NCBI GenBank assembly: GCA_002790095.1
Contig: PFUL01000064.1
Coordinates: 1-64,000 of the forward strand
Reading direction: 5' to 3'
Source: Elusimicrobia bacterium CG_4_9_14_3_um_filter_62_55
GTDB lineage: Bacteria; Elusimicrobiota; Elusimicrobia; UBA1565
Length of the DNA: 64,000 nt
Shown here: positions 1 to 64,000 of the stretch, piece by piece
Layout of the letters: each line of letters begins with the position of its first letter
Position numbering within the stretch: the stretch's first letter is position 1
Notes under the pieces: model-generated
The model's database searches: none
Seen by the model: the letters and a program-made list of their open reading frames with translations, nothing else
What the model was told of the DNA's origin: nothing
Translations under genes and position numbers: made by a program

Positions 1-1
1 C

Positions 2-1408
2 GTCCTGCTGCTGGGCGAGCCGCGCATGAACGCGGAGGAAATCGTCCAGGCGATCCTCAAGCGCGCCGGAAAAACGGACGGCGAATCCGACGATGACAAG
101 AAAACCGTCGACGCGCTGCGCAAAGGCCGCATCGGCATCGAGCATCTCGCCGACATGGCCGTGTTGATGAGCGGACGCAAGGACCCGGCGTCGTTTAAGG
201 AGTTGCTCTCGCTGCGCGTCCAGCCGGTCCGCGAAGCGATGACCTGGCTCTCGGTCTTCGGCCCGAAGGAGGAAGAGGACCCCCTCCTGCGGCGGGATCT
301 GGAGCGCGTCGACCGGAATCTCGACGAAACGTGGAACGCCGCGCACCGATTGCTCAACCCCAAGGACAAGGAGATTTCCCCGGACGAATCCGCCCGGCGC
401 GTGGAGGCGGCCCGGTCGTTGATTCTCGAGAGCGTGAAGGAAACCTCGGCGCTTTTCTCGCGCGTCGCGCAGGCGCAATTGGACAAGCGCGCGATGCGGG
501 AAGCGATCGTCGCCGCGATGGCGGGCACGCCGCGCGCGCGCGTCTCCGATCTCGATTTTCTCAAGTCCCTGCGGGTTCCCTCCCCCGTTCCCGCGCGAGA
601 CAAGGTGATCGTCCCGAAACTCGAATCGGTCGAACTTCCGGAGGGGCCGCGCGCCAAGCTGCAGCAATCCGCGCTCGCCGCGCTTTCCGCGATGCTGCCC
701 GCCAACGACTGGGTCCGGGGCCGGCTCAATCAGGTCGAGGCGAAGCTCCGCGGGGAAATGCCCCCCGAACTCGACGGCCCCCGCGACTTCACGACGCCCG
801 ACGGGAAAAAACTCCCTCTCGAAGAAGTCGCCCGTCGGGCGCTGCTCCAACAATGCCTCGACAAGCCCGATCTGAAGGGATACGACGCGGGAGGGGAGCT
901 GTTGACGACCGCGGTCAAGCAACGGGGTCATTTCGAGGTCGCTCCCCAGACCTTCTGGGAACGAATCCGCCGCGGCAAGCTGGTCTTCGCCGAAGCCCGG
1001 CATTGGCAGGAAACGACGCCGCGCAACGTCATGATGCCCGGCGTCGGTTCGATGACGGTGTCCTACGCGGGGCTCGCGGATTTCGACCACTTCTCCCAGT
1101 CGCTGCAGCAGGGCTTCGAGTCGCCCTGGGACACGGTGAACGTCGTGCTCGACGCGACGAACCTTCCGCTGATCAATACCCGCGCTTCCCACGAGCTTCC
1201 GGCGGGCGGGAACTTCATGACCGATTTCATGGTCCGGACGATGAACGCGGTCTGGACGGGGGGCAAGCGCTTGGGCGTCATCCGCGGATCGGCTCCCGAC
1301 CCGCGGCAGTACGACGCGAGCAGGCGAGGCCTCGCGCTCGCGCAAACGCTCCGGGCGAAAACCTCCGAACTCAAGTCGTTCTGCAAGGCCGTCGCGGCGG
1401 CGTATTGA
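2..1408 (+). CDS. Unrecognised protein, probably 5'-truncated by the window edge
   Basis: I do not recognise this family. An ATG lies at 26, but the frame stays open to the window edge (VLLLGEPR precedes the Met), so the true start is probably outside. The visible 460 residues are highly charged and mostly helical in character. There is no signal peptide, membrane segment or known catalytic motif. The C-terminal third (about residues 300-440) is less charged, contains GVGSMTVSYAGLADFDHFSQ, and may be the folded domain. The stop codon overlaps the TTG start of the downstream permease (TTGA), so the two are probably cotranscribed. Codon use matches the neighbours, which supports a real gene; the function is unknown. 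Confidence 0.75.
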   Translation, partial: VLLLGEPRMNAEEIVQAILKRAGKTDGESDDDKKTVDALRKGRIGIEHLADMAVLMSGRKDPASFKELLSLRVQPVREAMTWLSVFGPKEEEDPLLRRDLERVDRNLDETWNAAHRLLNPKDKEISPDESARRVEAARSLILESVKETSALFSRVAQAQLDKRAMREAIVAAMAGTPRARVSDLDFLKSLRVPSPVPARDKVIVPKLESVELPEGPRAKLQQSALAALSAMLPANDWVRGRLNQVEAKLRGEMPPELDGPRDFTTPDGKKLPLEEVARRALLQQCLDKPDLKGYDAGGELLTTAVKQRGHFEVAPQTFWERIRRGKLVFAEARHWQETTPRNVMMPGVGSMTVSYAGLADFDHFSQSLQQGFESPWDTVNVVLDATNLPLINTRASHELPAGGNFMTDFMVRTMNAVWTGGKRLGVIRGSAPDPRQYDASRRGLALAQTLRAKTSELKSFCKAVAAAY

Positions 1409-2271
1409 GCCCGCGGCTCGGCGTTTTGACCGCGGCGCTGCTTTTCTCCACGGGCGGCGCCGCGATCAAGGCCTGCGGCTATCCCGCCTGGACCATCGCC
1501 GGCTGGCGCTCGGGGATCGCGGCGCTGACCTTGCTTGTGCTGCTGCCCCGAACCCGAACGCGCCCCGGTCCGGGGGTCCTGACGACGGCCGCGGCATACG
1601 CGGCGACCTTGCTCTTGTTCGTGCTCGCGAACAAGAACACGACCTCCGCGAACGCGATCTTCCTCCAGTCCGCGGCCCCGCTTTACGTCCTGCTTCTCTC
1701 GCCGCGCCTGCTCGGCGAACGCGGCGGCGTCCGCGAGTGGATTCAGTTCGCCTTCACCGCGGCGGGACTGACGCTCTTTCTTTTCGGTCTCCCCCCCGTG
1801 CAGGCGACCGCTCCCCGTCCGGCGCTCGGAAACGCGTTCGCGATCGCGGCCGGAATCGGGTGGGCGTTGACGTTGATGGGCCTGCGCAAAACGGCGCGCG
1901 CCGATCCGGACGGCTTCGGCGCGGCGCGCGCCGCTCTTTGGGGAAACGCGTTCGCGTTCCTGGCCGCTTTGCCGTTCGGAGGTCTTCCTCTCGGCGGGGG
2001 TTTTATCGACGGGGCCGTCCTGCTGTATCTCGGCGTGTTTCAAATCGGGGTCGCGTATACCGCGCTGACCGCGGCCTTTCGCGAAGTCCCGGCGGGGGAA
2101 GCCTCGCTGCTGTTGATGCTCGAACCGGCGCTAAACCCCCTTTGGGCCTGGCTCGCGCACGGAGAGCGAGTCGGACCGCTCGCCGCGGCGGGCGGAGCGC
2201 TGATTCTCGGCGCGGGGATCTGGCGCGCCTGGCCGCGCCCCGAAGAGCCCGCCTTGAATCCTTCCCCTTAG
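1405..2271 (+). CDS. EamA/DMT-superfamily permease
   Basis: Encodes 288 residues with about ten hydrophobic segments and short loops, the size and topology of drug/metabolite transporter (EamA) proteins. The N-terminus has the family-typical pattern of a Gly/Ala-rich first helix (LLFSTGGAAIKACGYP) followed by WTIAGWRSG. A second repeat begins around residue 145 (GNAFAIAAGIGWALTLMGLR), consistent with the internal duplication of EamA domains, and ends with LLLMLEPALNPLWAWL. The start chosen is TTG at 1405, overlapping the previous stop. Much longer upstream starts in this frame would run through the previous gene. The substrate cannot be inferred; family members export amino acids or metabolites across the inner membrane. 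Confidence 0.85.
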   Translation: MSPRLGVLTAALLFSTGGAAIKACGYPAWTIAGWRSGIAALTLLVLLPRTRTRPGPGVLTTAAAYAATLLLFVLANKNTTSANAIFLQSAAPLYVLLLSPRLLGERGGVREWIQFAFTAAGLTLFLFGLPPVQATAPRPALGNAFAIAAGIGWALTLMGLRKTARADPDGFGAARAALWGNAFAFLAALPFGGLPLGGGFIDGAVLLYLGVFQIGVAYTALTAAFREVPAGEASLLLMLEPALNPLWAWLAHGERVGPLAAAGGALILGAGIWRAWPRPEEPALNPSP

Positions 2272-2333
2272 ACCTAACTTCCCTCTGCCCGATGCGCCCT
2301 GGCCGGCCGGAGCCCGCTGCGCCATGCTCTACC

Positions 2334-2825
2334 ATGAAGATTCTCCTAAGTCTGTTCCTGCTTTCGACTCCCGCGGCCGCGGCGCAGCAGAGTGCGCGGC
2401 TTTCCTTCGATCCCGCCTGCGTGCTGTCGGCGGTGGCGTTCGCGATGAATGTCGGAGTGCAGCCCGCCGTCGCTCTTCCGAGAATCCGCACGCAAACCGA
2501 GACCCCGCTTGCCGAATTTCAGGACGCGATCGAGCCGCAATGGGGCTTCCGCCCCGACGTCTTCACCAACGCCTATGTGCCCGACGCGCGGACGATTTTT
2601 TTGCTGGATGAAGCCGAATATTACGCCAAGCACGGCGCTTCAATCGACGACTCGCTCGCCCACGAACTGATCCATTACATCCAGGTTCGCTATAAAGGCC
2701 TGACGATGAAGGAATTCACCGAGTGGGAAGAGGCCGAGGCGCGGCAGTTCCAAATCTGGTTCCGCGACCACTATGTGAACGGGACGCCGCCCCCGGGCGC
2801 GCCCGTGTGCTCAAAAACGAACTGA
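2334..2825 (+). CDS. Small secreted protein with HELIH metallopeptidase-like motif
   Basis: A 163-residue protein with a clear Sec signal peptide (MKILLSLFLLSTPAAAAQQ, cleavage near residue 19). The centre contains DSLAHELIHYIQVRY, an HExxH zinc-binding motif, followed about 20 residues later by EWEEAEARQFQ, which could supply the third ligand. This looks like the small DUF6647-type putative zinc hydrolases, but I am not certain of the family. The last residues (GAPVCSKTN) hold one of two cysteines. The start chosen is the ATG at 2334, which gives the signal peptide. It lies 62 bp after the permease and may be cotranscribed with it. It ends 5 bp before the convergent pcm gene. Confidence 0.75.
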   Translation: MKILLSLFLLSTPAAAAQQSARLSFDPACVLSAVAFAMNVGVQPAVALPRIRTQTETPLAEFQDAIEPQWGFRPDVFTNAYVPDARTIFLLDEAEYYAKHGASIDDSLAHELIHYIQVRYKGLTMKEFTEWEEAEARQFQIWFRDHYVNGTPPPGAPVCSKTN

Positions 2826-2830
2826 GCCGT

Positions 2831-3640
2831 TCACCAATCGGAAGTCGCCCATGAGGGGTCGGGGGTAATTCCTTCCTGACCGACTTTCCTGTTCTCCGCC
2901 TCGCCGGTCATCGGCACGAAACGGACGTCCATCGTCCTTTCACGCTCCAGGCCGGCAGCGGTCTTTCGGATGACGACCAACTCCTGAACGGCCCATTCGT
3001 TGGAACCCGTCTTGGCCCCGACCGGAATCACCATCCGCCCTCCGACCTTCAACTGCTGAATCAGGGGCTCCGGCACATGGTCCGGCGCGCAGGTGACGAT
3101 CACCGCGTCAAAAGGCGCGGCGCGCGGCCATCCTTTGTAGCCGTCGCCCAGCCTCACTCGAACGCGGTCGTATCCGAGCGCGTCGAGCGTGCGCTCCGCT
3201 CGCCGCGCGAGCGTGTCAATGATTTCGATCGAATACACCTCGGCGCCGAGCTCGGCGAGAATCGCCGCTTGATATCCGGATCCGGTTCCGATCTCCAAAA
3301 CCTTTTCGCCCGCCCGCGGCGCGAGCAGCTGCGTCATGAAGGCGACGATGAACGGCTGGGAAATCGTCTGCCCCTCCCCGATCGGGAGCGGCCTGTCCTC
3401 GTACGCGAAGCGTGCCACCGCTTCCGGAACGAAGCGGTGCCGCTCGACCTTTTCCATCGCGGCGATGACCGCCCGGTCGACGATCCTGTTCTTTTTATAC
3501 CGCAGCAGTTTTTGAACCATGCTCTTGCGCGCCTTTCGCGCCCAGATCTCCCGGACCGGCGCTTCCCCCCCTTCCTCATCGACCCCTTGAGCGTGTAAAA
3601 CCCCGCCGGCCGCGAGCAGCAGAATCAGGACCCCCCGCAT
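2831..3640 (-). CDS. pcm: Protein-L-isoaspartate O-methyltransferase, exported form
   Basis: Repairs isoaspartyl residues by SAM-dependent methylation. The core (about residues 40-225) has the PCMT hallmarks: RHRFVPE, the motif region YEDRPLPIGEGQTISQPF, the SAM-binding loop KVLEIGTGSGYQAAILAELG and the acidic motif YSIEI. It differs from the cytosolic E. coli enzyme in carrying an N-terminal signal sequence (MRGVLILLLAAGGVLHAQ), so it should act in the periplasm or at the outer surface. A 20-residue tail follows the domain. A TACCCT hexamer ends 6 nt before the ATG. It is convergent with the HELIH protein and divergent from the solute-binding protein. The family call is firm; the location is an inference from the signal. 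Confidence 0.9.
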   Translation of the reverse strand: MRGVLILLLAAGGVLHAQGVDEEGGEAPVREIWARKARKSMVQKLLRYKKNRIVDRAVIAAMEKVERHRFVPEAVARFAYEDRPLPIGEGQTISQPFIVAFMTQLLAPRAGEKVLEIGTGSGYQAAILAELGAEVYSIEIIDTLARRAERTLDALGYDRVRVRLGDGYKGWPRAAPFDAVIVTCAPDHVPEPLIQQLKVGGRMVIPVGAKTGSNEWAVQELVVIRKTAAGLERERTMDVRFVPMTGEAENRKVGQEGITPDPSWATSDW

Positions 3641-3646
3641 TCCATA

Positions 3647-3652
3647 AGGGTA
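3647..3652 (-). promoter_or_regulatory. -10-like hexamer of pcm
   Basis: TACCCT on the minus strand, ending 6 nt before the pcm ATG. No ribosome binding site fits between it and the start. The same arrangement is seen at several other genes in the window. Confidence 0.35.
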
Positions 3653-3746
3653 GCCGCCTCGCTCGAAAAAAGAAAGGCCCGCCGTCAGGGTTTCCGGTTT
3701 CCGGAGGGATATAACAAGGCCCCGGCTTTACGGGACGCCATTCGGG

Positions 3747-3752
3747 TACAAT
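3747..3752 (+). promoter_or_regulatory. -10 hexamer of the solute-binding protein gene
   Basis: CGGGTACAAT: TACAAT ends 6 nt before the ATG at 3759, so transcription would begin at or beside the start codon. No convincing -35 is visible. Confidence 0.5.
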
Positions 3753-3758
3753 GCTTCG

Positions 3759-5258
3759 ATGCTGTCCTTCAGACGAATCCGCGCGGCGTTCGCCGCCTCC
3801 GCGATTCTCGCCGCGGCGGCTTTTATTTTGACGAAAAATCAGGATTCCTCCTCCGGTTTTCGCCTACTGTCGGTTCCCGCCCCGGACTCAACGAACCCGC
3901 TCGATTTCGGACTCGGAGCGAATCGCGTCGGCATTGCCGCGGTACGCGCGGGTCTTCTGGATGCGGGACGCAAGGGAACGATCACGGGCATACTCGCCAA
4001 GCGCTGGAGCACTTCCGACGATTTTAAAGTCTGGCGGTTCGAATTCCGATCCGGACTCCGCTTTGAAAACGGAGATCCGATCAGACCCTCTGACCTCGCG
4101 GAATCATGGTTCTGGCTCGCATCCCGGATGCGCGAGCGGGAAGACGACACCACCGTCCTCGCCGACCTCGAGGGCTACGAGCGACCCGACGCCGCCGGAC
4201 GATTTCCGGGGATCGAATTCGACGAACTCGGAATCTCGCTTCGCTTTACGCACCCGCAACCGGCGCTGCTGTCTCGGCTTAGCGACCCGCAGCTCGCGTT
4301 GACCCACTCTCGATGCCGGGACTCGACCGAAGGGCGCTGGCGCTGCGAACGAGAAGCAGTATCCTCGGGTCCGTACCGCATCGTCCGCTGGACCGACCAT
4401 GAACTCGAGCTGGTTCTACGCCAAGACTTCCCCTCCCAATTCCGCCACCCGAACGCATTTAGGCGCATTACGGTGGGCGACAGCGACGGGTTCCGCATCG
4501 ACTCCGACGCGGCCGTCGGAGTATCGGCCATTCCTCCCCGACAACCCGGCCTTCAATTCCACGGCGGAGCATCCTTTACGACAGGATTTGCCTACTGCCT
4601 GTCATGGACGCATCCGAAAAGCCCCTGTCAGTCGACGCGCTTCCGCCGCGTCCTGCGCGATCGGTTTTACCACCATATGGAACGCGCCGGAGCGGACTTT
4701 TCGCGCTCATTTTTTCCTCTCGCTGTTTCCGGAATACGGGAGCCAGCCCTGGGAAATGGAGAGGGAGATTCTCCCGTCCCCGGCCTCCAGGGTCCTCTCC
4801 GCGTCGAGACAATACACGATCTCCCGGGGACTCCCCTGCGCCTCAAAGCCGGATTCTCGGGAGCGGCGAAGTCGCTCGCGATCCAGCTGATCGAGGTCCC
4901 GATGGAATCCTCTCGATTCTCTCCTCAGTTGAAATCGGGACTGGATACATACGATTACGACGTCGTTTTCATGAGCAGTTCGTTCAATGCCGACGATCCG
5001 GAATCTTCGATTCGCTCTCTTTTCCTAAGCCGCGACGGCGCACGCTTGGCCGACCCCTCCGGACGCATTCGAAAGGCGCTCGCCAAAAGCCCGATCGATT
5101 TACCCGCGATAGACGCGGCGATATCCGAGGATGCCGTTATTTGGCCCGTCGGCACGGTGTCCGAAGGCCTCTGGGTACGCGATGAAGTTGATCTTTCCCT
5201 GCTCAATCCCAGCGCCGGAGCGCTCCCGCTCCACTGGATCGGCCGCCGAATTTATTAG
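3759..5258 (+). CDS. ABC-type solute-binding protein, family 5 (peptide/nickel type)
   Basis: A 499-residue exported or membrane-anchored protein. The N-terminal hydrophobic stretch (about residues 8-24) is followed by a mature domain that begins like SBP_bac_5 proteins: STNPLDFGLGANRVG, then KRWSTSDDFKVWRFEFRSGL, RFENGDPIRPSDLAESW and SSGPYRIVRW. These are standard landmarks of the oligopeptide/dipeptide/nickel-binding family. The C-terminal lobe has DTYDYDVVFMSSSFNADDPE, also family-typical. No permease or ATPase genes lie beside it, so it is an orphan receptor whose transporter must be elsewhere. It lies next to the secreted Cys/His repeat genes and one gene away from an OPT transporter. 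A peptide ligand is likely by family but untested. Confidence 0.8.
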   Translation: MLSFRRIRAAFAASAILAAAAFILTKNQDSSSGFRLLSVPAPDSTNPLDFGLGANRVGIAAVRAGLLDAGRKGTITGILAKRWSTSDDFKVWRFEFRSGLRFENGDPIRPSDLAESWFWLASRMREREDDTTVLADLEGYERPDAAGRFPGIEFDELGISLRFTHPQPALLSRLSDPQLALTHSRCRDSTEGRWRCEREAVSSGPYRIVRWTDHELELVLRQDFPSQFRHPNAFRRITVGDSDGFRIDSDAAVGVSAIPPRQPGLQFHGGASFTTGFAYCLSWTHPKSPCQSTRFRRVLRDRFYHHMERAGADFSRSFFPLAVSGIREPALGNGEGDSPVPGLQGPLRVETIHDLPGTPLRLKAGFSGAAKSLAIQLIEVPMESSRFSPQLKSGLDTYDYDVVFMSSSFNADDPESSIRSLFLSRDGARLADPSGRIRKALAKSPIDLPAIDAAISEDAVIWPVGTVSEGLWVRDEVDLSLLNPSAGALPLHWIGRRIY

Positions 5259-5284
5259 GCGGTTCCGCAACCTGAAGGGCACAT

Positions 5285-5311
5285 AAAAAGGCCCCCCGTC
5301 TCCGGGGGGCC
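5285..5311 (-). terminator. Rho-independent terminator of the first repeat-protein gene
   Basis: A 9-bp GC stem (GGCCCCCCG / CGGGGGGCC, loop TCTC) at 5290-5311 followed on the minus strand by five T residues (the A run at 5285-5289). It lies about 30 bp beyond the stop at 5342. On the plus strand there is no T run, so it serves the minus-strand gene. Confidence 0.8.
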
Positions 5312-5341
5312 GTTGGTGGTGGTATGGTGGTGGTGGTTACT

Positions 5342-5731
5342 TCAAATCCGTTCGCGGCCAGCAACACAGGTATGCGGCCACTGGCAGGTCTGGAACTGGG
5401 CGACCGGCTCGACCGGGGCCGCTTCGGCCTGGACGCAGGTGTGGGGCCACTGGCAGGTCTGGAACTGGGCGACCGGCTCGACCGGGGCCGCTTCGGCCTG
5501 GACGCAGGTGTGGGGCCACTGACAGGTCTGGAACTGGGCGACCGTTTCGACCGGGGCGGCTTCGGCCTGGACGCAGGTGTGGGGCCACTGACAGGTCTGG
5601 AATTGGGCCACCGGTTCGACGATTTCGACCGCTGCGCACTTGTGAGGCCAGTCGCAGGTTGTAATCTGAGCCTGGGCCGGGGCGGCTTGGAGGTTGAGGC
5701 TGAAAGCAAGGATTTGGAAGATTTGGGTCAT
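5342..5731 (-). CDS. Secreted five-repeat CxWPHxC protein A
   Basis: I do not recognise this family. It encodes 129 residues. A Sec-like leader (MTQIFQILAFSLNLQAAPAQA, cleavage before Gln22) lacks the usual basic N-region. The mature part consists of five Cys-X5-Cys motifs: CDWPHKC at 26-32, then CQWPHTC at 47-53, 70-76, 93-99 and 116-122. Spacers are acidic and Ala/Pro/Val-rich (VQAEAAPVEPVAQF); repeats 2-4 have an exact 23-residue period. The minus-strand reading is supported by the signal peptide, promoter and terminator, and by silent differences between repeats (TGC/TGT for Cys). Other frames stay open only because the unit is 69 bp. Each motif offers two Cys and one His, so metal binding, disulfide cross-linking or a modified-peptide role are all possible. 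Its paralogue is just upstream. Confidence 0.85.
   Translation of the reverse strand: MTQIFQILAFSLNLQAAPAQAQITTCDWPHKCAAVEIVEPVAQFQTCQWPHTCVQAEAAPVETVAQFQTCQWPHTCVQAEAAPVEPVAQFQTCQWPHTCVQAEAAPVEPVAQFQTCQWPHTCVAGRERI
5363..5599 (-). repeat. 69-bp in-frame tandem repeats in repeat protein A
   Basis: Three complete 69-bp units (5531-5599, 5462-5530, 5393-5461) plus a partial one (5363-5392). The two units nearest the 3' end of the gene appear identical base for base, and the third differs at only a few positions, pointing to recent tandem expansion. Confidence 0.9.
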
Positions 5732-5775
5732 TGGGGTAGTCTCTCTTTGGGTACGGCCTAAATTCTGATAGGTCT

Positions 5776-5831
5776 ATAGTACCAGGCCTCCCTAGGCCCC
5801 CCCGATGAGATCGGTCAACAAAAATAGTTGA
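5776..5831 (-). promoter_or_regulatory. Core promoter and inverted repeat of repeat protein A
   Basis: The -10 is TACTAT (5781-5776), 45 nt before the ATG, preceded by GG. No -35 sits at 17 bp. Instead, an inverted repeat TCAAC-N7-GTTGA lies at 5815-5831, roughly -54 from the inferred start site. The paralogous gene has the same elements at the same spacing, which is the main support. Confidence 0.7.
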
Positions 5832-5853
5832 TTCATGGTGTAGTTATCGCTCA

Positions 5854-5867
5854 TTGATCTAGATCAA
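5854..5867. promoter_or_regulatory. Perfect FNR/CRP-type palindrome TTGATCTAGATCAA
   Basis: TTGAT-CTAG-ATCAA matches the textbook FNR-family consensus TTGAT-N4-ATCAA without mismatch. It lies about 91 bp upstream of the inferred transcription start of repeat protein A, a distance used by class I CRP/FNR activators. The regulator is not identified in the window. Confidence 0.7.
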
Positions 5868-5877
5868 CGCCCATGCG

Positions 5878-5905
5878 AAAGCCCCCCGCTCTCGACGGGG
5901 GGCTT
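5878..5905 (-). terminator. Terminator-like hairpin after repeat protein B
   Basis: A 10-bp stem AAGCCCCCCG / CGGGGGGCTT with loop CTCTCGA-type bases, 36 bp beyond the stop at 5941. Only three T residues follow on the minus strand, so it is weaker than the terminator of protein A, but it occupies the equivalent place. Confidence 0.65.
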
Positions 5906-5940
5906 CGTACCGCTCGGGTGATTCCCTCGGAAAAACGCGA

Positions 5941-6321
5941 TTACTTCCCGCCGGGCCCGCACTTCTTGGGCCATTCGCAGGTCGTGAACTGAGCGACGGG
6001 CTCGGCCTTCGGCGCCTCGGCCGCGCAGGTATGGGGCCACTGGCAGGTCTGAAACTGGGCAACCGGCGCGGTCTTCGGGGCCTCGGCGCCGCAGGTGTGG
6101 GGCCACTGGCAGGTCTGGAACTGGGCAACCAGTTCAACCGGGGCCGCTTCGGCCTGGACGCAAGTATGGGGCCACTGGCAGGTCTGGAACCGAGCCGACG
6201 GCTCCTGGATTTCTATTTCGACCGCGCAGGTGTTGGGCATCTGGCAGGTCGTAATTTGGGCGGAAGCCGCAGGGGCTTGCAGGTTCAGGCTGAGAGTCAG
6301 GATCGAGAGCAGTTGGGTCAT
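5941..6321 (-). CDS. Secreted five-repeat CxWPHxC protein B
   Basis: Paralogue of the gene at 5342-5731, 126 residues. Leader MTQLLSILTLSLNLQAPAASA with predicted cleavage before Gln22, again without N-terminal basic residues. The motifs are CQMPNTC (26-32), CQWPHTC (48-54, 71-77, 93-99) and CEWPKKC (115-121). The first and last are diverged in both proteins, while the middle ones are strictly conserved. Spacers are 14-16 residues, acidic and Ala/Pro-rich, with some Lys (GAEAPKTAPVAQF). The ATG at 6321 is chosen because AGGTGA precedes it by 5 nt; the in-frame upstream GTG-side extension of 12 residues would spoil the signal peptide. Family unknown to me. The gene is monocistronic, with its own promoter and hairpin. 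Confidence 0.85.
   Translation of the reverse strand: MTQLLSILTLSLNLQAPAASAQITTCQMPNTCAVEIEIQEPSARFQTCQWPHTCVQAEAAPVELVAQFQTCQWPHTCGAEAPKTAPVAQFQTCQWPHTCAAEAPKAEPVAQFTTCEWPKKCGPGGK
5986..6186 (-). repeat. Imperfect 66-69-bp repeats in repeat protein B
   Basis: Units of 23, 22 and 22 codons (6118-6186, 6052-6117, 5986-6051). They are more diverged than those of protein A. Changes inside the CQWPHTC motif are silent (CAC/CAT His, ACC/ACT Thr), which suggests purifying selection on the motif. Confidence 0.85.
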
Positions 6322-6365
6322 CGGGTTCACCTCGTTGGGTCCATCGCGTCGGACCATCTAGGGAC

Positions 6366-6421
6366 ATAGTACCCGGACCGGGCGTAGGTCTCCGATGAGG
6401 CTCGTCAACGCCCGAAGTTGA
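6366..6421 (-). promoter_or_regulatory. Core promoter and inverted repeat of repeat protein B
   Basis: -10 TACTAT (6371-6366), preceded by GG and placed 45 nt before the ATG at 6321. The inverted repeat TCAAC-N7-GTTGA is at 6405-6421. Its arms, spacing and distance to the -10 match the copy upstream of protein A although the intervening sequence differs. Confidence 0.7.
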
Positions 6422-6444
6422 TTCCACGATCGGGGAGAGGATCA

Positions 6445-6458
6445 TTGACGGGCGTCAA
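6445..6458. promoter_or_regulatory. CRP/FNR-type palindrome TTGAC-N4-GTCAA
   Basis: TTGACGGGCGTCAA at about -92 from the inferred start of repeat protein B. It is the positional equivalent of the TTGATCTAGATCAA site of protein A, with one base changed symmetrically in each half-site. Confidence 0.6.
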
Positions 6459-6459
6459 G

Positions 6460-6487
6460 AAGGCCGCCGACTCTCGTCGGCGGCCTT
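6460..6487 (-). terminator. Terminator hairpin after the OPT transporter gene
   Basis: An 11-bp stem AAGGCCGCCGA / TCGGCGGCCTT with a 6-nt loop, about 20 bp past the stop at 6507. The T run is short and interrupted. It separates the transporter from the promoter of repeat protein B. Confidence 0.6.
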
Positions 6488-6506
6488 CCCGAGGCGACCG
6501 GATCGC

Positions 6507-8372
6507 CTACTTCTTAAACGACCATCGGTAGAACAAAACGCAGACCAGCGCGAGCGCGCCGGCCGATACGAGATCCGCGATATGCCCGGGCCAACCCGCC
6601 CCGAGCCGCATGGAAGAAACGCTGAAGTAGGCGAGAATCGCCAAGCCGACCCCGACCAAGGACTCGCCCGCGATCACGCCCGAGGCGACCAGCACGCCCC
6701 GCTTGAGATTCTCAGACCCTTGAGCCCCCGAATTCTTCTTCACGAAATGGGCGATCAGGCCGCCGATCAGAATCGGCACCGAGAGCCCGAACGGCAGGTA
6801 GATGCCGACCGCGATCGGCATCAGGTGCAGTCCGGCGCCCTTTCCGTTCTTTCCCAGGGCCTTGTCCACGATCAGAATCATGATCCCGACGAGCGCGCCG
6901 ATCACCACCATATCCCAAGGCAGATGCCCGCCCATGAAGAATCCCTTCGTCAGGCTCGCGAACAGGTTGGCCTGAGGCGCCGGATAATCCGCGCCCCCGA
7001 TACCGGTCCCGCCCATGTTGATCGAGCCCTCGTGCATCGCGATCAGCACCGGCGCCAGCACGAATGCGGCCGCCGAGATGCCCAGGATCTGGAGAATCTG
7101 CTGATTGCGCGGCGAGGCGCCGACCAGATGCCCGGTCTTCAAGTCGTTGCAGACGTCGCCGGAAGTGCAGGCCACGCAGCAAACGACTCCCGCCACGCAG
7201 AGCGTCGCCAAAACGCCGCTCGCGCCGCTGTAGCCCATGACATAGAGCAATCCCCCGGTCGCGAGCACAGCGGTGATCGTCATCCCCGACACGGGACTGT
7301 TCGAGTTTCCGACCAAACCGACGATATAGCTGGCCACCGCGGTGAAGAAAAACGACAAGACGAGCATGCAGACCGCCGCGATCGCCGTTTCCCCCGCGTT
7401 GCCCGTCACGTGGTAGTAGATCCCGAGGATGAACAGGATGCAGACGGCGGTCAGCCACAGGATCGTCGTGCCGTCGATATTGCGCTCGGTCTCCGGCCCC
7501 TCCTTCGCCTTGCCGCGCTTCATATGACCCTTGAGCTCGGTGACGGCCATCACCAGTCCTTTGCGCACCTTGAAGATCGAATCGATCCCGCCGATCACCA
7601 TCGCGCCGACGCCGATATAGCGGATCTGGGTGCTCCACAGGGCTCCGGCGGCCTCGACGGCGCTTCCCTCGCCTCCGCCCAACAACGGGATGCCCACCAG
7701 CCACGCCGCGGCGCCGCCGATGAAAATCAGAACCGCGATCTCGATCTCGACGATATACCCCACCGCCACCAACGCCGGGGAAACGTCGCAGCCGATGAAG
7801 AAAATGCGCTCGGACATGCGGGTCGCCCATTCGACGGATCCCTTCAACAACCCGACGAACGACCCGAGAAATTTAAAGAGTCCGCCGACCACGATGGATT
7901 GAAACACGAGAACCGCGCCCGTCTCGTTTCCTTGCTCTCCGGACTTGAGCACTTCGGCGCAGGCGATCCCCTCAGGATACGCCAGTTCCTTGCTGTCGAT
8001 GACGAAGACCTTGCGCATCGGGATCATGAACAGCACCCCGAGCAATCCGCCCGTCAGCGCGATAAAGGACGTCACCCAGAAATCGAAGGTCTTCCACACC
8101 CCCGCGATCACGAGCGCGGGCATCGTGAAGATGATCCCCGCGGCCAACGACTCCCCGGCCGAAGCGGCGGTCTGCACCAGGTTGCTTTCAAGGACGCTTC
8201 CCTTGCGCTTCATGAGGCGCAATATACCCATCGACATAACGGCCGCGGGGATCGAGGCGGAGACGGTCATTCCGGCCTTAAGACCCAAATATACGTTGGC
8301 GGCGGCCATCACGATAGATAGAAGAATGCCGAGCGCAACCGCGCGCGGCGTCAGTTCGTCTTGTTTGGACAT
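6507..8372 (-). CDS. OPT-family oligopeptide/metal-chelate transporter
   Basis: A 621-residue polytopic inner-membrane protein with about 14-16 hydrophobic segments. The N-terminal part (LTPRAVALGILLSIVMAAAN, then VYLGLKAGMTVSASIPAAVM) matches the OPT superfamily signature, as do SGDVCNDLKTGHLVGASPRN and SVPILIGGLIAHFVKK. OPT proteins are proton-coupled importers of oligopeptides, or in the YSL branch of metal chelates; bacterial members are poorly characterised. GGAGG lies 10 nt before the ATG and a TAGAAT -10 lies at 8400-8395. Downstream are the Cys/His repeat proteins, then an orphan peptide-binding protein. A functional link is only an inference from proximity, and a terminator separates the transcripts. 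Confidence 0.9.
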   Translation of the reverse strand: MSKQDELTPRAVALGILLSIVMAAANVYLGLKAGMTVSASIPAAVMSMGILRLMKRKGSVLESNLVQTAASAGESLAAGIIFTMPALVIAGVWKTFDFWVTSFIALTGGLLGVLFMIPMRKVFVIDSKELAYPEGIACAEVLKSGEQGNETGAVLVFQSIVVGGLFKFLGSFVGLLKGSVEWATRMSERIFFIGCDVSPALVAVGYIVEIEIAVLIFIGGAAAWLVGIPLLGGGEGSAVEAAGALWSTQIRYIGVGAMVIGGIDSIFKVRKGLVMAVTELKGHMKRGKAKEGPETERNIDGTTILWLTAVCILFILGIYYHVTGNAGETAIAAVCMLVLSFFFTAVASYIVGLVGNSNSPVSGMTITAVLATGGLLYVMGYSGASGVLATLCVAGVVCCVACTSGDVCNDLKTGHLVGASPRNQQILQILGISAAAFVLAPVLIAMHEGSINMGGTGIGGADYPAPQANLFASLTKGFFMGGHLPWDMVVIGALVGIMILIVDKALGKNGKGAGLHLMPIAVGIYLPFGLSVPILIGGLIAHFVKKNSGAQGSENLKRGVLVASGVIAGESLVGVGLAILAYFSVSSMRLGAGWPGHIADLVSAGALALVCVLFYRWSFKK

Positions 8373-8394
8373 AGAAAGCCCCTCCGAGGGTCGT

Positions 8395-8400
8395 ATTCTA
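8395..8400 (-). promoter_or_regulatory. -10 hexamer of the OPT transporter gene
   Basis: TAGAAT on the minus strand, 22 nt before the ATG, leaving a short leader with the GGAGG ribosome binding site. Confidence 0.4.
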
Positions 8401-8460
8401 CATAAAGATAAAAGATAACATCAATTAACACACGGGCGACATTATTTGGATTGCCTGTGA

Positions 8461-8466
8461 TATACT
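8461..8466 (+). promoter_or_regulatory. Extended -10 of the cold-shock gene
   Basis: TGATATACT is an extended -10 (TGN-TATACT). It implies a leader of about 80 nt before the ATG at 8554, with a strong ribosome binding site (AAGGAGAAG). A structured leader would fit cold-shock genes, but no cold-box was verified. Confidence 0.5.
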
Positions 8467-8553
8467 TTTGAGGTTCGGATAAAACGCCGAACAGCTCAAA
8501 TCCGTCTCACAGACTGTCCGTACAGCCGGTGAGTGACAAAGAAGGAGAAGTAG

Positions 8554-8766
8554 ATGCCTACAGGAAAAGTGAAGTGGTTCAACGACCAGAAGGGATTCGG
8601 ATTCGTCACGCCCGACGACGGTTCGCGTGATTGCTTCGTTCACTACAGCCAGATCGTGGAAGAGGGCTTCAAGTCCTTGGCTGAGAACGAGGCCGTTGAG
8701 TTCGAAATCGAGGAGTCCGACAAGGGACCCCGCGCGACGAACGTCAGAAAGGCGGTAACGGCCTAA
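8554..8766 (+). CDS. Cold-shock domain protein (CspA family)
   Basis: A 70-residue single cold-shock domain. RNP1 is [10 protein letters not shown] and RNP2 is DCFVHYSQI, with the usual [11 protein letters not shown] beginning. It binds single-stranded RNA/DNA as an RNA chaperone in the cytoplasm. The length is normal for the family. It is monocistronic: its own promoter lies upstream and a strong terminator follows 25 bp downstream. The last residues ([11 protein letters not shown]) are as in other Csp proteins. Whether it is cold-induced cannot be told from sequence. Confidence 0.97.
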
Positions 8767-8791
8767 CGGCTCCCCGGCCTTTTTCACGACA

Positions 8792-8826
8792 GGGGCCTGT
8801 CCTGGGGGACAGGCCCCCTTTTTTTT
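8792..8826 (+). terminator. Rho-independent terminator of the cold-shock gene
   Basis: An 11-bp perfect stem GGGGCCTGTCC / GGACAGGCCCC with a 4-nt loop, followed by eight T residues. Confidence 0.95.
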
Positions 8827-8828
8827 GG

Positions 8829-8834
8829 GAGAAT
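8829..8834 (+). promoter_or_regulatory. Possible -10 of the Nudix gene
   Basis: GAGAAT ends 6 nt before the GTG at 8841, immediately after the upstream terminator. It is a weak match, listed because the spacing equals that of other leaderless-type starts in the window. Confidence 0.3.
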
Positions 8835-8840
8835 GACCCC

Positions 8841-9407
8841 GTGGCCTTGGAGCATATCCGGTCCCGGTTGGCGCTGATTCCCGCGCGCGACGAAGACGCC
8901 GAGGGGGCGTATGAGGCGGGCGTCGCCCTGCTCATCGCTCCCGGGCCTCAAATCCTGCTGATTCGCCGGGCCGAACACCCCGCCGATCCCTGGTCGGGAC
9001 AGATCGCGTTCCCGGGAGGAGGCAGGGAAGCGTGCGATTCGGACTTACTGGCCACCGCGATTCGAGAGACGGCCGAGGAAACCGGGGTGACGCTATCAAC
9101 CGGTTCTCTACTGGGGCGTCTCGATGATTTCCGACCCCGGCGCCCGTCTTTGCCGGACGTTCTAATCCGCCCGTTCGTTTTCGGTCTCGACGCGGCCGTG
9201 CAAACGTCCTTCTCGAACGAGGTTCAGTACTGCCTTTGGACGCCGCTGCGCCGATTGACCGGCTCCCGCGGCGAACGGGAAATCGAGATCCGCGGGAGCC
9301 TTCTGAAAACGCCGTCCTGCTTGGCGGGAGACGGAGAAGTCGTCTGGGGGATCACCTATCGGATCCTCTCCGAGTTGTTCGAAAAACTCGGTCCCGTTTT
9401 CCCTTAA
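8841..9407 (+). CDS. Nudix hydrolase, CoA pyrophosphatase (NudL/YeaB type)
   Basis: 188 residues. The segment ILLIRRAEHP, then PWSGQIAFPGG, is the UPF0035 signature of CoA diphosphatases, and the Nudix box continues as GGREACDSDLLATAIRETAE followed by ETGV. The first glutamate of the generic box is missing, as is usual in this subfamily. It probably hydrolyses CoA and acyl-CoA to phosphopantetheine and ADP. GTG start; the nearby ATG is out of frame. The stop overlaps the stop of the convergent thioredoxin-lipoprotein gene by 3 bp. Confidence 0.9.
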   Translation: MALEHIRSRLALIPARDEDAEGAYEAGVALLIAPGPQILLIRRAEHPADPWSGQIAFPGGGREACDSDLLATAIRETAEETGVTLSTGSLLGRLDDFRPRRPSLPDVLIRPFVFGLDAAVQTSFSNEVQYCLWTPLRRLTGSRGEREIEIRGSLLKTPSCLAGDGEVVWGITYRILSELFEKLGPVFP

Positions 9408-11035
9408 GAGACTTTCTCGAGCAGTTCCCGAAGGCGCTTGATATAGGCGTGGGTGCGAACGTCGGTATTGTTCGGAATCACCGCTTCAAAGAGGCCGGCT
9501 TCGACGGTTTTGCGGGCCTCGTCCTTTCGTCCCAAAGCCAACTCGATGCTTGCCTTTAAATAAACCGCGCGCAGCCAATTGTCCCCGTATGCGTTCTCTT
9601 CCGCTTTTCGGGCGTATTCCAGCGCCTTTTCCTCTTCTTCCAGCCGATGAAGCACCGAGGCGTAGCTGAAATTGAAGGTGAATTCCTCGGCATACGCCGA
9701 CGCCAGCGTCTCATAGAGTTTTTTCGCGCCCGAAACGTCCCCGGATTTCCGCAGGAAGTAGGCGCGGTTCATGTTGGCCGCGCGCGCCACGGCCAAGGAG
9801 GATTTCTCGGCGAGAACTCCGTACTCCTCGGCGGCTCGGGCGTAAACCCGCTTCGCGCGGGCCTCGTCCCCTTTCTGCATCCACAACTGCGCTTGCAAAT
9901 CGAGCAAGTCGCCTTTCTCGTAACCGGTCTCGTCCAACCGAGGCGATTTCAGCCACCGGGACGCTTCGGACAACGCGGCGTCGACGCGCGCCTTGGCGAA
10001 GGCTTCATCTATTTTGAACGCCTCGAGCACCCACCCGGGAAATTCCACCGACTTCGGGAAGCCGGCGATCAGTTCTTTAAGCGCCTCCCCGGCGCCCTCT
10101 CGGTCCTCGAGCTTCTGCGCGCGGCCGCGCTTGGAGAGCCAAAAGGTCATGCGCGCCTCTTCATCGGAGGCATCCGCAAGCAATTCGATCGCCTCGTCGA
10201 ACTCCTTGCGGTCGTAACGCCACATCCCGATGCGTCTTCGGCGCGCCGGCGTCTGCTCGAGATCCAGCGCCTTTGAAATCGGTTCGGCCGCCAGCGCCTT
10301 CTGCGTCTTCAGCCATTCCAGATAGGCCCCCAGCGGCCGGTAACCGACGAATCGGCCGATCTCGTCTAAATTCGCATCGGCGAGCACCACGGTCGGATAG
10401 CCGCCCACCTTGAAGCGCGCCTTCCATTCCCACGAGAGTGGGGCGTCGGCGTCGAGCGCCGCGCGCACCATGTCCGCGGAGGCCTCCTGAAAGGCGGCTT
10501 CCTTATATACGTATTCGTCGAGCATGTTGCAGGGAGGACACCAGATCCCGTAGAAATCGATCAGCAGAAGCTTCCCTTCGGCTCGCGCGGCGTCCAGCGC
10601 CTTCTCGGGCTGATTTTCGATGAATCCGGGAATCGGATGCCGCTCGCCTTTGGGAGCGCGGCGCGCCGTCGCGGGAGCGGCGGGCGCGGCGGCGGTCCAC
10701 CCCTTAGGAGCGGTCGCGATTACCGGGAATTTGGCAAACCGGCAGTAACTCGCTTCGTCGTCGCAAACACTCAGATGAACGTGATGGGTCCCGGGAGAGG
10801 TGATCTGGCACCGAAGCACGCGCGGGGAACGCGTCGTGAATTGGAAATCCGCGCAGACCTGCGGCGCCTTCAGGTTGAAATAATGTCCCTCGGCGGGGCG
10901 GAGCTCCAACACCTCGTTGACGCGCACGCGGGTCGGAGGCGTCTTTGCGAGCAGTTCCAACCCCACCCCCGATTCCTTCGGCGCGCAGGCGAACAGCAAA
11001 GCGGCCGCGCAGGCGAGTGAAAGCGTTCTATTCAT
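9404..11035 (-). CDS. Lipoprotein with DsbD-like N-terminus, thioredoxin domain and TPR-like C-terminus
   Basis: 543 residues. A lipoprotein signal (ALLFAC, lipidated Cys17) is followed by a beta-rich domain (about 25-110) resembling the DsbD/DsbC-interacting type. A thioredoxin-fold domain at about 130-250 has the active site WCPPC in LLIDFYGIWCPPCNMLDEYV and the cis-Pro region GGYPTVVLAD. The remaining 290 residues are helical repeats with TPR-like spacing (ARAKRVYARAAEEYG, EEEEKALEYARKAEEN). It is likely a periplasmic, membrane-anchored thiol reductase with a protein-interaction tail. GAGGTGG lies before the ATG, with TAGAAT upstream. The fused TPR region is unusual for this fold. Confidence 0.85.
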   Translation of the reverse strand: MNRTLSLACAAALLFACAPKESGVGLELLAKTPPTRVRVNEVLELRPAEGHYFNLKAPQVCADFQFTTRSPRVLRCQITSPGTHHVHLSVCDDEASYCRFAKFPVIATAPKGWTAAAPAAPATARRAPKGERHPIPGFIENQPEKALDAARAEGKLLLIDFYGIWCPPCNMLDEYVYKEAAFQEASADMVRAALDADAPLSWEWKARFKVGGYPTVVLADANLDEIGRFVGYRPLGAYLEWLKTQKALAAEPISKALDLEQTPARRRRIGMWRYDRKEFDEAIELLADASDEEARMTFWLSKRGRAQKLEDREGAGEALKELIAGFPKSVEFPGWVLEAFKIDEAFAKARVDAALSEASRWLKSPRLDETGYEKGDLLDLQAQLWMQKGDEARAKRVYARAAEEYGVLAEKSSLAVARAANMNRAYFLRKSGDVSGAKKLYETLASAYAEEFTFNFSYASVLHRLEEEEKALEYARKAEENAYGDNWLRAVYLKASIELALGRKDEARKTVEAGLFEAVIPNNTDVRTHAYIKRLRELLEKVS

Positions 11036-11056
11036 GGTCCACCTCGGACGAGTATT

Positions 11057-12115
11057 CTACGAAACCCCGCAGAATCGCGCGAGCAGGCTCCGTTCCCGGC
11101 GGAAGGCTTCCGCCAGGCGGAATTGGACGCGCGCCCTGTCCAGATTCTGTCCCGGGCGGCGAATCTTGAAATAGACGTCCCCGTCCAGAAAATCGGTCAA
11201 GAAGCGCACGCCCAACTCGTAGGCGATCTCGGTCGGCGCGTCGACGAGCGCCTCCCGCTCCGCCCAGGAAAGCGCCGAAGCCGCTTCCTCCAAATAACCG
11301 GAAGCCAACGCCTCCAAGATCGCGGGGCGGGCGACGATGCGCTCCAATTCGCGGCAGTCCTCGGGCGCGTCGCTCGCGGCCGAGCGCGCCAAGTCGCCGA
11401 AATCCACCGGCCGCCGTCCGGGCATTACTGTGTCGAGATCGACCACGCAAACGGCACGGCAGTCCCCGGACTCAAACAGGACGTTGTTGACCTTCGTATC
11501 GTTATGACAGACCCCCAGGGGAAGATCCGCGGGCAGGATTTCCGCGAGCCCCGTATTCTCGCGCGCGAACGCGATCGCATCCGCGGCAAGTGAACGCTTC
11601 GCCTCCCCCGCGTTTCGAAACGAGGTTTGGAAAGCGCGCAGGCGGGCGGCGGCATCGTGAAATCCGGGGATCGTTTCGCTCAACGGAGGTTCGGGAAGAT
11701 CCCCCAAAAGACGCTGAAAGCGTCCAAAACAGCGCGCGGCCTCGTACGCCCGTTCCGGGGACTCGATGGCGTCGACGCTCTGCGTATCTTCCATTTCCCG
11801 GTAGCAACGCCAAACGGCGCCTTCCTCGTCCTTCCAATAAGGCGTCCCCTCCGTGGTTTCGACCAAGGACAGTCGGGAACGCGGATCCGGGGAGACGCGT
11901 TCCAGGTGGGCCAAGATCCGCCGAATGTTCTCCATCTGAGTTTGCGCGTAGGGGAACACCGCGGGGTTCACGCGCTGCAGCACGAACCCGCGTCCGGCCG
12001 CCCGGATGCCGTAGGTATCGTTGATGTGCCCCGAACCGATCGCCGTTCCCGAGGCCTCGCCGGACGCGTCGAAGCGGGCGAACGCCGTTTTCGCCTTCGC
12101 GGGCAGCGTGTTCAT
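11057..12115 (-). CDS. APH-family sugar kinase, NahK-like N-acetylhexosamine 1-kinase
   Basis: 352 residues with the protein-kinase-like APH fold. Landmarks are GSGHINDTYGI (nucleotide loop), FVLQRVNPAVFPY, the catalytic loop GVCHNDTKVNNVLF and the metal-binding motif VVDLDTVMPG. The GHINDTY and LQRVN motifs are typical of N-acetylhexosamine 1-kinases rather than antibiotic-resistance enzymes. It would phosphorylate GlcNAc/GalNAc (or MurNAc, as AmgK does) at C1. Its ATG overlaps the stop of the ROK kinase by 4 bp, so two sugar kinases are translationally coupled. It is the last gene of the operon, 21 bp from the thioredoxin-lipoprotein start. Confidence 0.85.
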   Translation of the reverse strand: MNTLPAKAKTAFARFDASGEASGTAIGSGHINDTYGIRAAGRGFVLQRVNPAVFPYAQTQMENIRRILAHLERVSPDPRSRLSLVETTEGTPYWKDEEGAVWRCYREMEDTQSVDAIESPERAYEAARCFGRFQRLLGDLPEPPLSETIPGFHDAAARLRAFQTSFRNAGEAKRSLAADAIAFARENTGLAEILPADLPLGVCHNDTKVNNVLFESGDCRAVCVVDLDTVMPGRRPVDFGDLARSAASDAPEDCRELERIVARPAILEALASGYLEEAASALSWAEREALVDAPTEIAYELGVRFLTDFLDGDVYFKIRRPGQNLDRARVQFRLAEAFRRERSLLARFCGVS

Positions 12116-13473
12116 GCACCGGCCCCGGGCAGCGCCGGGAGCGACGCCGCGGCGGCGGCCTGACCGTGCCGCCGCTGCCGCTCTTCGGGAACGTGGAGCC
12201 GGACTCCCGAGAGATCGGGATAACTCTCGGCGAGAGCGGCGTTCGCCGATCGAACCGCGCGCCCCCCTCCCTCCCCCGAAAGCACGCGCCCAAAAAGCAG
12301 CACGTGCCGGAGCGGATAGAAATCGGCGAAATGGGCGATCGCGTGCGCCAGACAGACCCCGACCGTTTCGTAAACGCGGTCGGCGCGTTCATCTCCGTTA
12401 GCGGCGGCGCGCTGCAGACGAAGCAACCGCTCGGGCAGGGATTCTCCCGCGGGACCGCGAATGCCGACGCGATCCATAAATCGCGCGGTTCCCTGCTGCG
12501 AGAGATAAGAAACGGCGCAGCCGCGGTCTCCGGACCACTCGTCCGCGGGAGCCTCGGGAGCGTAATCGATCGGCGCGAACGCGAGTTCGTCGATGCCGTC
12601 GGAAATTTCGCCGCCGTCTCCCACATACCCCGCGGCGAGGCTCGATCCCAGCGATAACCCTAAAACCCGGCGAGCGCCCAACGCCTCGGCGCCCGCAAGG
12701 GCGGCGACCGCCCCGTCGTTGGCGACCGCAACGGGAACTCCTCCGAAGGCTTCCCGGATTCCGGCGACGATTCCGGGCCAGCGCGCTCGGAGCAAGGAGG
12801 CGGGCATCCCCCTAAACAGCGACGACACGCGCAGATTTCCATCAGAAAAGACGCCGGCCACGGAACCGCCGATCGCGTCCACGCGAGGAAGATGCGCGGC
12901 GGCGCGCTTAAGAGAATCGAGGATCCCCTCGAAGTGCCGCTTCGGATCTCTAAACGAAGCGGGATCCCAGGGAATTTCCTCGCTGTGAACCAGTTCTCCG
13001 TCCTTGACCGCCGCGCATTTGCGGTCGCTGGCGCCCAAATCAAACCCGAGGCGGCATCCCTCCCGGTTTCCCCCGAGCGCCCGAACCGAGCCCGAATCGC
13101 CTCCAGAGCCGTAGAGGTCGTCGAAAAACGCGCGGTCGAACCCCCGGGCGCCGGCCGCCGAGTAGGTTCGCGACAAAAAGCGGTCCAGCGGAGCGGAACC
13201 CTCGACGGAGACGGAGTCGCCTCCCGTCTGCCAGAGCATGAACTTGGCGATCCGTTCTACAAAGCGTCCGTTTTCGCAAAGCGTGTCGTCGCGAGAAGAA
13301 AGAATTCCTTCCTCTCTGCAGGCGACGGTCCGAGAGCCGCGCGCGACGCGCAGCAACGCCCGATCGCCGCCGGCTGAGGCGACTCGGTCCCGGTACGCCC
13401 GGTTCCACACAGCCGCGGGCTCGAACCCCGGCTCGAGCGGCGGGGGCTCTACCCTTTGTGCCGCTTGATCCAT
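12112..13473 (-). CDS. ROK-family sugar kinase with N-terminal extension
   Basis: 453 residues. The ROK/hexokinase fold starts near residue 143 with the phosphate-1 motif CRLGFDLGASDRKCAAVKDG. It continues with AIGGSVAGVF, PVAVANDGAVAALAGAE and the adenosine-region LGLSLGSSLAAGYVGDGG. The canonical ROK zinc-binding CXCGXXGC motif is not evident. The N-terminal 140 residues have no recognisable fold; they contain RAYRDRVASAG and a region rich in Phe/Asp, and may bind sugar or a partner. The start overlaps the upstream DUF885 gene by 25 bp. Together with the following NahK-like kinase it suggests amino-sugar phosphorylation, perhaps in cell-wall recycling. Confidence 0.75.
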   Translation of the reverse strand: MDQAAQRVEPPPLEPGFEPAAVWNRAYRDRVASAGGDRALLRVARGSRTVACREEGILSSRDDTLCENGRFVERIAKFMLWQTGGDSVSVEGSAPLDRFLSRTYSAAGARGFDRAFFDDLYGSGGDSGSVRALGGNREGCRLGFDLGASDRKCAAVKDGELVHSEEIPWDPASFRDPKRHFEGILDSLKRAAAHLPRVDAIGGSVAGVFSDGNLRVSSLFRGMPASLLRARWPGIVAGIREAFGGVPVAVANDGAVAALAGAEALGARRVLGLSLGSSLAAGYVGDGGEISDGIDELAFAPIDYAPEAPADEWSGDRGCAVSYLSQQGTARFMDRVGIRGPAGESLPERLLRLQRAAANGDERADRVYETVGVCLAHAIAHFADFYPLRHVLLFGRVLSGEGGGRAVRSANAALAESYPDLSGVRLHVPEERQRRHGQAAAAASLPALPGAGA

Positions 13474-15191
13474 TCGTCGATTCCCGTCTCGAGCATGTCC
13501 AAAGTCACGGCTCCGCGCCCGAGCACTTCATCGTGGAAAGCACGCTCATCGAACGCTTCCCCGAGTTCCCGCTCGGCCCGGCGGCGGAGTTCGGTGATCT
13601 TGAGTTCGCCGATCTTGTACGAGAGCGCCTGACCCGGCATGATGACGTAGCGGTCGATCTCGTTGACGATGTCCACCTCGCTTTTCGCGCAGTTGTCCCG
13701 AAAATACTCGATCGCCTTCTCGCGCGACCAGCCGTAGTGGTGAATTCCCGTATCCACGACCAGCCGGACCGCCCGCCACATCCGGTAGGTGAGCTCTCCG
13801 AACTTTGAATACGGATCCTCGTAGAGACCGATCTCCTCGCCGAGCGACTCCGCGTACAAGCCCCACCCCTCCACGAAGGCGGTCACCTGGCCGAATCTCC
13901 GAAAATGAGGGACGTCCCGATGCTCCATCGCCAGTGCGATTTGGATGTGATGCCCCGGAACGGCCTCGTGGACGGTCAGAACTTCCATCTCGTACGTGGG
14001 CCGGGATTGGGGTTTGTAGAGATTCACATAAAACAACCCCGGCCGCTTTCCGTCGGCGGACGGACCGCGGTAATACGCCGTCGTCGTGTGCGGAGCCACG
14101 TGATCGGGAACAGGGACGACGCCGTAGGGAATCCTGGGAAGGCGTCCGAAAAGCTTCACCATCTCCGGGTCGATGCGTTTGGCGATCGCGCGGTAGGCCT
14201 GCAAAAGTTCTTCGGAGGTTTTGTAGTAGAAGCGGGGATCGGTCCTCAGAAACTCCATAAAACCCTTGAGCCCCCCGCGATGCCCGGTCTCCTTCATCAC
14301 GCGCCTCATCTCCGCGCGTATTCTCTTGACCTCCCCGAGCCCGAGCTTATGAATCGCTTCAGGCGTCATCGTCGTCGTCGTATGCCGCCGGACGAGAGAC
14401 GCGTACGCCTCGCGTCCCTCGGGAAACTGCCAGATCCCGATCTTGCTCGAGCCCGCTCCCATGTATCGGTCGATAAAATAGGAACGGAACTCTTTGAACG
14501 CGGGGACGACCTCCGAGGCGATCGCGCGGGCGCCCTCCGCCTTCAGCCGGTTCCGCTCGGACTCCGGCCAGGATTGGGGCATTCGGGTGAACGGCTTAAA
14601 AAACAGGCTCCCTTCCGGAGTCGAAACGATCTGCGCGTCGATTTGTTCCGGAATGCGCTCAAGCACGACCTGAGGATGTACGATTCCCCGGCGCACTCCG
14701 GCGCGCATCAGATGTATGGTTTGGTCGACCAACCGCGGGAAGGCGCGCAGCCGCGCGATCCAATCCTCGTAATCCCGCACGGTTTCAAAGGGCAGCACGT
14801 CAGTCAGATAATCGAGAGTCTGCAGGCCGCCGCGCTGATTGACCGGAAGCAGATGCAGTCCGTATCGAAGATCCTGCTCCTGATCCCGGACCTCGGCGCG
14901 AAACAGTCTGAGATCGTCCCGCTCCGAGGGCTGCAACTCCGCCTCCTCGAATGCGTCGAGGCGCGCCAGCAGCTCTCGGACGTGCGCGTGCCGCTTTTCG
15001 AAGGCTTCCTCGCTTAAATCCCGCCACAGCGCTCCGTAGCGGGAATCGCCCAACTGGGAGGCCCTCACCGGGGAATCGCGCATCGCGTATTCCCACTCCT
15101 CGGCCAACAGCGCGCGAAGGCGATCGCCCGCCGTTTCGGCCCGAACCCCGGCGGCAAACAGAGACATCATAAGCGCCAACCCCGTGATCAT
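13449..15191 (-). CDS. DUF885 secreted metallopeptidase-like protein
   Basis: 580 residues. The signal peptide MITGLALMMSLFAAGVRA is followed by a full-length DUF885 domain. The conserved zinc-type motif VHEAVPGHHIQIALAME lies near residue 410, and EGWGLYAESLGEE follows about 40 residues later. These correspond to the HExxxHH/E-type ligands of the family, whose few studied members act as carboxypeptidases. The protein is probably periplasmic. Its ATG overlaps the Mur-ligase stop by 4 bp, placing it in the same operon; it may trim peptides released from the wall, which is an inference. Length is normal for the family. Confidence 0.88.
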   Translation of the reverse strand: MITGLALMMSLFAAGVRAETAGDRLRALLAEEWEYAMRDSPVRASQLGDSRYGALWRDLSEEAFEKRHAHVRELLARLDAFEEAELQPSERDDLRLFRAEVRDQEQDLRYGLHLLPVNQRGGLQTLDYLTDVLPFETVRDYEDWIARLRAFPRLVDQTIHLMRAGVRRGIVHPQVVLERIPEQIDAQIVSTPEGSLFFKPFTRMPQSWPESERNRLKAEGARAIASEVVPAFKEFRSYFIDRYMGAGSSKIGIWQFPEGREAYASLVRRHTTTTMTPEAIHKLGLGEVKRIRAEMRRVMKETGHRGGLKGFMEFLRTDPRFYYKTSEELLQAYRAIAKRIDPEMVKLFGRLPRIPYGVVPVPDHVAPHTTTAYYRGPSADGKRPGLFYVNLYKPQSRPTYEMEVLTVHEAVPGHHIQIALAMEHRDVPHFRRFGQVTAFVEGWGLYAESLGEEIGLYEDPYSKFGELTYRMWRAVRLVVDTGIHHYGWSREKAIEYFRDNCAKSEVDIVNEIDRYVIMPGQALSYKIGELKITELRRRAERELGEAFDERAFHDEVLGRGAVTLDMLETGIDEWIKRHKG

Positions 15192-16552
15192 TTGTTTAAG
15201 GAGGCGAGAACCGCCTTTGAGAAATCGGTCAAACTGGGATCGCGCGCCCCGAGCACGAGAATGACGTCCCCGTCCTGCGAGGCGTCTGCGATTTCCTCCA
15301 ACGCAGCCTCGCGCGTCGCGGGCGCCCGCGCGTCCATCCCCCGCGTCCTAAGCGGGTTCGTGAGCATGGCGGAATCGATGTCCTTCGCGGCCGTTCCTCC
15401 CGCATAGAAGATCGGAACGATCCAAAGCGTGTCGGCTTTTCCAAGCCCGGAGGCGAATGCCTCGATCAACTCGTGCTTCAAGAAGCGCGTGGGACCGAAC
15501 CCATGAGGCTGAAAGACGACGCGCAAGCCGCCTCCGTTCGCCTGACGGCGCGCGGCCGCCAGAACGGCGCGGATTTTATCGGGATTGTGGGCATAGTCGT
15601 CGATCACTCGAACCCCGCGGGCGCCGCCGATCTCGTCATAGCGGCGCGCGATTCCGCGATACGCGGCCAACGCGCGGGCGGCGGCATCCAATGGAGCGCC
15701 CGCCTCCCGCGCGGAGCAAACGGCCGCGAGCGCGTTAACCGCGTTGTAGCGGCCCGGGAGCGGAATCTCAAAAACCACGCCTTCCACGGAGAATCGCGAA
15801 TGCGCGGATCCCACTTCGAGATTCTCCCCGCGCAGCGCTCCGGCGGAGAATCCGTAAGAGACGGCGCCGGAGGACCACCGGGAGAGATTCGCCTCGTCGG
15901 CGTCGAGAATGAAGCGGGCGCAGCGACCCCGGAAGGACTCGAAGATCGCTTCCAGCTCGTCGAGCTCTTTATGATCCTTTCCCAGGTTCAGCAGGACTCC
16001 TATTTCGGGCTCGTACTTCGGCAGCGTCCCGTCGCTCTCGTCGGCCTCGATGATCAGCCAGCGGGACTCTCCCCGCTTGGCGTTGCCCAACAATCCCTGC
16101 TCCTCCAACGCGTGCAGTCCGGCTCCCGTGATCACCGACGGGGACATCCCGGCTTCCGTCAAGATCGAGTAGGTCATCGCCGAAACGGTCGACTTTCCGC
16201 TGGTTCCTGCGACCGCGATCGTTCGATGCTCGCGCACCAGCCGCGCAAGCCAATCGGCGCGATGCACCACCGGAATGGAAAGGCGCCGAGCCGCCGCTAA
16301 ATCGGGATTGTCGTCTTCGATCGCGGTGGAAACCACCACCGTCTCGGTTTTGGCGTCGATCCCTCCCCCGTCCTGGGCGAACAACGAGACGCCCGCTCGT
16401 TCGAGACGGGTTCGAATATCCCCCGCGCGGCCCTGATCCATGAAGCGGTCCGAACCGGTCGCCGAGCCCCCGCCCATCGCGTGAAACTGGGCAAGCGCGC
16501 TCATGCCGGCGCCGAACGCGCCGACGAAATGGACCTTGCTCATCGGTCTCAA
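15188..16552 (-). CDS. Mur ligase family protein (MurC/Mpl-like)
   Basis: 454 residues with the three Mur ligase domains. An N-terminal Rossmann motif KVHFVGAFGAGMSALAQFHA is followed by the ATP loop AVAGTSGKSTVSAM, the metal/substrate motif LIIEADESDGTLP, NLGKDHKELDEL, and the C-terminal VIDDYAHNPDKI. It ligates an amino acid or peptide to UDP-MurNAc. Biosynthetic MurC usually sits in the dcw cluster, while here it sits with sugar kinases and a peptidase, so an Mpl-like recycling ligase is attractive. The start is uncertain: TTG at 16552 has GAGG 4 nt upstream, and ATG at 16543 is the alternative. The stop overlaps the DUF885 start. Confidence 0.85.
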   Translation of the reverse strand: MRPMSKVHFVGAFGAGMSALAQFHAMGGGSATGSDRFMDQGRAGDIRTRLERAGVSLFAQDGGGIDAKTETVVVSTAIEDDNPDLAAARRLSIPVVHRADWLARLVREHRTIAVAGTSGKSTVSAMTYSILTEAGMSPSVITGAGLHALEEQGLLGNAKRGESRWLIIEADESDGTLPKYEPEIGVLLNLGKDHKELDELEAIFESFRGRCARFILDADEANLSRWSSGAVSYGFSAGALRGENLEVGSAHSRFSVEGVVFEIPLPGRYNAVNALAAVCSAREAGAPLDAAARALAAYRGIARRYDEIGGARGVRVIDDYAHNPDKIRAVLAAARRQANGGGLRVVFQPHGFGPTRFLKHELIEAFASGLGKADTLWIVPIFYAGGTAAKDIDSAMLTNPLRTRGMDARAPATREAALEEIADASQDGDVILVLGARDPSLTDFSKAVLASLNK

Positions 16553-16576
16553 AATTCCTCGAGCGCCCGGTCGGCG

Positions 16577-17179
16577 CTAAAGGACGCCCGCCCTCTCGAA
16601 CAGTTCGGCAAGCGCCGCCTCGTTGACCACGAGCACCATCGAACACTCGGCCGCCAAATTCTCGGAGAACATCTCGACATGCGAGAGGAGGATGGCGTCG
16701 TTGCGCCCGTCGTAGCGCTCGAGCGATTTCTCGAGAACCTCCGCCTTCGGTCCGACCCGGACATCCGGGACCGAAAGAATCACGGTGCGGTCGAATTTGT
16801 CGGCGAGGGCGCCGATAATGCTGTGCGCCACGATGTTGGAGACCTCGCCTATCGTCAGCCGGACGAGATCGTCCATGCGGCGCAACCGCTCCGAAAACGG
16901 CTTCGTGACGGCCTCGGTCACCGCCTTCGCCCCCTTTTCGGAAAAAAGCAAGACGACCTCCAACGGGAAATCCTTGTCCGACTCGAATCCGGCGGCGACG
17001 TGCGGGGTTTTGTCCCGGTGGAACCAGGACAGAAGGCGCACCGCAGGAATCTCGTTTGTGCTCGATGAGATGACGCCCCATTCGGTACGCGACATCTTTC
17101 CCAGAGCGTCCGCGCTCCGGGAGACCCCCTCTTCGATCAAGGAGGTAAAAAGCTGTCTGCTTTTCGGATTAAGTTCCAT
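16577..17179 (-). CDS. CheC/CheX-like phosphatase-domain protein
   Basis: 200 residues. The segment MDDLVRLTIGEVSNIVAHSI resembles the E-x3-N helix of CheC/CheX/FliY phosphatases, which dephosphorylate CheY-type receivers. A second such helix may be SHVEMFSENLAAECSM near the C-terminus (E and N four residues apart), so both half-sites of a CheC may be present. It directly follows a stand-alone CheY-like receiver (10 bp gap), the natural substrate. Start taken as ATG at 17179; a longer in-frame start inside the receiver gene is less likely. No chemotaxis genes accompany it, so the pair may control the downstream wall-recycling genes or another output. Confidence 0.7.
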   Translation of the reverse strand: MELNPKSRQLFTSLIEEGVSRSADALGKMSRTEWGVISSSTNEIPAVRLLSWFHRDKTPHVAAGFESDKDFPLEVVLLFSEKGAKAVTEAVTKPFSERLRRMDDLVRLTIGEVSNIVAHSIIGALADKFDRTVILSVPDVRVGPKAEVLEKSLERYDGRNDAILLSHVEMFSENLAAECSMVLVVNEAALAELFERAGVL

Positions 17180-17189
17180 GACTGACGGC

Positions 17190-17561
17190 TCAGGGAGCCT
17201 TCGGCGCGACTTTGGCAAGCATCGCCCCCAACTCCAAAGAATCGAACGGCTTATGCAGGACGCCGATCGCGCCCAACGATTTGACCTTCGCCTCCAGCGT
17301 CTTTTGGTCGTTTCCCGTCACGATCAAAACCTTCGCCCGCGGATCCAAGCGGCGCAGCTTCGGCAGCACCTCCAAGCCGCTGATATCGGGCAACGAAACG
17401 TCGAGACAAACCAAATCGGGCTTGTGCTCCGGATACGCGCTCAAAGCCGCGGCGCCGGAATCCGCTTCCGCGACGACTTGATGGCCGAGTTCCTGCAGCA
17501 TGTCGGAGAGCATGACGCGAAGAACCGGAGAATCGTCCACGATTAAAATTCGATAGGACAT
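17190..17561 (-). CDS. Stand-alone CheY-like response regulator
   Basis: A 123-residue receiver domain without an output domain. It has the acidic pair (ILIVDDSP), the phosphoacceptor Asp in LVCLDVSLPDISGLEVL, Thr in VLIVTGND and Lys in LHKPFDS. GAGG precedes the ATG by 8 nt, and TACACT lies about 35 nt further upstream as a -10 candidate. It is the first gene of the minus-strand operon and divergent from the E1-alpha gene. A CheC-like phosphatase follows directly, so a phosphorylation-dephosphorylation module is likely. The partner kinase is not in the window. Confidence 0.93.
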   Translation of the reverse strand: MSYRILIVDDSPVLRVMLSDMLQELGHQVVAEADSGAAALSAYPEHKPDLVCLDVSLPDISGLEVLPKLRRLDPRAKVLIVTGNDQKTLEAKVKSLGAIGVLHKPFDSLELGAMLAKVAPKAP

Positions 17562-17738
17562 GAGAGAAACCTCGTGTGCCCCCCCAGTGTAGCAGGGCTC
17601 GGAAATCCCCGCAAGTACGGGGGGGCGTCCGCTTTCCTTATAACGAGTCTTTGGAACTTGATTCGGAGAAGCCAAAAACGCAAAATGACTCGGCCGGACC
17701 ATCCGGCGCCCCTCAGACACCCGAACCGGAAGGAACTT

Positions 17739-18866
17739 ATGCCCCTGACGACCGTCGCCGAACATAAGACCGAGCGCCTTGAAGTCCTGGCCGCGGATGG
17801 AACTCTTGATGCTTCCGTCGCCCCCCGGATTTCCAAGGAGAAACTGCTCGAACTTTTTACGGTCATGACCCGCATCCGGGTCTTCGATGAACGCGCGATC
17901 AAGCTGCAGCGCCAGGGCCGACTCGGCACCTACCCTCAAATCCTGGGCCAGGAAGCCACCCAGGTCGTCCCGGCCCTTTGCTTGGAGCCGAAGGACTGGC
18001 TGGTTCCGACCTACCGGGGCCAAGGCGCCTACTTCGCGCGCGGGATGAAGCTCCGCTACAGCCTTCTTTATTGGGGCGGAGACGACCGGGGCGTGAAGTT
18101 TCCCGAAGGAAACAATGATTTGATGTTCGCCATCCCCGTGGGGTCGCACATGACCCAGGCGATGGGACTCGCGTGGGGCGAGAAACTCCGCGGGACGAAG
18201 AACGTTTCGATCTGCTGGATCGGAGACGGCGCCTCCTCCAAAGGGGATTTTCACGAGGCCTTGACCTTTGCCGGAGTCCACAAGCTCGGCATGATCATGT
18301 TCATCGAGAACAATCAATGGGCCATCTCGCTGGGCCGGGAGGCGCAATGCGCGGCGGAAACCCTCGCCCAAAAGGCGCACGGGTACGGCGCCTACGGAAT
18401 CCAAGTCGACGGCAACGACGCGCTCGCAGTCTACAAGGCCGTGTGCGAAGCCGTGGCGCGCGGCCGCGCCGGCGAAGGACCGACCGTGATCGAAGCGATC
18501 ACCTACCGGATGGGGCACCACACGACCGCCGACGACGCCACCCGCTACCGCTCCAACGAGGAGGTGGCGGAGTGGAAAGCGAAAGACCCGCTCGAACGCT
18601 TCCGCAAATACCTGCTCAAGGACGGGATTCTCGACCAGAACGCCCTCGACCGCATCCAAAAGGAAGCGGAGGAGTACGTCGCCGAGGAAATCAAGGAATA
18701 CGAGGCGTTCTCCAAGCCGAACCCGCTCGACATGTTCGCCAATAATTTCGCAACGGCCCCGTGGCCCCTGATCGAACAACGCGCCGAGCTCGAGGAAATC
18801 CTTCGGGAGAAGCAAAGCCGAAACGAAATCCCGGAACTGCCGCCCGCGGAGGGCCGCTTTCCCTAA
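17739..18866 (+). CDS. 2-oxoacid dehydrogenase E1 component, alpha subunit
   Basis: 375 residues. The thiamine-diphosphate motif begins at about residue 163: GDGASSKGDFHEALTFAG, continuing to IENNQWAIS. The phosphorylation-loop-like region YRMGHHTTADDATRY is typical of branched-chain and pyruvate E1-alpha. It performs the decarboxylation step with the beta subunit encoded next. Start ATG at 17739 is preceded by GGAAGGAA; longer in-frame starts lack a ribosome binding site. KFPEGNNDLMFAIPVGSHMT resembles branched-chain/acetoin-type E1 more than E. coli AceE. Substrate specificity (pyruvate, branched-chain oxoacids or acetoin) is not decided. Genes for E1-beta, a lipoyl protein and the E2 core follow. 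Confidence 0.93.
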   Translation: MPLTTVAEHKTERLEVLAADGTLDASVAPRISKEKLLELFTVMTRIRVFDERAIKLQRQGRLGTYPQILGQEATQVVPALCLEPKDWLVPTYRGQGAYFARGMKLRYSLLYWGGDDRGVKFPEGNNDLMFAIPVGSHMTQAMGLAWGEKLRGTKNVSICWIGDGASSKGDFHEALTFAGVHKLGMIMFIENNQWAISLGREAQCAAETLAQKAHGYGAYGIQVDGNDALAVYKAVCEAVARGRAGEGPTVIEAITYRMGHHTTADDATRYRSNEEVAEWKAKDPLERFRKYLLKDGILDQNALDRIQKEAEEYVAEEIKEYEAFSKPNPLDMFANNFATAPWPLIEQRAELEEILREKQSRNEIPELPPAEGRFP

Positions 18867-18893
18867 GCCGCGCGCTGGAGAAACGGAATATTT

Positions 18894-19883
18894 ATGGCGA
18901 TAAAGAACCTGCTGCAAGGCATCAACGAAGGGCTCCGACAAGCGATGGAAGCCGACGAACGCGTCGTGCTGCTCGGGGAGGACATCGGAAAAAACGGGGG
19001 CGTCTTCCGCGTTACCGACGGACTTCAAAAGCTTTTCGGCCCGTCCCGGGTCGTGGATACGCCGCTCGCCGAACTCGGCATCGCCGGCGCCGCGGTCGGT
19101 CTCTCGCTCACGGGCATGAAGCCCGTGGCCGAGATCCAATTCTCAGGATTTACCCCCCCGATTCTAGACCAGGTGATCTGTCATTTCGGAAGGATGCGCA
19201 ACCGCACCGGTGGACGCAGTTCCTTACCCCTCGTTGTTCGCGCGCCTCAGGGCGGGCTGATCCACGCTCCGGAGCATCATTCGGAAGCGCCCGAAGCCTA
19301 CTTCTGCCACACCACCGGCATCAAGGTCGTGATGCCTTCCACCCCGGAAGACGCAAAGGGCCTCATCATCGCCGCCATCGAGGATCCCGATCCCGTCATC
19401 TACTTCGAACCGAAGCGCCTCTATCGGACCGTCAAAGGAGAGGTGCCCGAGGAGAAATACGCGACGCCTCTCGGCAAGTGCCGCATCGCCCGCGAAGGTT
19501 CCGACTGCACGATCGTTTCCTGGGGCGCCATGGTCCACACAAGCCTTAAAGCCGCCGAGGAACTCGAGAAGAGCGGAGTCTCCGTGGAAATCGTCGACCT
19601 TCGCACGCTCACCCCGCTCGACATCGACGGCGTTCTCGCGTCGGTCCGGAAAACCGGACGCGCCGTCGTCGCTCACGAAGCTCCCAACACCGGCTCTTGG
19701 GCCGCGGAGGTATCGTCGCTGATTCACGAACGCGCCTTCGACGCGCTTAAAGCGCCGGTACAGCGCGTCGGCTCTTGGGACATCCGCCAGCCCCTTTTCA
19801 AGACGGAGCACTACTACATCCCCGACGCCCATCGCGTGGTTCGCGGCGTCAACAAAACCCTTTCGCGCGTGAAAGCGGCGTAA
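18894..19883 (+). CDS. 2-oxoacid dehydrogenase E1 component, beta subunit
   Basis: 329 residues of transketolase pyrimidine-binding plus C-terminal domains. Landmarks are VVLLGEDIGKNGGVFRVTDG, DTPLAELGIAGAAVGLSLTG, the E1-beta signature HAPEHHSEAPEAYFCH, and SVEIVDLRTLTPLDIDGVL in the C-terminal domain. It pairs with the alpha subunit to form the alpha2-beta2 E1 enzyme in the cytoplasm. It lies 27 bp after the alpha gene and 17 bp before the lipoyl-domain gene. Length and motifs are complete. Confidence 0.95.
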   Translation: MAIKNLLQGINEGLRQAMEADERVVLLGEDIGKNGGVFRVTDGLQKLFGPSRVVDTPLAELGIAGAAVGLSLTGMKPVAEIQFSGFTPPILDQVICHFGRMRNRTGGRSSLPLVVRAPQGGLIHAPEHHSEAPEAYFCHTTGIKVVMPSTPEDAKGLIIAAIEDPDPVIYFEPKRLYRTVKGEVPEEKYATPLGKCRIAREGSDCTIVSWGAMVHTSLKAAEELEKSGVSVEIVDLRTLTPLDIDGVLASVRKTGRAVVAHEAPNTGSWAAEVSSLIHERAFDALKAPVQRVGSWDIRQPLFKTEHYYIPDAHRVVRGVNKTLSRVKAA

Positions 19884-19900
19884 ACAAGGAGACTATCAGA

Positions 19901-20140
19901 ATGGCATTTGAATTCAAGCTGCCGGACCTCGGTGAAGGACTCGAAGAGGGAGAAATCGTGCAATGGCTCGTCAAGGAAGGCGACGCCGTCACCGAAGACC
20001 AACCGATGGTGAAGGTGCTTACCGACAAGGCCGAAGTCGAAATCCCGTCGCCGAAAGCCGGGACGATCACGAAGCTTCACGCAGCCGACGGCGACAAGGT
20101 GAAGGTCGGGGCGACCCTCGTCGAGATCGACGAGGCCTAG
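19901..20140 (+). CDS. Free-standing lipoyl-domain protein (split E2 N-terminal part)
   Basis: A 79-residue protein that is exactly one lipoyl domain. It has the N-terminal FKLPDLGEGLEEGEIVQWLV and the lipoylated Lys in the conserved TDKAEVEIPSP loop. In ordinary E2 proteins this domain is joined through a linker and an E3-binding domain to the acyltransferase core; here it stops at IDEA with a TAG. The catalytic core starts 4 bp later in another frame. AAGGAGA lies 8 nt before the ATG. It should act as the swinging arm, moving acyl groups between E1 and E2 as a separate protein, or else need a binding partner not visible here. Confidence 0.9.
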   Translation: MAFEFKLPDLGEGLEEGEIVQWLVKEGDAVTEDQPMVKVLTDKAEVEIPSPKAGTITKLHAADGDKVKVGATLVEIDEA

Positions 20141-20144
20141 GTCC

Positions 20145-20861
20145 GTGGCCGTCGAAACGAAGGAAATGGGCAAGGAAGAACGCGTCAAATACCGCCTCAT
20201 CCGCCGAAGGACCGGCGAGAAGATGCTGGAATCCGTTCAAAAGATTCCGCATGTCAGCCATTTCGACGAATGCGACATGACCGAACTCCTCGCGCTGCGC
20301 GACGAACTCAAGCCAGAAGCCGAAAAGCGCGGGGTCAAGCTCACCTTCCTTCCGTTCGTGATGAAGGCGCTGATCGCGACCTTCGAAGAGCACCCGAGCC
20401 TCAACGCGGTGCTCGACGAAGAGGCGCAGGAGATCGTGCATAAGAAGTACTACAACCTCGGCGTCGCCGTCGCCGCCGAACAGGGACTCTACGTCCCGGT
20501 CGTCAAGAACTCTCAGGACAAGGACGCCTGGGCTCTGGCCGCCGAGATAGCGGAACTCGCGGAAAAGGTGCGCGCGAACAAGATCCAGCTTCCCGACATC
20601 CAGGGCGGAACCTTCACGATCACGAATATCGGTCCGATCGGAGGCCTGTTCGCGACCCCGATCATTCTCCACCCCCAGACCGGCATCCTCGGACTCATGA
20701 AGATGCGGAAAATGCCCGTGGTTCGCGACGGGGAGATCGTGGTGCGCTCGATGATGAACGTGGTTCTCTCGTTCGATCACCGCGTTCTCGACGGAGCGGA
20801 GGCGGCCGCCTTCCTCACGAAGTTTATTAAGAGGTTGGAAAGCCCGCGCGCCCTTCTCTGA
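20145..20861 (+). CDS. 2-oxoacid dehydrogenase E2 acyltransferase core, lacking lipoyl and E3-binding domains
   Basis: 238 residues. It begins almost directly with the catalytic domain (VKYRLIRRRTGEKMLESVQK) and contains TFTITNIGPIGGLFATPIIL and the active-site motif SFDHRVLDGAEAAAF (His/Asp of DHxxxDG). There is no lipoyl domain and no peripheral-subunit-binding domain. GTG start, 4 bp after the lipoyl gene stop. A simple frameshift from a fused E2 is unlikely, because the linker and E3-binding domain (about 100 residues) are absent altogether. No E3 (lipoamide dehydrogenase) gene is in the window. How E3 docks is an open question. Confidence 0.88.
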   Translation: MAVETKEMGKEERVKYRLIRRRTGEKMLESVQKIPHVSHFDECDMTELLALRDELKPEAEKRGVKLTFLPFVMKALIATFEEHPSLNAVLDEEAQEIVHKKYYNLGVAVAAEQGLYVPVVKNSQDKDAWALAAEIAELAEKVRANKIQLPDIQGGTFTITNIGPIGGLFATPIILHPQTGILGLMKMRKMPVVRDGEIVVRSMMNVVLSFDHRVLDGAEAAAFLTKFIKRLESPRALL

Positions 20862-20936
20862 CGCCTCGGCGACTTTCGGCTGAAACGGGTCCCCTATTAG
20901 GTAGAATGGGGATCCGTCGCATTCACGGAGGCTTCG

Positions 20937-21446
20937 ATGAAAACAAACTTCTTTCTCGCCGCAATCGCCGCCTTGGCGATGACCGCCTGTTCGAAGGGCG
21001 GCCAAGAGGCCTCCGCCGTACAGGCCGGTTCCAACGTCAAAATGCACTACACGCTGACCGTCGACGGAAATGTCGTCGACAGCTCGGCCGGAAAGGAACC
21101 CCTCGGGTTCACGCAGGGCGCGGGACAAATCATCCCGGGTCTCGACCGCGAACTGCTCGGCCTGAAGGTCGGCGACAAGAAGAGCGTCACCGTCGCTCCG
21201 GCGGACGGCTACGGCGAGGTCTCCCCGAAAGCGATTCAGAAAGTTCCCTCGAACATGCTCGGCAACATCAAAGACCTCAAGGTCGGCCAAACGCTGGAAG
21301 GCGCGGCCCCGAACGGTCAGAAGTTCCGTGCGCGCGTCGTCGAGGTCGGAAAGGACGAGGTGACCGTCGACCTCAACCATCCCCTCGCGGGCAAGACTCT
21401 GAATTTCGAAGTCGAAATCGTCGAAGTCGCGGCCGCCGGCGTCTAA
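20937..21446 (+). CDS. FKBP/SlyD-type peptidyl-prolyl isomerase lipoprotein
   Basis: 169 residues. A lipoprotein signal MKTNFFLAAIAALAMTAC is followed by a SlyD-like FKBP domain: NVKMHYTLTVDGNVVDSS, GAGQIIPGLDRELLGLKVGD and VAPADGYGEV. The insert-in-flap region (about residues 90-140) and the NHPLAGKTLNFEVEIVEV ending are characteristic of SlyD. It should be a membrane-anchored periplasmic prolyl isomerase/chaperone; the His-rich tail of E. coli SlyD is absent. GGAGG precedes the ATG, and TAGAAT at 20902-20907 is a candidate -10. Aminopeptidase N follows 46 bp later. Confidence 0.92.
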   Translation: MKTNFFLAAIAALAMTACSKGGQEASAVQAGSNVKMHYTLTVDGNVVDSSAGKEPLGFTQGAGQIIPGLDRELLGLKVGDKKSVTVAPADGYGEVSPKAIQKVPSNMLGNIKDLKVGQTLEGAAPNGQKFRARVVEVGKDEVTVDLNHPLAGKTLNFEVEIVEVAAAGV

Positions 21447-21492
21447 GCGCCGCGCCGTCTTGGACCCCCAACTCCGTTTAGGAGGCATCGTC

Positions 21493-24138
21493 ATGCCCAG
21501 CGTGCTCTTGGCTGTTTTGTTTTCACCGCTCGCCGCCCCGGCGCGCGCGCAGCGTCCTCCCGTCAAAGGCTTGTCCCGTCCGGTCGCCGAGGCCCGCGCC
21601 GAACGCGTTTCCCAAGTCCGCTACGCCCTCTCGATCGAACTCTCAGCCGAAGCTTCCGATTACGAGGGAGTCGTCGCCGCGGAATTCTCGCTGACCGGAG
21701 CCGATGAGGCCCTCACCGTAGACTTCGAGGGAGGTCGCGTCGATTCGGTGACGGTCAACGGACGCTCCGTCGACACCGCCTATAACGGCCACTTCCTGAT
21801 GCTCCCATCGAACGCCCTGCGCGAAGGCGCCAACACGATGACGATCGCCTATCGGCATCCGTACAGCAACACCGGCGCCGGGCTCTACCGCTTCAAAGAC
21901 CCCGCCGACGGGCTTCACTACCTCTACACCGACTTCGAACCCTACGACGCGAATCGCCTCTTTCCCTGCTTCGATCAACCCGACATCAAGGCCCGCTACC
22001 GCGCGACGGTGACCGCTCCGGAGGAGTGGGTCGTCGTAAGCTCGACGCTCGAAACCGAGGTGCTCCCTGCGGGAAAAGGACGCAGCCGCTGGGAGTTTCC
22101 CGAGACCCCGCCGTTTTCGACCTACCTCTTTTCACTTCACGCCGGAAACTACCGCGTATGGAAGGCGCGCGCGGGCCTGATCCCGCTGCGGCTGATGGCG
22201 CGCAAGTCCTTCGCCCGGCACATCGACGCCCAGGAGTGGTTCGACGTCACCCGGAAGGGCCTGAGCTTTTTCAACGATTACTTCGGCTACGACTACCCCT
22301 TCCACAAGTACGACCAGCTCATCGTCCCCGACTTCAATTCCGGCGCGATGGAAAATACGGCCGCCGTTACCTTCTCCGAGCGCTACATCCAGCGCGGCGC
22401 GTCCACCTGGAACGAGCGGCGCGACCGCGCCGACGTGATCCTCCACGAAATGGCGCACATGTGGTTCGGCAACCTGGTCACCATGAAGTGGTGGGACGAC
22501 CTCTGGCTCAACGAGAGCTTCGCCTCCTACATGTCTGCTGTCGCCGTGCACGACGCCACGCGCTTTAAGGACGCCTGGGAGGATTTTCTGCTCGGCACCA
22601 AGCAGTGGGCTTACTGGGAGGACCAACTCGTCACGACGCACCCCATCGAGGCCGGAGTCCGCGACACTGCGTCGGCCTTCGCCAACTTCGACGGCATCAC
22701 CTACGGCAAAGGCGCCTCGAGTCTCAAGCAGGCGGCGCATCTCATCGGAGAGGACGGCTTTAAAAAAGGCGCGCGTCTTTACTTCGACCGGCACGCCTTT
22801 CAAAACACCGTGCGCAAGGATTTCATCGACGCGCTTGCCGACGGTTCCGGAAAGAATCTCGATGCCTGGACCGAACAATGGCTGCGCACCGCCGGCGTGA
22901 ACACCCTCTCCGCGGAAGTCTCCTGCGTCGATGGGAAGGTCGAGAATCTCACGCTTGTGCAGGGATTTCAAACGGGCTACCCGACTTTGCGCCGCCACGC
23001 CGCCCGCGTCGCCCTCTTCGACAAGCGCGCGCGCCCCCTCGCGGAAGCGGCGGTGGAATACGAAGGACCGCGCACCGCGACCGCCGCCTTCAACGGACGA
23101 CCCTGTCCCGCTTTGGTTTATCCCAACGCCGGCGACCACGACTACGCGAAAACGCGCCTGGACCCCAAAAGCCTCAAGACGGCTAAATCCTCCCTGAAGA
23201 AATTCAAGGATCCTTTGAGCCGTGCGGGCCTGTGGATGACGCTGTGGGACATGGTGATCGACGCGGAGATGCCCGTCGAGGAATACCTCGACATCGTACT
23301 CGACAATCTGGAAGTGGAGATCGCCGAGACCGGCAGCCTGCAGACCCTTAAGAAAGTTCTCGAGACCCTGCACGGCCGCAGCCTCAACTCGACCTCCGTG
23401 CTCCAATATCTCGCCGGTGAAACCGACGCGGCCAAGGCCCGACGCCTCGCCGCCGTCGAGCGCCTGGAGAAGTTCCTTTGGAAGCGGATCGGAAAGATCC
23501 CCGGAGAAAACGGCCGCAAGATGGTGCTCTACGACGCCTTCGCGAAAATCGCCCAAAGCGCCGATGGCCTCAATCGGCTCGCGGCCGTGCTCGACGGCGA
23601 GGAAACCCTGCGCGGCTGGACGATTGACCAGGACCGCCGTTGGAGCGCCCTCAAACAGCTCCACCGCTTCGGTTATCCTGAGGCGGCCGCCCGCGTCGCC
23701 GCCGAGGCGAAGCGCGACGGATCCAGCCGCGGCCAAAAGAACGCGATCAGCGCGGCGGTCGTCGCCGACGACTGGAACGCGAAAAAGGCGTGGCTCGACG
23801 AGTCGATCGACCCCGACACAAAGAAGTCCTTGGCGGATCTCAAGGCGGCGATGAATTGGGTGTTCCCCTACGAGCAGGCCGCGCATCGCCGGCGCTTCGC
23901 GTCGACCTACTTCTCGCAGCTGCCGATTCTGGAGAAGACGCGTCCGCACGAGTTCCTCGGCGCCTTCGCCGAGAAGCTGGTGCCGGCCACCTGCAGCCCC
24001 GCCGATGAAAAACCGCTCGCGGATTTCATCGACGCCCACCCGAACTTCGACGCGGTCGCCATCAAGGATATCAAGGTAGCCAAGCAGGAAAACGCCCGCT
24101 GCGTGAAGGTCCGCGCGCTGATCGAGTCGGGGTCTTAA
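21493..24138 (+). CDS. pepN: Secreted M1-family aminopeptidase
   Basis: 881 residues with a signal peptide (MPSVLLAVLFSPLAAPARA). The substrate motif GAMEN is at about residue 283, the zinc site HEMAHMWFGNLVTM at about 318-322, and the distal Glu in LWLNESFASYMS. The tail (about 580-870) is the helical ERAP1-like domain. It removes N-terminal residues from peptides, here in the periplasm. ATG at 21493 is chosen because GGAGG lies 8 nt upstream and the signal peptide begins there. The stop TAA is followed in the same reading frame by a histidine-kinase tail, which looks like a recombination scar. Confidence 0.93.
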   Translation: MPSVLLAVLFSPLAAPARAQRPPVKGLSRPVAEARAERVSQVRYALSIELSAEASDYEGVVAAEFSLTGADEALTVDFEGGRVDSVTVNGRSVDTAYNGHFLMLPSNALREGANTMTIAYRHPYSNTGAGLYRFKDPADGLHYLYTDFEPYDANRLFPCFDQPDIKARYRATVTAPEEWVVVSSTLETEVLPAGKGRSRWEFPETPPFSTYLFSLHAGNYRVWKARAGLIPLRLMARKSFARHIDAQEWFDVTRKGLSFFNDYFGYDYPFHKYDQLIVPDFNSGAMENTAAVTFSERYIQRGASTWNERRDRADVILHEMAHMWFGNLVTMKWWDDLWLNESFASYMSAVAVHDATRFKDAWEDFLLGTKQWAYWEDQLVTTHPIEAGVRDTASAFANFDGITYGKGASSLKQAAHLIGEDGFKKGARLYFDRHAFQNTVRKDFIDALADGSGKNLDAWTEQWLRTAGVNTLSAEVSCVDGKVENLTLVQGFQTGYPTLRRHAARVALFDKRARPLAEAAVEYEGPRTATAAFNGRPCPALVYPNAGDHDYAKTRLDPKSLKTAKSSLKKFKDPLSRAGLWMTLWDMVIDAEMPVEEYLDIVLDNLEVEIAETGSLQTLKKVLETLHGRSLNSTSVLQYLAGETDAAKARRLAAVERLEKFLWKRIGKIPGENGRKMVLYDAFAKIAQSADGLNRLAAVLDGEETLRGWTIDQDRRWSALKQLHRFGYPEAAARVAAEAKRDGSSRGQKNAISAAVVADDWNAKKAWLDESIDPDTKKSLADLKAAMNWVFPYEQAAHRRRFASTYFSQLPILEKTRPHEFLGAFAEKLVPATCSPADEKPLADFIDAHPNFDAVAIKDIKVAKQENARCVKVRALIESGS

Positions 24139-24825
24139 CGGGGCCTGCTTAGACGCGCCGAGGTGCGCGACGACGGGCCGGGGATCGAACCCGAACCGGC
24201 GCGCCGGATTTTCGAAAAGCTCTACCAGGTGAAAAGCGCCGACGGCGGGAACCCGTCCAAGGGGTTGGGGCTCGGCCTGTTCATCGCCCGGGAAATCGTC
24301 ACGCGCCAGGGCGGAACGCTCGCGTTCGACAGCGTTCCCGGGAAGGGCAGCACTTTTTACTTTTCGCTTCCCCTGTTCGAACTCGAGCCGTTTCTCGCGC
24401 CGTTCTTCGACTCGGAGTCGCCGGGGACGCTGCATCTGCTGCGAGTCCGCGTGTTCCCTCCGCGTCACGCGCTCAACGGGGCGGCGGCGCGCGTCGTTCT
24501 ACTGGAATGCCGGAGCATCCTCCAGCATCACCTGCACGCGGCCGACCGAATGCTGCCGGAGACCGCCCCGGACGGAGCCGAAGGGGACCTCTTCATCGTC
24601 TCGGCCAGCCCGGCGCCGATCGCCGAAAAGGCGGCCCGCCGGCTGGAGCAGCTGCTGCGCGCCCAGCACATCATCAAGATCAACTGGCTGGAACCGGTCG
24701 TCGATCCGATGCCGGTTGACTACGACGCGAAGGCGCCCGTTCCGCTCGCGAGCGCGGCCAAGGCGGTCGAGGCGGCGATCAAGAGGATGGTGTCCGAGCG
24801 CCTGTCCGACGCCGACGCGCGATAG
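24139..24825 (+). pseudogene. 5'-truncated sensor histidine kinase remnant
   Basis: From 24163 (GTG) the frame encodes 220 residues. They start abruptly in the G1 box of a HATPase_c domain (VRDDGPGIEP), followed by the F box (IFEKLYQVKS), the G2 box (KGLGLGLFIAREIV) and the usual end GGTLAFDSVPGKGSTFYFSLP. The N box, the HisKA phosphoacceptor helix and any sensor are missing. Sequence homologous to a kinase begins right after the pepN stop, in the same frame, with no space for them. About 130 extra C-terminal residues of unknown function remain open. It is probably a non-functional fragment; the tail may still be translated. Confidence 0.75.
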
Positions 24826-24893
24826 CGTCGATTCCACCCGAGTTGCGAAATCGCTCGGATCAGGAACGACGGCGGCTCGCGCGCTTCTGAGCC

Positions 24894-24931
24894 TTGTTTT
24901 TTTATATATCTGAACATATACTTAGATATAT
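24894..24931 (+). promoter_or_regulatory. Leaderless promoter and operator of the toxin-antitoxin pair
   Basis: -35 TTGTTT (24894-24899), 17-bp spacer, -10 TATACT (24917-24922). The expected transcript start is at the antitoxin ATG (24930). An 8-bp inverted repeat ATATATCT (24904-24911) / AGATATAT (24924-24931) brackets the -10 and overlaps the start codon, a typical place for antitoxin autorepression. Confidence 0.75.
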
Positions 24932-25205
24932 GGACAAAATAATCCCGATCAGCGCCCTTCAGTCCCAGGCCAAGAAGTTCGTGGAGCAGGTTCGCCGTAC
25001 CGAGGAGGCCGTCGTCGTGACCCAGCGCGGCAAGGCCGCCGCGGTTCTCCTCAGCTACGAGAGCTACGAGGGCTTTCTCGCCGCGCGCGACGAGCTGACG
25101 TTCCCCGACTGGAGCCGCCGGCTCGAGCGCGCGAATCGGGAGGCGCGCGAAGGCAAAGGGGTCTCGCTCGAGTCCTATCGCGCCAAGCGCCGCACACGCG
25201 GTTGA
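24930..25205 (+). CDS. Phd/YefM-family antitoxin
   Basis: 91 residues. The N-terminal Phd/YefM DNA-binding half is clear: KIIPISALQSQAKKFVEQVR, then EEAVVVTQRGKAAAVLLSYE. The C-terminal half is charged (RRLERANREAREGKGVSLES), the region that usually wraps the toxin. ATG at 24930 is used; the upstream TTG at 24894 lies in the promoter -35. The stop overlaps the TTG start of the toxin gene (TTGA). It should neutralise the toxin and repress its own promoter. Confidence 0.88.
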   Translation: MDKIIPISALQSQAKKFVEQVRRTEEAVVVTQRGKAAAVLLSYESYEGFLAARDELTFPDWSRRLERANREAREGKGVSLESYRAKRRTRG

Positions 25206-25447
25206 AGATCCGGCTTCTTCCGCAGGCGCAGGAGGATCTCGACGCGATTGACGATCCGCTGCTCGGGCGCGTTCTCCACCGCATCGAGATTCTGCGGGAA
25301 TTCCCTGAACTCGGGGCGCCGATGCAGGGGCCGTTCGTCGGTTGGCGCAGCACGGTGGTCGAACTTTTCCGCGTCCTCTATCGAATCGAGCCGAACGGCA
25401 CGCTGCTGGTCGCTTATGTGCGCGACTGCCGCCGGCGGCCGGTGTGA
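25202..25447 (+). CDS. RelE/ParE-family toxin
   Basis: 81 residues with the ParE/RelE fold pattern: KIRLLPQAQEDLDAIDDPLL, a second helix HRIEILREFPELG, then WRSTVVELFRVLYRIEPNGT and LLVAYVRDCRRRP. The conserved C-terminal strand with VRDCRRRP fits ParE-like toxins; whether it targets gyrase or ribosome-bound mRNA is not decidable. TTG start overlapping the antitoxin stop. The 200 bp after it hold no gene I can support. Confidence 0.85.
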   Translation: MKIRLLPQAQEDLDAIDDPLLGRVLHRIEILREFPELGAPMQGPFVGWRSTVVELFRVLYRIEPNGTLLVAYVRDCRRRPV

Positions 25448-25647
25448 GGAGAGGTTAGAATGAGCATCACTGAATTCTTCATTCGTTAATTCGGTAGGTC
25501 TGGATTGGAGTTGAATCACGCTAGAATGCACACCCTATTGGCCTTTTTCACACGTGCGACCCTCTCCCGCAGTTCGCCGTAGTCCCGCAATTTCCTACCC
25601 GCGAATTCGTACAGGTCCATACCCAAAAATATATGCAGCTGACCTCA

Positions 25648-26259
25648 CTAACGAACATGAAACCGCAGCGTATTTGAGAAAATAACGCCTGTCCATATAC
25701 GTGGACCCGTAATACCGAATTGCGATATACCCCTAGCCGAATCCTCCTGCACTCCATAGACTGCCCTTACTTGATATTCACCATTAACGGATAGATCAAA
25801 AATGCGCCGCCCATTTAGTCTTGCCATATAGGATTGAGCTTTCTTGAATTTCTTGCGGTCTTGTCCGGGAAGGCGGTCCGAAGCTTCAAGACTGAGACGA
25901 ATTCCTTCAAGTCTTCGATTTAGGATTTCGTTATAGGTAAAAAATTCCCCAGGGTCTAATTGTATGGGGTCCATATGTTGATATGCTCTTGAAATTATAT
26001 ATCCCCGAAATGGGACGATAGTGCCGTTTGGATCGATTATCTCAAAGGCAATATTCTGCAATGAATTGGGATCCTCAAATTGGATCGCAACTCTTCCGGA
26101 GTTGATAAGCTTTACTTGAATTGGGATGGGTTCCCCCTTTGAGAACTTTGTTTTCTTCATGGCGATCAAACATGTCATTCGAGGCGTCAGGAGCCATGCT
26201 GAGAGGGCAAGTACCAGAGCCGCGATGGAGATGCCTACCAAAATTCTCTTCATCCTCAT
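25648..26259 (-). CDS. Unrecognised membrane-anchored or secreted protein in an AT-richer island
   Basis: 203 residues. The N-terminal hydrophobic segment (ILVGISIAALVLALSAWLL) is a signal anchor or signal peptide. The rest is beta-rich: GEPIPIQVKLINSGRVAIQF, then NGTIVPFRGYIISRAYQH, and SVNGEYQVRAVYGVQEDS, reminiscent of an immunoglobulin-like or intracellular-proteinase-inhibitor-like sandwich. The family is not recognised. Base composition is visibly richer in A/T than the neighbours (many AAT, ATA and TTT codons), suggesting recent acquisition. ATG at 26259 is preferred over TTG at 26262. It is flanked by intergenic stretches of about 200 and 175 bp without genes. Confidence 0.65.
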   Translation of the reverse strand: MRMKRILVGISIAALVLALSAWLLTPRMTCLIAMKKTKFSKGEPIPIQVKLINSGRVAIQFEDPNSLQNIAFEIIDPNGTIVPFRGYIISRAYQHMDPIQLDPGEFFTYNEILNRRLEGIRLSLEASDRLPGQDRKKFKKAQSYMARLNGRRIFDLSVNGEYQVRAVYGVQEDSARGISQFGITGPRIWTGVIFSNTLRFHVR

Positions 26260-26305
26260 CAATTTCTATCCTCAACTCCACCATTGAGCTGCACCGGATC
26301 ACCCA

Positions 26306-26319
26306 ACTCGTCGACGAGT
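26306..26319. repeat. 14-bp perfect palindrome upstream of the AT-rich gene
   Basis: ACTCGTCGACGAGT reads the same on both strands and lies about 50 bp upstream of the gene at 25648-26259. It could be an operator; there is no second copy to support this. Confidence 0.3.
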
Positions 26320-26435
26320 ATCTCTCACCAATAGAATTCGGACTAAGTGGCCTGCCCCCTCAACTCTCTCTAGGCAATACCACAGTAAGGCAATCGAGCT
26401 TACGCCGACAGCCTTATCGGCCTAACGCGGCCCCA

Positions 26436-26645
26436 TCAGGACCGTTTTTCGAGAAACGCCTTCAGATCGGCGACGAACTTCTTCACATCGGGGACCGCAT
26501 GGTAGGCGGCCGCCTTCTCGAAATCCGAGAAGAATGTGATATAGCAGCCCGAACAGGTGTGAATGCCGTGCTTGTGGAGCAGTTCCGCCGCCTCGGGATG
26601 AGCGCGCATTACATCCCCGAGGTCCCGGTACTTCTTATCCGGCAC
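26436..26645 (-). CDS. DUF1858 redox-disulfide domain protein
   Basis: 69 residues. The pattern DLGDVMRAHPEAAELLHKHG, then IHTCSGCYITFFSDFEKAA, fits the DUF1858 / hybrid-cluster-associated disulfide family. The two cysteines (CSGC) are the expected redox pair. GTG start inside the end of the 3-hydroxyacyl-CoA dehydrogenase gene (11 bp overlap), so it is the last gene of that operon. Relatives are linked to iron-sulfur or nitrosative-stress functions; its job in a fatty-acid-type operon is unclear. Confidence 0.8.
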   Translation of the reverse strand: MPDKKYRDLGDVMRAHPEAAELLHKHGIHTCSGCYITFFSDFEKAAAYHAVPDVKKFVADLKAFLEKRS

Positions 26646-27714
26646 GGGCCGCCTCCACCCACTCGAACGGCCCCTTCGGAAAATTCATCGCCAGCTTCAC
26701 CGCCGTGTCGACGCCGTCCTTCACGGCGACCCCGGTCTCAACGACGATCTCGGCCTCGGCGTGAATCGCCGCCAGAATGCGGTCGAACAACGCCCCGTCG
26801 GAGAGCGGCTTTCCCGCCGGGGGCAGCAGCGCCAGCGCGTCGGGATTTTCGACCGGCGGTTTCCCCTCGGCGTACAGATAGAATCCGCGCCCGGATTTGC
26901 GTCCCCGACAGCCCAGCGCCACCAGCTTTTCCTGGATCGGATGCGGCTTGAGCCTCTCGGGCCGGCCGAGCCCCTCATAAATGGTTTGCGTGATCTTCAG
27001 ATTCACTTCCAACCCGATGAAGTCCATCAAGGTGAACGGCCCCATCGGCATGCCGCCCGCGCGCGTCAACGCCGAGTCGATTTCTAAAAACGAACCCGCA
27101 CCCTCGGCGGCCAAACGCTGGGCGACCAAATAGTACGCGCGCACGACCCGATTGACCAAGAACCCGGGCGTGTCCTTCACCTCGACGGGCACGCGCCCCA
27201 TCGCCTCGGCCCATTCAACCGCCGCACGAAACGGCCTCTCGGCCGCGCCGTCGTGGCGGATCACCTCGACGAGCTTCATCGCCACCGGCGGGTTGAAGAA
27301 GTGCATGCCCACCACACGCTCGGGATGGCGGATGCCCTCGGCGATCTCGGCCACCGGGATCGACGAGGTGTTCGTCGCCAGCGGCACCGTCTTCGCGAAC
27401 AAACCGTCGAGGTCGCGAAACAGCTCCTTCTTGAGCTTCACGTCTTCGGAAACCGCTTCGATCACGAACTCGGCCGGCGGAAGATCCTGGAGCTCCTCGA
27501 CGATCGTCAGGTGCGCGAACGCGGCGTCGGCCGCCTCCTTGGAGAGTTTTCCCCGCGCGACGCCCTTGTCCAAACCCTCGCGAATCTTCGTTCGGGCCGA
27601 AGCGAGCGCCTCGGGGAAGGCGTCGAAAAGACGAACCGCGAGACCGCTTTGCAGCGCGAGCTGCGCGATGCCGCGGCCCATCGTCCCCGCGCCGACGACG
27701 GCGAGGGTCTTCAT
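26635..27714 (-). CDS. 3-hydroxyacyl-CoA dehydrogenase
   Basis: 359 residues. The NAD-binding motif AVVGAGTMGRGIAQLALQSG is at the N-terminus. Family landmarks follow: LATNTSSIPVAEIAEGIRHP, VVGMHFFNPPVAMKLVEVI (catalytic His) and DTPGFLVNRV. The C-terminal domain has GPFTLMDFIGLEVN and a GRKSGRGFYLY stretch. It oxidises 3-hydroxyacyl-CoA to 3-ketoacyl-CoA. About 60 residues beyond the usual 280-300 form a second copy of the C-terminal domain start (DRILAAIHAEAEIVVETGVA). ATG overlaps the stop of the PaaA-like gene by 4 bp. Part of the 26.4-31.7 kb minus-strand operon. Confidence 0.93.
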   Translation of the reverse strand: MKTLAVVGAGTMGRGIAQLALQSGLAVRLFDAFPEALASARTKIREGLDKGVARGKLSKEAADAAFAHLTIVEELQDLPPAEFVIEAVSEDVKLKKELFRDLDGLFAKTVPLATNTSSIPVAEIAEGIRHPERVVGMHFFNPPVAMKLVEVIRHDGAAERPFRAAVEWAEAMGRVPVEVKDTPGFLVNRVVRAYYLVAQRLAAEGAGSFLEIDSALTRAGGMPMGPFTLMDFIGLEVNLKITQTIYEGLGRPERLKPHPIQEKLVALGCRGRKSGRGFYLYAEGKPPVENPDALALLPPAGKPLSDGALFDRILAAIHAEAEIVVETGVAVKDGVDTAVKLAMNFPKGPFEWVEAARAG

Positions 27715-28538
27715 CCGGGGATGAAGGGCTCCTCGGTCATCTTCGACTCTTCCGGCTTCCACTCGGGCACGCGCAGGCCGTACTCGGCGCACTTCTCGGC
27801 GATGTCGGCGGCGAAGGACTGCCGAACATCGTCGTTGTCGCGCTTCTTCAGGCCGTACTTCCGGTAGAGGGCGTTGCGCTTCGAGCCGCGCCGTCCGAAT
27901 ATGTTCATCGTCCGAGGATACCAGCGGTCGAGCGCTTCCTGGATGCCGTCCTTCGTCTTCGGATCGGCGGCGAGACGCTTGACCCACTGGTCGCCGTGCG
28001 CCATGTGCATGGTCTCTTCCTTGAAGATGCCTTCCATCGTGTCGCACCACGGCTTGTAGGAGCAGTCGAGCGAGTCCTCAAGCTGGTGTCCCGCGCCGCG
28101 GTCCATGCAGAAGTTGAACATGATGAAGTCGTTCCAGGTCTCGATCGGGTAGTAGAAGATGTTGACCCGCTTGTCGTCGGCCTTGCGCTCGGTGCCGATG
28201 TCGGCGTCCTCGACGCGCAGGCTGAAGTTGTGAGAGTTGAAATACGCGTCCACATCGACGCCCATCCCCTCGAGCAGACGGTACATGACCCGCGCGTGGC
28301 GGATTTCGTCCTTCACGATCTGACTGACGACCAGCGTCTCGCGGATGTCCGGAGACTTCTGAATCCACGGCACATAGCCGTAGCCGCCCGCGAGTTCCGA
28401 ATCCGCCTGCATCATCATCAGATGCGTGAGGTGGTGTTTGTAGTCCTCGGTCATCTCCGCGACCGATTCGATCTTCTCCCCCTTGGAGATCTTTTCGAGC
28501 AGCCGCTCTTCCTTTTCTTGTTCCGTCGCCTGAGCCAT
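27711..28538 (-). CDS. PaaA/BoxB-like di-iron oxygenase subunit
   Basis: 275 residues of the ferritin-like PaaA_PaaC family. Putative iron ligands are Glu48 (QADSELAGG), Glu78/His81 (VKDEIRHARVMY) and the second E-E-x2-H helix FKEETMHMAHGDQWVK. WNDFIMFNFCMDRGAGHQLE and LDCSYKPW align with the region around the third ligand in PaaA. Family members put an epoxide on phenylacetyl-CoA (PaaA) or benzoyl-CoA (BoxB), with accessory subunits and a reductase. No paaB, C, D, E or boxA is seen here, so the substrate and electron donor are unknown. It is coupled by overlap to the hydroxyacyl-CoA dehydrogenase and lies 14 bp after an enoyl-CoA hydratase. Confidence 0.82.
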   Translation of the reverse strand: MAQATEQEKEERLLEKISKGEKIESVAEMTEDYKHHLTHLMMMQADSELAGGYGYVPWIQKSPDIRETLVVSQIVKDEIRHARVMYRLLEGMGVDVDAYFNSHNFSLRVEDADIGTERKADDKRVNIFYYPIETWNDFIMFNFCMDRGAGHQLEDSLDCSYKPWCDTMEGIFKEETMHMAHGDQWVKRLAADPKTKDGIQEALDRWYPRTMNIFGRRGSKRNALYRKYGLKKRDNDDVRQSFAADIAEKCAEYGLRVPEWKPEESKMTEEPFIPG

Positions 28539-28552
28539 CGCTCCTCCGGTCG

Positions 28553-29368
28553 TCAGTTTCCCTTAAATTCAGCTTTGCGGCTTTCGAGGAACGCGTTGAC
28601 GCCCTCGAGATGATCCTTCGTGCGGCCGAGGATTTCCTGCAGCTGCGCCTCGTATTCAAGCTGGGCGTCGAAGTCCCGGTCGAGCGCACCGCGAAAAAGC
28701 CGCTTGGTCAGGCCGACCGCCTTCGCCGGCGCCCTGAGCAGCGGCCCAAGCAGTTCCTCGACCTCTTTGGCGAGATCCTCGGACGGGACGATCTTGTTGA
28801 CCAGGCCGAACTGCTCCGCGCGGCTCGCCGTCACGGGCTTCGCCGTCCACGCGTGCTCAAGCGCCAGGCCCAGGCCCATCGCGCGAACGAGCGCCTGGGA
28901 AAACCCGGAGTCGGGAACGAGGCCCACGCCGATGAACGCCGAGATGAATTTCGCCGAAGCGGCGCAGATTTTCAGATCGCAGGCGAGCGCGAGACTCGCA
29001 CCGGCCCCGGCGGCGATGCCGTTGATTTGGGCGATTACCGGCTTTTCCAGCTCGCGGATCGCGCGGATCATCGGGTTGAAATACGCCCGCAGTTCTTCGC
29101 CGAGCGGCGGGGCTTCGCCGGCTTCATAGCGCTCCTTAAGCTCTCCCAAATCGGCGCCGGCGCAAAAAGCCCGGCCCGCTCCGGTGATCACGACCGCGCG
29201 CACCGATGCGTCCCGGTCCGCCGCCTTCACCGCGTCGCGAAGCCCCTTCATCATCCCGCGCGTCAGGGAATTCAATACCTGGGGACGGTTGAGCGTCACG
29301 CGCAGGACCCCTCCCGCCGTCTCGCAGAGCAATTCGTCTTCCTTCCGTTGGGTCGCGGTTTCGGCCAT
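28553..29368 (-). CDS. Enoyl-CoA hydratase/isomerase (crotonase family), first copy
   Basis: 271 residues. The crotonase oxyanion-hole segments are GAGRAFCAGADLGELKE and INGIAAGAGASLALACDLKI, followed by SAFIGVGLVPDSGFSQAL. The second catalytic Glu position is replaced (VGLVPDSG instead of the GAGGT-type loop), which is the PaaG-like isomerase pattern with a catalytic Asp. It probably isomerises or hydrates unsaturated acyl-CoA made by the PaaA-like enzyme. It lies 2 bp downstream of the second hydratase. Confidence 0.9.
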   Translation of the reverse strand: MAETATQRKEDELLCETAGGVLRVTLNRPQVLNSLTRGMMKGLRDAVKAADRDASVRAVVITGAGRAFCAGADLGELKERYEAGEAPPLGEELRAYFNPMIRAIRELEKPVIAQINGIAAGAGASLALACDLKICAASAKFISAFIGVGLVPDSGFSQALVRAMGLGLALEHAWTAKPVTASRAEQFGLVNKIVPSEDLAKEVEELLGPLLRAPAKAVGLTKRLFRGALDRDFDAQLEYEAQLQEILGRTKDHLEGVNAFLESRKAEFKGN

Positions 29369-29370
29369 GA

Positions 29371-30168
29371 TTACTTCCCCTTGTATTGCGGGGCCCGCTT
29401 TTCGCGAAAGGCCGCCATGCCTTCCTTCTGATCCTCGGTACCGAAGAGCAGATAGAAAAGCCTTCGCTCGTAGGCCAAGCCCGCTTCGAGGCTCATGTCC
29501 AGAGCCCGCGCGACTCCTTCCTTGGCCATCCGCGCGGCCATCGGCGCTTTCGACGCGATCGCGTGCGCGGCCTTCAGCGCCTCGTCGTAAAAGGACTCGA
29601 GCGGGACGACGCGGCTGACGAGTCCGTGCGCGAGCGCTTCCTTCGCGTCCAAACGCCGCCCGGTGAGAACCATATCCATCGCGACCGCCTTTCCGACCGC
29701 GCGCGTCAGTCGCTGCGTTCCGCCTGCGCCGGGCATCACGCCGATCTCGACTTCCGGCTGGCCGAACACCGCGGTTTCGCTGGCGACGATCATGTCGCAG
29801 CACATCGCGAGTTCGCAGCCTCCGCCAAGAGCGAACCCGCTCACCGCGGCGACGATCGGCTTGGAAATTCTCCGGATGCGGTCCCAGCGCTCCATCTGAA
29901 GCGACGAGGCCATCTCGACGACCGTCGCGTTCTCCAACTCCTTGATATCGGCGCCGGCGGCGAACGCGCGTTCGTTTCCGGTGATCAGAATGCAGCGGAT
30001 CGAAGGGTCCCGCTCGTAAACCTCGAAGGCCTCGACGATTTTCTGCATGACGCCGTACGAAAGAGCGTTCAACGCCTTCAGCCGGTTGAGCCGGACGATC
30101 CCGACCCCCCCGTCCACGGAGGTCACGACCTCCTCTAACAATTCGCGGGGCTGCGTTTGCGCGGTCAT
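29371..30168 (-). CDS. Enoyl-CoA hydratase (crotonase family), second copy
   Basis: 265 residues. It has both catalytic glutamates of classical enoyl-CoA hydratases: FALGGGCELAMCCDMIVAS and GQPEVEIGVMPGAGGTQRL. The oxyanion segment is NERAFAAGADIKELEN. It hydrates 2-enoyl-CoA to 3-hydroxyacyl-CoA, the substrate of the dehydrogenase two genes downstream. ATG overlaps the stop of the aldehyde dehydrogenase gene by one base. The two crotonases of this operon differ in active-site type, so they probably do different steps. Confidence 0.93.
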   Translation of the reverse strand: MTAQTQPRELLEEVVTSVDGGVGIVRLNRLKALNALSYGVMQKIVEAFEVYERDPSIRCILITGNERAFAAGADIKELENATVVEMASSLQMERWDRIRRISKPIVAAVSGFALGGGCELAMCCDMIVASETAVFGQPEVEIGVMPGAGGTQRLTRAVGKAVAMDMVLTGRRLDAKEALAHGLVSRVVPLESFYDEALKAAHAIASKAPMAARMAKEGVARALDMSLEAGLAYERRLFYLLFGTEDQKEGMAAFREKRAPQYKGK

Positions 30169-31673
30169 CAGTTCAAATCCACCCACACGCTCTTGGTCTG
30201 CGTGTACTCGTCGATGGCCTGGGGACCCTTTTCGCGTCCCGTGCCCGACTGCTTGTAGCCGCCCCACGGAGCGGCCGCGTCCACGAACTGATAGCAATTG
30301 AGCCAAACGACTCCGGCCCTGAGCCCCTGCGCCATCCGAAAGGCCTTCTTGATGTCGCGGGTCCAGACGCCTGCGACGAGACCGTACACCGAGGCGTTTG
30401 CGCGAGCGAGCACCTCTTCCTCGTCCTCGAACGGCATCATCGCGACGACCGGCCCGAAGATCTCCTCCTGGGCGATCGTCATGTCGTCCTTCACGCCGGT
30501 GAACACCGTCGGCTCGACGAACCAGCCGCCCTCGCCCGCGCGATTGCCGCCGCAGACCAACTGCGCGCCCTCTTTCTTTCCCTTCTCGATGTAGCCGAGA
30601 ACCCGGTTCATCTGCTCCTCGCTCACCAAGGGGCCCATCTTAGCCTTCGGGTTAAGCCCCGGGCCGGGAACCGTTTTCTTCGCGAACGACGCGAGCGACT
30701 CGACGGCTTGATCGAAAAATTTCTTCTGAACGAATACCCGCGACCCGGAAGAACAGGTCTGTCCCTGGTTGTAGAAAATGCCCATGAACATGCCCTTGGC
30801 GGCCTGGTCCATGTCGGCGTCTTCGAAGACGATATTGGGCGACTTGCCGCCGAGTTCGAGCGAAACGCTCTTTAGGTTTCCCGCGGCGGCGCGCATCACC
30901 GAGCGGCCGACCTCGGTGGAGCCGGTGAAGGTGATCTTGTCGACGTCCATGTGCTCGGCCAGCGCGGCGCCGGCCGTCGGGCCGAAGCCCGTGACGATGT
31001 TCACGACTCCCTCGGGGACGCCCGCCTCCGACATCAACTCGCCGAGTCGGAGCAAAGAGAGCGGTGTTTGTTCCGCCGGCTTAAGGACGATCGTGTTTCC
31101 GCAGGCCAGAATCGGAGCGATGCGTTCGCAGGCCATCAGCAGCGGGAAATTCCAAGGGATGATCGCGCCCACGACCCCGAGCGCCTCCTTCACCGTGTAG
31201 TGCATGAATTTCGCCCCGGGGTAGTAGGGCACGCTGACAGGCGTCGTATCGCCGTGTATCTTCGTCGGCCAACCGGCGTAGTAGCGAAACAGATCGACCG
31301 AGAGAGGAATGTCTCCCGAAGAAGCCTCTCGAATCGTCTTGCCGTTGTCGAGCACCTCGAGCTGGGCCAACTCGTCTTTATGCGCCTCAATCAGGTCGGC
31401 GATCCGGTAGAGCAGTTTGCCGCGCTCGGAGGGCGTCACCTTCTTCCACGGCCCGTGTTCGAATGCCGCGCGCGCGGCGGCCACGGCCGCGTCGATATCG
31501 GCCTTGTCGCCCTCGGCGACCGTCGCGAGCCTCTCACCGGTCGCGGGGTTCTTCGTCTCGAAGGTCTTGCCCGAGGCGGCGTCGGTCCAGCGCCCGCCGA
31601 TCAGGAGCTTCTTGCTGCCGCTTTCGAGAAATTTCCGGACATCGGGATGGATGTCGAGCGTCGCGGTCGTCAT
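30168..31673 (-). CDS. NAD(P)-dependent aldehyde dehydrogenase
   Basis: 501 residues of the classical ALDH family. The catalytic Cys is in FYNQGQTCSSGSRVFVQ and the catalytic Glu in SLELGGKSPNIVF; the cofactor motif is KITFTGSTEVGRSV. IPWNFPLLMACERIAP is the usual Asn-containing loop. It resembles phenylacetaldehyde/betaine-aldehyde-type enzymes. The ATG has GGAGG 8 nt upstream, and it is the first gene of the operon with a PaaA-like oxygenase, two crotonases and a hydroxyacyl-CoA dehydrogenase. It may oxidise an aldehyde entering or leaving that pathway. Confidence 0.95.
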   Translation of the reverse strand: MTTATLDIHPDVRKFLESGSKKLLIGGRWTDAASGKTFETKNPATGERLATVAEGDKADIDAAVAAARAAFEHGPWKKVTPSERGKLLYRIADLIEAHKDELAQLEVLDNGKTIREASSGDIPLSVDLFRYYAGWPTKIHGDTTPVSVPYYPGAKFMHYTVKEALGVVGAIIPWNFPLLMACERIAPILACGNTIVLKPAEQTPLSLLRLGELMSEAGVPEGVVNIVTGFGPTAGAALAEHMDVDKITFTGSTEVGRSVMRAAAGNLKSVSLELGGKSPNIVFEDADMDQAAKGMFMGIFYNQGQTCSSGSRVFVQKKFFDQAVESLASFAKKTVPGPGLNPKAKMGPLVSEEQMNRVLGYIEKGKKEGAQLVCGGNRAGEGGWFVEPTVFTGVKDDMTIAQEEIFGPVVAMMPFEDEEEVLARANASVYGLVAGVWTRDIKKAFRMAQGLRAGVVWLNCYQFVDAAAPWGGYKQSGTGREKGPQAIDEYTQTKSVWVDLN

Positions 31674-31773
31674 AGGGGGAAAACCTCCGAAATGGGGGTC
31701 CCTAAAAGGGCCCGCCGGTTCTCTTAACCCGGATACGCTAACATTTTTGCCGGGCGGGCGGCCCGGGGAACGC

Positions 31774-33390
31774 TCACTCGAATCGGACGCGAAATCCCAG
31801 ACGATCTTGACGAACTTCCTCATCGAGACGCAGCAGCAGAGAATCGGCGGGCGCGCGCGCGAGACCCTCGGCGCTGCGGCGCCGGGCTTCCGGGAAATCG
31901 CCCCGCAAGGCGGCCAGGTAAGCGAGAACCCGGTAGGAAAAGAGGTCCGCGGGCTGCAGAGAAACCGCCTTTTCGAAGAGACCCACCGCCCCGGCCGGGT
32001 CGTCGAGCTTCATCCGGCATAGCCCCATCCAGCGGTACAGAGACGGACTCTCCCAGGCGAGGGTTCCCGGCGGAGCGATCGGGACAAAGCGAACGAGCAG
32101 CGGATCCTTTCGTCCCTCGCGTAAATGAAGCCCCGCTTCAAACGAGGCCAGCGCGCTTGCGTAGTCCCCCTCCCGGTAGTAGGCCTCGCCGAGACCCTCG
32201 TGCGCCTTGGCGCTCCACGGATACACGGCGACCAGACTGCCCCAGAGCCGTGACTCGCTCCGCCAATCCTGAGCGCGCGCCATTGCCAGAGCCCCCCAAA
32301 AGACGATCAGCGCAAACAGCATCCGCGGCCGTCGCCGCAAGAACCATGCGGCCGCCGCCGCCGCGCCCGCCGCCGGCAGATACAGCCACCGCTCCGCCAA
32401 CGGGCGCAGGCTGAGAACCGCCGCCGGAATCACGTTCGAGGTCAGCGCGAGGATCGGAAGCGGCCACAGCAGGAAGAAGGCGACCGCCGGCCGATCCCGG
32501 TACCGGCGATGCGCGGCGTACAGCACGCCGCCCAGCACCGCGACGGCGGCCGCCGGCCAGAATACCGCCGTCGTCATCGACGCGGGCGGAAGGGCGAAGT
32601 ATTCGATGCGCAGCCCCGCGGGAACCGCGAGAAGCGCCGCCGCCTCCCCCAAGCCCTGCGCCGCGTAGTAGAGCCGCTCCAGCAGCGGGATCGACGCGGA
32701 GAGATTCATCGCCCCTCCGGGTCCCCGCAGCGGACCGAAGCGCACCGCGAGGTAGCACGCCGTCACCGCCGCGTAGAGCGCGTATTCTTTCCGGCGCTCG
32801 CGCAAGCGATCCCAGCCGCCCTCCAGCGCGTCCTGCATCGCCGCGAGCACGATGCCGACCGCGCCGGTTTCCTTTCCCAAAAGCGCCGCGCCCAGCGCCA
32901 ACGCGGCCAGACCCGGCCGCCCCCGCCCGCGCGCGAGAAGCATCGCGAGCACTCCAAACGCCGCGATCAGTTCCTCGTTGTAGCTCACGCACATCAAGGT
33001 TTCGATATGGACCGGATGAACCAAAAACAACGCCGCCGCGAACAATCCCGTTTCCGCCCCCAATCCGACGGACGCCACAAGCAGGCAAAGCAGGAGCGCG
33101 ACCGCGAAATGCAGCAGCAGCATCGCGGCGCGCAGCGCCGACGGCCGCTTCCCGAACCCGCGCGCGACGACCGCGTAGCTGAGGGTGGCCAAAGGCCGCC
33201 AGGTCGCCTCGTTGGAAAGGCGGAAGTAATCCTCCGACAAATAGTCGCGGGCCGCGAGCGGGCGATCGAGCACCGCGGCGTTCAAGATCATCGGACGGTC
33301 GTCCCACATCAGCGGGGCATCGAGCCGCGGTCCGTATACAAGAACCGCGACCAGCAGGGAAAGAGAGAGGGCCGCCAATCCGGGCTTCAC
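31774..33390 (-). CDS. Polytopic membrane protein with C-terminal TPRs (TMTC/PMT-like glycosyltransferase)
   Basis: 538 residues. About 10 hydrophobic segments span residues 1-385. The early loop LMWDDRPMILNAAVLDR carries the Asp-Asp and Arg of the PMT/GT-C fold, followed by NEATWRPLATLSYAVVARGF and FLVHPVHIETLMCVSYNEEL as in TMTC-type O-mannosyltransferases. The last 140 residues are TPR repeats (AHEGLGEAYYREGDYASALA, SLYRWMGLCRMKLDDPAGAV). It likely transfers a sugar from a lipid carrier to periplasmic or surface acceptors. GTG start. It lies 100 bp from the aldehyde dehydrogenase and is divergent from the receiver gene. Confidence 0.8.
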   Translation of the reverse strand: MKPGLAALSLSLLVAVLVYGPRLDAPLMWDDRPMILNAAVLDRPLAARDYLSEDYFRLSNEATWRPLATLSYAVVARGFGKRPSALRAAMLLLHFAVALLLCLLVASVGLGAETGLFAAALFLVHPVHIETLMCVSYNEELIAAFGVLAMLLARGRGRPGLAALALGAALLGKETGAVGIVLAAMQDALEGGWDRLRERRKEYALYAAVTACYLAVRFGPLRGPGGAMNLSASIPLLERLYYAAQGLGEAAALLAVPAGLRIEYFALPPASMTTAVFWPAAAVAVLGGVLYAAHRRYRDRPAVAFFLLWPLPILALTSNVIPAAVLSLRPLAERWLYLPAAGAAAAAAWFLRRRPRMLFALIVFWGALAMARAQDWRSESRLWGSLVAVYPWSAKAHEGLGEAYYREGDYASALASFEAGLHLREGRKDPLLVRFVPIAPPGTLAWESPSLYRWMGLCRMKLDDPAGAVGLFEKAVSLQPADLFSYRVLAYLAALRGDFPEARRRSAEGLARAPADSLLLRLDEEVRQDRLGFRVRFE

Positions 33391-33468
33391 AGGGAGGGCT
33401 CCGACAGGATCACCCGCACATCATATCCTCATCGGCGGCGAGCCGCAATCTCGCCGCAGCCCGGCGGG

Positions 33469-33497
33469 TTGACGAAATCCTCAACGGAGGCTAAGAT
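33469..33497 (+). promoter_or_regulatory. Sigma-70-type promoter of the receiver gene
   Basis: -35 TTGACG (33469-33474), 17-bp spacer, -10 TAAGAT (33492-33497), about 29 nt before the ATG at 33526, with GGAGG in the leader. Confidence 0.7.
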
Positions 33498-33525
33498 AAT
33501 CTGAGAATCATCGCTGGAGGATATC

Positions 33526-33888
33526 ATGGGCAAGACGATTATGATCTGCGACGACGAGCCGGATATGGCCGACTTCCTCAAGGCGGCCCTGGAAGCCGAG
33601 GGCTTTACCGTCGAATCGGCGGGCTCCGCGGAAGCCATCGTCAGTAAACTGCAAACGCTGACCCCCGATTTGATTCTCCTCGATATGGGGATGCCCGGAC
33701 TCGACCCCAAGACCCCGGCCCTTCAAATCCGTACGAAAACCAAGACGAAGGCCAAGATCATCATCATGACCGGACGCGACATCGCCAAGGAGCAAAAGGA
33801 AGGCGGACTGAAAGGCTCCGACGGGGCCCTGCAAAAAGGCGCCGGCATGGACGCCATCCTTAATAAGGTCAAGGAAGTCGCCGGCTAG
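33526..33888 (+). CDS. Stand-alone receiver-domain protein
   Basis: 120 residues of CheY-like receiver. It has the acidic pair in MICDDEPDM, phosphoacceptor Asp in LILLDMGMPGLD and Thr in IIIMTGRD. The last helix region is unusual: where KPF is expected there is LKGSDGALQKGAGMDAIL, so the conserved Lys-Pro is replaced by Gln-Lys-Gly. No output domain. Strong ribosome binding site (GGAGG). HtpX follows 70 bp downstream. The partner kinase is unknown. Confidence 0.88.
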   Translation: MGKTIMICDDEPDMADFLKAALEAEGFTVESAGSAEAIVSKLQTLTPDLILLDMGMPGLDPKTPALQIRTKTKTKAKIIIMTGRDIAKEQKEGGLKGSDGALQKGAGMDAILNKVKEVAG

Positions 33889-33958
33889 CCGAAACCGGCT
33901 TCTCCTCCGGGAACTTTCCCGCTTCCTTCGGCGTCTTACCTGCGGGAGGGAACACACC

Positions 33959-34858
33959 ATGAAGCGATTTATTCTCTTTTTCGCGGTCAACGCGGCCGTT
34001 ATCGTCGCGCTGTCGATCCTGCTGAATCTTTTAGGGATTCAGCCCTACTTGAGCGCCTACGGGATCGACTACCGATCGTTGCTGATTTTCTGCGCCGTGT
34101 TCGGCGTCGGCGGGGCGTTCCTCTCGCTGCAGATTTCGCGTTGGATGGCCAAGCGCGCGATGGGCGTGCTGCTCATCGACCCGCAGAGCCCGGGATCGGA
34201 CGCCGAGGCCTTTCTCGTTGATCGCGTCCAATCGCTCTGCCAGCGCGCGGGCCTTAAGACGCTCCCGGAAATCGGCATCTATCCGAATTCCGAAGTAAAC
34301 GCCTTCGCCACCGGCCCCAGCCGGGATCGCTCCTTGCTCGCGGTTTCCAGCGGATTGCTCGAGCGCATGGACGCGGACGCGATCGAAGGCGTGCTGGGAC
34401 ACGAAATCGCGCACATCGCCAACGGCGACATGGTCACCATGACCTTGGTGCAGGGCGTCGTCAATACGTTCGTGATGTTCTTCGCCCGAATCCTCGCGCA
34501 CGCCCTCGACAACGTAATGCGCTCGGACGACGACGGCGGGGGCCTCGGGTTTTTCGGCTACATGATGGCCGTGTTCGTTTTGGAGAGCGTCCTCTTCCTG
34601 CTCGCCTCCCCGATCATTTATTGGTTTTCCCGACGGAGGGAATTCCGGGCGGACGCGGGCTCGGCGGAAATCGCCGGGCGCGAACGCATGATCCACGCCC
34701 TGGAGTCGCTTAAGAACAGCGCGCGGCTCGTCGACGACAGGAATCGGTCGCTGGCGACCCTGAAGATCCACGGCGGCGCCTCGGGACTCGTCGCGATGCT
34801 CTATGCGAGCCATCCGAGTCTCGACGCGCGCATCGCGGCCCTTAAATCGAATTTTTAA
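33959..34858 (+). CDS. htpX: Membrane zinc protease HtpX
   Basis: 299 residues. Two N-terminal membrane segments (about 5-25 and 38-58) are followed by the M48 catalytic site GHEIAHIANGDMVTMTLVQG, two further hydrophobic segments, and the third zinc ligand Glu in SRRREFRADAGSAEIAGRE. The C-terminal LYASHPSLDARIAAL is typical. It degrades damaged membrane proteins in stress quality control. GGAGG before the ATG. The stop overlaps the convergent SGNH hydrolase gene by 17 bp. Confidence 0.96.
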   Translation: MKRFILFFAVNAAVIVALSILLNLLGIQPYLSAYGIDYRSLLIFCAVFGVGGAFLSLQISRWMAKRAMGVLLIDPQSPGSDAEAFLVDRVQSLCQRAGLKTLPEIGIYPNSEVNAFATGPSRDRSLLAVSSGLLERMDADAIEGVLGHEIAHIANGDMVTMTLVQGVVNTFVMFFARILAHALDNVMRSDDDGGGLGFFGYMMAVFVLESVLFLLASPIIYWFSRRREFRADAGSAEIAGRERMIHALESLKNSARLVDDRNRSLATLKIHGGASGLVAMLYASHPSLDARIAALKSNF

Positions 34859-35972
34859 GCAGTCGGCTTTCGGCGACGAATTCGGCGAGCCGGGCGGCGA
34901 CGAACGCGTGGCCGGCCGGGTTCCAGTGGCCGTCGGTCCTGAAGAACAGACTTTTCGGATTTCGCGCGTTCTCTTCCCGCATAGGGCCGGTCATGTCCAG
35001 AACCGGGATTCCGTTGCGAGCGCAGAAATCGACGAGATAGCGGTTAAAGCCGAAGCGTTCCTCACGGGAAACATTCATCTTCCATAACCGCATTTGGTAA
35101 TCGAAGAAATCGTCTTCGATTTGGGATTTGTGTGCGATCAGAAGCACCGCGAAACCGCGCCCGGAGGCATTCACCGCCGCCGCGAACTTCAAGAGCTCCC
35201 GAGTCGTCGCCTCCCAACGCGTCCGGTCGCCGCCGTCCCAAAACGGCAGTTGAGTCGTCGCCGCGTAGTCGGTCATCAGGCCGACGCGCTCAAGCAGATA
35301 GCGCAGCTCGGGGGAAATCTTCGCAGGACGCCGAACGAAATTGTAGAGCACGGAATGCTCGCTGAAAAATCGCTTGAACGGATAAAAGAAGCGGTGCCTC
35401 ACGGGGACGGCGGAGGGCGCCGCAGGCTCGGGTCCGGTCCGGTCCGCCGGCAAGATGTCCGAGGAAACGTCCAATCCCATCACCACCGCGCCGATCCCGG
35501 GATCGGACGCAAAGGCTTCCTCGTAAACCCGACGGTATTCGGGAATCCCCCGGCCGGACAGCCCCCCGTTGTACACGCGAAGTTCCGGGCGTTCCTCGCG
35601 GAGGTCCTTTTCCAACAGCTTCACGTAGCACTTCTCGAAGTCGATCCCGTATCCCTCGGTGAAGGAATCCCCCACGACGAGCAGCGACCCCTCCGGCGTC
35701 GGCGGCGCGTACTCCCGGTCGCGAAAGCCCTTGGAGTTGATCGAATAGAGGACGTCCCATTCGATGCGCTTCCAGCGCTGGATTTGTCCGGGCGCGTAGG
35801 CGATTCCTTCCCCGCGCAGCCGGAGATCGACGTCCAAGTAGCGCGCCCCGGTGAACAGGCGCAGCCCCCCTTCCAGCATCAGCGCGGTCGCGGCGAGAGA
35901 CGCAGAGAGAAGAACCCCGTTCAGCGCGGCGCCGGTCAAACGGGATCCGATCCCCCGCGGCGCCGCGCTCAC
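34842..35972 (-). CDS. SGNH/GDSL-type hydrolase, membrane-anchored
   Basis: 376 residues. The N-terminal hydrophobic helix (ALNGVLLSASLAATALMLEG) probably anchors it in the inner membrane. Block I is SLLVVGDSFTEGYGI (nucleophile Ser), and the late block has TDGHWNPAGHAFVAARLAEF (catalytic Asp/His). ALNG and AlgX/PatB-like acetylation enzymes share this layout, so a role in acylating or deacylating surface polysaccharide is plausible. GTG start at 35972 overlaps the GT2 stop (GTGA), so it is coupled to a glycosyltransferase. Confidence 0.82.
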   Translation of the reverse strand: MSAAPRGIGSRLTGAALNGVLLSASLAATALMLEGGLRLFTGARYLDVDLRLRGEGIAYAPGQIQRWKRIEWDVLYSINSKGFRDREYAPPTPEGSLLVVGDSFTEGYGIDFEKCYVKLLEKDLREERPELRVYNGGLSGRGIPEYRRVYEEAFASDPGIGAVVMGLDVSSDILPADRTGPEPAAPSAVPVRHRFFYPFKRFFSEHSVLYNFVRRPAKISPELRYLLERVGLMTDYAATTQLPFWDGGDRTRWEATTRELLKFAAAVNASGRGFAVLLIAHKSQIEDDFFDYQMRLWKMNVSREERFGFNRYLVDFCARNGIPVLDMTGPMREENARNPKSLFFRTDGHWNPAGHAFVAARLAEFVAESRLLKNSI

Positions 35973-36742
35973 GGGAAATCCCGGTCTCGAACGGCCTTTT
36001 TCAGCAGAGCTTCCCCGTCCCAAGGTTCCGGCGCCGGCGGGGAGTGCGGTCCGTCCCCGTAGCGCCGACGAAACAAAGACTCCGGGTCCTCTCCGAACGC
36101 GAACCGCATCCGGTACGCGAAACGACGCAGGATGCTGCGCAGCGGTCCGGTCCGGCGCAGGTCGTGCGCCGCGGGACGGATGCACTCCTTCAGGCGCACA
36201 ATCCTCCCCAACGGCCTCAACCGCGCGCAAAGCGCGAGATCTTCCATCATCGGAAAATCAGGAAATCCTCCCGCGCCTTCGTAAATGGATTTAGGAACGC
36301 ACAGTCCCGACTCGCCGTACGCGGAGTTTCTCAAAGATACGCGAAGATTCGCCGCAAGCGCCGCGAAGGCGAGCCGGAAGCCCGCTCCGTAATGGACGCT
36401 GAAAACCGTCGCAGCGGAACCCGCCGACCGCTCCGAATTCCAGAAGGCTTCCAACGCCGCCTGCCAGTCCCCGGGAAGCTGCGCGTCCGCGTGCAGAAAC
36501 AACAGCAATTCCCCCGAGGCCTCGCGGGCCCCTTTATGCAACTGCGCCCCTCGATTCGCGCCCCCCAATGGAATGACCTTGTCGGCGGACTCCCGGGCGA
36601 ATTTCAGCGTTCCATCCTTGCTGCCGCCGTCCACGACGATGATCTCGACGCTGTCGGGACGCGCGGTGGCGCGCAGGCGCTTCAACGTCCCGGCGATGCG
36701 GCGGCCTTCGTTCCATGCGGGAACGACGATCGACAGCCGCAT
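35969..36742 (-). CDS. Family 2 glycosyltransferase (TIGR04283-like)
   Basis: 257 residues. GT-A fold landmarks: LSIVVPAWNEGRRIAGTLKR, IIVVDGGSKDGTLKFA and the acidic motif LLLFLHADAQLPGDW. The motif NRGAQLHKGAREASG is the signature of the TIGR04283 subgroup (often near selenium or radical-SAM genes, though none is seen here). No membrane segment; cytoplasmic. It starts directly after the DUF1015 gene stop (36743), with no intergenic base, and is coupled to the SGNH hydrolase downstream. The substrate is unknown. Confidence 0.88.
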   Translation of the reverse strand: MRLSIVVPAWNEGRRIAGTLKRLRATARPDSVEIIVVDGGSKDGTLKFARESADKVIPLGGANRGAQLHKGAREASGELLLFLHADAQLPGDWQAALEAFWNSERSAGSAATVFSVHYGAGFRLAFAALAANLRVSLRNSAYGESGLCVPKSIYEGAGGFPDFPMMEDLALCARLRPLGRIVRLKECIRPAAHDLRRTGPLRSILRRFAYRMRFAFGEDPESLFRRRYGDGPHSPPAPEPWDGEALLKKAVRDRDFP

Positions 36743-37942
36743 TCAGCGAAAAACCCGAAACGCGATACCGGTCGCGATCTTCGGGTAGAAGTAGGTCGAT
36801 TTTTGGGGAAGCAGTCCGCCCCGTTCGACGGCTTTGCGGATCTCGGCGACGCTGAACCCCTTCACCAAGACGGCGACCCCGCGTCTTTTTCGCGCCTCGC
36901 GCGCGGCCTCCCTGGATCCGTGACAGTACACGATATCGTGGGCGTCCACTCCGGGAAACAGGCGCCGGGCGAGCCACTCGGTTGCGAATCGGGTCGAAAC
37001 GCCCGAAGCCTTCGACGCCGGAACGGCCAGGTCGAGCCCTCCGTCGACGAGTCCGAACGCGTAGGGCGAACGCGCGCGGCCGATCGCGCGCTCCAGCGCC
37101 CCGAGCGATCTCTGCCCCTGCAACCGGCAAAGCCGACGGGCCGCCGCTCGGACCTCGGCGGCGTTTTCCAAAACCCGATGAGTCGGATTCACGACCAGGC
37201 CCGGATCTTCCTCGGCGACGAGATACGCCAGAATACGATCGGCCCCCCGCTCGCGGGTTTTCATCCAATATTCGCGCGCGACTTCGTAGCGGTGATGCCC
37301 GTCCGCGATCAGCAGTTTCTTGGAACGTATCGCCGCGGTGATCGCCCGTGTTTTCTCCGGGTCTTGAATCCTCCAGACGCGGTAGGAAACCCCGGCGGTA
37401 TCTTTACCCGTCGCCTCGGGCGAGCGGCGCTTGACCCGGTCCAGAACCGAACGAACGCGCCGGCCCGGATCCGAAAAAATACCGAAGATGGGACTCGTGT
37501 TCGCCTTCACTTTGCGCAGCAGCCGGATTCGGTCGGCCTTGTGCTTGGGAAGCGTTTTCTCATGCTTGAGCACCCGACGGGCCGTGGCGTCCTCGAGACC
37601 CAGAGCTGCAAGCATTCCCGTGCGGCGGTAAACGCGGCCTTCGAAACGAAACACCTGCTCGACCAGATAAAAGCACGGGGCGTCGTCCTGAAGCAAGGTC
37701 CCGTCCGCGCGCCAGCGAACGAGCGCGCGGCGAGCGTTGGCGTACTTGACGGAGGAGTCCCCGCGCGGAAGCTCCAAGTGAACGGCAGAGAGGCGGTTCG
37801 CGCGAAGCGCGCGGGCGAGATCGGGTCCGATGACGTCGTAGGGCGGGCACATCGCCGAGGACAGCGTCCCGCGGCCGTATGGGAATCGAACGCCGCGGAA
37901 GGGATCGACGGTGAGACCGGAGGAAGATTTCTTCGAGGGCAT
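36743..37942 (-). CDS. DUF1015 family protein
   Basis: 399 residues spanning a complete DUF1015 protein. It begins with VDPFRGVRFPYG and CPPYDVIGPDLARAL and has the invariant LLIADGHHRYEVAREYW. The C-terminal third carries the usual KGFSVAEIRKAVERGGLLPQ and KSTYFYPKIATGI ending. The family is widespread, often near serine-metabolism genes, and the biochemical role is unsettled; HHRYE suggests metal or phosphate binding. TAAAAT on the minus strand ends 14 nt before the ATG. It is the first gene of a three-gene operon with GT2 and SGNH hydrolase. Confidence 0.92.
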   Translation of the reverse strand: MPSKKSSSGLTVDPFRGVRFPYGRGTLSSAMCPPYDVIGPDLARALRANRLSAVHLELPRGDSSVKYANARRALVRWRADGTLLQDDAPCFYLVEQVFRFEGRVYRRTGMLAALGLEDATARRVLKHEKTLPKHKADRIRLLRKVKANTSPIFGIFSDPGRRVRSVLDRVKRRSPEATGKDTAGVSYRVWRIQDPEKTRAITAAIRSKKLLIADGHHRYEVAREYWMKTRERGADRILAYLVAEEDPGLVVNPTHRVLENAAEVRAAARRLCRLQGQRSLGALERAIGRARSPYAFGLVDGGLDLAVPASKASGVSTRFATEWLARRLFPGVDAHDIVYCHGSREAAREARKRRGVAVLVKGFSVAEIRKAVERGGLLPQKSTYFYPKIATGIAFRVFR

Positions 37943-38009
37943 GGGCGCATGATCCGATTTTAGATCGCCCCCGTCAAGGATCGCCCCCCGGAGGGGGGCT
38001 TAAACTCGC

Positions 38010-38015
38010 TATAAT
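38010..38015 (+). promoter_or_regulatory. -10 hexamer of the nadD-yqeK gene
   Basis: TATAAT ends 6 nt before the GTG at 38022. A GC inverted repeat (GCCCCCC-GGA-GGGGGGC, about 37983-37999) occupies the -35 position. No ribosome binding site fits, so the mRNA would be leaderless or nearly so. Confidence 0.6.
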
Positions 38016-38021
38016 CGCCCG

Positions 38022-39173
38022 GTGAGCCTCATCGTTTTCGGAGGAAGCTTCGACCCCCCCCATCGCGGACACCTTCGCCTGCTGCGCGCGGCCCTGCGCG
38101 CGGTCGAAGGCTCCCGCGCGGCGGTCGTCCCCGCCTTTCGCTCCCCGCTGAAGGCGTCGTGCCGGGCCTCGGTCGAAGATCGCCTCGCGCTGCTGCGCGC
38201 GGCGCTCGATGAAGGTCTTCCTGGAAAGCTGCGCGAGCGTGTTTCCACCGAAGCCTTCGAAGCCCGCCGGGGACAAATGACGTACACCTACGAGACGCTG
38301 CGGTTTCTGAAACGCCGGCACCCGGGCGTTGAGCTCCACTTTCTGGCCGGGTCCGATGCCGCGGCGGATTTGGCGCGCTGGAAAAACCCCCGGGAGGTCG
38401 CGGGGGCGGTCTCGTTCTTGGTCGGGAAACGCCCGGATTCCCGAATTCCCGGACGCCCGCCCTTCGGAGCGCGCTTCCTCGCGCTTCCCGGGTCGTTTCC
38501 AAAAATCTCTTCCACGAAGATCCGGCTTCGCCTGATGCTCGAGCGCCCGGTCAAGCGCCTGCTCCCCCGCTCCGTCTTGGCGCTCGTGAAAGCGCGCGGG
38601 CTCTACGGACTGGAAATTCTACGCAGACTCGAATCGGAACTGAAGCCGGGCCGATACGCGCATACGCTCGCGGTCGCGCGCCACGCGGCCGCTTTGGCGA
38701 AACGCTTCGGCATCGATCCTGAACGCGCCGCGCTCGCCGGCCTGCTTCACGATTGCGGACGCGCCGTCGAGGCGGGACGCATGGCGGCCTTCGCCCGACG
38801 CAAAGGCCTGCGCGTCCCGGCGTTCGAGGAAACGGCCGCGAGACAACCGATGCTCCTGCACGCCCACATTTCCGAATTCCGCGCTCGAACGATATACGGC
38901 GTGAGTGATTTTGAAATCCTCTCCGCGGTGCGCAAACACACGCTTGGAGACGCGGTCATGTCCGCGTTCGACCGCCTTCTCTACGCCGCGGACGCGTCCT
39001 CCCCGGACCGAGCCTACGCGGGAGTCGGTCGCATTCGCGACGCGCTGCGCGAGGGACTCGACGAAGGCTTCGCCGAGTCCGTCCGCTCGAAAATCGCGGG
39101 CATCATCGAAGGCGGCCGCTGGCTGCACCCATCCACCGCCGCCGTATGGGATGCGGCGTTGGAGCATTTATGA
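38022..39173 (+). CDS. nadD: NadD-YqeK fusion: nicotinate-nucleotide adenylyltransferase plus HD hydrolase
   Basis: 383 residues. Residues 1-190 are NadD: IVFGGSFDPPHRGHLRLLRA (nucleotidyl-transferase HxGH), PLKASCRASVEDRLALL and FPKISSTKIR (ISSTxIR). Residues 200-375 are an HD domain of the YqeK type: YAHTLAVARHAAALAKRFG, LAGLLHDCGRA, HISEFRARTIYGV and AVRKHTLGDAVMSAFDRLLY. NadD makes deamido-NAD; YqeK hydrolyses Ap4A-type dinucleotides. The genes are usually adjacent; here they are one protein. GTG start. The downstream LytR_C gene starts in its stop codon (ATGA). Confidence 0.93.
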   Translation: MSLIVFGGSFDPPHRGHLRLLRAALRAVEGSRAAVVPAFRSPLKASCRASVEDRLALLRAALDEGLPGKLRERVSTEAFEARRGQMTYTYETLRFLKRRHPGVELHFLAGSDAAADLARWKNPREVAGAVSFLVGKRPDSRIPGRPPFGARFLALPGSFPKISSTKIRLRLMLERPVKRLLPRSVLALVKARGLYGLEILRRLESELKPGRYAHTLAVARHAAALAKRFGIDPERAALAGLLHDCGRAVEAGRMAAFARRKGLRVPAFEETAARQPMLLHAHISEFRARTIYGVSDFEILSAVRKHTLGDAVMSAFDRLLYAADASSPDRAYAGVGRIRDALREGLDEGFAESVRSKIAGIIEGGRWLHPSTAAVWDAALEHL

Positions 39174-40222
39174 ACGGCGCGCGTTGGGCCGCCGCCGCGC
39201 TCATCGCCTGCGTCGCCGCGGCCGCTGCGTTGGAAGTGCGTTCGGAAACGGCCGCCCGCCTGCGGGACGGAAAACCGCTGACCGGCCTGCTTTCTATTCG
39301 CCACGAAGGACAGGAAGGCGTGACCCCGCCCGCGCTTTATATGGCGGCCGCGGGCCCGCGGGGCGGCTCGCTCGACCTCGTCCGAATTCCCCCCGATTTC
39401 CCGGTTTTTGAACGGGGACCGGGGGGAGAGGCGATAAACCTCAGAACCCTCGCCGACGTGTACGGGCAAGCCTACGGCCCCGATCGCCGTCTCGACCGCG
39501 CGGACGAAACAATCGAAGAGGCCGCCCTGACGATGCTGCAGTCCGATCCGGCGTGGCCCGAAGAGCGCGGCGGTCCATTTCGAGACAGCGACCGTCCCGC
39601 GGCTCTCGACTTCCATCTGCGTCTCTCCGTCGGAGCGGGCGCCCGGCCCGGATTCCCCCGGGAAATGCGGCGCTTGCTCGCCGATCGCCTCGAGGACCCC
39701 CTCTTTTGGCCCCGCTTCGCGGCGGACGCCCCCGCCCTCCGCGCGCGGGAACGGGCGGGCCGCGGTGCCTACGAGCTGCTTCTGCTCGCGCGCGACTTCC
39801 GGCGGCTTTCCCCGGCGCGGCTCCGGCTGTCGGAGCTCACCGATCCCGCCCTTTCGCACCGTCTGCTGGCCCGCGTTTTCGCGCGGGCGGCCGGCGCCCC
39901 GGAACCCGAAGGCCCGGTCGACGCGGAAGTGCTCAACGGCACGGATTCCGACGGCCTAGCGCTCAAAGCCACAAGATTATTAAGATTGCGGGGCTTCGAC
40001 GTGGTTCACTTCGGGAGTACGCGTCCGCTCGAACATACGACCCGCTTCCTGGACCGCGCCGGAAACGCGGACGGCGCTGCGGCGATCGCCCATTCGCTGG
40101 GCTGCGCCGCTCCCGAAGTCGTGACCGCTCTGGAAGCGCGTCCCCGGGCGGCGGTGACGGTCGTTCTCGGACAGGATTTTGCGTCGTGCCGCGCGCTCGC
40201 GGAAACCGCGGAAAGGCCGTGA
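39170..40222 (+). CDS. Membrane-anchored protein with LytR_C-like domain
   Basis: 350 residues. The N-terminal hydrophobic segment (AAAALIACVAAAAALEV) acts as signal anchor. The middle (about 70-230) has no clear LCP catalytic motif, although INLRTLADVYGQAYGP sits where an LCP core would. The C-terminal 100 residues match LytR_C: VDAEVLNGTDSDGLALKATR, then LLRLRGFDVVHFGST. LCP/LytR_C genes commonly follow nadD-yqeK and precede rsfS, so this fits a known gene neighbourhood with two pilT genes inserted. Loss of LCP chemistry is my reading and not certain. Confidence 0.75.
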   Translation: MNGARWAAAALIACVAAAAALEVRSETAARLRDGKPLTGLLSIRHEGQEGVTPPALYMAAAGPRGGSLDLVRIPPDFPVFERGPGGEAINLRTLADVYGQAYGPDRRLDRADETIEEAALTMLQSDPAWPEERGGPFRDSDRPAALDFHLRLSVGAGARPGFPREMRRLLADRLEDPLFWPRFAADAPALRARERAGRGAYELLLLARDFRRLSPARLRLSELTDPALSHRLLARVFARAAGAPEPEGPVDAEVLNGTDSDGLALKATRLLRLRGFDVVHFGSTRPLEHTTRFLDRAGNADGAAAIAHSLGCAAPEVVTALEARPRAAVTVVLGQDFASCRALAETAERP

Positions 40223-40256
40223 CGCCGCACGCGACTAAGACTCACCGGAGGAAGGA

Positions 40257-41348
40257 ATGGAATTAGTAGAGATCCTCAAAGCCGCCGTCGGCTCCGGAGC
40301 CAGCGACGTTCACTTGCTCGTCGGCAAGCCGCCGATGATGCGTCTCGACGGCCTGATCGGAGAGGTTCCCGGCTTCGCGACGCTCAACGCCGAGGACTGC
40401 AAGAACCTGATTTATTCGATTCTGTACGAGGAGCAGAGGGCGAAGTTCGAGGAAAACTGGGAACTTGACTGCTCTTTCGCCGTCAGCGGCTTCGCGCGGT
40501 TCCGCGTCAACGTGCTGCTGCAGAAAAACGGAGTTGAGGCGGTCATGCGCGTGATCTCCTCCAAGATTCCGACGCCCGAACAACTGCGTTTAACGCCGGC
40601 GATCACCGCCTTCGCGAACCTCCCCCGGGGATTGGTGCTGGTTACCGGTCCGACCGGCGCGGGAAAGTCGACCACGCTCGCCGCGATATTGGAAATGATC
40701 AACCAGACCCGCGCGGATCACATCCTGACCGTGGAAGACCCGATCGAATTCGTCTACGAATCGAAAAAATCGATCTTCCGGCAGCGCGAAGTGGGCCAGA
40801 ACACCAAGAGCTTCGCCAACGCGCTCAGGGGCGCGCTCCGCCAGGACCCGGACGTCATTCTCGTCGGAGAAATGCGCGACCTCGAAACGATCTCTTTGGC
40901 GATTACGGCCGCCGAAACCGGACACTTGTGCTTCGGAACGCTGCACACCAAGGACGCTCCGTCCACCGTCGACCGCATCCTCGACGTATTCCCGCCCCAC
41001 CAGCAGTCCCAGATCCGCGTGCAGCTTGCGATGACCCTGCGCGGCGTCGTATCGCAGGTGCTGCTGCCCCGGCTGGACGGAAACGGACGCGTCGCCGCGC
41101 GCGAAGTCATGGTGACGACGCCGGCGATCAGCAACCTGATCCGAGAAGGGAAGACGCACATGATTTACGGGGCGATCGACACCGGAGCGAAGTCCGGCAT
41201 GCAGCCGATGGACAAGTCCCTCGCCGACCTCGTCAAATCCGGCCTGGTCGACATCGATGAAGCGGTCAAGCGCGTCCAAAACCTCAAGAGCTTTGAAATG
41301 CTTGTCGGCCGCAAAATCGACATGAACAAAGCACAGGCGATCGGCTGA
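40257..41348 (+). CDS. pilT: Type IV pilus retraction ATPase PilT, first copy
   Basis: 363 residues. Walker A is VTGPTGAGKSTTLAAILEM. The Asp box is ILTVEDPIEFVY, Walker B DPDVILVGEMRDLETI, and the His box TAAETGHLCFGTLHTKDA. The N-terminal PAS-like domain starts with LKAAVGSGASDVHLLVGKPP. PilT hexamers depolymerise pilin and power twitching. GGAGGAAGG precedes the ATG. A second PilT lies 1.4 kb downstream, separated by a cyclic-nucleotide-binding protein and rsfS. Confidence 0.96.
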   Translation: MELVEILKAAVGSGASDVHLLVGKPPMMRLDGLIGEVPGFATLNAEDCKNLIYSILYEEQRAKFEENWELDCSFAVSGFARFRVNVLLQKNGVEAVMRVISSKIPTPEQLRLTPAITAFANLPRGLVLVTGPTGAGKSTTLAAILEMINQTRADHILTVEDPIEFVYESKKSIFRQREVGQNTKSFANALRGALRQDPDVILVGEMRDLETISLAITAAETGHLCFGTLHTKDAPSTVDRILDVFPPHQQSQIRVQLAMTLRGVVSQVLLPRLDGNGRVAAREVMVTTPAISNLIREGKTHMIYGAIDTGAKSGMQPMDKSLADLVKSGLVDIDEAVKRVQNLKSFEMLVGRKIDMNKAQAIG

Positions 41349-41361
41349 TCCGGAGGGTCCC

Positions 41362-42282
41362 ATGCCCGACGATAAGAGCGTCTTCCTCAAATCCATCCGA
41401 CTGTTCGAAAAGATCCCGGCCGAGCAGCTCGAGTCGCTCTCGCAGTTTCTGAAGGAAGAGAAACACTCCGACGGCGCGGTTGTCTTCGAAGAAGGCCAGC
41501 CCGGGAATTGCCTTTACATCATCTCCACCGGCAACATCGTCATCGCGAAGAAGCTGCGCAGCGACGAGGACGCCTCCAACGGCGTCGATCGCAAGGAACT
41601 CGCGGTGCTCGGACCCGGCGACTGCTTCGGCGAGATGTCTTTGCTCGAGGCCGATCAGCCCCGTTCCGCCGACGCGCTCGCCCGTGGTGAAACCGTTCTC
41701 GCGCGCCTCGACCGCGATGAGCTCAACACCTGGCTGGCCGGCCATCCGCAGCTCGCGATCGCCTTCTTCGCGGAGCTCGTTTCGACGCTTTCCGGACGCC
41801 TTCGGATATCCTCGAACGAACTGACCTTGCTCTTTGATTTGAGCAGCCTGCTGCTGGAGCCGTTCTCGAGCGTGCGGGACCTTTTCGACAAATTCATGCG
41901 CCGCCGGATGCGCTACCTGGAAGGGGATTGGTGCTCGGGCGCGTACCACTACAACGAATTCAACGACGAGATGGACCTCGTCGACGTGGAAGGGGATTTT
42001 AACGCGGTGAAGGACTCGATCAAAATCCCGCCCCCGGGGAGCAAGGATCATTGGATCGACGACAACACCTACCAGGTGTTGTTCCCCGGTCCGAAGCGCT
42101 GCATGGGCTACATCGTTTTTCACCGCAAGGAACCGCTCGATGCCGAAGAGAAGAACGAAACGGCCCGCACGCTGACCACGACGGCCCGGCTGCTCACCTC
42201 CGCGCTGGTGCAGCTGAATTTCCGCCTCGAAAACGAAATGCGTGAACGGCTCTCCGCAAGCCGTCAAATGGGAGAACTATGA
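41362..42282 (+). CDS. Cyclic-nucleotide-binding domain protein with C-terminal sensor-like domain
   Basis: 306 residues. Residues 10-140 are a cNMP-binding domain: IRLFEKIPAEQLESLSQFLK, VVFEEGQPGNCLYIISTG and the phosphate-binding cassette DCFGEMSLLEADQPRSADAL (the canonical Arg is in QPRSA). Residues 150-290 resemble a GAF-like fold. There is no HTH, so it is not a CRP transcription factor. It is encoded between PilT and RsfS/PilT2 and overlaps the rsfS start by 4 bp. A cyclase gene lies 4 kb downstream, so cAMP-dependent control of pilus retraction is a reasonable hypothesis. Confidence 0.85.
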   Translation: MPDDKSVFLKSIRLFEKIPAEQLESLSQFLKEEKHSDGAVVFEEGQPGNCLYIISTGNIVIAKKLRSDEDASNGVDRKELAVLGPGDCFGEMSLLEADQPRSADALARGETVLARLDRDELNTWLAGHPQLAIAFFAELVSTLSGRLRISSNELTLLFDLSSLLLEPFSSVRDLFDKFMRRRMRYLEGDWCSGAYHYNEFNDEMDLVDVEGDFNAVKDSIKIPPPGSKDHWIDDNTYQVLFPGPKRCMGYIVFHRKEPLDAEEKNETARTLTTTARLLTSALVQLNFRLENEMRERLSASRQMGEL

Positions 42283-42746
42283 CCCTCGACGCCGCTTCCC
42301 CTCAGGCCCAAGGCCGACTCTTCAAACGCTTAGCGATCCTCGCCGCCGTCGCCGCAGACGATAAGAAGGGAATGGACATCCGGCTCTATCACATCCGCCC
42401 GGTCTCCGAAATCGCCGACTACATGCTCGTCGTGGGGATCAACTCTCCTCCGCAGATGCGCGCGATCGAAGTGGAGATCAAAGACGCGCTGAAGGAGCAA
42501 GGCGTACCCGCCCGCCACTTCGACGGACGCAACAGCGACCACTGGCACGTGCTCGACTTCGGAGGACTGCTCGTGCACCTCATGCACTCCACCGCGCGAG
42601 AGTTTTACGCGCTCGAGAAGGTTTTCCACGGCGCGAAGGCGGTGTCCTGGGGCGGCCCGCAAGAAGCCCCCGTAAAGCGCAAGTCCCCCGCGAGAAAGTC
42701 TTCCCCGAAAGCCGCGGCAAAAACCGTCCGGAGGCCCCGTGGCTGA
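42279..42746 (+). CDS. rsfS: Ribosomal silencing factor RsfS
   Basis: 155 residues. The RsfS core (about 15-115) has KGMDIRLYHIRPVSEIADYM, VPARHFDGRNSDHWHVLDFG and LLVHLMHSTAREFYALEKVF. It binds uL14 and blocks subunit joining in starvation. A 40-residue Lys/Pro/Ala-rich basic tail (KRKSPARKSSPKAAAK) follows, which is longer than usual. It overlaps the genes on both sides (4 bp with the cNMP protein, 8 bp with pilT2). Confidence 0.95.
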   Translation: MTLDAASPQAQGRLFKRLAILAAVAADDKKGMDIRLYHIRPVSEIADYMLVVGINSPPQMRAIEVEIKDALKEQGVPARHFDGRNSDHWHVLDFGGLLVHLMHSTAREFYALEKVFHGAKAVSWGGPQEAPVKRKSPARKSSPKAAAKTVRRPRG

Positions 42747-43818
42747 ACTCACTTTGGTCCTCACCGACGCGGTCAAGCGAGGAGCGAGCGACATCCATCT
42801 CGTCGCGGGAAAACCCCCGATCATCCGGGTCAACGGCGAGATTTATCCCCTCGAGGGCCTTCCCGCGCTCAACCCCGACGACACGCGAAGCATGATCTAC
42901 TCGGTTCTCTATGAGGACCAACGGGCGCGTTTCGAAAAGGATTGGGAACTGGACTGCTCCCTCTCGGTCCCCAACGTCTCCCGCTTTCGCATCAACGTTT
43001 ACAATCAGCGCAAAGGCGTCGGCGCGGTCCTGCGCGTCATTCCTTCGAAGATTCCGACCCCGCAGGAAATCGGGCTGATGCCGTCGGTCTCGAAACTCTG
43101 CACCCTCCCGCACGGCCTCGTCCTCGTGACCGGGCCGACCGGGTCGGGAAAATCCACGACGCTTGCCAGCCTGGTGGAACTCATCAACCAGCAGCAGCGA
43201 AAAACGATTCTCACCGTCGAGGATCCGATCGAATTCGTGTACGAGGACAAGTCTTCCGTCGTTCTGCAGCGGGAAGTCGGCCAGCAGACCCGCTCCTTTT
43301 CGGAGGCCCTGCGCCACGCGATGCGTCAGGATCCCGACGTGATTCTCGTGGGGGAAATGCGCGACCTCGAGACGATCTCCCTCGCGATCACGGCCGCGGA
43401 AACCGGCCATCTCTGCTTCGGAACCCTGCACACGCAGGACGCGCCGACCAGCGTCGACCGCATCATCGACGTCTTCCCGCCGCACCAGCAGCAGCAGGTC
43501 CGCATCCAGGTTTCCACCGTGCTTAAGGCGGTGGTCAGCCAAACGCTCATGGCGCGCAAGGACGGCAACGGCCGCGTCGCGTCGCGCGAAGTGATGATCA
43601 CGACCTCCGCCGTCGGCAATTTGATCCGCGAAGGGAAAACGCACATGCTCTACGGCGCGATCGAATCCGGCGCGAAGCACGGAATGATCTCCATGGACCA
43701 GCACCTCGCGTTTTTGGTCAAGCAGAACCTCATCTCCCTGGAAGACGCCTTGGCCAAGGCCCACGACGCGGCGGGCCTGCAAAACCTGCTGTCGTTAGGC
43801 GGCCCCGGACCCTCATGA
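42739..43818 (+). CDS. pilT: Type IV pilus retraction ATPase PilT, second copy
   Basis: 359 residues, closely related to the gene at 40257. Walker A VTGPTGSGKSTTLASLVEL, Asp box ILTVEDPIEFVY, Walker B DPDVILVGEMRDLETI, His box TAAETGHLCFGTLHTQDA. The two copies differ most in the N-terminal PAS-like domain and the last 30 residues. Two PilT paralogues (PilT/PilU) often act together in strong retraction. GTG start inside rsfS; the stop overlaps the argS start by 4 bp. Confidence 0.95.
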   Translation: MAELTLVLTDAVKRGASDIHLVAGKPPIIRVNGEIYPLEGLPALNPDDTRSMIYSVLYEDQRARFEKDWELDCSLSVPNVSRFRINVYNQRKGVGAVLRVIPSKIPTPQEIGLMPSVSKLCTLPHGLVLVTGPTGSGKSTTLASLVELINQQQRKTILTVEDPIEFVYEDKSSVVLQREVGQQTRSFSEALRHAMRQDPDVILVGEMRDLETISLAITAAETGHLCFGTLHTQDAPTSVDRIIDVFPPHQQQQVRIQVSTVLKAVVSQTLMARKDGNGRVASREVMITTSAVGNLIREGKTHMLYGAIESGAKHGMISMDQHLAFLVKQNLISLEDALAKAHDAAGLQNLLSLGGPGPS

Positions 43819-45446
43819 TCCTCGACAAACTTCTCGTCGAACTCGACGCCCAGTTGCGGCGCTGGGCGCTCGCCCACGGCGTTTCACAGCCCCCCCCGGT
43901 CGTCTTGAAGCCCGCCCCCCCGAATCTCAAGGACGCCGACGTCTCGACCCCATGGCCGCTCGCCGTCGCCAAGGCCGCCAAACGCAGCCCGCTCGAACTC
44001 GCGCAGCAAGCGGCCTCCGCCGCGGCCGTCGAAGGAGCCGCCCTCTCGGCGACGCCCCCCGGCTTTATCAACGCGCGTCTCGACGGCGCGGCCCTCGCGC
44101 TCAATCTCAAAGAACTGCTCCGGGCGCCGTCCGAATACGGAAAAGGCGCGGGCGGACGCGACATTAATCTCGAATTCGTTTCGGCCAATCCGACCGGGCC
44201 GGTGCATGTCGCGTCGGCGCGAGCGGCGACTCTCGGGGACTCGCTCGCGCGCATCCTCAAACGCCGCGGACACGCGGTGCGAACCGAATACTACGTCAAC
44301 GACGCCGGCCGTCAAGTGGAGAATCTCGGCCTGTCGGTCAAGGCGCGCTACGACCAAGCCCGCGGGCTCGAAGCCGAGATTCCAGAAGGCGGCTACCAGG
44401 GCGACTACATCAAGGAGATCGCCGCACTCGCCCCCGCCGAAGCCGCGGACTGGGACGCCGCCGCGTTCGGACGCTTCGCCGTCGGCATCAATCTGGCGGC
44501 CCATAAAGCCGACATGGAAAACTTCGGAGTCGTGTTCGACCGCTGGTTTCTGGAGTCGGAACTTCACGAGGCGAAAGCCTTGGACAAAGCCGTCGAAAAG
44601 CTCCGCGGCCTCGGCCGCGTCTATGAGAAGGACGGGGCTGTCTGGCTCGGCACGGGCGGGGAAGACGGTGAAGACGACAAGGACCGCGTGCTCGTCCGAC
44701 AGGACGGCCGGCCGACCTACTTCTTGGGCGACATCGCCTACCATCAGGACAAACTCGATCGAGGGGCCAAAGAACTCATCGACATTTGGGGCGCGGACCA
44801 TCACGGATACCTGCCGCGGATGAAGGACGCGATCTCCGCGCTCGGCTATCCGAAGGGGACCTTCCAGGCGATCATCCACCAACTCGTCAAACTCTTTCGA
44901 GGGTCCGAAGCCGTGAAGATGTCCAAACGCGCCGGCGAATTCGTGACGCTTCGTGAACTGGTCGACGAGGCGGGACTCGACGCCTGCCGCTTCTTCTTCG
45001 CGATGCGCACCCCCAACGCGCACATGAATTTCGACATCGAACTCGCGAAGAAGCAGTCGAACGAGAACCCGGTCTTTTACGTTCAATACGTGCACGCCCG
45101 GGTCTGCTCGATCTTCCGGGAAGCCGCGGAGCGCTCTATCGAAGGCGAGGCTTCCGACGCCGATCTCGCCGCCCTCGATCACCCCTCGGAGCGCGCCCTG
45201 CTGCTCAAACTCGCCTGGTTCTCAGAAGCCCTGCGCGCCTGCGAGAAAGAGCTCTCCCCGAACGCGCTGGCGACCTATCTGATGGAACTCGCGGGCCTCT
45301 ATCACAAGTTCTACGAAAACTGTCACGTGCTCGACGCATCGAACCTCGGCAAGACGAAGGCCCGCCTGACGCTTTGCGCCGGAGTGCGCTCGCTGATCGC
45401 CGAAGCCCTCGGCCTGCTCGGGGTTTCGACCCCCGAGCGGATGTAG
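43815..45446 (+). CDS. argS: Arginyl-tRNA synthetase
   Basis: 543 residues of class Ia synthetase. The HIGH-like motif is NPTGPVHVASARAATLGDSL and the KMSKR-equivalent is AVKMSKRAGEFVTLRELVDE. The Arg-tRNA additional N-terminal domain precedes residue 110 and the DALR anticodon-binding domain ends the protein (AGLYHKFYENCHVL). It charges tRNA-Arg. ATGA overlap with pilT2, making it the last gene of the nadD-to-argS run. Confidence 0.97.
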   Translation: MILDKLLVELDAQLRRWALAHGVSQPPPVVLKPAPPNLKDADVSTPWPLAVAKAAKRSPLELAQQAASAAAVEGAALSATPPGFINARLDGAALALNLKELLRAPSEYGKGAGGRDINLEFVSANPTGPVHVASARAATLGDSLARILKRRGHAVRTEYYVNDAGRQVENLGLSVKARYDQARGLEAEIPEGGYQGDYIKEIAALAPAEAADWDAAAFGRFAVGINLAAHKADMENFGVVFDRWFLESELHEAKALDKAVEKLRGLGRVYEKDGAVWLGTGGEDGEDDKDRVLVRQDGRPTYFLGDIAYHQDKLDRGAKELIDIWGADHHGYLPRMKDAISALGYPKGTFQAIIHQLVKLFRGSEAVKMSKRAGEFVTLRELVDEAGLDACRFFFAMRTPNAHMNFDIELAKKQSNENPVFYVQYVHARVCSIFREAAERSIEGEASDADLAALDHPSERALLLKLAWFSEALRACEKELSPNALATYLMELAGLYHKFYENCHVLDASNLGKTKARLTLCAGVRSLIAEALGLLGVSTPERM

Positions 45447-45463
45447 TTCCGCCGAAAACGAAC

Positions 45464-45492
45464 TTGCCGCCCGGGCCGTATCCGGGTATATT
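45464..45492 (+). promoter_or_regulatory. Sigma-70-type promoter of the cupredoxin-like gene
   Basis: -35 TTGCCG (45464-45469), 17-bp spacer, -10 TATATT (45487-45492), 11 nt before the ATG. GGAG lies just upstream of the start. Confidence 0.7.
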
Positions 45493-45503
45493 TAACGGAG
45501 CCC

Positions 45504-46148
45504 ATGAGAAACATTCTCCTTCTATCGGCCGTCTCCGCCGCGCTCGCCGCGTCGTCCGGGCTCGCCCCGCGGCCCGCGACGATCGAAGCGACGGTGCTCG
45601 ATCAAAGGGGTTCCCCCGTGGAAGGCGCCGTCGTTTTCGCGATATCCGGCGCCGTGGAATCGCCCCCCGCCAAAACCGTCGAAATGACGATGAAGGGGAT
45701 GGAGTTCGATCCGGCGTTTTCCTCGGTCAGCGTGGGAGACAGCGTCTCTTTTCCGAATCAGGATTCCACGCACCACCATGTCTATTCCTTTTCAAAAACG
45801 AAGAAATTCGATTCCCGACTCTACAAGGACGGCGCGCCGAAGGTCGTCGAGTTCGATAAACCCGGCCTGGTCACGGTCGGCTGCAAGATCCACGACTGGA
45901 TGAAGGGAACGATTCTCGTTACGCCCTCGGCCCTCCGGGCGGTTACCGGCAAGGACGGCAAGGCGGAGCTTCGCATGCAGGCCGGTCCGTCGGTAAAGCT
46001 GGGCGTCTACCATCCGCGCCTGCGCGGAAAGCCGGAGAAACACGACCAGGAAATCACCCTTAAGGACGGGAAGGGCGCCGCGGCCTGGAAACTCCCGCTG
46101 AAAAAAGAGAGTTCCGGCGGAAAACGGCCCCATAAGGTCTATTACTGA
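45504..46148 (+). CDS. Secreted cupredoxin-like (plastocyanin/methylamine-utilisation type) protein
   Basis: 214 residues with a signal peptide (MRNILLLSAVSAALAASSG). The cupredoxin-type segment has MEFDPAFSSVSVGDSVSFPN, then QDSTHHHVYSFSKTKKFDSR, and the typical late copper loop GLVTVGCKIHDWMKG. His (HHH), Cys, His and Met in these places could form a type 1 copper site. The C-terminal 60 residues are Lys-rich. Such proteins carry electrons or sense copper in the periplasm. It lies directly before a cyclase gene (7 bp gap), so both are probably cotranscribed. Confidence 0.85.
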   Translation: MRNILLLSAVSAALAASSGLAPRPATIEATVLDQRGSPVEGAVVFAISGAVESPPAKTVEMTMKGMEFDPAFSSVSVGDSVSFPNQDSTHHHVYSFSKTKKFDSRLYKDGAPKVVEFDKPGLVTVGCKIHDWMKGTILVTPSALRAVTGKDGKAELRMQAGPSVKLGVYHPRLRGKPEKHDQEITLKDGKGAAAWKLPLKKESSGGKRPHKVYY

Positions 46149-46155
46149 CCCGCCC

Positions 46156-48030
46156 GTGCGCTTCCTTCCTTTCCGGCTCAAGGTTCTCGGCGCGTTCCTC
46201 ACGTTGCTGACCGCCGTTCTCGTTTCCAGCCTCGTTCTCGTCGACCGCAGCCAGACGCGCCAAACCAAAACGGAAATCCGCCGCCAGCTCGAAGTCGCCC
46301 GAAACGTCTTCACCTCCCTTCTCCGCCGGCGGGATCTGGAACTCAATCGCTCCCTTTCCTTGCTTGCCAAGGACCACGCCTTTAAACAGGCGCTGGCTAC
46401 CGAAAACATGGACACGATCGTCTCCACGCTGCAAAGCCTGAAATCGCGCGTCATGGCCGACGCGATCTGGATCACGGACGACGAAGGGGAAGTCAAGGAG
46501 TCGACTCTCGAGGAACCCTTCGAAGCGCGTCTTTCGGACCTGCCCATCGTCGAGTCCGCGCTGGACGAGCACCCGGCCTCCGCGGTTCTGCGCCTGGCCG
46601 GCGTCCCGTATCAACTGACGGCGGTCCCGGTGCTCGCGCCCGACGTCATCGGAGTGCTGATCGCCGGCTTTAAGATCAACGACGCGGTCGCCTTGGAGAT
46701 CAAAACCATCACGAGGTCCGAGGTCTCCTTCGAAAACGACGGGAAGATCTTCGCCTCCACTTTATCCGACGAGGCTCACAAGAAGGCCCTGGAGTCCGAT
46801 TTGGCCTCGATCTCGGATACGGACCCGACGGTCATCCGCATCGGAACACGGCGCAACCTGGTGCTCCGCGCTCCGGTGGCGCAGGGCGTCGCGGCTTATC
46901 TCGAACGCTCTTGGGATGAGGCGATCGAGCCGCTTGAAAAACTCCGGCGACTGGTTTTCTTCGTCGGCCTCGTCGGATTTCTCCTCACGGCGCTCGTCGG
47001 TCTGTTCGTCGCGGGAAGCGTGACGGCGCCCGTCGCGGAACTCGTCGCGGCGACCAAGAAACTCAGCGAGGGAGATCTCGACACCGCAGTCGACATCCGG
47101 CAAAACGACGAACTCGGACAACTCGGAAAGGCGTTTAACGACATGGCCGGAGGGCTGCGGGAAAAGGAGCGGTTTCGCTCGGTTCTCAACAAAGCGGTCT
47201 CAAAGGAGATCGCCGAGGAACTGCTGAAAAAGGGCATGATCGAACTCGGCGGCGAGGAACGGCGCGTCACCGTCCTCTTCTCGGATATCCGCAGCTTCAC
47301 GACGCTCTCGGAAAATCTTTCCCCGCAGGAACTGATCACCCAGCTCAACGCCTACTTTAAACGCATGGGCGCCGCCATTCAGCGCGAACGCGGAGTCATC
47401 GACAAGTACATCGGCGACGCGATCATGGCGCTGTGGGGCGCCCCGGTTTCGGCCCCCGACGACGCCGTGCGCGCGCAGCGCGCCGCCCTCGCGATGTTCG
47501 CGGAACTCGACCGCCTCAACGATACGCGCCGCGATGCCTCCCTCCCCCCGCTGAAAATCGGCGTCGGACTGAATGCCGGGACTGCGGTCGCCGGGAATCT
47601 CGGCTCCGAGAGCCGGGCTTCCTACACGGTGATCGGAGACGCGGTCAATTTGGCCAGCCGCGTCGAGGGCCTGACGAAGCATTACGGCGCGGGCATCATC
47701 GTCACCGCGTCCGTCCGCGAGGAATCCTCCGGGGCCGACTTTCTTTACCGTTCTCTGGATCTCGTCCGTGTAAAGGGAAAAAAGAAGCCCATCGAGGTTT
47801 TTGAGCTTCTCGGGGAAAACGCGCCGCCGCCGGACTGGCTCGGCGACTACGAGGCGGCGGTCGCCGCCTATCGTGCGGGCGATTTCACCGGCGCCCGTAC
47901 GGGCTTCGGAGCGCTCGCTGATCGCAACCGAAACGATCCCGCCGTCGCCCTGTACTTGGAGCGACTGCAGGGACTTCCCGGAAAAGCGGACGCGTCCTGG
48001 AATCCCGCCCACACGATGACGGAAAAGTAG
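46156..48030 (+). CDS. Membrane adenylate/guanylate cyclase with sensor and HAMP domains
   Basis: 624 residues. Membrane segments at about 8-28 and 265-290 enclose a periplasmic sensor, followed by HAMP (SVTAPVAELVAATKKLSEGD). A class III cyclase domain covers about 365-550: VLFSDIRSFTTLSENL (metal Asp), VIDKYIGDAIMALWGAP (substrate-selecting Lys, second metal Asp) and YTVIGDAVNLASRVEGL (Asn/Arg of the transition state). All catalytic positions are present, and the Lys/Thr pair favours ATP, so cAMP is the likely product. GTG start. Two cNMP-binding proteins in the window are candidate receptors. Confidence 0.92.
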   Translation: MRFLPFRLKVLGAFLTLLTAVLVSSLVLVDRSQTRQTKTEIRRQLEVARNVFTSLLRRRDLELNRSLSLLAKDHAFKQALATENMDTIVSTLQSLKSRVMADAIWITDDEGEVKESTLEEPFEARLSDLPIVESALDEHPASAVLRLAGVPYQLTAVPVLAPDVIGVLIAGFKINDAVALEIKTITRSEVSFENDGKIFASTLSDEAHKKALESDLASISDTDPTVIRIGTRRNLVLRAPVAQGVAAYLERSWDEAIEPLEKLRRLVFFVGLVGFLLTALVGLFVAGSVTAPVAELVAATKKLSEGDLDTAVDIRQNDELGQLGKAFNDMAGGLREKERFRSVLNKAVSKEIAEELLKKGMIELGGEERRVTVLFSDIRSFTTLSENLSPQELITQLNAYFKRMGAAIQRERGVIDKYIGDAIMALWGAPVSAPDDAVRAQRAALAMFAELDRLNDTRRDASLPPLKIGVGLNAGTAVAGNLGSESRASYTVIGDAVNLASRVEGLTKHYGAGIIVTASVREESSGADFLYRSLDLVRVKGKKKPIEVFELLGENAPPPDWLGDYEAAVAAYRAGDFTGARTGFGALADRNRNDPAVALYLERLQGLPGKADASWNPAHTMTEK

Positions 48031-48042
48031 AAGCCGCCCGGC

Positions 48043-49311
48043 TCAGGTTCGGACCTGGCCGGTTCCTTCGACGATGTATTTGTAGGAGGTGAGGCCTTCG
48101 AGGCCCATCGGCCCGCGGGCGTGGATCTTGTCGGTGGAGATGCCGATCTCCGCTCCAAAGCCGTACTCAAAGCCGTCGGCGAAGCGCGTGGAGGCGTTGA
48201 CCATTACCGACGAGGCGTCCACGCGCTCGACGAAGCGACGGGCCGCCGCGCGGTCCCGCGTGACGATGGACTCCGTGTGCCCCGAACCAAAGCGTCCGAT
48301 ATGGGCGATCGCCGCGTCCACCCCGTCGACGACCTTGATCGCCAAAATCCGGTCGAGGAATTCGCATCCGAAATCGCGCGCCTTGGCCGCCTTCGCTCCC
48401 GGGAGAAAACGCCGCGCGGCCGGATCCGCGCGCAGTTCGCAGCCGCCGGCCAGCAGTTTCGCGCCCACCGACGGCAAAAACCGCTTCGCGACGCTCCGGT
48501 CCACCAACAGGGTTTCCATCGCGTTGCAAACCCCCGGACGCTGCAGCTTCGCGTTGAGCGCGATCGCCTCGGCCTTCTTCATATCCGCCCGCCGGTCCAC
48601 GAAAACATGGCAGACGCCTTTATAGTGCTTGATCACCGGCATGCGCGCGGCCCGCGCGACCTTGCGGATCAAGGACTCCCCGCCTCGCGGGATCACCAAT
48701 TGGATGTCGTCTTCGCGCGTCAGAAGGAAATCGACCGCCCGGCGGTCGGTCGTCTCGAGCGCCTGCACGCAGGCGGGCGGCAGGCCGTGCTTAAGCAGGG
48801 ACCGCTCGAAAACCGCCGCGAGCGCGCGATTGGAGTCGAAGGCCTCGCGCCCTCCCCGCAGCAGCGCGGCGTTGCCGCTTTTTAGACACAGCGCGCCGCA
48901 TTCCACCGTCACGTTCGGACGCGACTCGTAGATGATCAGCACCACGCCGATCGGCACCGACACCTTCGAAAGCCGCAACCCGTTCGGACGCTTCCAGCGG
49001 GCCAGCGTTCGGCCCACCGGGTCGGGGAGTTTGGAAACGGCCCTCACACCGTCGGCCATCGCCTCGAGGCGTTGAGGCGTGAGCCGCAGGCGATCCGTCT
49101 TCGCCGCATCGAGACCCTCGCGCTCGGCCCGGCGCAAATCCCGGGCGTTGGCGCGCAGCAAGACGGCCTTCCCCCGAAGCAGGCCGGCGGCCGCGGAGTC
49201 GAGGGCACGGTTTTTTAACGCCGTGGACGCGCGCGCCGCCGCGACGGAGGCGGCCTTGGCCCGTGCGAGCGTTGCGCGCAAACGGTCAGTTCCAGAGAAC
49301 GATGTCGTCAC
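48043..49311 (-). CDS. proA: Gamma-glutamyl phosphate reductase
   Basis: 422 residues of the ALDH-fold ProA family. Landmarks are RPNVTVECGALCLKSGNAAL, LRGGREAFDSN, the catalytic Cys in KLQRPGVCNAMETLLVDRS and FGSGHTESIVTRDRAAA. It reduces glutamyl-5-phosphate to the semialdehyde for proline synthesis. It overlaps the proB 3' end by 26 bp, so the two are coupled (proB first). Confidence 0.97.
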   Translation of the reverse strand: MTTSFSGTDRLRATLARAKAASVAAARASTALKNRALDSAAAGLLRGKAVLLRANARDLRRAEREGLDAAKTDRLRLTPQRLEAMADGVRAVSKLPDPVGRTLARWKRPNGLRLSKVSVPIGVVLIIYESRPNVTVECGALCLKSGNAALLRGGREAFDSNRALAAVFERSLLKHGLPPACVQALETTDRRAVDFLLTREDDIQLVIPRGGESLIRKVARAARMPVIKHYKGVCHVFVDRRADMKKAEAIALNAKLQRPGVCNAMETLLVDRSVAKRFLPSVGAKLLAGGCELRADPAARRFLPGAKAAKARDFGCEFLDRILAIKVVDGVDAAIAHIGRFGSGHTESIVTRDRAAARRFVERVDASSVMVNASTRFADGFEYGFGAEIGISTDKIHARGPMGLEGLTSYKYIVEGTGQVRT

Positions 49312-50395
49312 GATGAATCACCTCGTCTTTGCCTTTCCGTCCGAGCGCCGCCTCGATTTGCGCGGAACGCTTTCCCGCGATGCGCCGGATTTCGGGACAC
49401 GCGTAGGCGGCGACGCCTCGCCCGATGACGCCCCCGTCCTCGCGCGCGATCTCGACGATGTCTCCCGCCTCGAACGCGCCCTCCGCCGAGCGCACCCCGC
49501 TGGGAAGCAGGCTCTTGTTGCGCGCGAGCGCGTCGACCGCGCCGCCGTCGACGACGACGGTCCCTTTGCGGGCGGCCGTAAACGCGATCCAGCGCTTTCG
49601 GGCGCCCGTAATTTTCCCCGCCGCGGAAAAGAGCGTCCCCGTATCGTCTCCGGCCGCCGCTCGGGCGAGGACGCCGCGCGCCGCGCCGTCGACGATCAGA
49701 AGGGGGATTCCCAGCCGCATCGCCTTGCGCGCGGCTTCCAGCTTAGCCCCCATCCCTCCCACCGTCGTCTCCCGCCGGCGTTCGCGCAGATGCTGAACCA
49801 AATCGCGGTCGATTTCCTCGATCGAACCGACCGCCCGAACCCGCGAGCCGTCCTTAAGATGGAACCCGTCTACGTCCGAAAGCACGATCAACAGGTCGGC
49901 CCGGATCAGGTGGGCGGTGTGCACCGAAAGCACGTCGTTGTCTCCGAAGGCGATCTCCTCGGTCGCGACGGTGTCGTTTTCGTTGACCACCGGAATGCCT
50001 CCGGCCTTGAAAACCTCTTCGAAAGTCCTGCGCGCGGCGAGGAACCGGCTTCGGCTCTCAAGCCCGTCGCGGGTCAGCAGCATCTGGGCCGCCGGCAGCC
50101 CTCGCCGGTCGAACGCCTGCGAGTAGGCATGCATCAAACGTCCCTGACCGACCGCCGCGCAGGCCTGCAAAGCTCCGAGAGTCTTCGGACGCCGCGTCAG
50201 GCCGAGGGCGTCCATCCCGAACGCGATGGCCCCCGAACTGACCAGCGCCACGTCCCGCCCCCCGGATCGCAGAGAGACGAGGTCGGCGGCCAGCCGATGC
50301 ACCCGCCGCCGATCGACGCGCCCGCTGGGACCGGTCAGCATGCTGGTCCCCGCCTTGACCACGATCCGTCTGGCCGCTTTCAGCGTTTCGCGCAT
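49286..50395 (-). CDS. proB: Glutamate 5-kinase with PUA domain
   Basis: 369 residues. The amino-acid kinase domain has RIVVKAGTSMLTGPSGRVD, VALVSSGAIAFGMDALGL, PVVNENDTVATEEIAFGDND and TVGGMGAKLEAARKAMRLG. The C-terminal PUA domain (about 275-360) contains GTVVVDGGAVDALARNKSLL. It makes glutamyl-5-phosphate and is normally feedback-inhibited by proline. TATTCT on the minus strand ends 6 nt before the ATG and no Shine-Dalgarno is present. Confidence 0.97.
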   Translation of the reverse strand: MRETLKAARRIVVKAGTSMLTGPSGRVDRRRVHRLAADLVSLRSGGRDVALVSSGAIAFGMDALGLTRRPKTLGALQACAAVGQGRLMHAYSQAFDRRGLPAAQMLLTRDGLESRSRFLAARRTFEEVFKAGGIPVVNENDTVATEEIAFGDNDVLSVHTAHLIRADLLIVLSDVDGFHLKDGSRVRAVGSIEEIDRDLVQHLRERRRETTVGGMGAKLEAARKAMRLGIPLLIVDGAARGVLARAAAGDDTGTLFSAAGKITGARKRWIAFTAARKGTVVVDGGAVDALARNKSLLPSGVRSAEGAFEAGDIVEIAREDGGVIGRGVAAYACPEIRRIAGKRSAQIEAALGRKGKDEVIHRDDIVLWN

Positions 50396-50401
50396 TCGGC
50401 A

Positions 50402-50407
50402 AGAATA
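50402..50407 (-). promoter_or_regulatory. -10-like hexamer of proBA
   Basis: TATTCT on the minus strand, 6 nt before the proB ATG; leaderless-type placement. Confidence 0.45.
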
Positions 50408-50549
50408 ACCGTTTCCCGGTCCCCCGTCGAGTATGGGACTTAGAAGAACAGTTTGTTCCTATCTTCGGCAAAAACCCGCACTATCGATTCTGGACCATTT
50501 TTCCAGCACTTTTTCGCTTTCGGGCCCAGGACCAGCCCGGCCGGGCGCG

Positions 50550-50564
50550 TTATCCTAGGGATAA
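50550..50564. promoter_or_regulatory. Operator-like inverted repeat TTATCC-TAG-GGATAA
   Basis: Six-bp arms around a 3-bp centre, 30 bp upstream of the small gene at 50594. It overlaps the likely promoter region of that gene (198 bp between the two divergent genes), so it may be a repressor site. Confidence 0.35.
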
Positions 50565-50593
50565 GACGCTCAACTGGAATCGAGGTGGAAACG

Positions 50594-50845
50594 ATGAAAC
50601 CGAAAAACATGAGATACTCCGAATGGACCGGCGAGGTTCGCCCCACGTCGCGGGACAAGTCCTTTGAAAACGACCTGAGCGCGGACGCGAAGTACTACGT
50701 CGCCCAGCCCGGAAAGGCGGAGCGCATTTTTATCGCTCTGGTTGGAAAGCGGAACCCCGGCGAACGCCGCGTCCCCGCGCTCGACATGCCGCCGAAGGTC
50801 GGAAACCGCGGAAACCGCCGCTTGGACCGCGCGCTGTTCGCCTAA
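50594..50845 (+). CDS. Small basic hypothetical protein
   Basis: 83 residues, not recognised. Rich in Arg/Lys and Gly/Pro, with no signal peptide and no cysteine: MKPKNMRYSEWTGEVRPTSR at the start and KVGNRGNRRLDRALFA at the end. ATG at 50594 is preceded by GAGGTGG 6 nt upstream, which favours it over the longer upstream start. It is alone in its transcription unit and overlaps the convergent solute-binding protein by 4 bp. The basic ends suggest nucleic-acid binding, but there is no motif to prove it. Confidence 0.6.
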   Translation: MKPKNMRYSEWTGEVRPTSRDKSFENDLSADAKYYVAQPGKAERIFIALVGKRNPGERRVPALDMPPKVGNRGNRRLDRALFA

Positions 50846-52599
50846 GATTTCGACAGGGAGTAGAAGTACGGGAAGTTGTTGAGCCGCAGGTTGTTGACGT
50901 TGTCCGTCGCGTCGAGTCCGCGCACCCAGTCGCGGACGGCCGAAAAACGGGCGGGCTGGTAGGTGTAAATCTGAGCCGGATCCTCGGCGGCGGCCGCCGA
51001 GATCTTCCGGTAGCGTTCGCGGCGAAGCTCCGGGTCCGAAACCGCCGCCGCCTCCTCGATCATCGCGTCGAGCTTCGCGTTCGAGTAGCGCTGCGCCTTC
51101 GGGTAGTAGCCCGCGCCGTGCAAAAGGCCGAACGCGAACGAGTGAGGGTCCGGATAGTCGGAGTAGTACCCGGCGATAAACAGCGGCAGGCGTCCCGCCT
51201 CCGCCTCCTCGTAAATCTCGGCGCTCGGCAGCCGCTGAATCTCGATTCGGAACTTCGGGTTCACCTTCTCCAAACCCGCCTTCATGAGATTCGCCAAAAC
51301 GACGCGGCTCGCGTTGCTCGGACTGTAGGCCAGCGTCAACGAAAAGCCTTTCTCCCACAGCGCCCCGCCGAACGCCTTCTTGAAATGCCGCTCGGCCGCC
51401 TTTAAGTCGAATACGGTCGCCGCCGGCGCCTGGCCGGGCAGGAAGAGCTCGGGCACCGGACCCGGCGCCCGCCTGCCGCGCATGCCGAGGCCACGCTTAA
51501 GATAGCCCTCGTAATCGAGCGCCGCCGCGAAACCCTTGCGCACGTCCGGATTCGAGAAGAAGTCCGGCGAAATCCCCTTCCCATCGAGCTTCCCCGAACC
51601 GATGCGCGGCGACGCCGCGTCCACCTGGAAGCCGAAGAACAGCACCTCGCCGAGCGACGCGTAGAACGGCTGCTCGACGACGCGCACGCCGTCGAGATCC
51701 TTCGCCTCCGAAAAATCGCGGTCCTCGAAGTAGCTTCCGTCCGCGTCGCCGTTTTCGAGCATCCACAGCCGGAGCGCCTTGCTCGGCACCACGCGCAGGC
51801 GAACCTCTTCAAGCGAGGCGGCCGCGCGCCAGTAGGCGTCGTGCCGCTTCAGCAGGAGACTGCCCGACTCGGCGTCGGCGCTCTCGACGCGAAACGGGGC
51901 GGTGCCGTTGGCGTGATCGTGGTAGTAGGACTTCTCAAGCGGCCGGTCGTTGAAGCGCTCCCACGAGCCGGCCGTCCCGTCCCATTCGCCGTGAGCGATC
52001 GACCACGGCTTGGAAACGACGATCGGCAGCGAGGCGAGGGCTTTGAGGAAGGTTTTATCCGGCGCCGCCAAACGCACAACGACCGAATCCCCGTCCACGC
52101 GCACGGCCGCGGCGGCCTTTTCAAAATCCAACGCGATTTTCCCGTCCTCGCCGCGAGTGGAGTAAACGCCGAGCACCGGACGCAGCAGCAGCGCCGACGG
52201 CCCGCCCTCGATGTCGTGCAGCATGAAGCGAAGCAGCGAATAGCGGACGTCCTCAGGCGTCAACGGATCGCCCGAATGAAATTTCACGCCTTCCCGGATC
52301 GGAAACCGATAGCGCAAACCGTCCTTGGACAGCAATCCGTTCGCCACGGACGGAACCTGGGACGCGAGAAACGGCATCAGCGCCTCGGGATCGTCGACAT
52401 TTTTGAACGTGATCAGGGGTTCGTACACGTTGCCGGTAACGATAAAGCTCACCGCGTCGAACGCGGCCGCCGGGTCGAAGGTGAACCACGAGCGGGTCGT
52501 CAGTTGAATAAACGAGCCCTTATTGCGCATGCCCGGCGCATCGGCGGCGGCCGGCAAGGCGGCGAGAACGGCGGCGAGCAGCAGCGAAAACCTCTTCAT
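50842..52599 (-). CDS. ABC-type solute-binding protein, family 5, second copy
   Basis: 585 residues with signal peptide MKRFSLLLAAVLAALPAAADA. SBP_bac_5 landmarks: ITFKNVDDPEALMPFLASQV, FPIREGVKFHSGDPLTPEDV, HDAYWRAAASLEEVRLRVVP and AGYYSDYPDPHSFAFGLLHG. The latter strongly resembles dipeptide/oligopeptide-binding proteins. No transporter subunits are adjacent. The ATG overlaps the stop of the upstream beta-propeller-like gene by 4 bp. It is unrelated in detail to the protein at 3759 (low similarity by eye), so probably binds a different peptide. Confidence 0.88.
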   Translation of the reverse strand: MKRFSLLLAAVLAALPAAADAPGMRNKGSFIQLTTRSWFTFDPAAAFDAVSFIVTGNVYEPLITFKNVDDPEALMPFLASQVPSVANGLLSKDGLRYRFPIREGVKFHSGDPLTPEDVRYSLLRFMLHDIEGGPSALLLRPVLGVYSTRGEDGKIALDFEKAAAAVRVDGDSVVVRLAAPDKTFLKALASLPIVVSKPWSIAHGEWDGTAGSWERFNDRPLEKSYYHDHANGTAPFRVESADAESGSLLLKRHDAYWRAAASLEEVRLRVVPSKALRLWMLENGDADGSYFEDRDFSEAKDLDGVRVVEQPFYASLGEVLFFGFQVDAASPRIGSGKLDGKGISPDFFSNPDVRKGFAAALDYEGYLKRGLGMRGRRAPGPVPELFLPGQAPAATVFDLKAAERHFKKAFGGALWEKGFSLTLAYSPSNASRVVLANLMKAGLEKVNPKFRIEIQRLPSAEIYEEAEAGRLPLFIAGYYSDYPDPHSFAFGLLHGAGYYPKAQRYSNAKLDAMIEEAAAVSDPELRRERYRKISAAAAEDPAQIYTYQPARFSAVRDWVRGLDATDNVNNLRLNNFPYFYSLSKS

Positions 52600-53273
52600 C
52601 GGACGCCGAGCCTCCGGCCGTATTTGTCGTAGGTCACCGTCCGCGTGGCGAAGGATCCGTCGCGGTAGTCGCCGTACACCGTCTCGACGCTCAACGACAC
52701 GCCGCCTTCGTGGTCGACCGACATCCCGCGCACGTAATTGCGCCCCCCTCCGTCGTATTCGTCCAGCCACAGCAGTCCGCCGTCGTTGTTGTAGCGCAGC
52801 AGCCGCGCCGGATAGCTCTGGCCGCTGCGGCAGACTCCGGAAACCGAGACATTGTCTTCGCCGTCTACCTGCACGCCCACCGCGGTGCAGTCGTAGCGGT
52901 CGTCCATGATCTCGTTGGCAAGGTAGCCGTTTTCATCGTACTTGAGCAGCAGGAAGTACTTCGAGTCGTTGTGGCGGCGCACTCCCGCAATAAAGGTGTT
53001 CCCCTTGGAGTCGACGGCGGCGGCGTAGGCCTTTTCCACATAGCCGTCGTAGTGCTGGTAGGACCAGAACACCGACCCGTTCGGTCCCAATCGGGTGACT
53101 TGAATCTGATGGTTCCGACCATCGAAGAGATTGTAGATCGAGACGATATGGCCGCGGCGTCCTGTCGCGGTGATCACGTCTTCCCCGCCTTGGGCGCCGT
53201 GAAAGGCGACTGCGGTCCCGGGGGACAGCGCCGCGCAAAGGATCAAAAGAAGCGGAGACAGCATGGCGAACAT
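52596..53273 (-). CDS. Secreted repeat protein, beta-propeller-like
   Basis: 225 residues. The signal peptide (MFAMLSPLLLILCAALSPGTAVA) is followed by four repeats of the type AAVDSKGNTFIAGVRRHNDS, VQVDGEDNVSVSGVCRSGQS, then MSVDHEGGVSLSVETVYGDY, each with D-x-x-G-N turns. The pattern resembles SBBP or WD40-like single-blade repeats of secreted beta-propellers. Only about half of a full propeller is present. ATG at 53273 (or 53264) is used. It is coupled to the solute-binding protein downstream, so a role in surface peptide capture is possible. Confidence 0.65.
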   Translation of the reverse strand: MFAMLSPLLLILCAALSPGTAVAFHGAQGGEDVITATGRRGHIVSIYNLFDGRNHQIQVTRLGPNGSVFWSYQHYDGYVEKAYAAAVDSKGNTFIAGVRRHNDSKYFLLLKYDENGYLANEIMDDRYDCTAVGVQVDGEDNVSVSGVCRSGQSYPARLLRYNNDGGLLWLDEYDGGGRNYVRGMSVDHEGGVSLSVETVYGDYRDGSFATRTVTYDKYGRRLGVR

Positions 53274-53330
53274 CGTATCAAAACGGCAGGGGTTGCTTCT
53301 CGGGGCGAAAGACCCTATCCTTTGGGAGCC

Positions 53331-53780
53331 ATGTCCGAGCTCCACGACCCCTCCCGGGAAAATCCGGCGGCTAAAACCGTCCTCATCGTCGACGATGACG
53401 ATTCGATCCTCAACCTGTTGGAGATCCTCGTCAAACGAGACGGCTTCAAGGTGCTCACGGCCGACACCGTCGAGGGCGCCGTCTATAAGCTGCAGCGCGA
53501 ACCCGACCTGATCGTATTGGACCTGATTCTTCCCGGAAGCACCAGCGGCGTGGACGTGTTAAAACAGCTCGGCCAAGGCGGGCTGAAGATCCCGAAGGTC
53601 GTGGTGCTCACCGCGGCCAACGCCAGCCACGAGGCCGCGGTCGCGGCCAAGAAGGACCCGAACGTGTCGCATTTCCTGCAGAAACCCCTTCGCCAGGAGC
53701 AGCTGCTTGAACTGCTGCACAGCCTGCTCGGTACCTGCATGCCGGTGCACGCGAAGCCCAAGAAAGCCGAAGAATCCTAA
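53331..53780 (+). CDS. Stand-alone response regulator
   Basis: 149 residues. A receiver at about 15-135 has VLIVDDDDSI, the phosphoacceptor LIVLDLILPGSTSGVDVLKQ, VVVLTAAN and the KPLRQEQLLELLHSLL ending. A short tail (GTCMPVHAKPKKAEES) follows. There is no output domain. ATG at 53331 with GGGAG close by. It is divergent from the beta-propeller gene and convergent with the small cNMP protein (4-bp overlap). Confidence 0.92.
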   Translation: MSELHDPSRENPAAKTVLIVDDDDSILNLLEILVKRDGFKVLTADTVEGAVYKLQREPDLIVLDLILPGSTSGVDVLKQLGQGGLKIPKVVVLTAANASHEAAVAAKKDPNVSHFLQKPLRQEQLLELLHSLLGTCMPVHAKPKKAEES

Positions 53781-54220
53781 GCTTCGTGCAGGCGCCGCTC
53801 GGCGAGCGCCTTCAAGTGTTCGCCGACCGAGGGTTTTTCCCGCACCAGCGCCTCGACATCCGGATAGGCCAGCCGAAAGATCACGCTCTCTTTCGTCGCC
53901 ATCGCGCTGGCGGTGCGTTTGCCGTCCTTGGCCAGCGCGATCTCTCCGAACAGCGTCCCCTTTTCCAGCACGCCGAGCTTGGAGCCCGCGTGATCGCCCA
54001 TCTGCGTGATCGTCACCAGGCCGTCGATGACGACGAACACGTCCCGACCGGGCTCGTCCTGGTGGAGGACGTACTCCTTCTCCCCATACCGGTACAGCGC
54101 GCTTTTCGGAAAGTGGGAGAGCAAATCCTCGGCCGTCATGTCGGGGAAGAAGGAATCGAGCTTTAATGAACCGCGCAGCACCCCGACCGCCGCAGCGTCG
54201 ATTTCGAGTTTATCAGGCAT
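53777..54220 (-). CDS. Small cyclic-nucleotide-binding domain protein
   Basis: 147 residues, almost entirely one cNMP-binding domain: LLSHFPKSALYRYGEKEYVL, GRDVFVVIDGLVTITQ, and the phosphate-binding cassette TLFGEIALAKDGKRTASAMA (Arg in KRTAS). There is no HTH or kinase domain, so it must signal through a partner. TACCCT ends 6 nt before the ATG. It lies tail to tail with a stand-alone receiver. With the cNMP protein at 41362 it gives two candidate receptors for the cyclase at 46156. Confidence 0.88.
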   Translation of the reverse strand: MPDKLEIDAAAVGVLRGSLKLDSFFPDMTAEDLLSHFPKSALYRYGEKEYVLHQDEPGRDVFVVIDGLVTITQMGDHAGSKLGVLEKGTLFGEIALAKDGKRTASAMATKESVIFRLAYPDVEALVREKPSVGEHLKALAERRLHEA

Positions 54221-54226
54221 GGGCCA

Positions 54227-54232
54227 AGGGTA
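54227..54232 (-). promoter_or_regulatory. -10-like hexamer of the small cNMP-binding gene
   Basis: TACCCT on the minus strand, 6 nt before the ATG; same hexamer and spacing as at pcm. Confidence 0.35.
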
Positions 54233-54264
54233 GCAGACTTCACAAGGAGACGCCAGGCGCGGCC

Positions 54265-56520
54265 CTACTTCCCCTGCTTCTTTAAAACTTCGAGCACGAA
54301 GCGGGCGGGGTTGCGGGAAAACATTTTCGGGTCGGTTTTCGGTTCGTTGAGAAGGGCGTAGACTCCCAGCCAACGGGGATTCTCGCCGCCGTCTTCTCGC
54401 TCCTCCCACAGCAAATCCGTGTAGGTCGCCCAAAATTCCATAAAGACCTCCGAGACGACCACCTCGCGCGGAAGGATCACGGGGGAGTCGTAGCGGAAAT
54501 GCATCTGCCGGGCGCTTTGGAAAATATGGGTCACGCCGCGCTCTTTGAGCCGACGGCGTAAATCAGCGGCGGAACGCGCCTCCCCGACGGCGACCCAAAA
54601 GGGGTGATGGTCGTAGACGGTCGCCGCGATGAAGTCGCGCTCGGAATAAAACCCGCGTGATTCCCCGAGGAAGACGACCTTCGCCTCGGGAGGGAGGTGC
54701 CTGTCCATCCACCGCGTCGCCGAGTAATAGGGAAGCCCGTAGGTCACCCGCTGATGCGTGAGATAATCAAAGCGCGTCATCTTTCCGCGCAGGACATCCC
54801 ACTGCCCGATCCCCCATCCCTGGCGAAATGCCGCCTGAAAACCGAACATCACGGAAAACAGCGCGAGAACCCAGCCGAAGCGTCGAAGCCCGCGGGAGAA
54901 CCCTCCGCGATCGACCGCGAGCGCCGTCGCGGCCGCGAGCAAGGGCAGCGCCGGAAGCAGGAAGCGGACCAACCGGCTCGACAACGTCCACGAGGCGTAC
55001 CCCGCCGCCGCGACCCAAAACAGAGCGGTCCACGGGCGCGGCACATCTTCCCGCTCGCGCCGCAATCCCCAGCCCACGAAGAAAATCCACGGGGTCAGCG
55101 TGATGTAGGCAGGGCCGGGCCAATCGCCCAAAGGCCAACTTCCCGTCGACATCGTCCACGGAGTCAAGAGAAACGCCTTCAGTCCGGCTGCGGCGGCCAA
55201 CGCGGACAAATCGCGCGAGCCCGCCGCCTCCAAAAACGGCTTCCACAGCGCGGGGTGAGTCCACCCGAGGCGCTCGTGCAGAAACGGATAGACCGGGTTG
55301 CCGTAAAAAACCGCGTTCTTTACCAACCACGGCGCGAAGACCGCCGCGGCCGCCGCGGCCATCCACGCGGTCTCACGGAGCGGCCGCCCGGCGCGGCGCG
55401 CCAACAGCGCATGCGTCAGTACGAAGCCCGCGCCGAGAGGCCCGACGTTGTACTTCGTCCCGACGGCGAAACCCACGAGAAGCCCTGAGACGACCGCCCA
55501 TGCGGGAAAACGTTCGGTTCGCTGAGCATCGGTAGGATCCAGGATCGCGCGCGACAGCGCGATAAACGCCGTCGTCATGAAAAAGCACGCTCCCAGATCC
55601 ACGCCCGCGTGCCACGACGCGTACAGCGCGATCGGCGTCAAGAGAAACAAAAGCGCGGCCAGGATCCCCGTCGAGTCGCTCGCCCAGCGGCGCATCCACG
55701 CCCCCATCGCCGCCGCGGTCGCCGCGCCAAACGACGCGTGCATCAGCGCCGCGAGATTTTCTCCCGAAAGGGACAGGCAAAGCCCGTAGATCATTTGAAT
55801 CCCGAGGGGGCTTCCCGAAAACGCGTTCTCGGGCGTCGGAGAGATGCCTCCCCGCAAGAGGTAGAGCTTGGGCAAAGCGAGGTGATAGACGAGCGAGTCG
55901 TAGAAGATCTCGGGCGCGGTGGTCGCCATCACGCCCATCCCCACGGCGCCCGCGATAAGCGCCAGCGCGGCCCATTCGTACGGCCCGCGGGCGTCGCGCG
56001 GCGGCGTCTTCTCGCAGAAAGGCGAGTCCCCGCGACGACGGCGGTAGAACCATAGAGCGCCGCAGGCGGCGACGGAACCGTAGTACAGGGCATTCAAAAC
56101 GAGCGGACGCCACAAAGAGAGAGCGCCCAACGCGAGCATAAGCAAGGAGGCCGCACCCGCGCCGAGCGCGCAAGAAAGCGCACGGCGTTCACCCGAAGTC
56201 GCCTCCGCCCCGGGCGCCGCGCGCAGCAGCGCGTCTCCTGCGGTGTAAAAGAGGAACCAGAATCCGGCGGCGTGCGCCAGGTCGAAGAAAAGCCCGTCGG
56301 CAAGCACGCGCGGAAGAAAGGAAAGCAGACCAAGGAAGGCGATCCAGTCCGAGAGACCCAAACGGATGCCGCGCTTCGCGTAGGTGAAGGCGACGAGCAG
56401 AAACCACAGTCCGAACGCCGCCCATGCGGCTTGCGCGGGGATCAGCGCGCAGGACGGACCGGCGGACGCGGGAGTCGCCGCGTCCGCCGTTTCCCGCGAG
56501 CGCTTCTTGCGCCGCTTCAA
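54265..56520 (-). CDS. Large polytopic GT-C-type glycosyltransferase
   Basis: 751 residues with about 14 membrane segments between 28 and 545. The first periplasmic loop has TAPEIFYDSLVYHLALPKLY, holding the acidic catalytic site expected in ArnT/PMT-like proteins, and GTKYNVGPLGAGFVLTHALL occurs later. The 200-residue C-terminal domain (MDRHLPPEAKVVFLGESRGF, DLRRRLKERGVTHIF) is soluble and presumably periplasmic. It should use polyprenyl-phosphate sugars to modify surface molecules. ATG overlaps the hemL stop by 4 bp, so it is cotranscribed with heme genes. Confidence 0.8.
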   Translation of the reverse strand: MKRRKKRSRETADAATPASAGPSCALIPAQAAWAAFGLWFLLVAFTYAKRGIRLGLSDWIAFLGLLSFLPRVLADGLFFDLAHAAGFWFLFYTAGDALLRAAPGAEATSGERRALSCALGAGAASLLMLALGALSLWRPLVLNALYYGSVAACGALWFYRRRRGDSPFCEKTPPRDARGPYEWAALALIAGAVGMGVMATTAPEIFYDSLVYHLALPKLYLLRGGISPTPENAFSGSPLGIQMIYGLCLSLSGENLAALMHASFGAATAAAMGAWMRRWASDSTGILAALLFLLTPIALYASWHAGVDLGACFFMTTAFIALSRAILDPTDAQRTERFPAWAVVSGLLVGFAVGTKYNVGPLGAGFVLTHALLARRAGRPLRETAWMAAAAAAVFAPWLVKNAVFYGNPVYPFLHERLGWTHPALWKPFLEAAGSRDLSALAAAAGLKAFLLTPWTMSTGSWPLGDWPGPAYITLTPWIFFVGWGLRREREDVPRPWTALFWVAAAGYASWTLSSRLVRFLLPALPLLAAATALAVDRGGFSRGLRRFGWVLALFSVMFGFQAAFRQGWGIGQWDVLRGKMTRFDYLTHQRVTYGLPYYSATRWMDRHLPPEAKVVFLGESRGFYSERDFIAATVYDHHPFWVAVGEARSAADLRRRLKERGVTHIFQSARQMHFRYDSPVILPREVVVSEVFMEFWATYTDLLWEEREDGGENPRWLGVYALLNEPKTDPKMFSRNPARFVLEVLKKQGK

Positions 56521-57800
56521 AGCCGCTTAAAAGCCTTCGCGGCGGCGTCGAGCGTGAACTCGAGATCCCGCGCGGTATGCGCGGCCGATAGCATCGCGGC
56601 CTCGAACTGCGCCGGAGGGAAGTAGACGCCTCCCTCGAGAAGCCCCGAATGAAACCGCGCGTACGCCTTCGTGTCGGAAGTCTTCGCGGACGCGAAGTCC
56701 CGCACCTCGGCGTCGGTGAAAAAGACGGTCAACATCGACGCGATGTGATTGACGCGAACCGGCAGAGAACGAAAGCGCGCCATCGAGCGCAATTCCTGGG
56801 TAAGGATCGCCGTCTCTTCGGCCATCCTTGCGTAGGGCATCGTCTTCTTGAGCGTCTTCAGCGTCGCCAAGCCCGCGGCCATCGCGACCGGATTGCCCGA
56901 GAGCGTTCCGGCTTGATAGACGGGCCCCATCGGGGCGACGAGTTCCATGATGCCGCGGCGTCCGCCGTAGGCGCCGACCGGCATCCCGCCGCCGATGATT
57001 TTGCCCAAACAGGTGAGGTCCGGCGTGATCTTCATCGCGACCTGCGCACCGCCGTAAAACAGGCGAAACCCCGTAATCACTTCGTCGAAAATAAGCAGGC
57101 TCTTGGATTTTTTCGTCAACGCGCGCAGCGTCTCGAGAAATCCCTCTTCCGGGGCCACGACGCCCATATTCGCGGCCACCGGCTCGACGATGACGGCCGC
57201 GATCTCGCGTCCGCGCGTTTTGAAAAGCTTCTTGGCCGCCTCGATGTCGTTGTAGGGAAGCAGCAAAGTCGTCTTCGCCCACGCCGCAGGCACGCCCGCG
57301 GAATCCGGCCGCCCGAGCGTCGTCGCCCCCGAACCGGCGGCGACCAACAGGCTGTCCACGTGACCGTGATAGCCGCCGACGAATTTCAAAACGAGATCGC
57401 GGCCGGTATACGCCCGCGCGACGCGCATCGCGCTCATCACGGCCTCGGTCCCGGAACTCGTGAAGCGCACCCGCTGCATCGAGGGCAGCGCGTCGCGCAC
57501 CGCTTCGCCCAACTCGCACTCGACTTGGGTCGGAGCGCCGAAACTCGAACCGTTTTGCATCGCGGCCTTCGCGGCGGCGAGGACCTCGGGGTGCGCATGC
57601 CCCAAAATCAACGGCCCCCAGGAGCCGCAGTAATCGACGAAGGTCCTGCCGTCGACGTCGGTCACCCGGGAACCCTTTCCGGAGCGAAAGAAGACCGGAT
57701 CGCCTCCGACCGCGTTGAAGGCCCGAACCGGAGAGTTCACGCCGCCGACAAGGATTTTCTTGGAGCGCGCGAACAGCGCCTTTGATTTTTTCCCCGCCAT
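56517..57800 (-). CDS. hemL: Glutamate-1-semialdehyde 2,1-aminomutase
   Basis: 427 residues. PLP-binding Lys in CLGKIIGGGMPVGAYGGRRG. Other landmarks: NSPVRAFNAVGGDPVFFRSG, SSGTEAVMSAMRVARAYTGR, LLIFDEVITGFRLFYGGAQV and VYQAGTLSGNPVAMAAGLAT. It makes 5-aminolevulinate from GSA (C5 pathway). It lies 3 bp after hemB; hemA is not in the window. Confidence 0.97.
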   Translation of the reverse strand: MAGKKSKALFARSKKILVGGVNSPVRAFNAVGGDPVFFRSGKGSRVTDVDGRTFVDYCGSWGPLILGHAHPEVLAAAKAAMQNGSSFGAPTQVECELGEAVRDALPSMQRVRFTSSGTEAVMSAMRVARAYTGRDLVLKFVGGYHGHVDSLLVAAGSGATTLGRPDSAGVPAAWAKTTLLLPYNDIEAAKKLFKTRGREIAAVIVEPVAANMGVVAPEEGFLETLRALTKKSKSLLIFDEVITGFRLFYGGAQVAMKITPDLTCLGKIIGGGMPVGAYGGRRGIMELVAPMGPVYQAGTLSGNPVAMAAGLATLKTLKKTMPYARMAEETAILTQELRSMARFRSLPVRVNHIASMLTVFFTDAEVRDFASAKTSDTKAYARFHSGLLEGGVYFPPAQFEAAMLSAAHTARDLEFTLDAAAKAFKRL

Positions 57801-57803
57801 CGC

Positions 57804-58802
57804 TTATGCCCCTAACCAGCGCGCCGCGTCCAGCGCGTGGTACGTAATCATGAAATCGGCCCCGGCGCGCTTGATCGAAGTCAGCGATTCAAGAGCGGTT
57901 TTGCGTTCATCGATCCAGCCGTTGGCGGCGGCGGCCTTGATCATCGAGTACTCGCCCGACACGCAGTACGCGGCGGTGGGCAAGCCGAAGCGGCGCTTCA
58001 CCGCGCTCAGCACGTCGAGATACGGCAACCCGGGCTTGACCATCAACATGTCGGCGCCTTCCTCAACGTCGAGCGCGGCCTCGCGCATCCCTTCCAGCGC
58101 GTTGCCAGGATCCATCTGATAGGTCGTCCGGTCGCCGAAGCTCGGCGGGGATTCCGCCGCCTCCCGGAACGGTCCGTAAAACGCGCTCGAATACTTCACG
58201 GCGTAGGAAAGAATCGAGACGTTCTGGAAGCCGGCGCCATCGAGGGCCTGCCGAATCGTCTTGACCATCCCGTCGGTCATCCCGCTCGGCGCGACGATGT
58301 CCGCGCCCGCCTTTGCCTGGCTGACGGCGGTTTTCGCGACCAGATCGAGCGTCTCGTCGTTATCTAGCTCGAACCCGTCTTCATCGCGCGCGCCCTTGCG
58401 CCGGATGACGCCGCAATGCCCGTGGCTGGTATACTCGCAGAAACAGAGATCCGTGATCACCAGCGTTTCCGGCGAGGCGTCCTTGACGGCCTTCGTCGCC
58501 TCTTGGACGATGCCCTTGGGGGCATAGGCGCCTGAGGCGTGCTCATCCTTTTTATCCGGAATTCCGAACAAGATTACCGCCGGCACCCCGAGGCTCGCGG
58601 CTTCCGGAGCGGTTTTCGCGAGTTCGTCCACCGAATACTGAAACTGCCCCGGCATCGACCCGATCGGGCGTTTTTCGCCCTTTCCCGGGCGGATGAAATA
58701 GGGCATCACGAAATCGGACGGGGTCAAAACGGTCTCGCGCACCAAAGCGCGAATGCCCGCGGAGGCGCGCAAACGACGGGGTCTGTGTGTTGGAAATGAC
58801 AT
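57804..58802 (-). CDS. hemB: Porphobilinogen synthase
   Basis: 332 residues. Landmarks: [20 protein letters not shown] (metal site with Cys), [20 protein letters not shown], the two Schiff-base Lys regions [20 protein letters not shown] and [20 protein letters not shown]. It condenses two 5-aminolevulinate molecules. TAGAAT ends 6 nt before the ATG. Operon order hemB, hemL, glycosyltransferase. Confidence 0.97.
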
Positions 58803-58808
58803 GGGCCG

Positions 58809-58814
58809 ATTCTA
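58809..58814 (-). promoter_or_regulatory. -10 hexamer of hemBL
   Basis: TAGAAT on the minus strand ending 6 nt before the hemB ATG; no -35 and no Shine-Dalgarno; leaderless-type. Confidence 0.5.
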
Positions 58815-58833
58815 CAAAATAGGCCCTGACGCG

Positions 58834-59480
58834 CTAGCGGAGGACGAGTGCCCAGGACCCGGATTCGCCGCGCTCCAACCGAGGAGCCAGCACATGCGCC
58901 TCCAGCAACGCTTTATCCGCCCCGGAAGGTTCGGCGGGGAGCAAAAGCGGCTCTCCGGGACGGAGCGTCATGAGCCGTTCCAGAACATCGGGCAGCCACT
59001 GGGAAGGCTCCCCCTTCGTCCCGTTGAAATTCAGCGCCTGCTTCATCACGAACGCGGCGGACTTTCGCGCGTCGCGCTTCGGAAACCGCGCCTTCCAGCG
59101 CGCGGTCCAACGCGACTGATCGGCGAGCGTCCGGCTCCAGTACGCGCGAACCTTAGGGTCGCTCAACTCCGGCCGCCAGCCGGCGCGCAGCGCGAGCACA
59201 GCCGACGCGGTCGCCGGGTATTCCAGCGCGGCGACCATGTCGTGCGAGTTGTTCCCATTCCCCTTTAGATCCTCGTCGGAAATCGGAGCGTCGAGTTCCA
59301 CCCAGACTCGGGTCTGCACGAGAAACGCCGCCAGTTCGCGTACGCCGGGCGGGACGGCACCGGGGCGGCCGGACCGGCCGACGGCACGGGCGCCAGGCGC
59401 GCCCGGTCCAGAGCGGATCCGGCGTGGGCCGCAGGGGCCGCTAAGGCCGCTAAGGCCGCGGTGAGTAAAACGCGAAACAT
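58834..59480 (-). pseudogene. Secreted hypothetical protein with an apparent frameshift
   Basis: The ATG at 59480 gives a clear signal peptide (MFRVLLTAALAALAAPAAHA), but that frame soon loses coding character. From about 59350 a different minus-strand frame takes over (GVRELAAFLVQTRVWVELDA) and runs to 58834, with EYPATASAVLALRAGWRPEL and PLLLPAEPSGADKALLEAHV. The switch falls in a Pro/Gly-coding, GC-rich stretch. A sequencing error or a real frameshift would both explain it; a separate gene from the GTG at 59319 would lack the signal. Family unknown. TAGAAT ends 7 nt before the ATG. Confidence 0.6.
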
Positions 59481-59487
59481 CCCCCCC

Positions 59488-59493
59488 ATTCTA
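59488..59493 (-). promoter_or_regulatory. -10 hexamer of the frameshifted secreted protein
   Basis: TGGTAGAAT on the minus strand; TAGAAT ends 7 nt before the ATG at 59480, so the upstream ATG at 59489 would lie inside the -10. Confidence 0.5.
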
Positions 59494-59549
59494 CCAGAAT
59501 GCTCCCGGAACCCCTTCCCGGACCATGCCCTTTGCGCCCCTTCAGAGAC

Positions 59550-59635
59550 GGGTCCATAGACCCAGCTTGTCTAGGGACCAGGTCCCTATGCGTGAAGTGG
59601 TACAATCACGCACGCCCCTAGGGGCGTATTTTTTT
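59550..59635 (+). promoter_or_regulatory. guaB control region: two inverted repeats, extended -10 and a 5'-terminal hairpin
   Basis: Inverted repeat GGGTC-CATA-GACCC (59550-59563), then TAGGGACC-A-GGTCCCTA (59572-59588, 8-bp arms), then extended -10 TGGTACAAT (59601-59606). The expected transcript begins at about 59613, directly at a 7-bp hairpin ACGCCCC-GGGGCGT (59612-59627) followed by seven T. This could attenuate transcription or protect the 5' end. guaB starts at 59651. Confidence 0.55.
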
Positions 59636-59650
59636 GTGTGCCGAGGTTCC

Positions 59651-61075
59651 ATGATTCCCGAAGCCCTGACCTTCAAAGACGTCCTGCTCACGCCGCGCCG
59701 GTCTCCGATCGCCTCGCGCGGCCAGGTCGACACCACCGGCCGATTCTCGCGAAAGATCCAATTGAAGGTCCCTCTGGTTTCGGCGAACATGGACACCGTC
59801 ACCGAGGCGGAGATGGCGATCGCGATGGCGCGCTTGGGCGGACTCGGCATCGTTCATCGCTTCCTGTCGATCGCCGAAGAGGTCGCCGAGGTGGCGAAGG
59901 TCAAACGCGCCGAGAGCGTCGTCATCGAGGATCCCTACACGCTCGGACCCGACGCAACCGTCGGTGAGGCGCAGCGCATGATGGAAGACCGCGAGGTCGG
60001 GGGACTCTTGATCGTCGACCGCGGCGGAAAATTGATCGGCGTCGTCACCGAACGAGACGTCCGTTTCGAGGAGCGCGAATCGCGCCGCGTCTCCGAAGTG
60101 ATGACCCGCAAGCTCATCGTCGGCACGCCCGGGATGGGGGAAGCCGCTGCGCGCGCGCTGCTCGCAAAGCACAAGCTGGAGAAACTCCCTCTGGTCGACA
60201 AGCGCGGAGGGCTCGCCGGCTTGATCACCGCGAAAGACATTCTCAAACGACGCCGCTTTCCCGACGCCTCGAAAGACTCGAAGGGACGCCTGCTGGTCGG
60301 CGCCGCCATCGGCGTGGTCGGCGACTATCTCGAGCGCGCTCAGGCGCTGCACGACGCGGGCGCGGACGTGCTGGTGCTCGACGTGGCGCACGGCCACGCC
60401 GATCACGTGATCAAGGCGGTGCGCGCGCTCAAACGCCAGAAGCGCTCGTTTGAACTGGTCGCCGGCAACGTCGCGACCTTCGAGGGGGCGAGAGACCTGG
60501 CCGCCGCGGGCGCGGACGCGATCAAGGTCGGAGTCGGACCCGGCGCGACCTGCTCGACGCGCGTCGTCACCGGTTCGGGCGTTCCGCAGCTCTCGGCGGT
60601 GATGGACGCGGCGCGGATCACAAAACTGCGCGGTGTGCCGATTTGCGCCGACGGAGGCATCCGCGACTCCGGAGACATCACGAAGGCGCTCGCCGGCGGG
60701 GCGTCGAGCATCATGATCGGAAGTCTGTTGGCCGGCACCGACGAAAGCCCCGGCTGGACGATCGTGCGCGGCGGCATGAAGTACAAGGTCTACCGCGGGA
60801 TGGCTTCTCTCGGCGCGACGATGGGACGGCGCAAAAAAGAGAACTCCCGCTTAGACGACGTCTCCGAAGTGGTTCCCGAAGGAGTCGAATCGACCGTTCC
60901 GTACCGCGGCGCCGCGGCCGAGGTCGTCCACCAACTTGCCGGCGGACTGCGTTCCGGGATGAGCTATTCGGGAGCGAAGGATCTGAAGTCGTTCTGGAAA
61001 AACGCGAAGTTCGTCCGAATCACCGGCGCGGGATGGACCGAGTCGATGCCGGCCAAGGGCGTCATTTCCGGCTAA
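59651..61075 (+). CDS. guaB: Inosine-5'-monophosphate dehydrogenase
   Basis: 474 residues. Start [20 protein letters not shown]. The two CBS domains (about 90-205) sit inside the barrel. The catalytic Cys loop is [19 protein letters not shown], and the IMP-binding flap is [37 protein letters not shown] is the phosphate site. It oxidises IMP to XMP, the committed guanine step. ATG at 59651 chosen from the conserved N-terminus; GAGGTT lies upstream. It ends 6 bp before a small convergent gene. Confidence 0.97.
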
Positions 61076-61081
61076 GCCGCT

Positions 61082-61246
61082 TTAGCGCGGCCAAAAGTCG
61101 TGCTCGAGGCAGTAGTAGGAACGGCCCTTCTCGAGCTTCTTCCCGCAGTCGTCCCAAGCGCAGTAGACGCGCTTTCCGTCCACGCGCACGATCATTTTCC
61201 CGTCCGGGGATTCTTCCGGCGAGGAGCCGGGGGCGGCCGCATCCAT
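61082..61246 (-). CDS. Very small putative zinc-finger protein (54 residues)
   Basis: Reads MDAAAPGSSPEESPDGKMIV, then RVDGKRVYCAWDDCGKKLEK and GRSYYCLEHDFWPR. The C-x4-C ... C-x2-H arrangement (Cys29, Cys34, Cys46, His49) could bind zinc; a hydrophobic, aromatic core (VYCAW, YYCLEHDFW) surrounds it. Third-position GC bias fits coding. The start is uncertain: Met1 has GAGGG only 2 nt away, and Met18 is an alternative. Family not recognised. Convergent with guaB, 6 bp apart. Confidence 0.6.
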   Translation of the reverse strand: MDAAAPGSSPEESPDGKMIVRVDGKRVYCAWDDCGKKLEKGRSYYCLEHDFWPR

Positions 61247-61313
61247 GCCCTCAGCGTAGCCGTGGCCGCCGATCTCGGCAAGGCCAAAACCATTTTCAGC
61301 GTATCCGCTTTAT

Positions 61314-61484
61314 TTATCGGATCTTTTTTTCGATCCGCCGCAAAAGCACGGTCGCGGCGTGGCGGTTGTCCGCAAATTCGGCGGGGCCGTTGCTCAGTTG
61401 GTTGTCGGAAACGAAGTCCACATGGCCTCCGCGCCAGCCGTCATAATCCGGATAGGGAACGTATCCCCTGCGCGGCGCCGTCAA
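61314..61484 (-). CDS. Short ORF, possible remnant of an alpha/beta-hydrolase C-terminus
   Basis: The frame from TTG at 61484 encodes 56 residues: MTAPRRGYVPYPDYDGWRGG, then HVDFVSDNQLSNGPAEFADN, then RHAATVLLRRIEKKIR. Codon choice is typical of the window. WRGGHVDFVSD resembles the last catalytic-His region of YheT-type alpha/beta hydrolases (GGHxGF), but the 5' part is replaced by the divergent endonuclease gene. It may be a remnant, or a real small protein with an uncertain start (the frame is open to about 61507). Confidence 0.45.
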   Translation of the reverse strand: MTAPRRGYVPYPDYDGWRGGHVDFVSDNQLSNGPAEFADNRHAATVLLRRIEKKIR

Positions 61485-61510
61485 ACCAAAGAGGCGATGG
61501 ACCCAAATGA

Positions 61511-61516
61511 TAAGAT
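61511..61516 (+). promoter_or_regulatory. -10-like hexamer of the endonuclease gene
   Basis: TAAGAT ends 6 nt before the GTG at 61523; no Shine-Dalgarno fits. Confidence 0.45.
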
Positions 61517-61522
61517 GCCGAT

Positions 61523-62239
61523 GTGCTTAGAGGTCCTTTCGTGCTGCTCCTGCTCCTGCTGTCGCCCGCCTCGGCCGAGGATTTTTCGATCGTCAGCTGG
61601 AACATTCATAAAGGAAGCCGCCTGGAACGCGTCCTCGAAGAGTTCCGTTCTCCCGAACTTTCGAAGGCCTCGCTGTTTGCGCTGCAGGAAGTCCTCACCG
61701 AGCCGGGGTTCCGTCAGCAGGAGCGTTTTCCAGGCGAGGCGCACGCCGTCGGCCGGGATGTGATCGTTTCCCGCTGGGAAATCGCCGACCGGGGCGAGGT
61801 GCTGGTCAATCCGGCGACCGGACGCCGCGCCGCCTGGGCCGACGTCCGCTCGCCCGAAGGCCGCGAGGCGCGCCTCTACAGTCTCCACCTGTCCTACAAG
61901 ATCGGGCGCGACCCGTTCGTTCCGCATATCCGGGCCGCCGAAATGCGCGCGGTGCTCGATCACGCCGACGCCTATCCGGGACCGGTGATCGTCGCCGGCG
62001 ACTTTAATACCGTTCGCTGGTTCGTCTGCTGCGGCCGCGGGGCCCCGCTCCTGCGCCTGATGGAAAACCGCGGCTACCGCGACGCTCTCGCCGCCGCAGG
62101 GGTCGCCTGCAATTCCCAGCATATCGCCGGGACCGTGGATTGGATTTTCGTGAAAGGCCTAAAACCCGAGTCCGCCGCGTGCGGACGCTACGCGGGCTCC
62201 GATCACAAGTGGATCGAAGCCCGCGTCTCGTTCAAATAA
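61523..62239 (+). CDS. Secreted endonuclease/exonuclease/phosphatase family protein
   Basis: 238 residues with a signal peptide (MLRGPFVLLLLLLSPASA). EEP-fold landmarks: FSIVSWNIHKGS (Asn), LFALQEVL (metal Glu), YSLHLSYKIG, VIVAGDFNTVRW (Asp-Asn pair) and the final AGSDHKWIEARV (catalytic Asp-His). All catalytic positions are present. The substrate may be DNA, phospholipid or a phosphoester. GTG start. The stop is immediately followed by the 3' end of the convergent RNase P RNA gene. Confidence 0.88.
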   Translation: MLRGPFVLLLLLLSPASAEDFSIVSWNIHKGSRLERVLEEFRSPELSKASLFALQEVLTEPGFRQQERFPGEAHAVGRDVIVSRWEIADRGEVLVNPATGRRAAWADVRSPEGREARLYSLHLSYKIGRDPFVPHIRAAEMRAVLDHADAYPGPVIVAGDFNTVRWFVCCGRGAPLLRLMENRGYRDALAAAGVACNSQHIAGTVDWIFVKGLKPESAACGRYAGSDHKWIEARVSFK

Positions 62240-62240
62240 A

Positions 62241-62594
62241 GGGACGGCCTGTACCCCGAATTCTGTGCCCCGGCCGAAGCCGGGCGAGGACCATTTCTCT
62301 AATGCAGCTACCGGGCGTCCGCCCCGAAGGGCGCGGGGACTCCGCGTAACGCCCTATGCCTTGCTCCAGGTGGGGTTTGCCTAGCCTCCGAGGTCGCCCT
62401 CGAAGCGGTGCGCTCTTACCGACGCCTTTTCACCCTTACCGCGGGGCAAGCCCGCGGCGGTATTTTTTCTGCGGCACTTTCCATGACCCGGGGCTTTCGC
62501 CCCGAACCTCCCGCCTTTCGACGGGCACCCTGTCCCGGGAGTTCGGAAGTTCCTCCCCCCCGCCGAAGCGGAAAGGCGGCCCTCCGGCCGTCCC
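62241..62594 (-). ncRNA. rnpB: RNase P RNA, bacterial class A, with altered P4 helix
   Basis: About 354 nt. P1 is GGGACGGCC (5' end, near 62594) pairing with GGCCGTCCC (3' end, 62241-62249). Conserved regions seen in order: GAGGAACTTCCGAACTCC (CR I), GACAGGGTGCC, GAAAGTGCCGCAGAAA (CR II), AAGGGTGAAAAGG and GGTAAGAGCGCACCG (CR III), CAAACCCCACCTGGAGCAAG (CR IV) and ACAGAATTCGGGGTACAGGCC (CR V). It is the ribozyme that matures tRNA 5' ends. CR I and CR V normally read GAGGAAAGTCC and AGAATTCGGCTTACAGGCC, so two P4 base pairs differ on both strands. No promoter is certain; it would lie inside rnhA. Confidence 0.95.
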
Positions 62595-62601
62595 AAACCG
62601 A

Positions 62602-63030
62602 TCAGACGGCTTCAGCCGTCTTTTTTTTTAGGAGATCGAGCGCCGTGTTGGCCAGGCGGTCGGCCCGCGTGTTGAACTCGCGGCGCACATGCACGATCTC
62701 CACGGAGTTGAAGCGGCGCTTGAATTCCAAAATGCGCGTCGCGAACTCCCGAAGCCGCTCGTTCTTGACCTTATAGTCTCCGTTGAGCTGGCGGACCATC
62801 AACTGCGAGTCGGCATGAATCTTCAAATCCGTTCCGCCGAGCTGCTCGGCGAGCTTCAGCGCGTCTTCCATCGCGGCGTACTCGGCGACGTTATTAGTCG
62901 TAATCCCGAGCGTGCGGTGATACTCCTTCACCGGCACGCCGTCCTCGGTCTGCACGAACACGCCGACCGACGCCGGCCCAGGATTCCCTCGGCAGGCCCC
63001 GTCCACGTAGAGATGCAGACGGCGGCTCAC
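62602..63030 (-). CDS. rnhA: Ribonuclease HI family protein
   Basis: 142 residues. Catalytic positions: Asp in LHLYVDGACRGNPGPASVGV, Glu in NNVAEYAAMEDALKLAEQLG, Asp in LKIHADSQLMVRQL, and the late Asp in REFNTRADRLANTAL. It degrades RNA in RNA-DNA hybrids. GTG start at 63030 overlaps the cdsZ stop (GTGA), a common pairing. Longer upstream reading lies in cdsZ. The 3' end of its coding strand contains an opposite-strand hairpin with nine T. Confidence 0.93.
   Translation of the reverse strand: MSRRLHLYVDGACRGNPGPASVGVFVQTEDGVPVKEYHRTLGITTNNVAEYAAMEDALKLAEQLGGTDLKIHADSQLMVRQLNGDYKVKNERLREFATRILEFKRRFNSVEIVHVRREFNTRADRLANTALDLLKKKTAEAV
62605..62629 (+). terminator. Plus-strand terminator-like hairpin in the 3' end of rnhA
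   Basis: Perfect 7-bp stem GACGGCT / AGCCGTC with a TC loop, followed by nine T. For plus-strand transcripts it would end reading from the endonuclease gene, after passing antisense to all of rnpB. The Lys-Lys-Lys codons of rnhA create the T run on the other strand, so chance is possible. Confidence 0.5.
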
Positions 63031-63752
63031 GCGGGGGCTCCCTCGGCCAGCACGAGAATGCGCTGACAGCTGTCGCAGGTGACGATCACGATTCCCTTTT
63101 TCACGTTCACGACCGCTTGGGGGGGCTGCGTCATCTTGCATTCGGAACAGGTGTTTTCCTTCAACTGCGACACGCCGACGCCGGCGCGCCGCTCGCGGGT
63201 TTTATCGTAAAAGGCCGCGAGATCCGCGGGCAAGGAGTCGAAAATTTTCCTGCGGCCCTCTTCCCATTGCGCGAGTTCGTTTTCCAAGTCCGTTTTCTTC
63301 GCCTCGAGTTCGGCGATGTGTCCCTCGCGCTCCTTCACGAAGCCGTCGATCTGCGCCTTAATCCCGGCCTCTTCCTTGCGCACGGCTTCAGCCTCGTCCA
63401 TCAGTTCGAGAATGACGGTTTCCAGATCGCCGACGGCAGCTTTCTCGTCGTCGATCTCCTTGAGCAGCGCCTTAAACGCCTCGTTGGACTTCACCTGATT
63501 CAGGTCGCGCTGATGCTTGCGAATCAACTCTTCCTTCTGCGCCATCGAATTTTCGCGGTCCTTCTTGCGGGCCTGGACCTCCCGAGACTTCGCGTAGACG
63601 GCGGCGTGCTTCCCGCTTTCTTCTTCGATTTCAAGACGGATCGCGGCGACATCCTCGGGGACCTCGGCGATTTTCGCGCGCAGCGCGTCGAGATCCTTAT
63701 CGGCTTTTTGAAGCCGGAGCAATACGGCGAAATCCTCTTTCGTAGGAGCCAT
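63027..63752 (-). CDS. cdsZ: CdsZ-like zinc-ribbon coiled-coil protein
   Basis: 241 residues. Residues 1-180 form a long heptad-type coiled coil (EDFAVLLRLQKADKDLDALR, QVKSNEAFKALLKEIDDEKA). The C-terminal zinc ribbon has NTCSECKMTQPPQAVV and VTCDSCQRILVL (four Cys). The domain layout is that of DUF164/CdsZ proteins, usually beside rnhA, as here. TACAAT ends 7 nt before the ATG. Confidence 0.95.
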   Translation of the reverse strand: MAPTKEDFAVLLRLQKADKDLDALRAKIAEVPEDVAAIRLEIEEESGKHAAVYAKSREVQARKKDRENSMAQKEELIRKHQRDLNQVKSNEAFKALLKEIDDEKAAVGDLETVILELMDEAEAVRKEEAGIKAQIDGFVKEREGHIAELEAKKTDLENELAQWEEGRRKIFDSLPADLAAFYDKTRERRAGVGVSQLKENTCSECKMTQPPQAVVNVKKGIVIVTCDSCQRILVLAEGAPA

Positions 63753-63759
63753 TGCGCCG

Positions 63760-63765
63760 ATTGTA
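63760..63765 (-). promoter_or_regulatory. -10 hexamer of the cdsZ-rnhA operon
   Basis: GTGGTACAAT on the minus strand; TACAAT ends 7 nt before the ATG; leaderless-type. Confidence 0.5.
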
Positions 63766-63790
63766 CCACTATTAAAAGTGCGGCGGGGTC

Positions 63791-64000
63791 TCAGGGCGTG
63801 TAGTAGGTGCCCCGGATTTCCTTCTGGAATCCGCCCTCGCAGGGGACGAAGGCTGCGAATTGCTTCATCTCGCCTTTGTAGACGTGAATCGTGACCGACG
63901 GGTGATTGGGATCGTCGTTGGCGATCGTGTGGTATTCGAACGGCGGAATCAGAGCCCCGGCCTCGCCGACCGCTCCGGTTAATTCCTCGTTTTTCCGGAA
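63791..64000 (-). CDS. Cupin, cysteine-dioxygenase-like, C-terminal part (cut by window edge)
   Basis: The last 69 residues of a larger protein: ALIPPFEYHTIANDDPNHPS, then VTIHVYKGEMKQFAAFVPCE, ending GGFQKEIRGTYYTP. HxxxN-x-HPSVTIHVYKG resembles the second metal-site strand of cysteine dioxygenases and related cupins (thiol dioxygenases). The N-terminal part with the first His motif is outside the window, so the call is tentative. It lies 26 bp upstream of the cdsZ promoter and reads toward it. Confidence 0.6.
   Translation of the reverse strand, partial: FRKNEELTGAVGEAGALIPPFEYHTIANDDPNHPSVTIHVYKGEMKQFAAFVPCEGGFQKEIRGTYYTP

What the first reader, a model, noticed from the sequence alone, without database searches (positions are those of the whole stretch)
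5342..6321. Tandem pair of secreted proteins built from CxWPHxC repeats, family not recognised
Two adjacent genes encode signal-peptide-bearing proteins of 129 and 126 residues. Each has exactly five Cys-X5-Cys motifs (7 of 10 are CQWPHTC) joined by acidic Ala/Pro/Glu/Val spacers. Motif changes between units are silent while spacers drift, so the motif is under selection. Two Cys, one His and one Trp per unit suggest soft-metal (Cu, Zn, Hg) binding, disulfide-linked fibres, or a multi-core modified peptide. I know no described family with this unit.
Basis: partly seen in the sequence, partly recalled or inferred. Interest (0 to 1): 0.85.

Follow-up and report, generated by a model that had tools for sequence, protein, structure and literature searches.

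The report
Oxygen-sensor-controlled exported cysteine-loop repeat proteins
Two neighbouring genes in an uncultured Elusimicrobiota bacterium belong to an undescribed family of small exported proteins made of repeated C-x-W-P-x-x-C units, which carry binding sites typical of the FNR oxygen sensor and also occur, as single-unit peptides, on phage genomes; their exact job is not yet known.

Summary
Two genes (5342-5731, 5941-6321, minus strand) encode five-unit CxWPHxC proteins under purifying selection (pooled dN/dS 0.31; motif dN 0.05, spacer dN 0.18). The family matches nothing in Pfam, NCBIfam, PHROGs, PDB or the held papers. Among cells it is confined to Elusimicrobiota (about 38 of 341 genomes), with 1-5 units per protein and up to three tandem genes. 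In 56 proteins, 362 of 365 cysteines lie in C-x5-C pairs; consensus AQF[KRQ]PCVWPN[TKV]C.

(1) FNR/CRP-type boxes lie upstream (43 of 56 genes; 7 of 382 controls). The only two perfect boxes in the window are these genes'. In 27 of 41 loci the gene neighbours an FNR-like regulator with [4Fe-4S]-type cysteines. (2) Phage contigs encode single-unit versions whose classical signal peptide ends just before the unit, three of four with an FNR-type box.

Best reading: an FNR-controlled exported string of Cys-pair loops, probably a soft-metal/thiol buffer or a disulfide-closed binding loop; biochemistry must decide. His is not conserved and this genome has no MNIO gene, so a His-metal site or bufferin-type peptide is not supported.

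The parts
5342..5731 (-). gene A, 129-aa exported five-unit Cx[W]PxxC repeat protein
5941..6321 (-). gene B, 126-aa paralogue, 72% identical to A
5669..5731 (-). signal-peptide-like N-terminus of A (residues 1-21, ...AAPAQA|Q)
   Evidence: sequence; uncharged n-region; phage homologues have classical signal peptides ending at the same place
6259..6321 (-). signal-peptide-like N-terminus of B (residues 1-21, ...APAASA|Q)
   Evidence: sequence; same argument as for A
5636..5656 (-). A unit 1 CDWPHKC
5573..5593 (-). A unit 2 CQWPHTC
5504..5524 (-). A unit 3 CQWPHTC
5435..5455 (-). A unit 4 CQWPHTC
5366..5386 (-). A unit 5 CQWPHTC
6226..6246 (-). B unit 1 CQMPNTC
6160..6180 (-). B unit 2 CQWPHTC
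6091..6111 (-). B unit 3 CQWPHTC
6025..6045 (-). B unit 4 CQWPHTC
5959..5979 (-). B unit 5 CEWPKKC
5854..5867 (-). distal FNR-type box of A, TTGATCTAGATCAA (perfect palindrome)
   Evidence: one of only two perfect TTGAYNNNNRTCAA sites in 64 kb, 0.07 expected
5805..5818 (-). promoter-proximal degenerate FNR-type box of A, TTGACCGATCTCAT
5776..5781 (-). -10-like element TACTAT of A
   Evidence: conserved spacing to the proximal box in relatives
6445..6458 (-). distal FNR-type box of B, TTGACGGGCGTCAA on the + strand (perfect palindrome)
6395..6408 (-). promoter-proximal degenerate FNR-type box of B, TTGACGAGCCTCAT
6366..6371 (-). -10-like element TACTAT of B
5290..5311 (-). intrinsic terminator after gene A

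Best explanation
Genes A and B are members of an undescribed family of small exported proteins, restricted among cells to Elusimicrobiota. They are strings of 1-5 Cys-pair loops (AQFxPC-x-W-P-[N/H/K/R]-x-C) joined by flexible Ala/Pro/Val linkers. They are transcribed from stand-alone promoters carrying FNR-type boxes and are most likely switched on by an FNR-like [4Fe-4S] regulator when oxygen is low, together with anaerobic energy genes. After Sec export and cleavage before Gln, the units act in the periplasm or outside the cell. My committed guess for the final step is that each Cys pair is a thiol site that holds a soft metal such as Cu(I), or acts as a thiol/redox buffer, with unit and gene number setting capacity. 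Shown by computation: the coding frame, the family, the repeat rules, the promoter boxes, the linkage to the regulator and the phage copies. Inferred: export, the direction of regulation, and the chemistry of the Cys pair (about 40% for metal/thiol buffering taken alone).
For: Homologues in 38 of 57 nearest genomes, with named relatives in Elusimicrobia. 362 of 365 Cys lie in C-x5-C pairs over 181 units, Trp occurs only inside units, and 12 units lose the aromatic residue or the Pro but keep the Cys spacing. Purifying selection. FNR-type boxes upstream of 43 of 56 family genes against 7 of 382 control genes, 0.1 in shuffles; the only two perfect boxes in the window are these genes'. In this genome a class II-like promoter pattern hits four places, three of which are the family genes. 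The FNR-like regulator gene is the same-strand neighbour in 27 of 41 loci and has C-x2-C-x5-C plus one further conserved Cys in 27 of 27; it matches an Fnr model over residues 8-233 and solved FNR chains. Other genes behind the same promoter pattern look like respiratory and anaerobic genes (my reading). Phage single-unit versions have a classical signal peptide and mostly an FNR-type box. Unit number varies with flexible linkers, and AlphaFold2 gives a disordered chain (pLDDT 49).
Against: No metal-related gene is consistently linked. Conservation extends to V, P, N and AQF, beyond what two metal ligands need. The regulator is also present in genomes that lack the family, so it is a global regulator, not a dedicated partner. 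About a quarter of family genes, mostly second and third copies in an array, lack a recognisable box. The signal peptide has no positive charge.
Confidence: 0.5

Rival explanations
1. Each unit is a disulfide-closed seven-residue loop with an aromatic-Pro turn that binds a specific partner (receptor, envelope protein, small ligand). Repetition gives avidity, and phages carry a single-loop version to act on the same partner.
For: Twelve positions, not only Cys, are conserved between cells and phages (AQFxPCVWPNxC). The Cys spacing is invariant. This genome has VKOR and DsbA-type genes, so it can make disulfides.
Against: No partner is identified, and no receptor gene is consistently linked. VKOR is absent from most relatives that carry the family, although DsbA-type domains are present in nearly all.
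Confidence: 0.3
2. The proteins are multi-core precursors: an unlinked enzyme modifies each unit (for example MNIO on Cys, or a radical SAM three-residue cyclophane on W-P-N), and the spacers are cut to free small peptides.
For: Repeated near-identical cores, Ala/Pro linkers, a single-core version in phages, and an aromatic-P-[N/H/K/R] core that recalls W-x-N cyclophane cores (recalled, not tested). Bufferins also carry Sec signals (PMC12452194).
Against: No modifying enzyme is conserved next to the genes. MNIO is absent from this genome and not associated with the family in relatives. Some units lack the aromatic residue or Pro.
Confidence: 0.12
3. The DNA or RNA itself is the functional element (a regulatory repeat or leader), and the reading frame is incidental.
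For: A tandem DNA repeat, and in one family of relatives the -10-like box lies a few bases before the ATG.
Against: Protein-level purifying selection, homology visible in protein across an order, signal-peptide-like N-terminus, and several codon solutions for the same motif.
Confidence: 0.02

Closest known systems
Bufferins / MNIO-modified Sec-exported RiPP precursors (Buf1, Buf2, Buf_EGKCG, CxxxxC; PMC12452194)
   Same: Small, Sec-exported, Cys-rich, sometimes repeat-built; could buffer metal.
   Different: Unit is C-x5-C with W-P, not the described motifs; no MNIO gene is in the conserved neighbourhood, and there is none in this genome.
FNR regulon genes
   Same: TTGA(C/T)-N4-(A/G)TCAA boxes with class II-like spacing of the proximal box, and a neighbouring FNR-like regulator with C-x2-C-x5-C.
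   Different: No described FNR target encodes such a protein that I know of. The regulator's fourth conserved Cys (VVC-x-G) lies elsewhere than Cys122 of E. coli FNR (own knowledge).
Metallothioneins and other Cys-repeat metal sinks
   Same: Repeated Cys pairs with variable unit number.
   Different: Exported; C-x5-C spacing with a conserved W-P between the Cys; no metal-regulator link seen.
Phage morons (cargo genes with their own promoter)
   Same: In L087 and L089 the single-unit gene lies opposite to its neighbours with its own promoter-like box.
   Different: Cargo under an FNR-type box, homologous to a bacterial multi-unit family, is not something I know to be described.

Membership tests
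FNR family (the linked regulator c1, not A or B) | cNMP-binding fold plus Crp-type helix-turn-helix | tested here: met
   PF00027 1.1e-19, PF13545 5.4e-11
FNR family (the linked regulator c1, not A or B) | N-terminal C-x2-C-x5-C and a fourth Cys for a [4Fe-4S] cluster | tested here: met
   27 of 27 have PNCxWCx5C and a fourth conserved Cys; 22 of 27 have exactly four Cys. The cluster itself is not testable here.
FNR family (the linked regulator c1, not A or B) | score above the NCBIfam Fnr subfamily cut-off | tested here: not met
   63 bits against a cut-off of 228 for PRK11161: FNR-like, not filed as E. coli-type Fnr
FNR-regulated gene (A and B) | FNR-type palindromes upstream at promoter distance | tested here: met
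FNR-regulated gene (A and B) | regulator binding and oxygen-dependent transcription | not testable with these tools
   needs a footprint and RNA measurement
Bufferin / MNIO RiPP | MNIO gene in the cluster or genome | tested here: not met
   no PF05114 in this genome; in 16 of 57 relatives, not tracking the family
Bufferin / MNIO RiPP | Sec signal peptide and Cys-rich core | tested here: inconclusive
   Cys-rich core met; signal-like N-terminus present but without positive charge
Three-residue cyclophane (W-x-N) RiPP | radical SAM maturase next to the precursor | tested here: not met
   no widely conserved neighbour is a radical SAM enzyme (read by eye); an unlinked one was not searched
Sec-exported proteins | positive n-region, hydrophobic stretch and A-x-A cleavage site | tested here: inconclusive
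   hydrophobic stretch and xxA|Q site present, but n-region charge is 0 or -1 in all 56; phage members are classical
Any Pfam, NCBIfam, PHROGs or PDB family | significant profile match | tested here: not met
   the one NCBIfam match (FtsK, 15.9 bits against a cut-off of 1566) looks compositional

The most novel reading that the evidence does not exclude
The proteins are multi-copy precursors of a short exported cyclic peptide (pyroGlu-FxPCVWPNTC) that Elusimicrobiota release under low oxygen as a signal or effector. Phages have captured a single copy, still wired to an FNR-type switch, to send or jam that message.
Probability: 0.12. Interest if true: 0.9.

Novelty: new variant of a known kind. 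Interest (0 to 1): 0.62.

Why it matters
It adds an undescribed, phylum-restricted family of exported Cys-loop proteins and says when it is probably made (low oxygen, FNR-like control), which makes its function testable. The phage copies with the same type of promoter box suggest that phages exploit a host oxygen switch to time a cargo gene. If the unit is a metal sink or a binding loop, one 12-residue peptide is a compact module to study.

Tried and rejected
Known-family searches gave nothing (Pfam, NCBIfam, PHROGs, PDB). A text search for the motif letters in 5.39 million papers returned one irrelevant paper. The MNIO/bufferin idea was tested and not met. A heavy-metal context was considered because an RND efflux gene lies some genes away in six loci; on inspection it is not adjacent and not consistently metal-related. 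Looser viral pattern scans gave only apparent out-of-frame chance hits, and no relatives of the 37-aa phage peptide were found in the phage or plasmid record collections (a very short query). The AlphaFold2 model is disordered, so no fold search was made. A dedicated regulator-target pair was rejected: the regulator also occurs without the family. Phage host: the L087 terminase is slightly closer to an Elusimicrobiota copy (38%) than to any phage record listed (32%), which is not decisive.

Full report
CHECK. Each has five C-x5-C units, 7 of the 10 being CQWPHTC. The array is a 69-bp tandem repeat, so part of the in-gene similarity is recent duplication. Selection was therefore tested between genes and genomes: twelve pairs pooled give dN/dS 0.31, with dN 0.05 in motifs and 0.18 in spacers and signal.

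FAMILY. No match in Pfam, NCBIfam, PHROGs or PDB above noise, and no paper contains the motif letters in a relevant sense. Homologues are found in 38 of 57 nearest genomes at E <= 1. A phylum-wide profile search hits 41 of 341 genomes at E <= 0.01, three of them weak frames with stops, so about 38 real. The exception, L087, is filed under a Sphingomonadales MAG, but its contig is 65,649 bases with a terminase beside the gene, and IMG/VR holds a 65,646-base contig with the same peptide: a phage, possibly misbinned.

REPEAT RULES. In 56 proteins with 181 units, 362 of 365 Cys are in C-x5-C pairs. Between the Cys: V or Q mostly, then W (151), Y (16), M (4), F (2), then P (178), then N/H/R/K only, then mostly T/K/V/R. 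Before them: AQF-x-[PT] mostly. Trp is absent outside units. Twelve units have lost W/Y/F or P but keep the Cys spacing. His is therefore not a family feature. Unit number runs from one (L165) to five.

EXPORT. The 56 proteins begin with a short hydrophobic stretch, mostly followed by a xxA|Q site, but none has a positive charge in the n-region; 26 of 38 signal-like neighbours do. The decisive comparison is with phage members: MKNTAIVVLLLLAWAALRPAPAAA|QFKPCVWPNTCAQ (L087)...GIPARA|QFQPCVWPNICAQ (L088)...SRAHA|QFRPCVWPYTCG (L089) and ...NARA|NVEPCVWPNHCITK (L099), where a classical-looking signal peptide ends just before the unit. Cleavage sites are read by eye; no signal-peptide predictor was available.

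REGULATION. Upstream of the genes stand boxes TTGA(C/T)-N4-(A/G)TCAA and a proximal TTGAC-N5-TCAT about 20-24 bases before a TATACT/TACTAT element. Boxes occur in 43 of 56 family genes (80 boxes), 7 of 382 other genes in the same loci, and 0.1 on average in shuffles; spacings recur (49, 37, 14 bases). In the window the strict palindrome occurs twice in 64 kb, 0.07 expected, at 5854-5867 and 6445-6458, about 49 bases upstream of the proximal boxes of A and B. In this genome the promoter pattern hits four places, three of them family genes.

REGULATOR. In 27 of 41 loci a neighbour on the same strand is a CRP/FNR protein of about 235 aa, with a TPR protein in 24. In this genome that arrangement is at G000:C164 (L063), with a two-unit family gene; A and B lie elsewhere, next to an OPT-type transporter, an arrangement shared with a genome of the same genus. 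The regulator has PNCxWCx5C and [V/I]VCxG in 27 of 27, and exactly four Cys in 22, as expected for a [4Fe-4S] FNR; for the L042 copy the best NCBIfam match is Fnr, well below the cut-off. It also exists in genomes without the family, and there the boxes downstream are missing too. Other genes behind the same pattern in a complete-chromosome relative look to me like fumarate reductase/succinate dehydrogenase cytochrome b, 2-oxoacid:ferredoxin oxidoreductase, a c-type cytochrome, CcsA and PEPCK, and in this genome NqrA and GAPDH (read by eye, not profile-tested, and some pattern hits are expected by chance). This fits a global anaerobic regulator.

PHAGE. L087 and L088 carry terminase genes next to the peptide gene, and L089 carries RusA and HNH genes. 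In the fetched 10-kb L087 and 8.4-kb L088 stretches the only strict FNR-type box is the one directly upstream of the peptide gene; L089 has a near-match there and L099 has none. Host assignment is open.

MECHANISM. Shown: coding, family, rules, boxes, linkage, phage copies. Inferred: low-oxygen expression, export, and the chemistry. I favour a soft-metal or thiol buffer (unit-number variation, flexible linkers, disordered model, exported Cys pairs). A disulfide-closed recognition loop is close behind, because conservation covers twelve residues and this genome can probably make disulfides. A modified multi-core peptide is less likely.

NOVELTY. The family is undescribed in everything searched. 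Its ingredients (Sec export, FNR control, Cys-pair repeats, phage cargo) are known kinds, hence 'new variant'.

Noticed in passing
L087 4929-5042; L100: Contig filed under a Sphingomonadales MAG appears to be the same phage as IMG/VR contig 3300001798_000009 (65,649 and 65,646 bases): possible misbinning.
   Followed up: partly
L088 4868-7549: Phage terminase large subunit interrupted by an intein.
   Followed up: no
L035, L042-L045, L053: In first-copy genes of these relatives the -10-like box (TATACTGT/TACACTGT) ends only a few bases before the ATG, suggesting leaderless or nearly leaderless transcripts.
   Followed up: no
L032, L033, L035, L038, L042, L044, L053, L056: A roughly 290-340 aa exported-looking protein lies between the TPR gene and the FNR-like regulator; the L032 copy has no Pfam match.
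   Followed up: no
L132, L137, L149: Further exported-looking Ala/Pro/Val-rich proteins of unknown function lie behind the same FNR-type promoter pattern.
   Followed up: no
L099 1304-1433: A 210-kb viral contig encodes a single-unit peptide (signal peptide + ANVEPCVWPNHCITK) without an FNR-type box but with a ribosome-binding site.
   Followed up: partly
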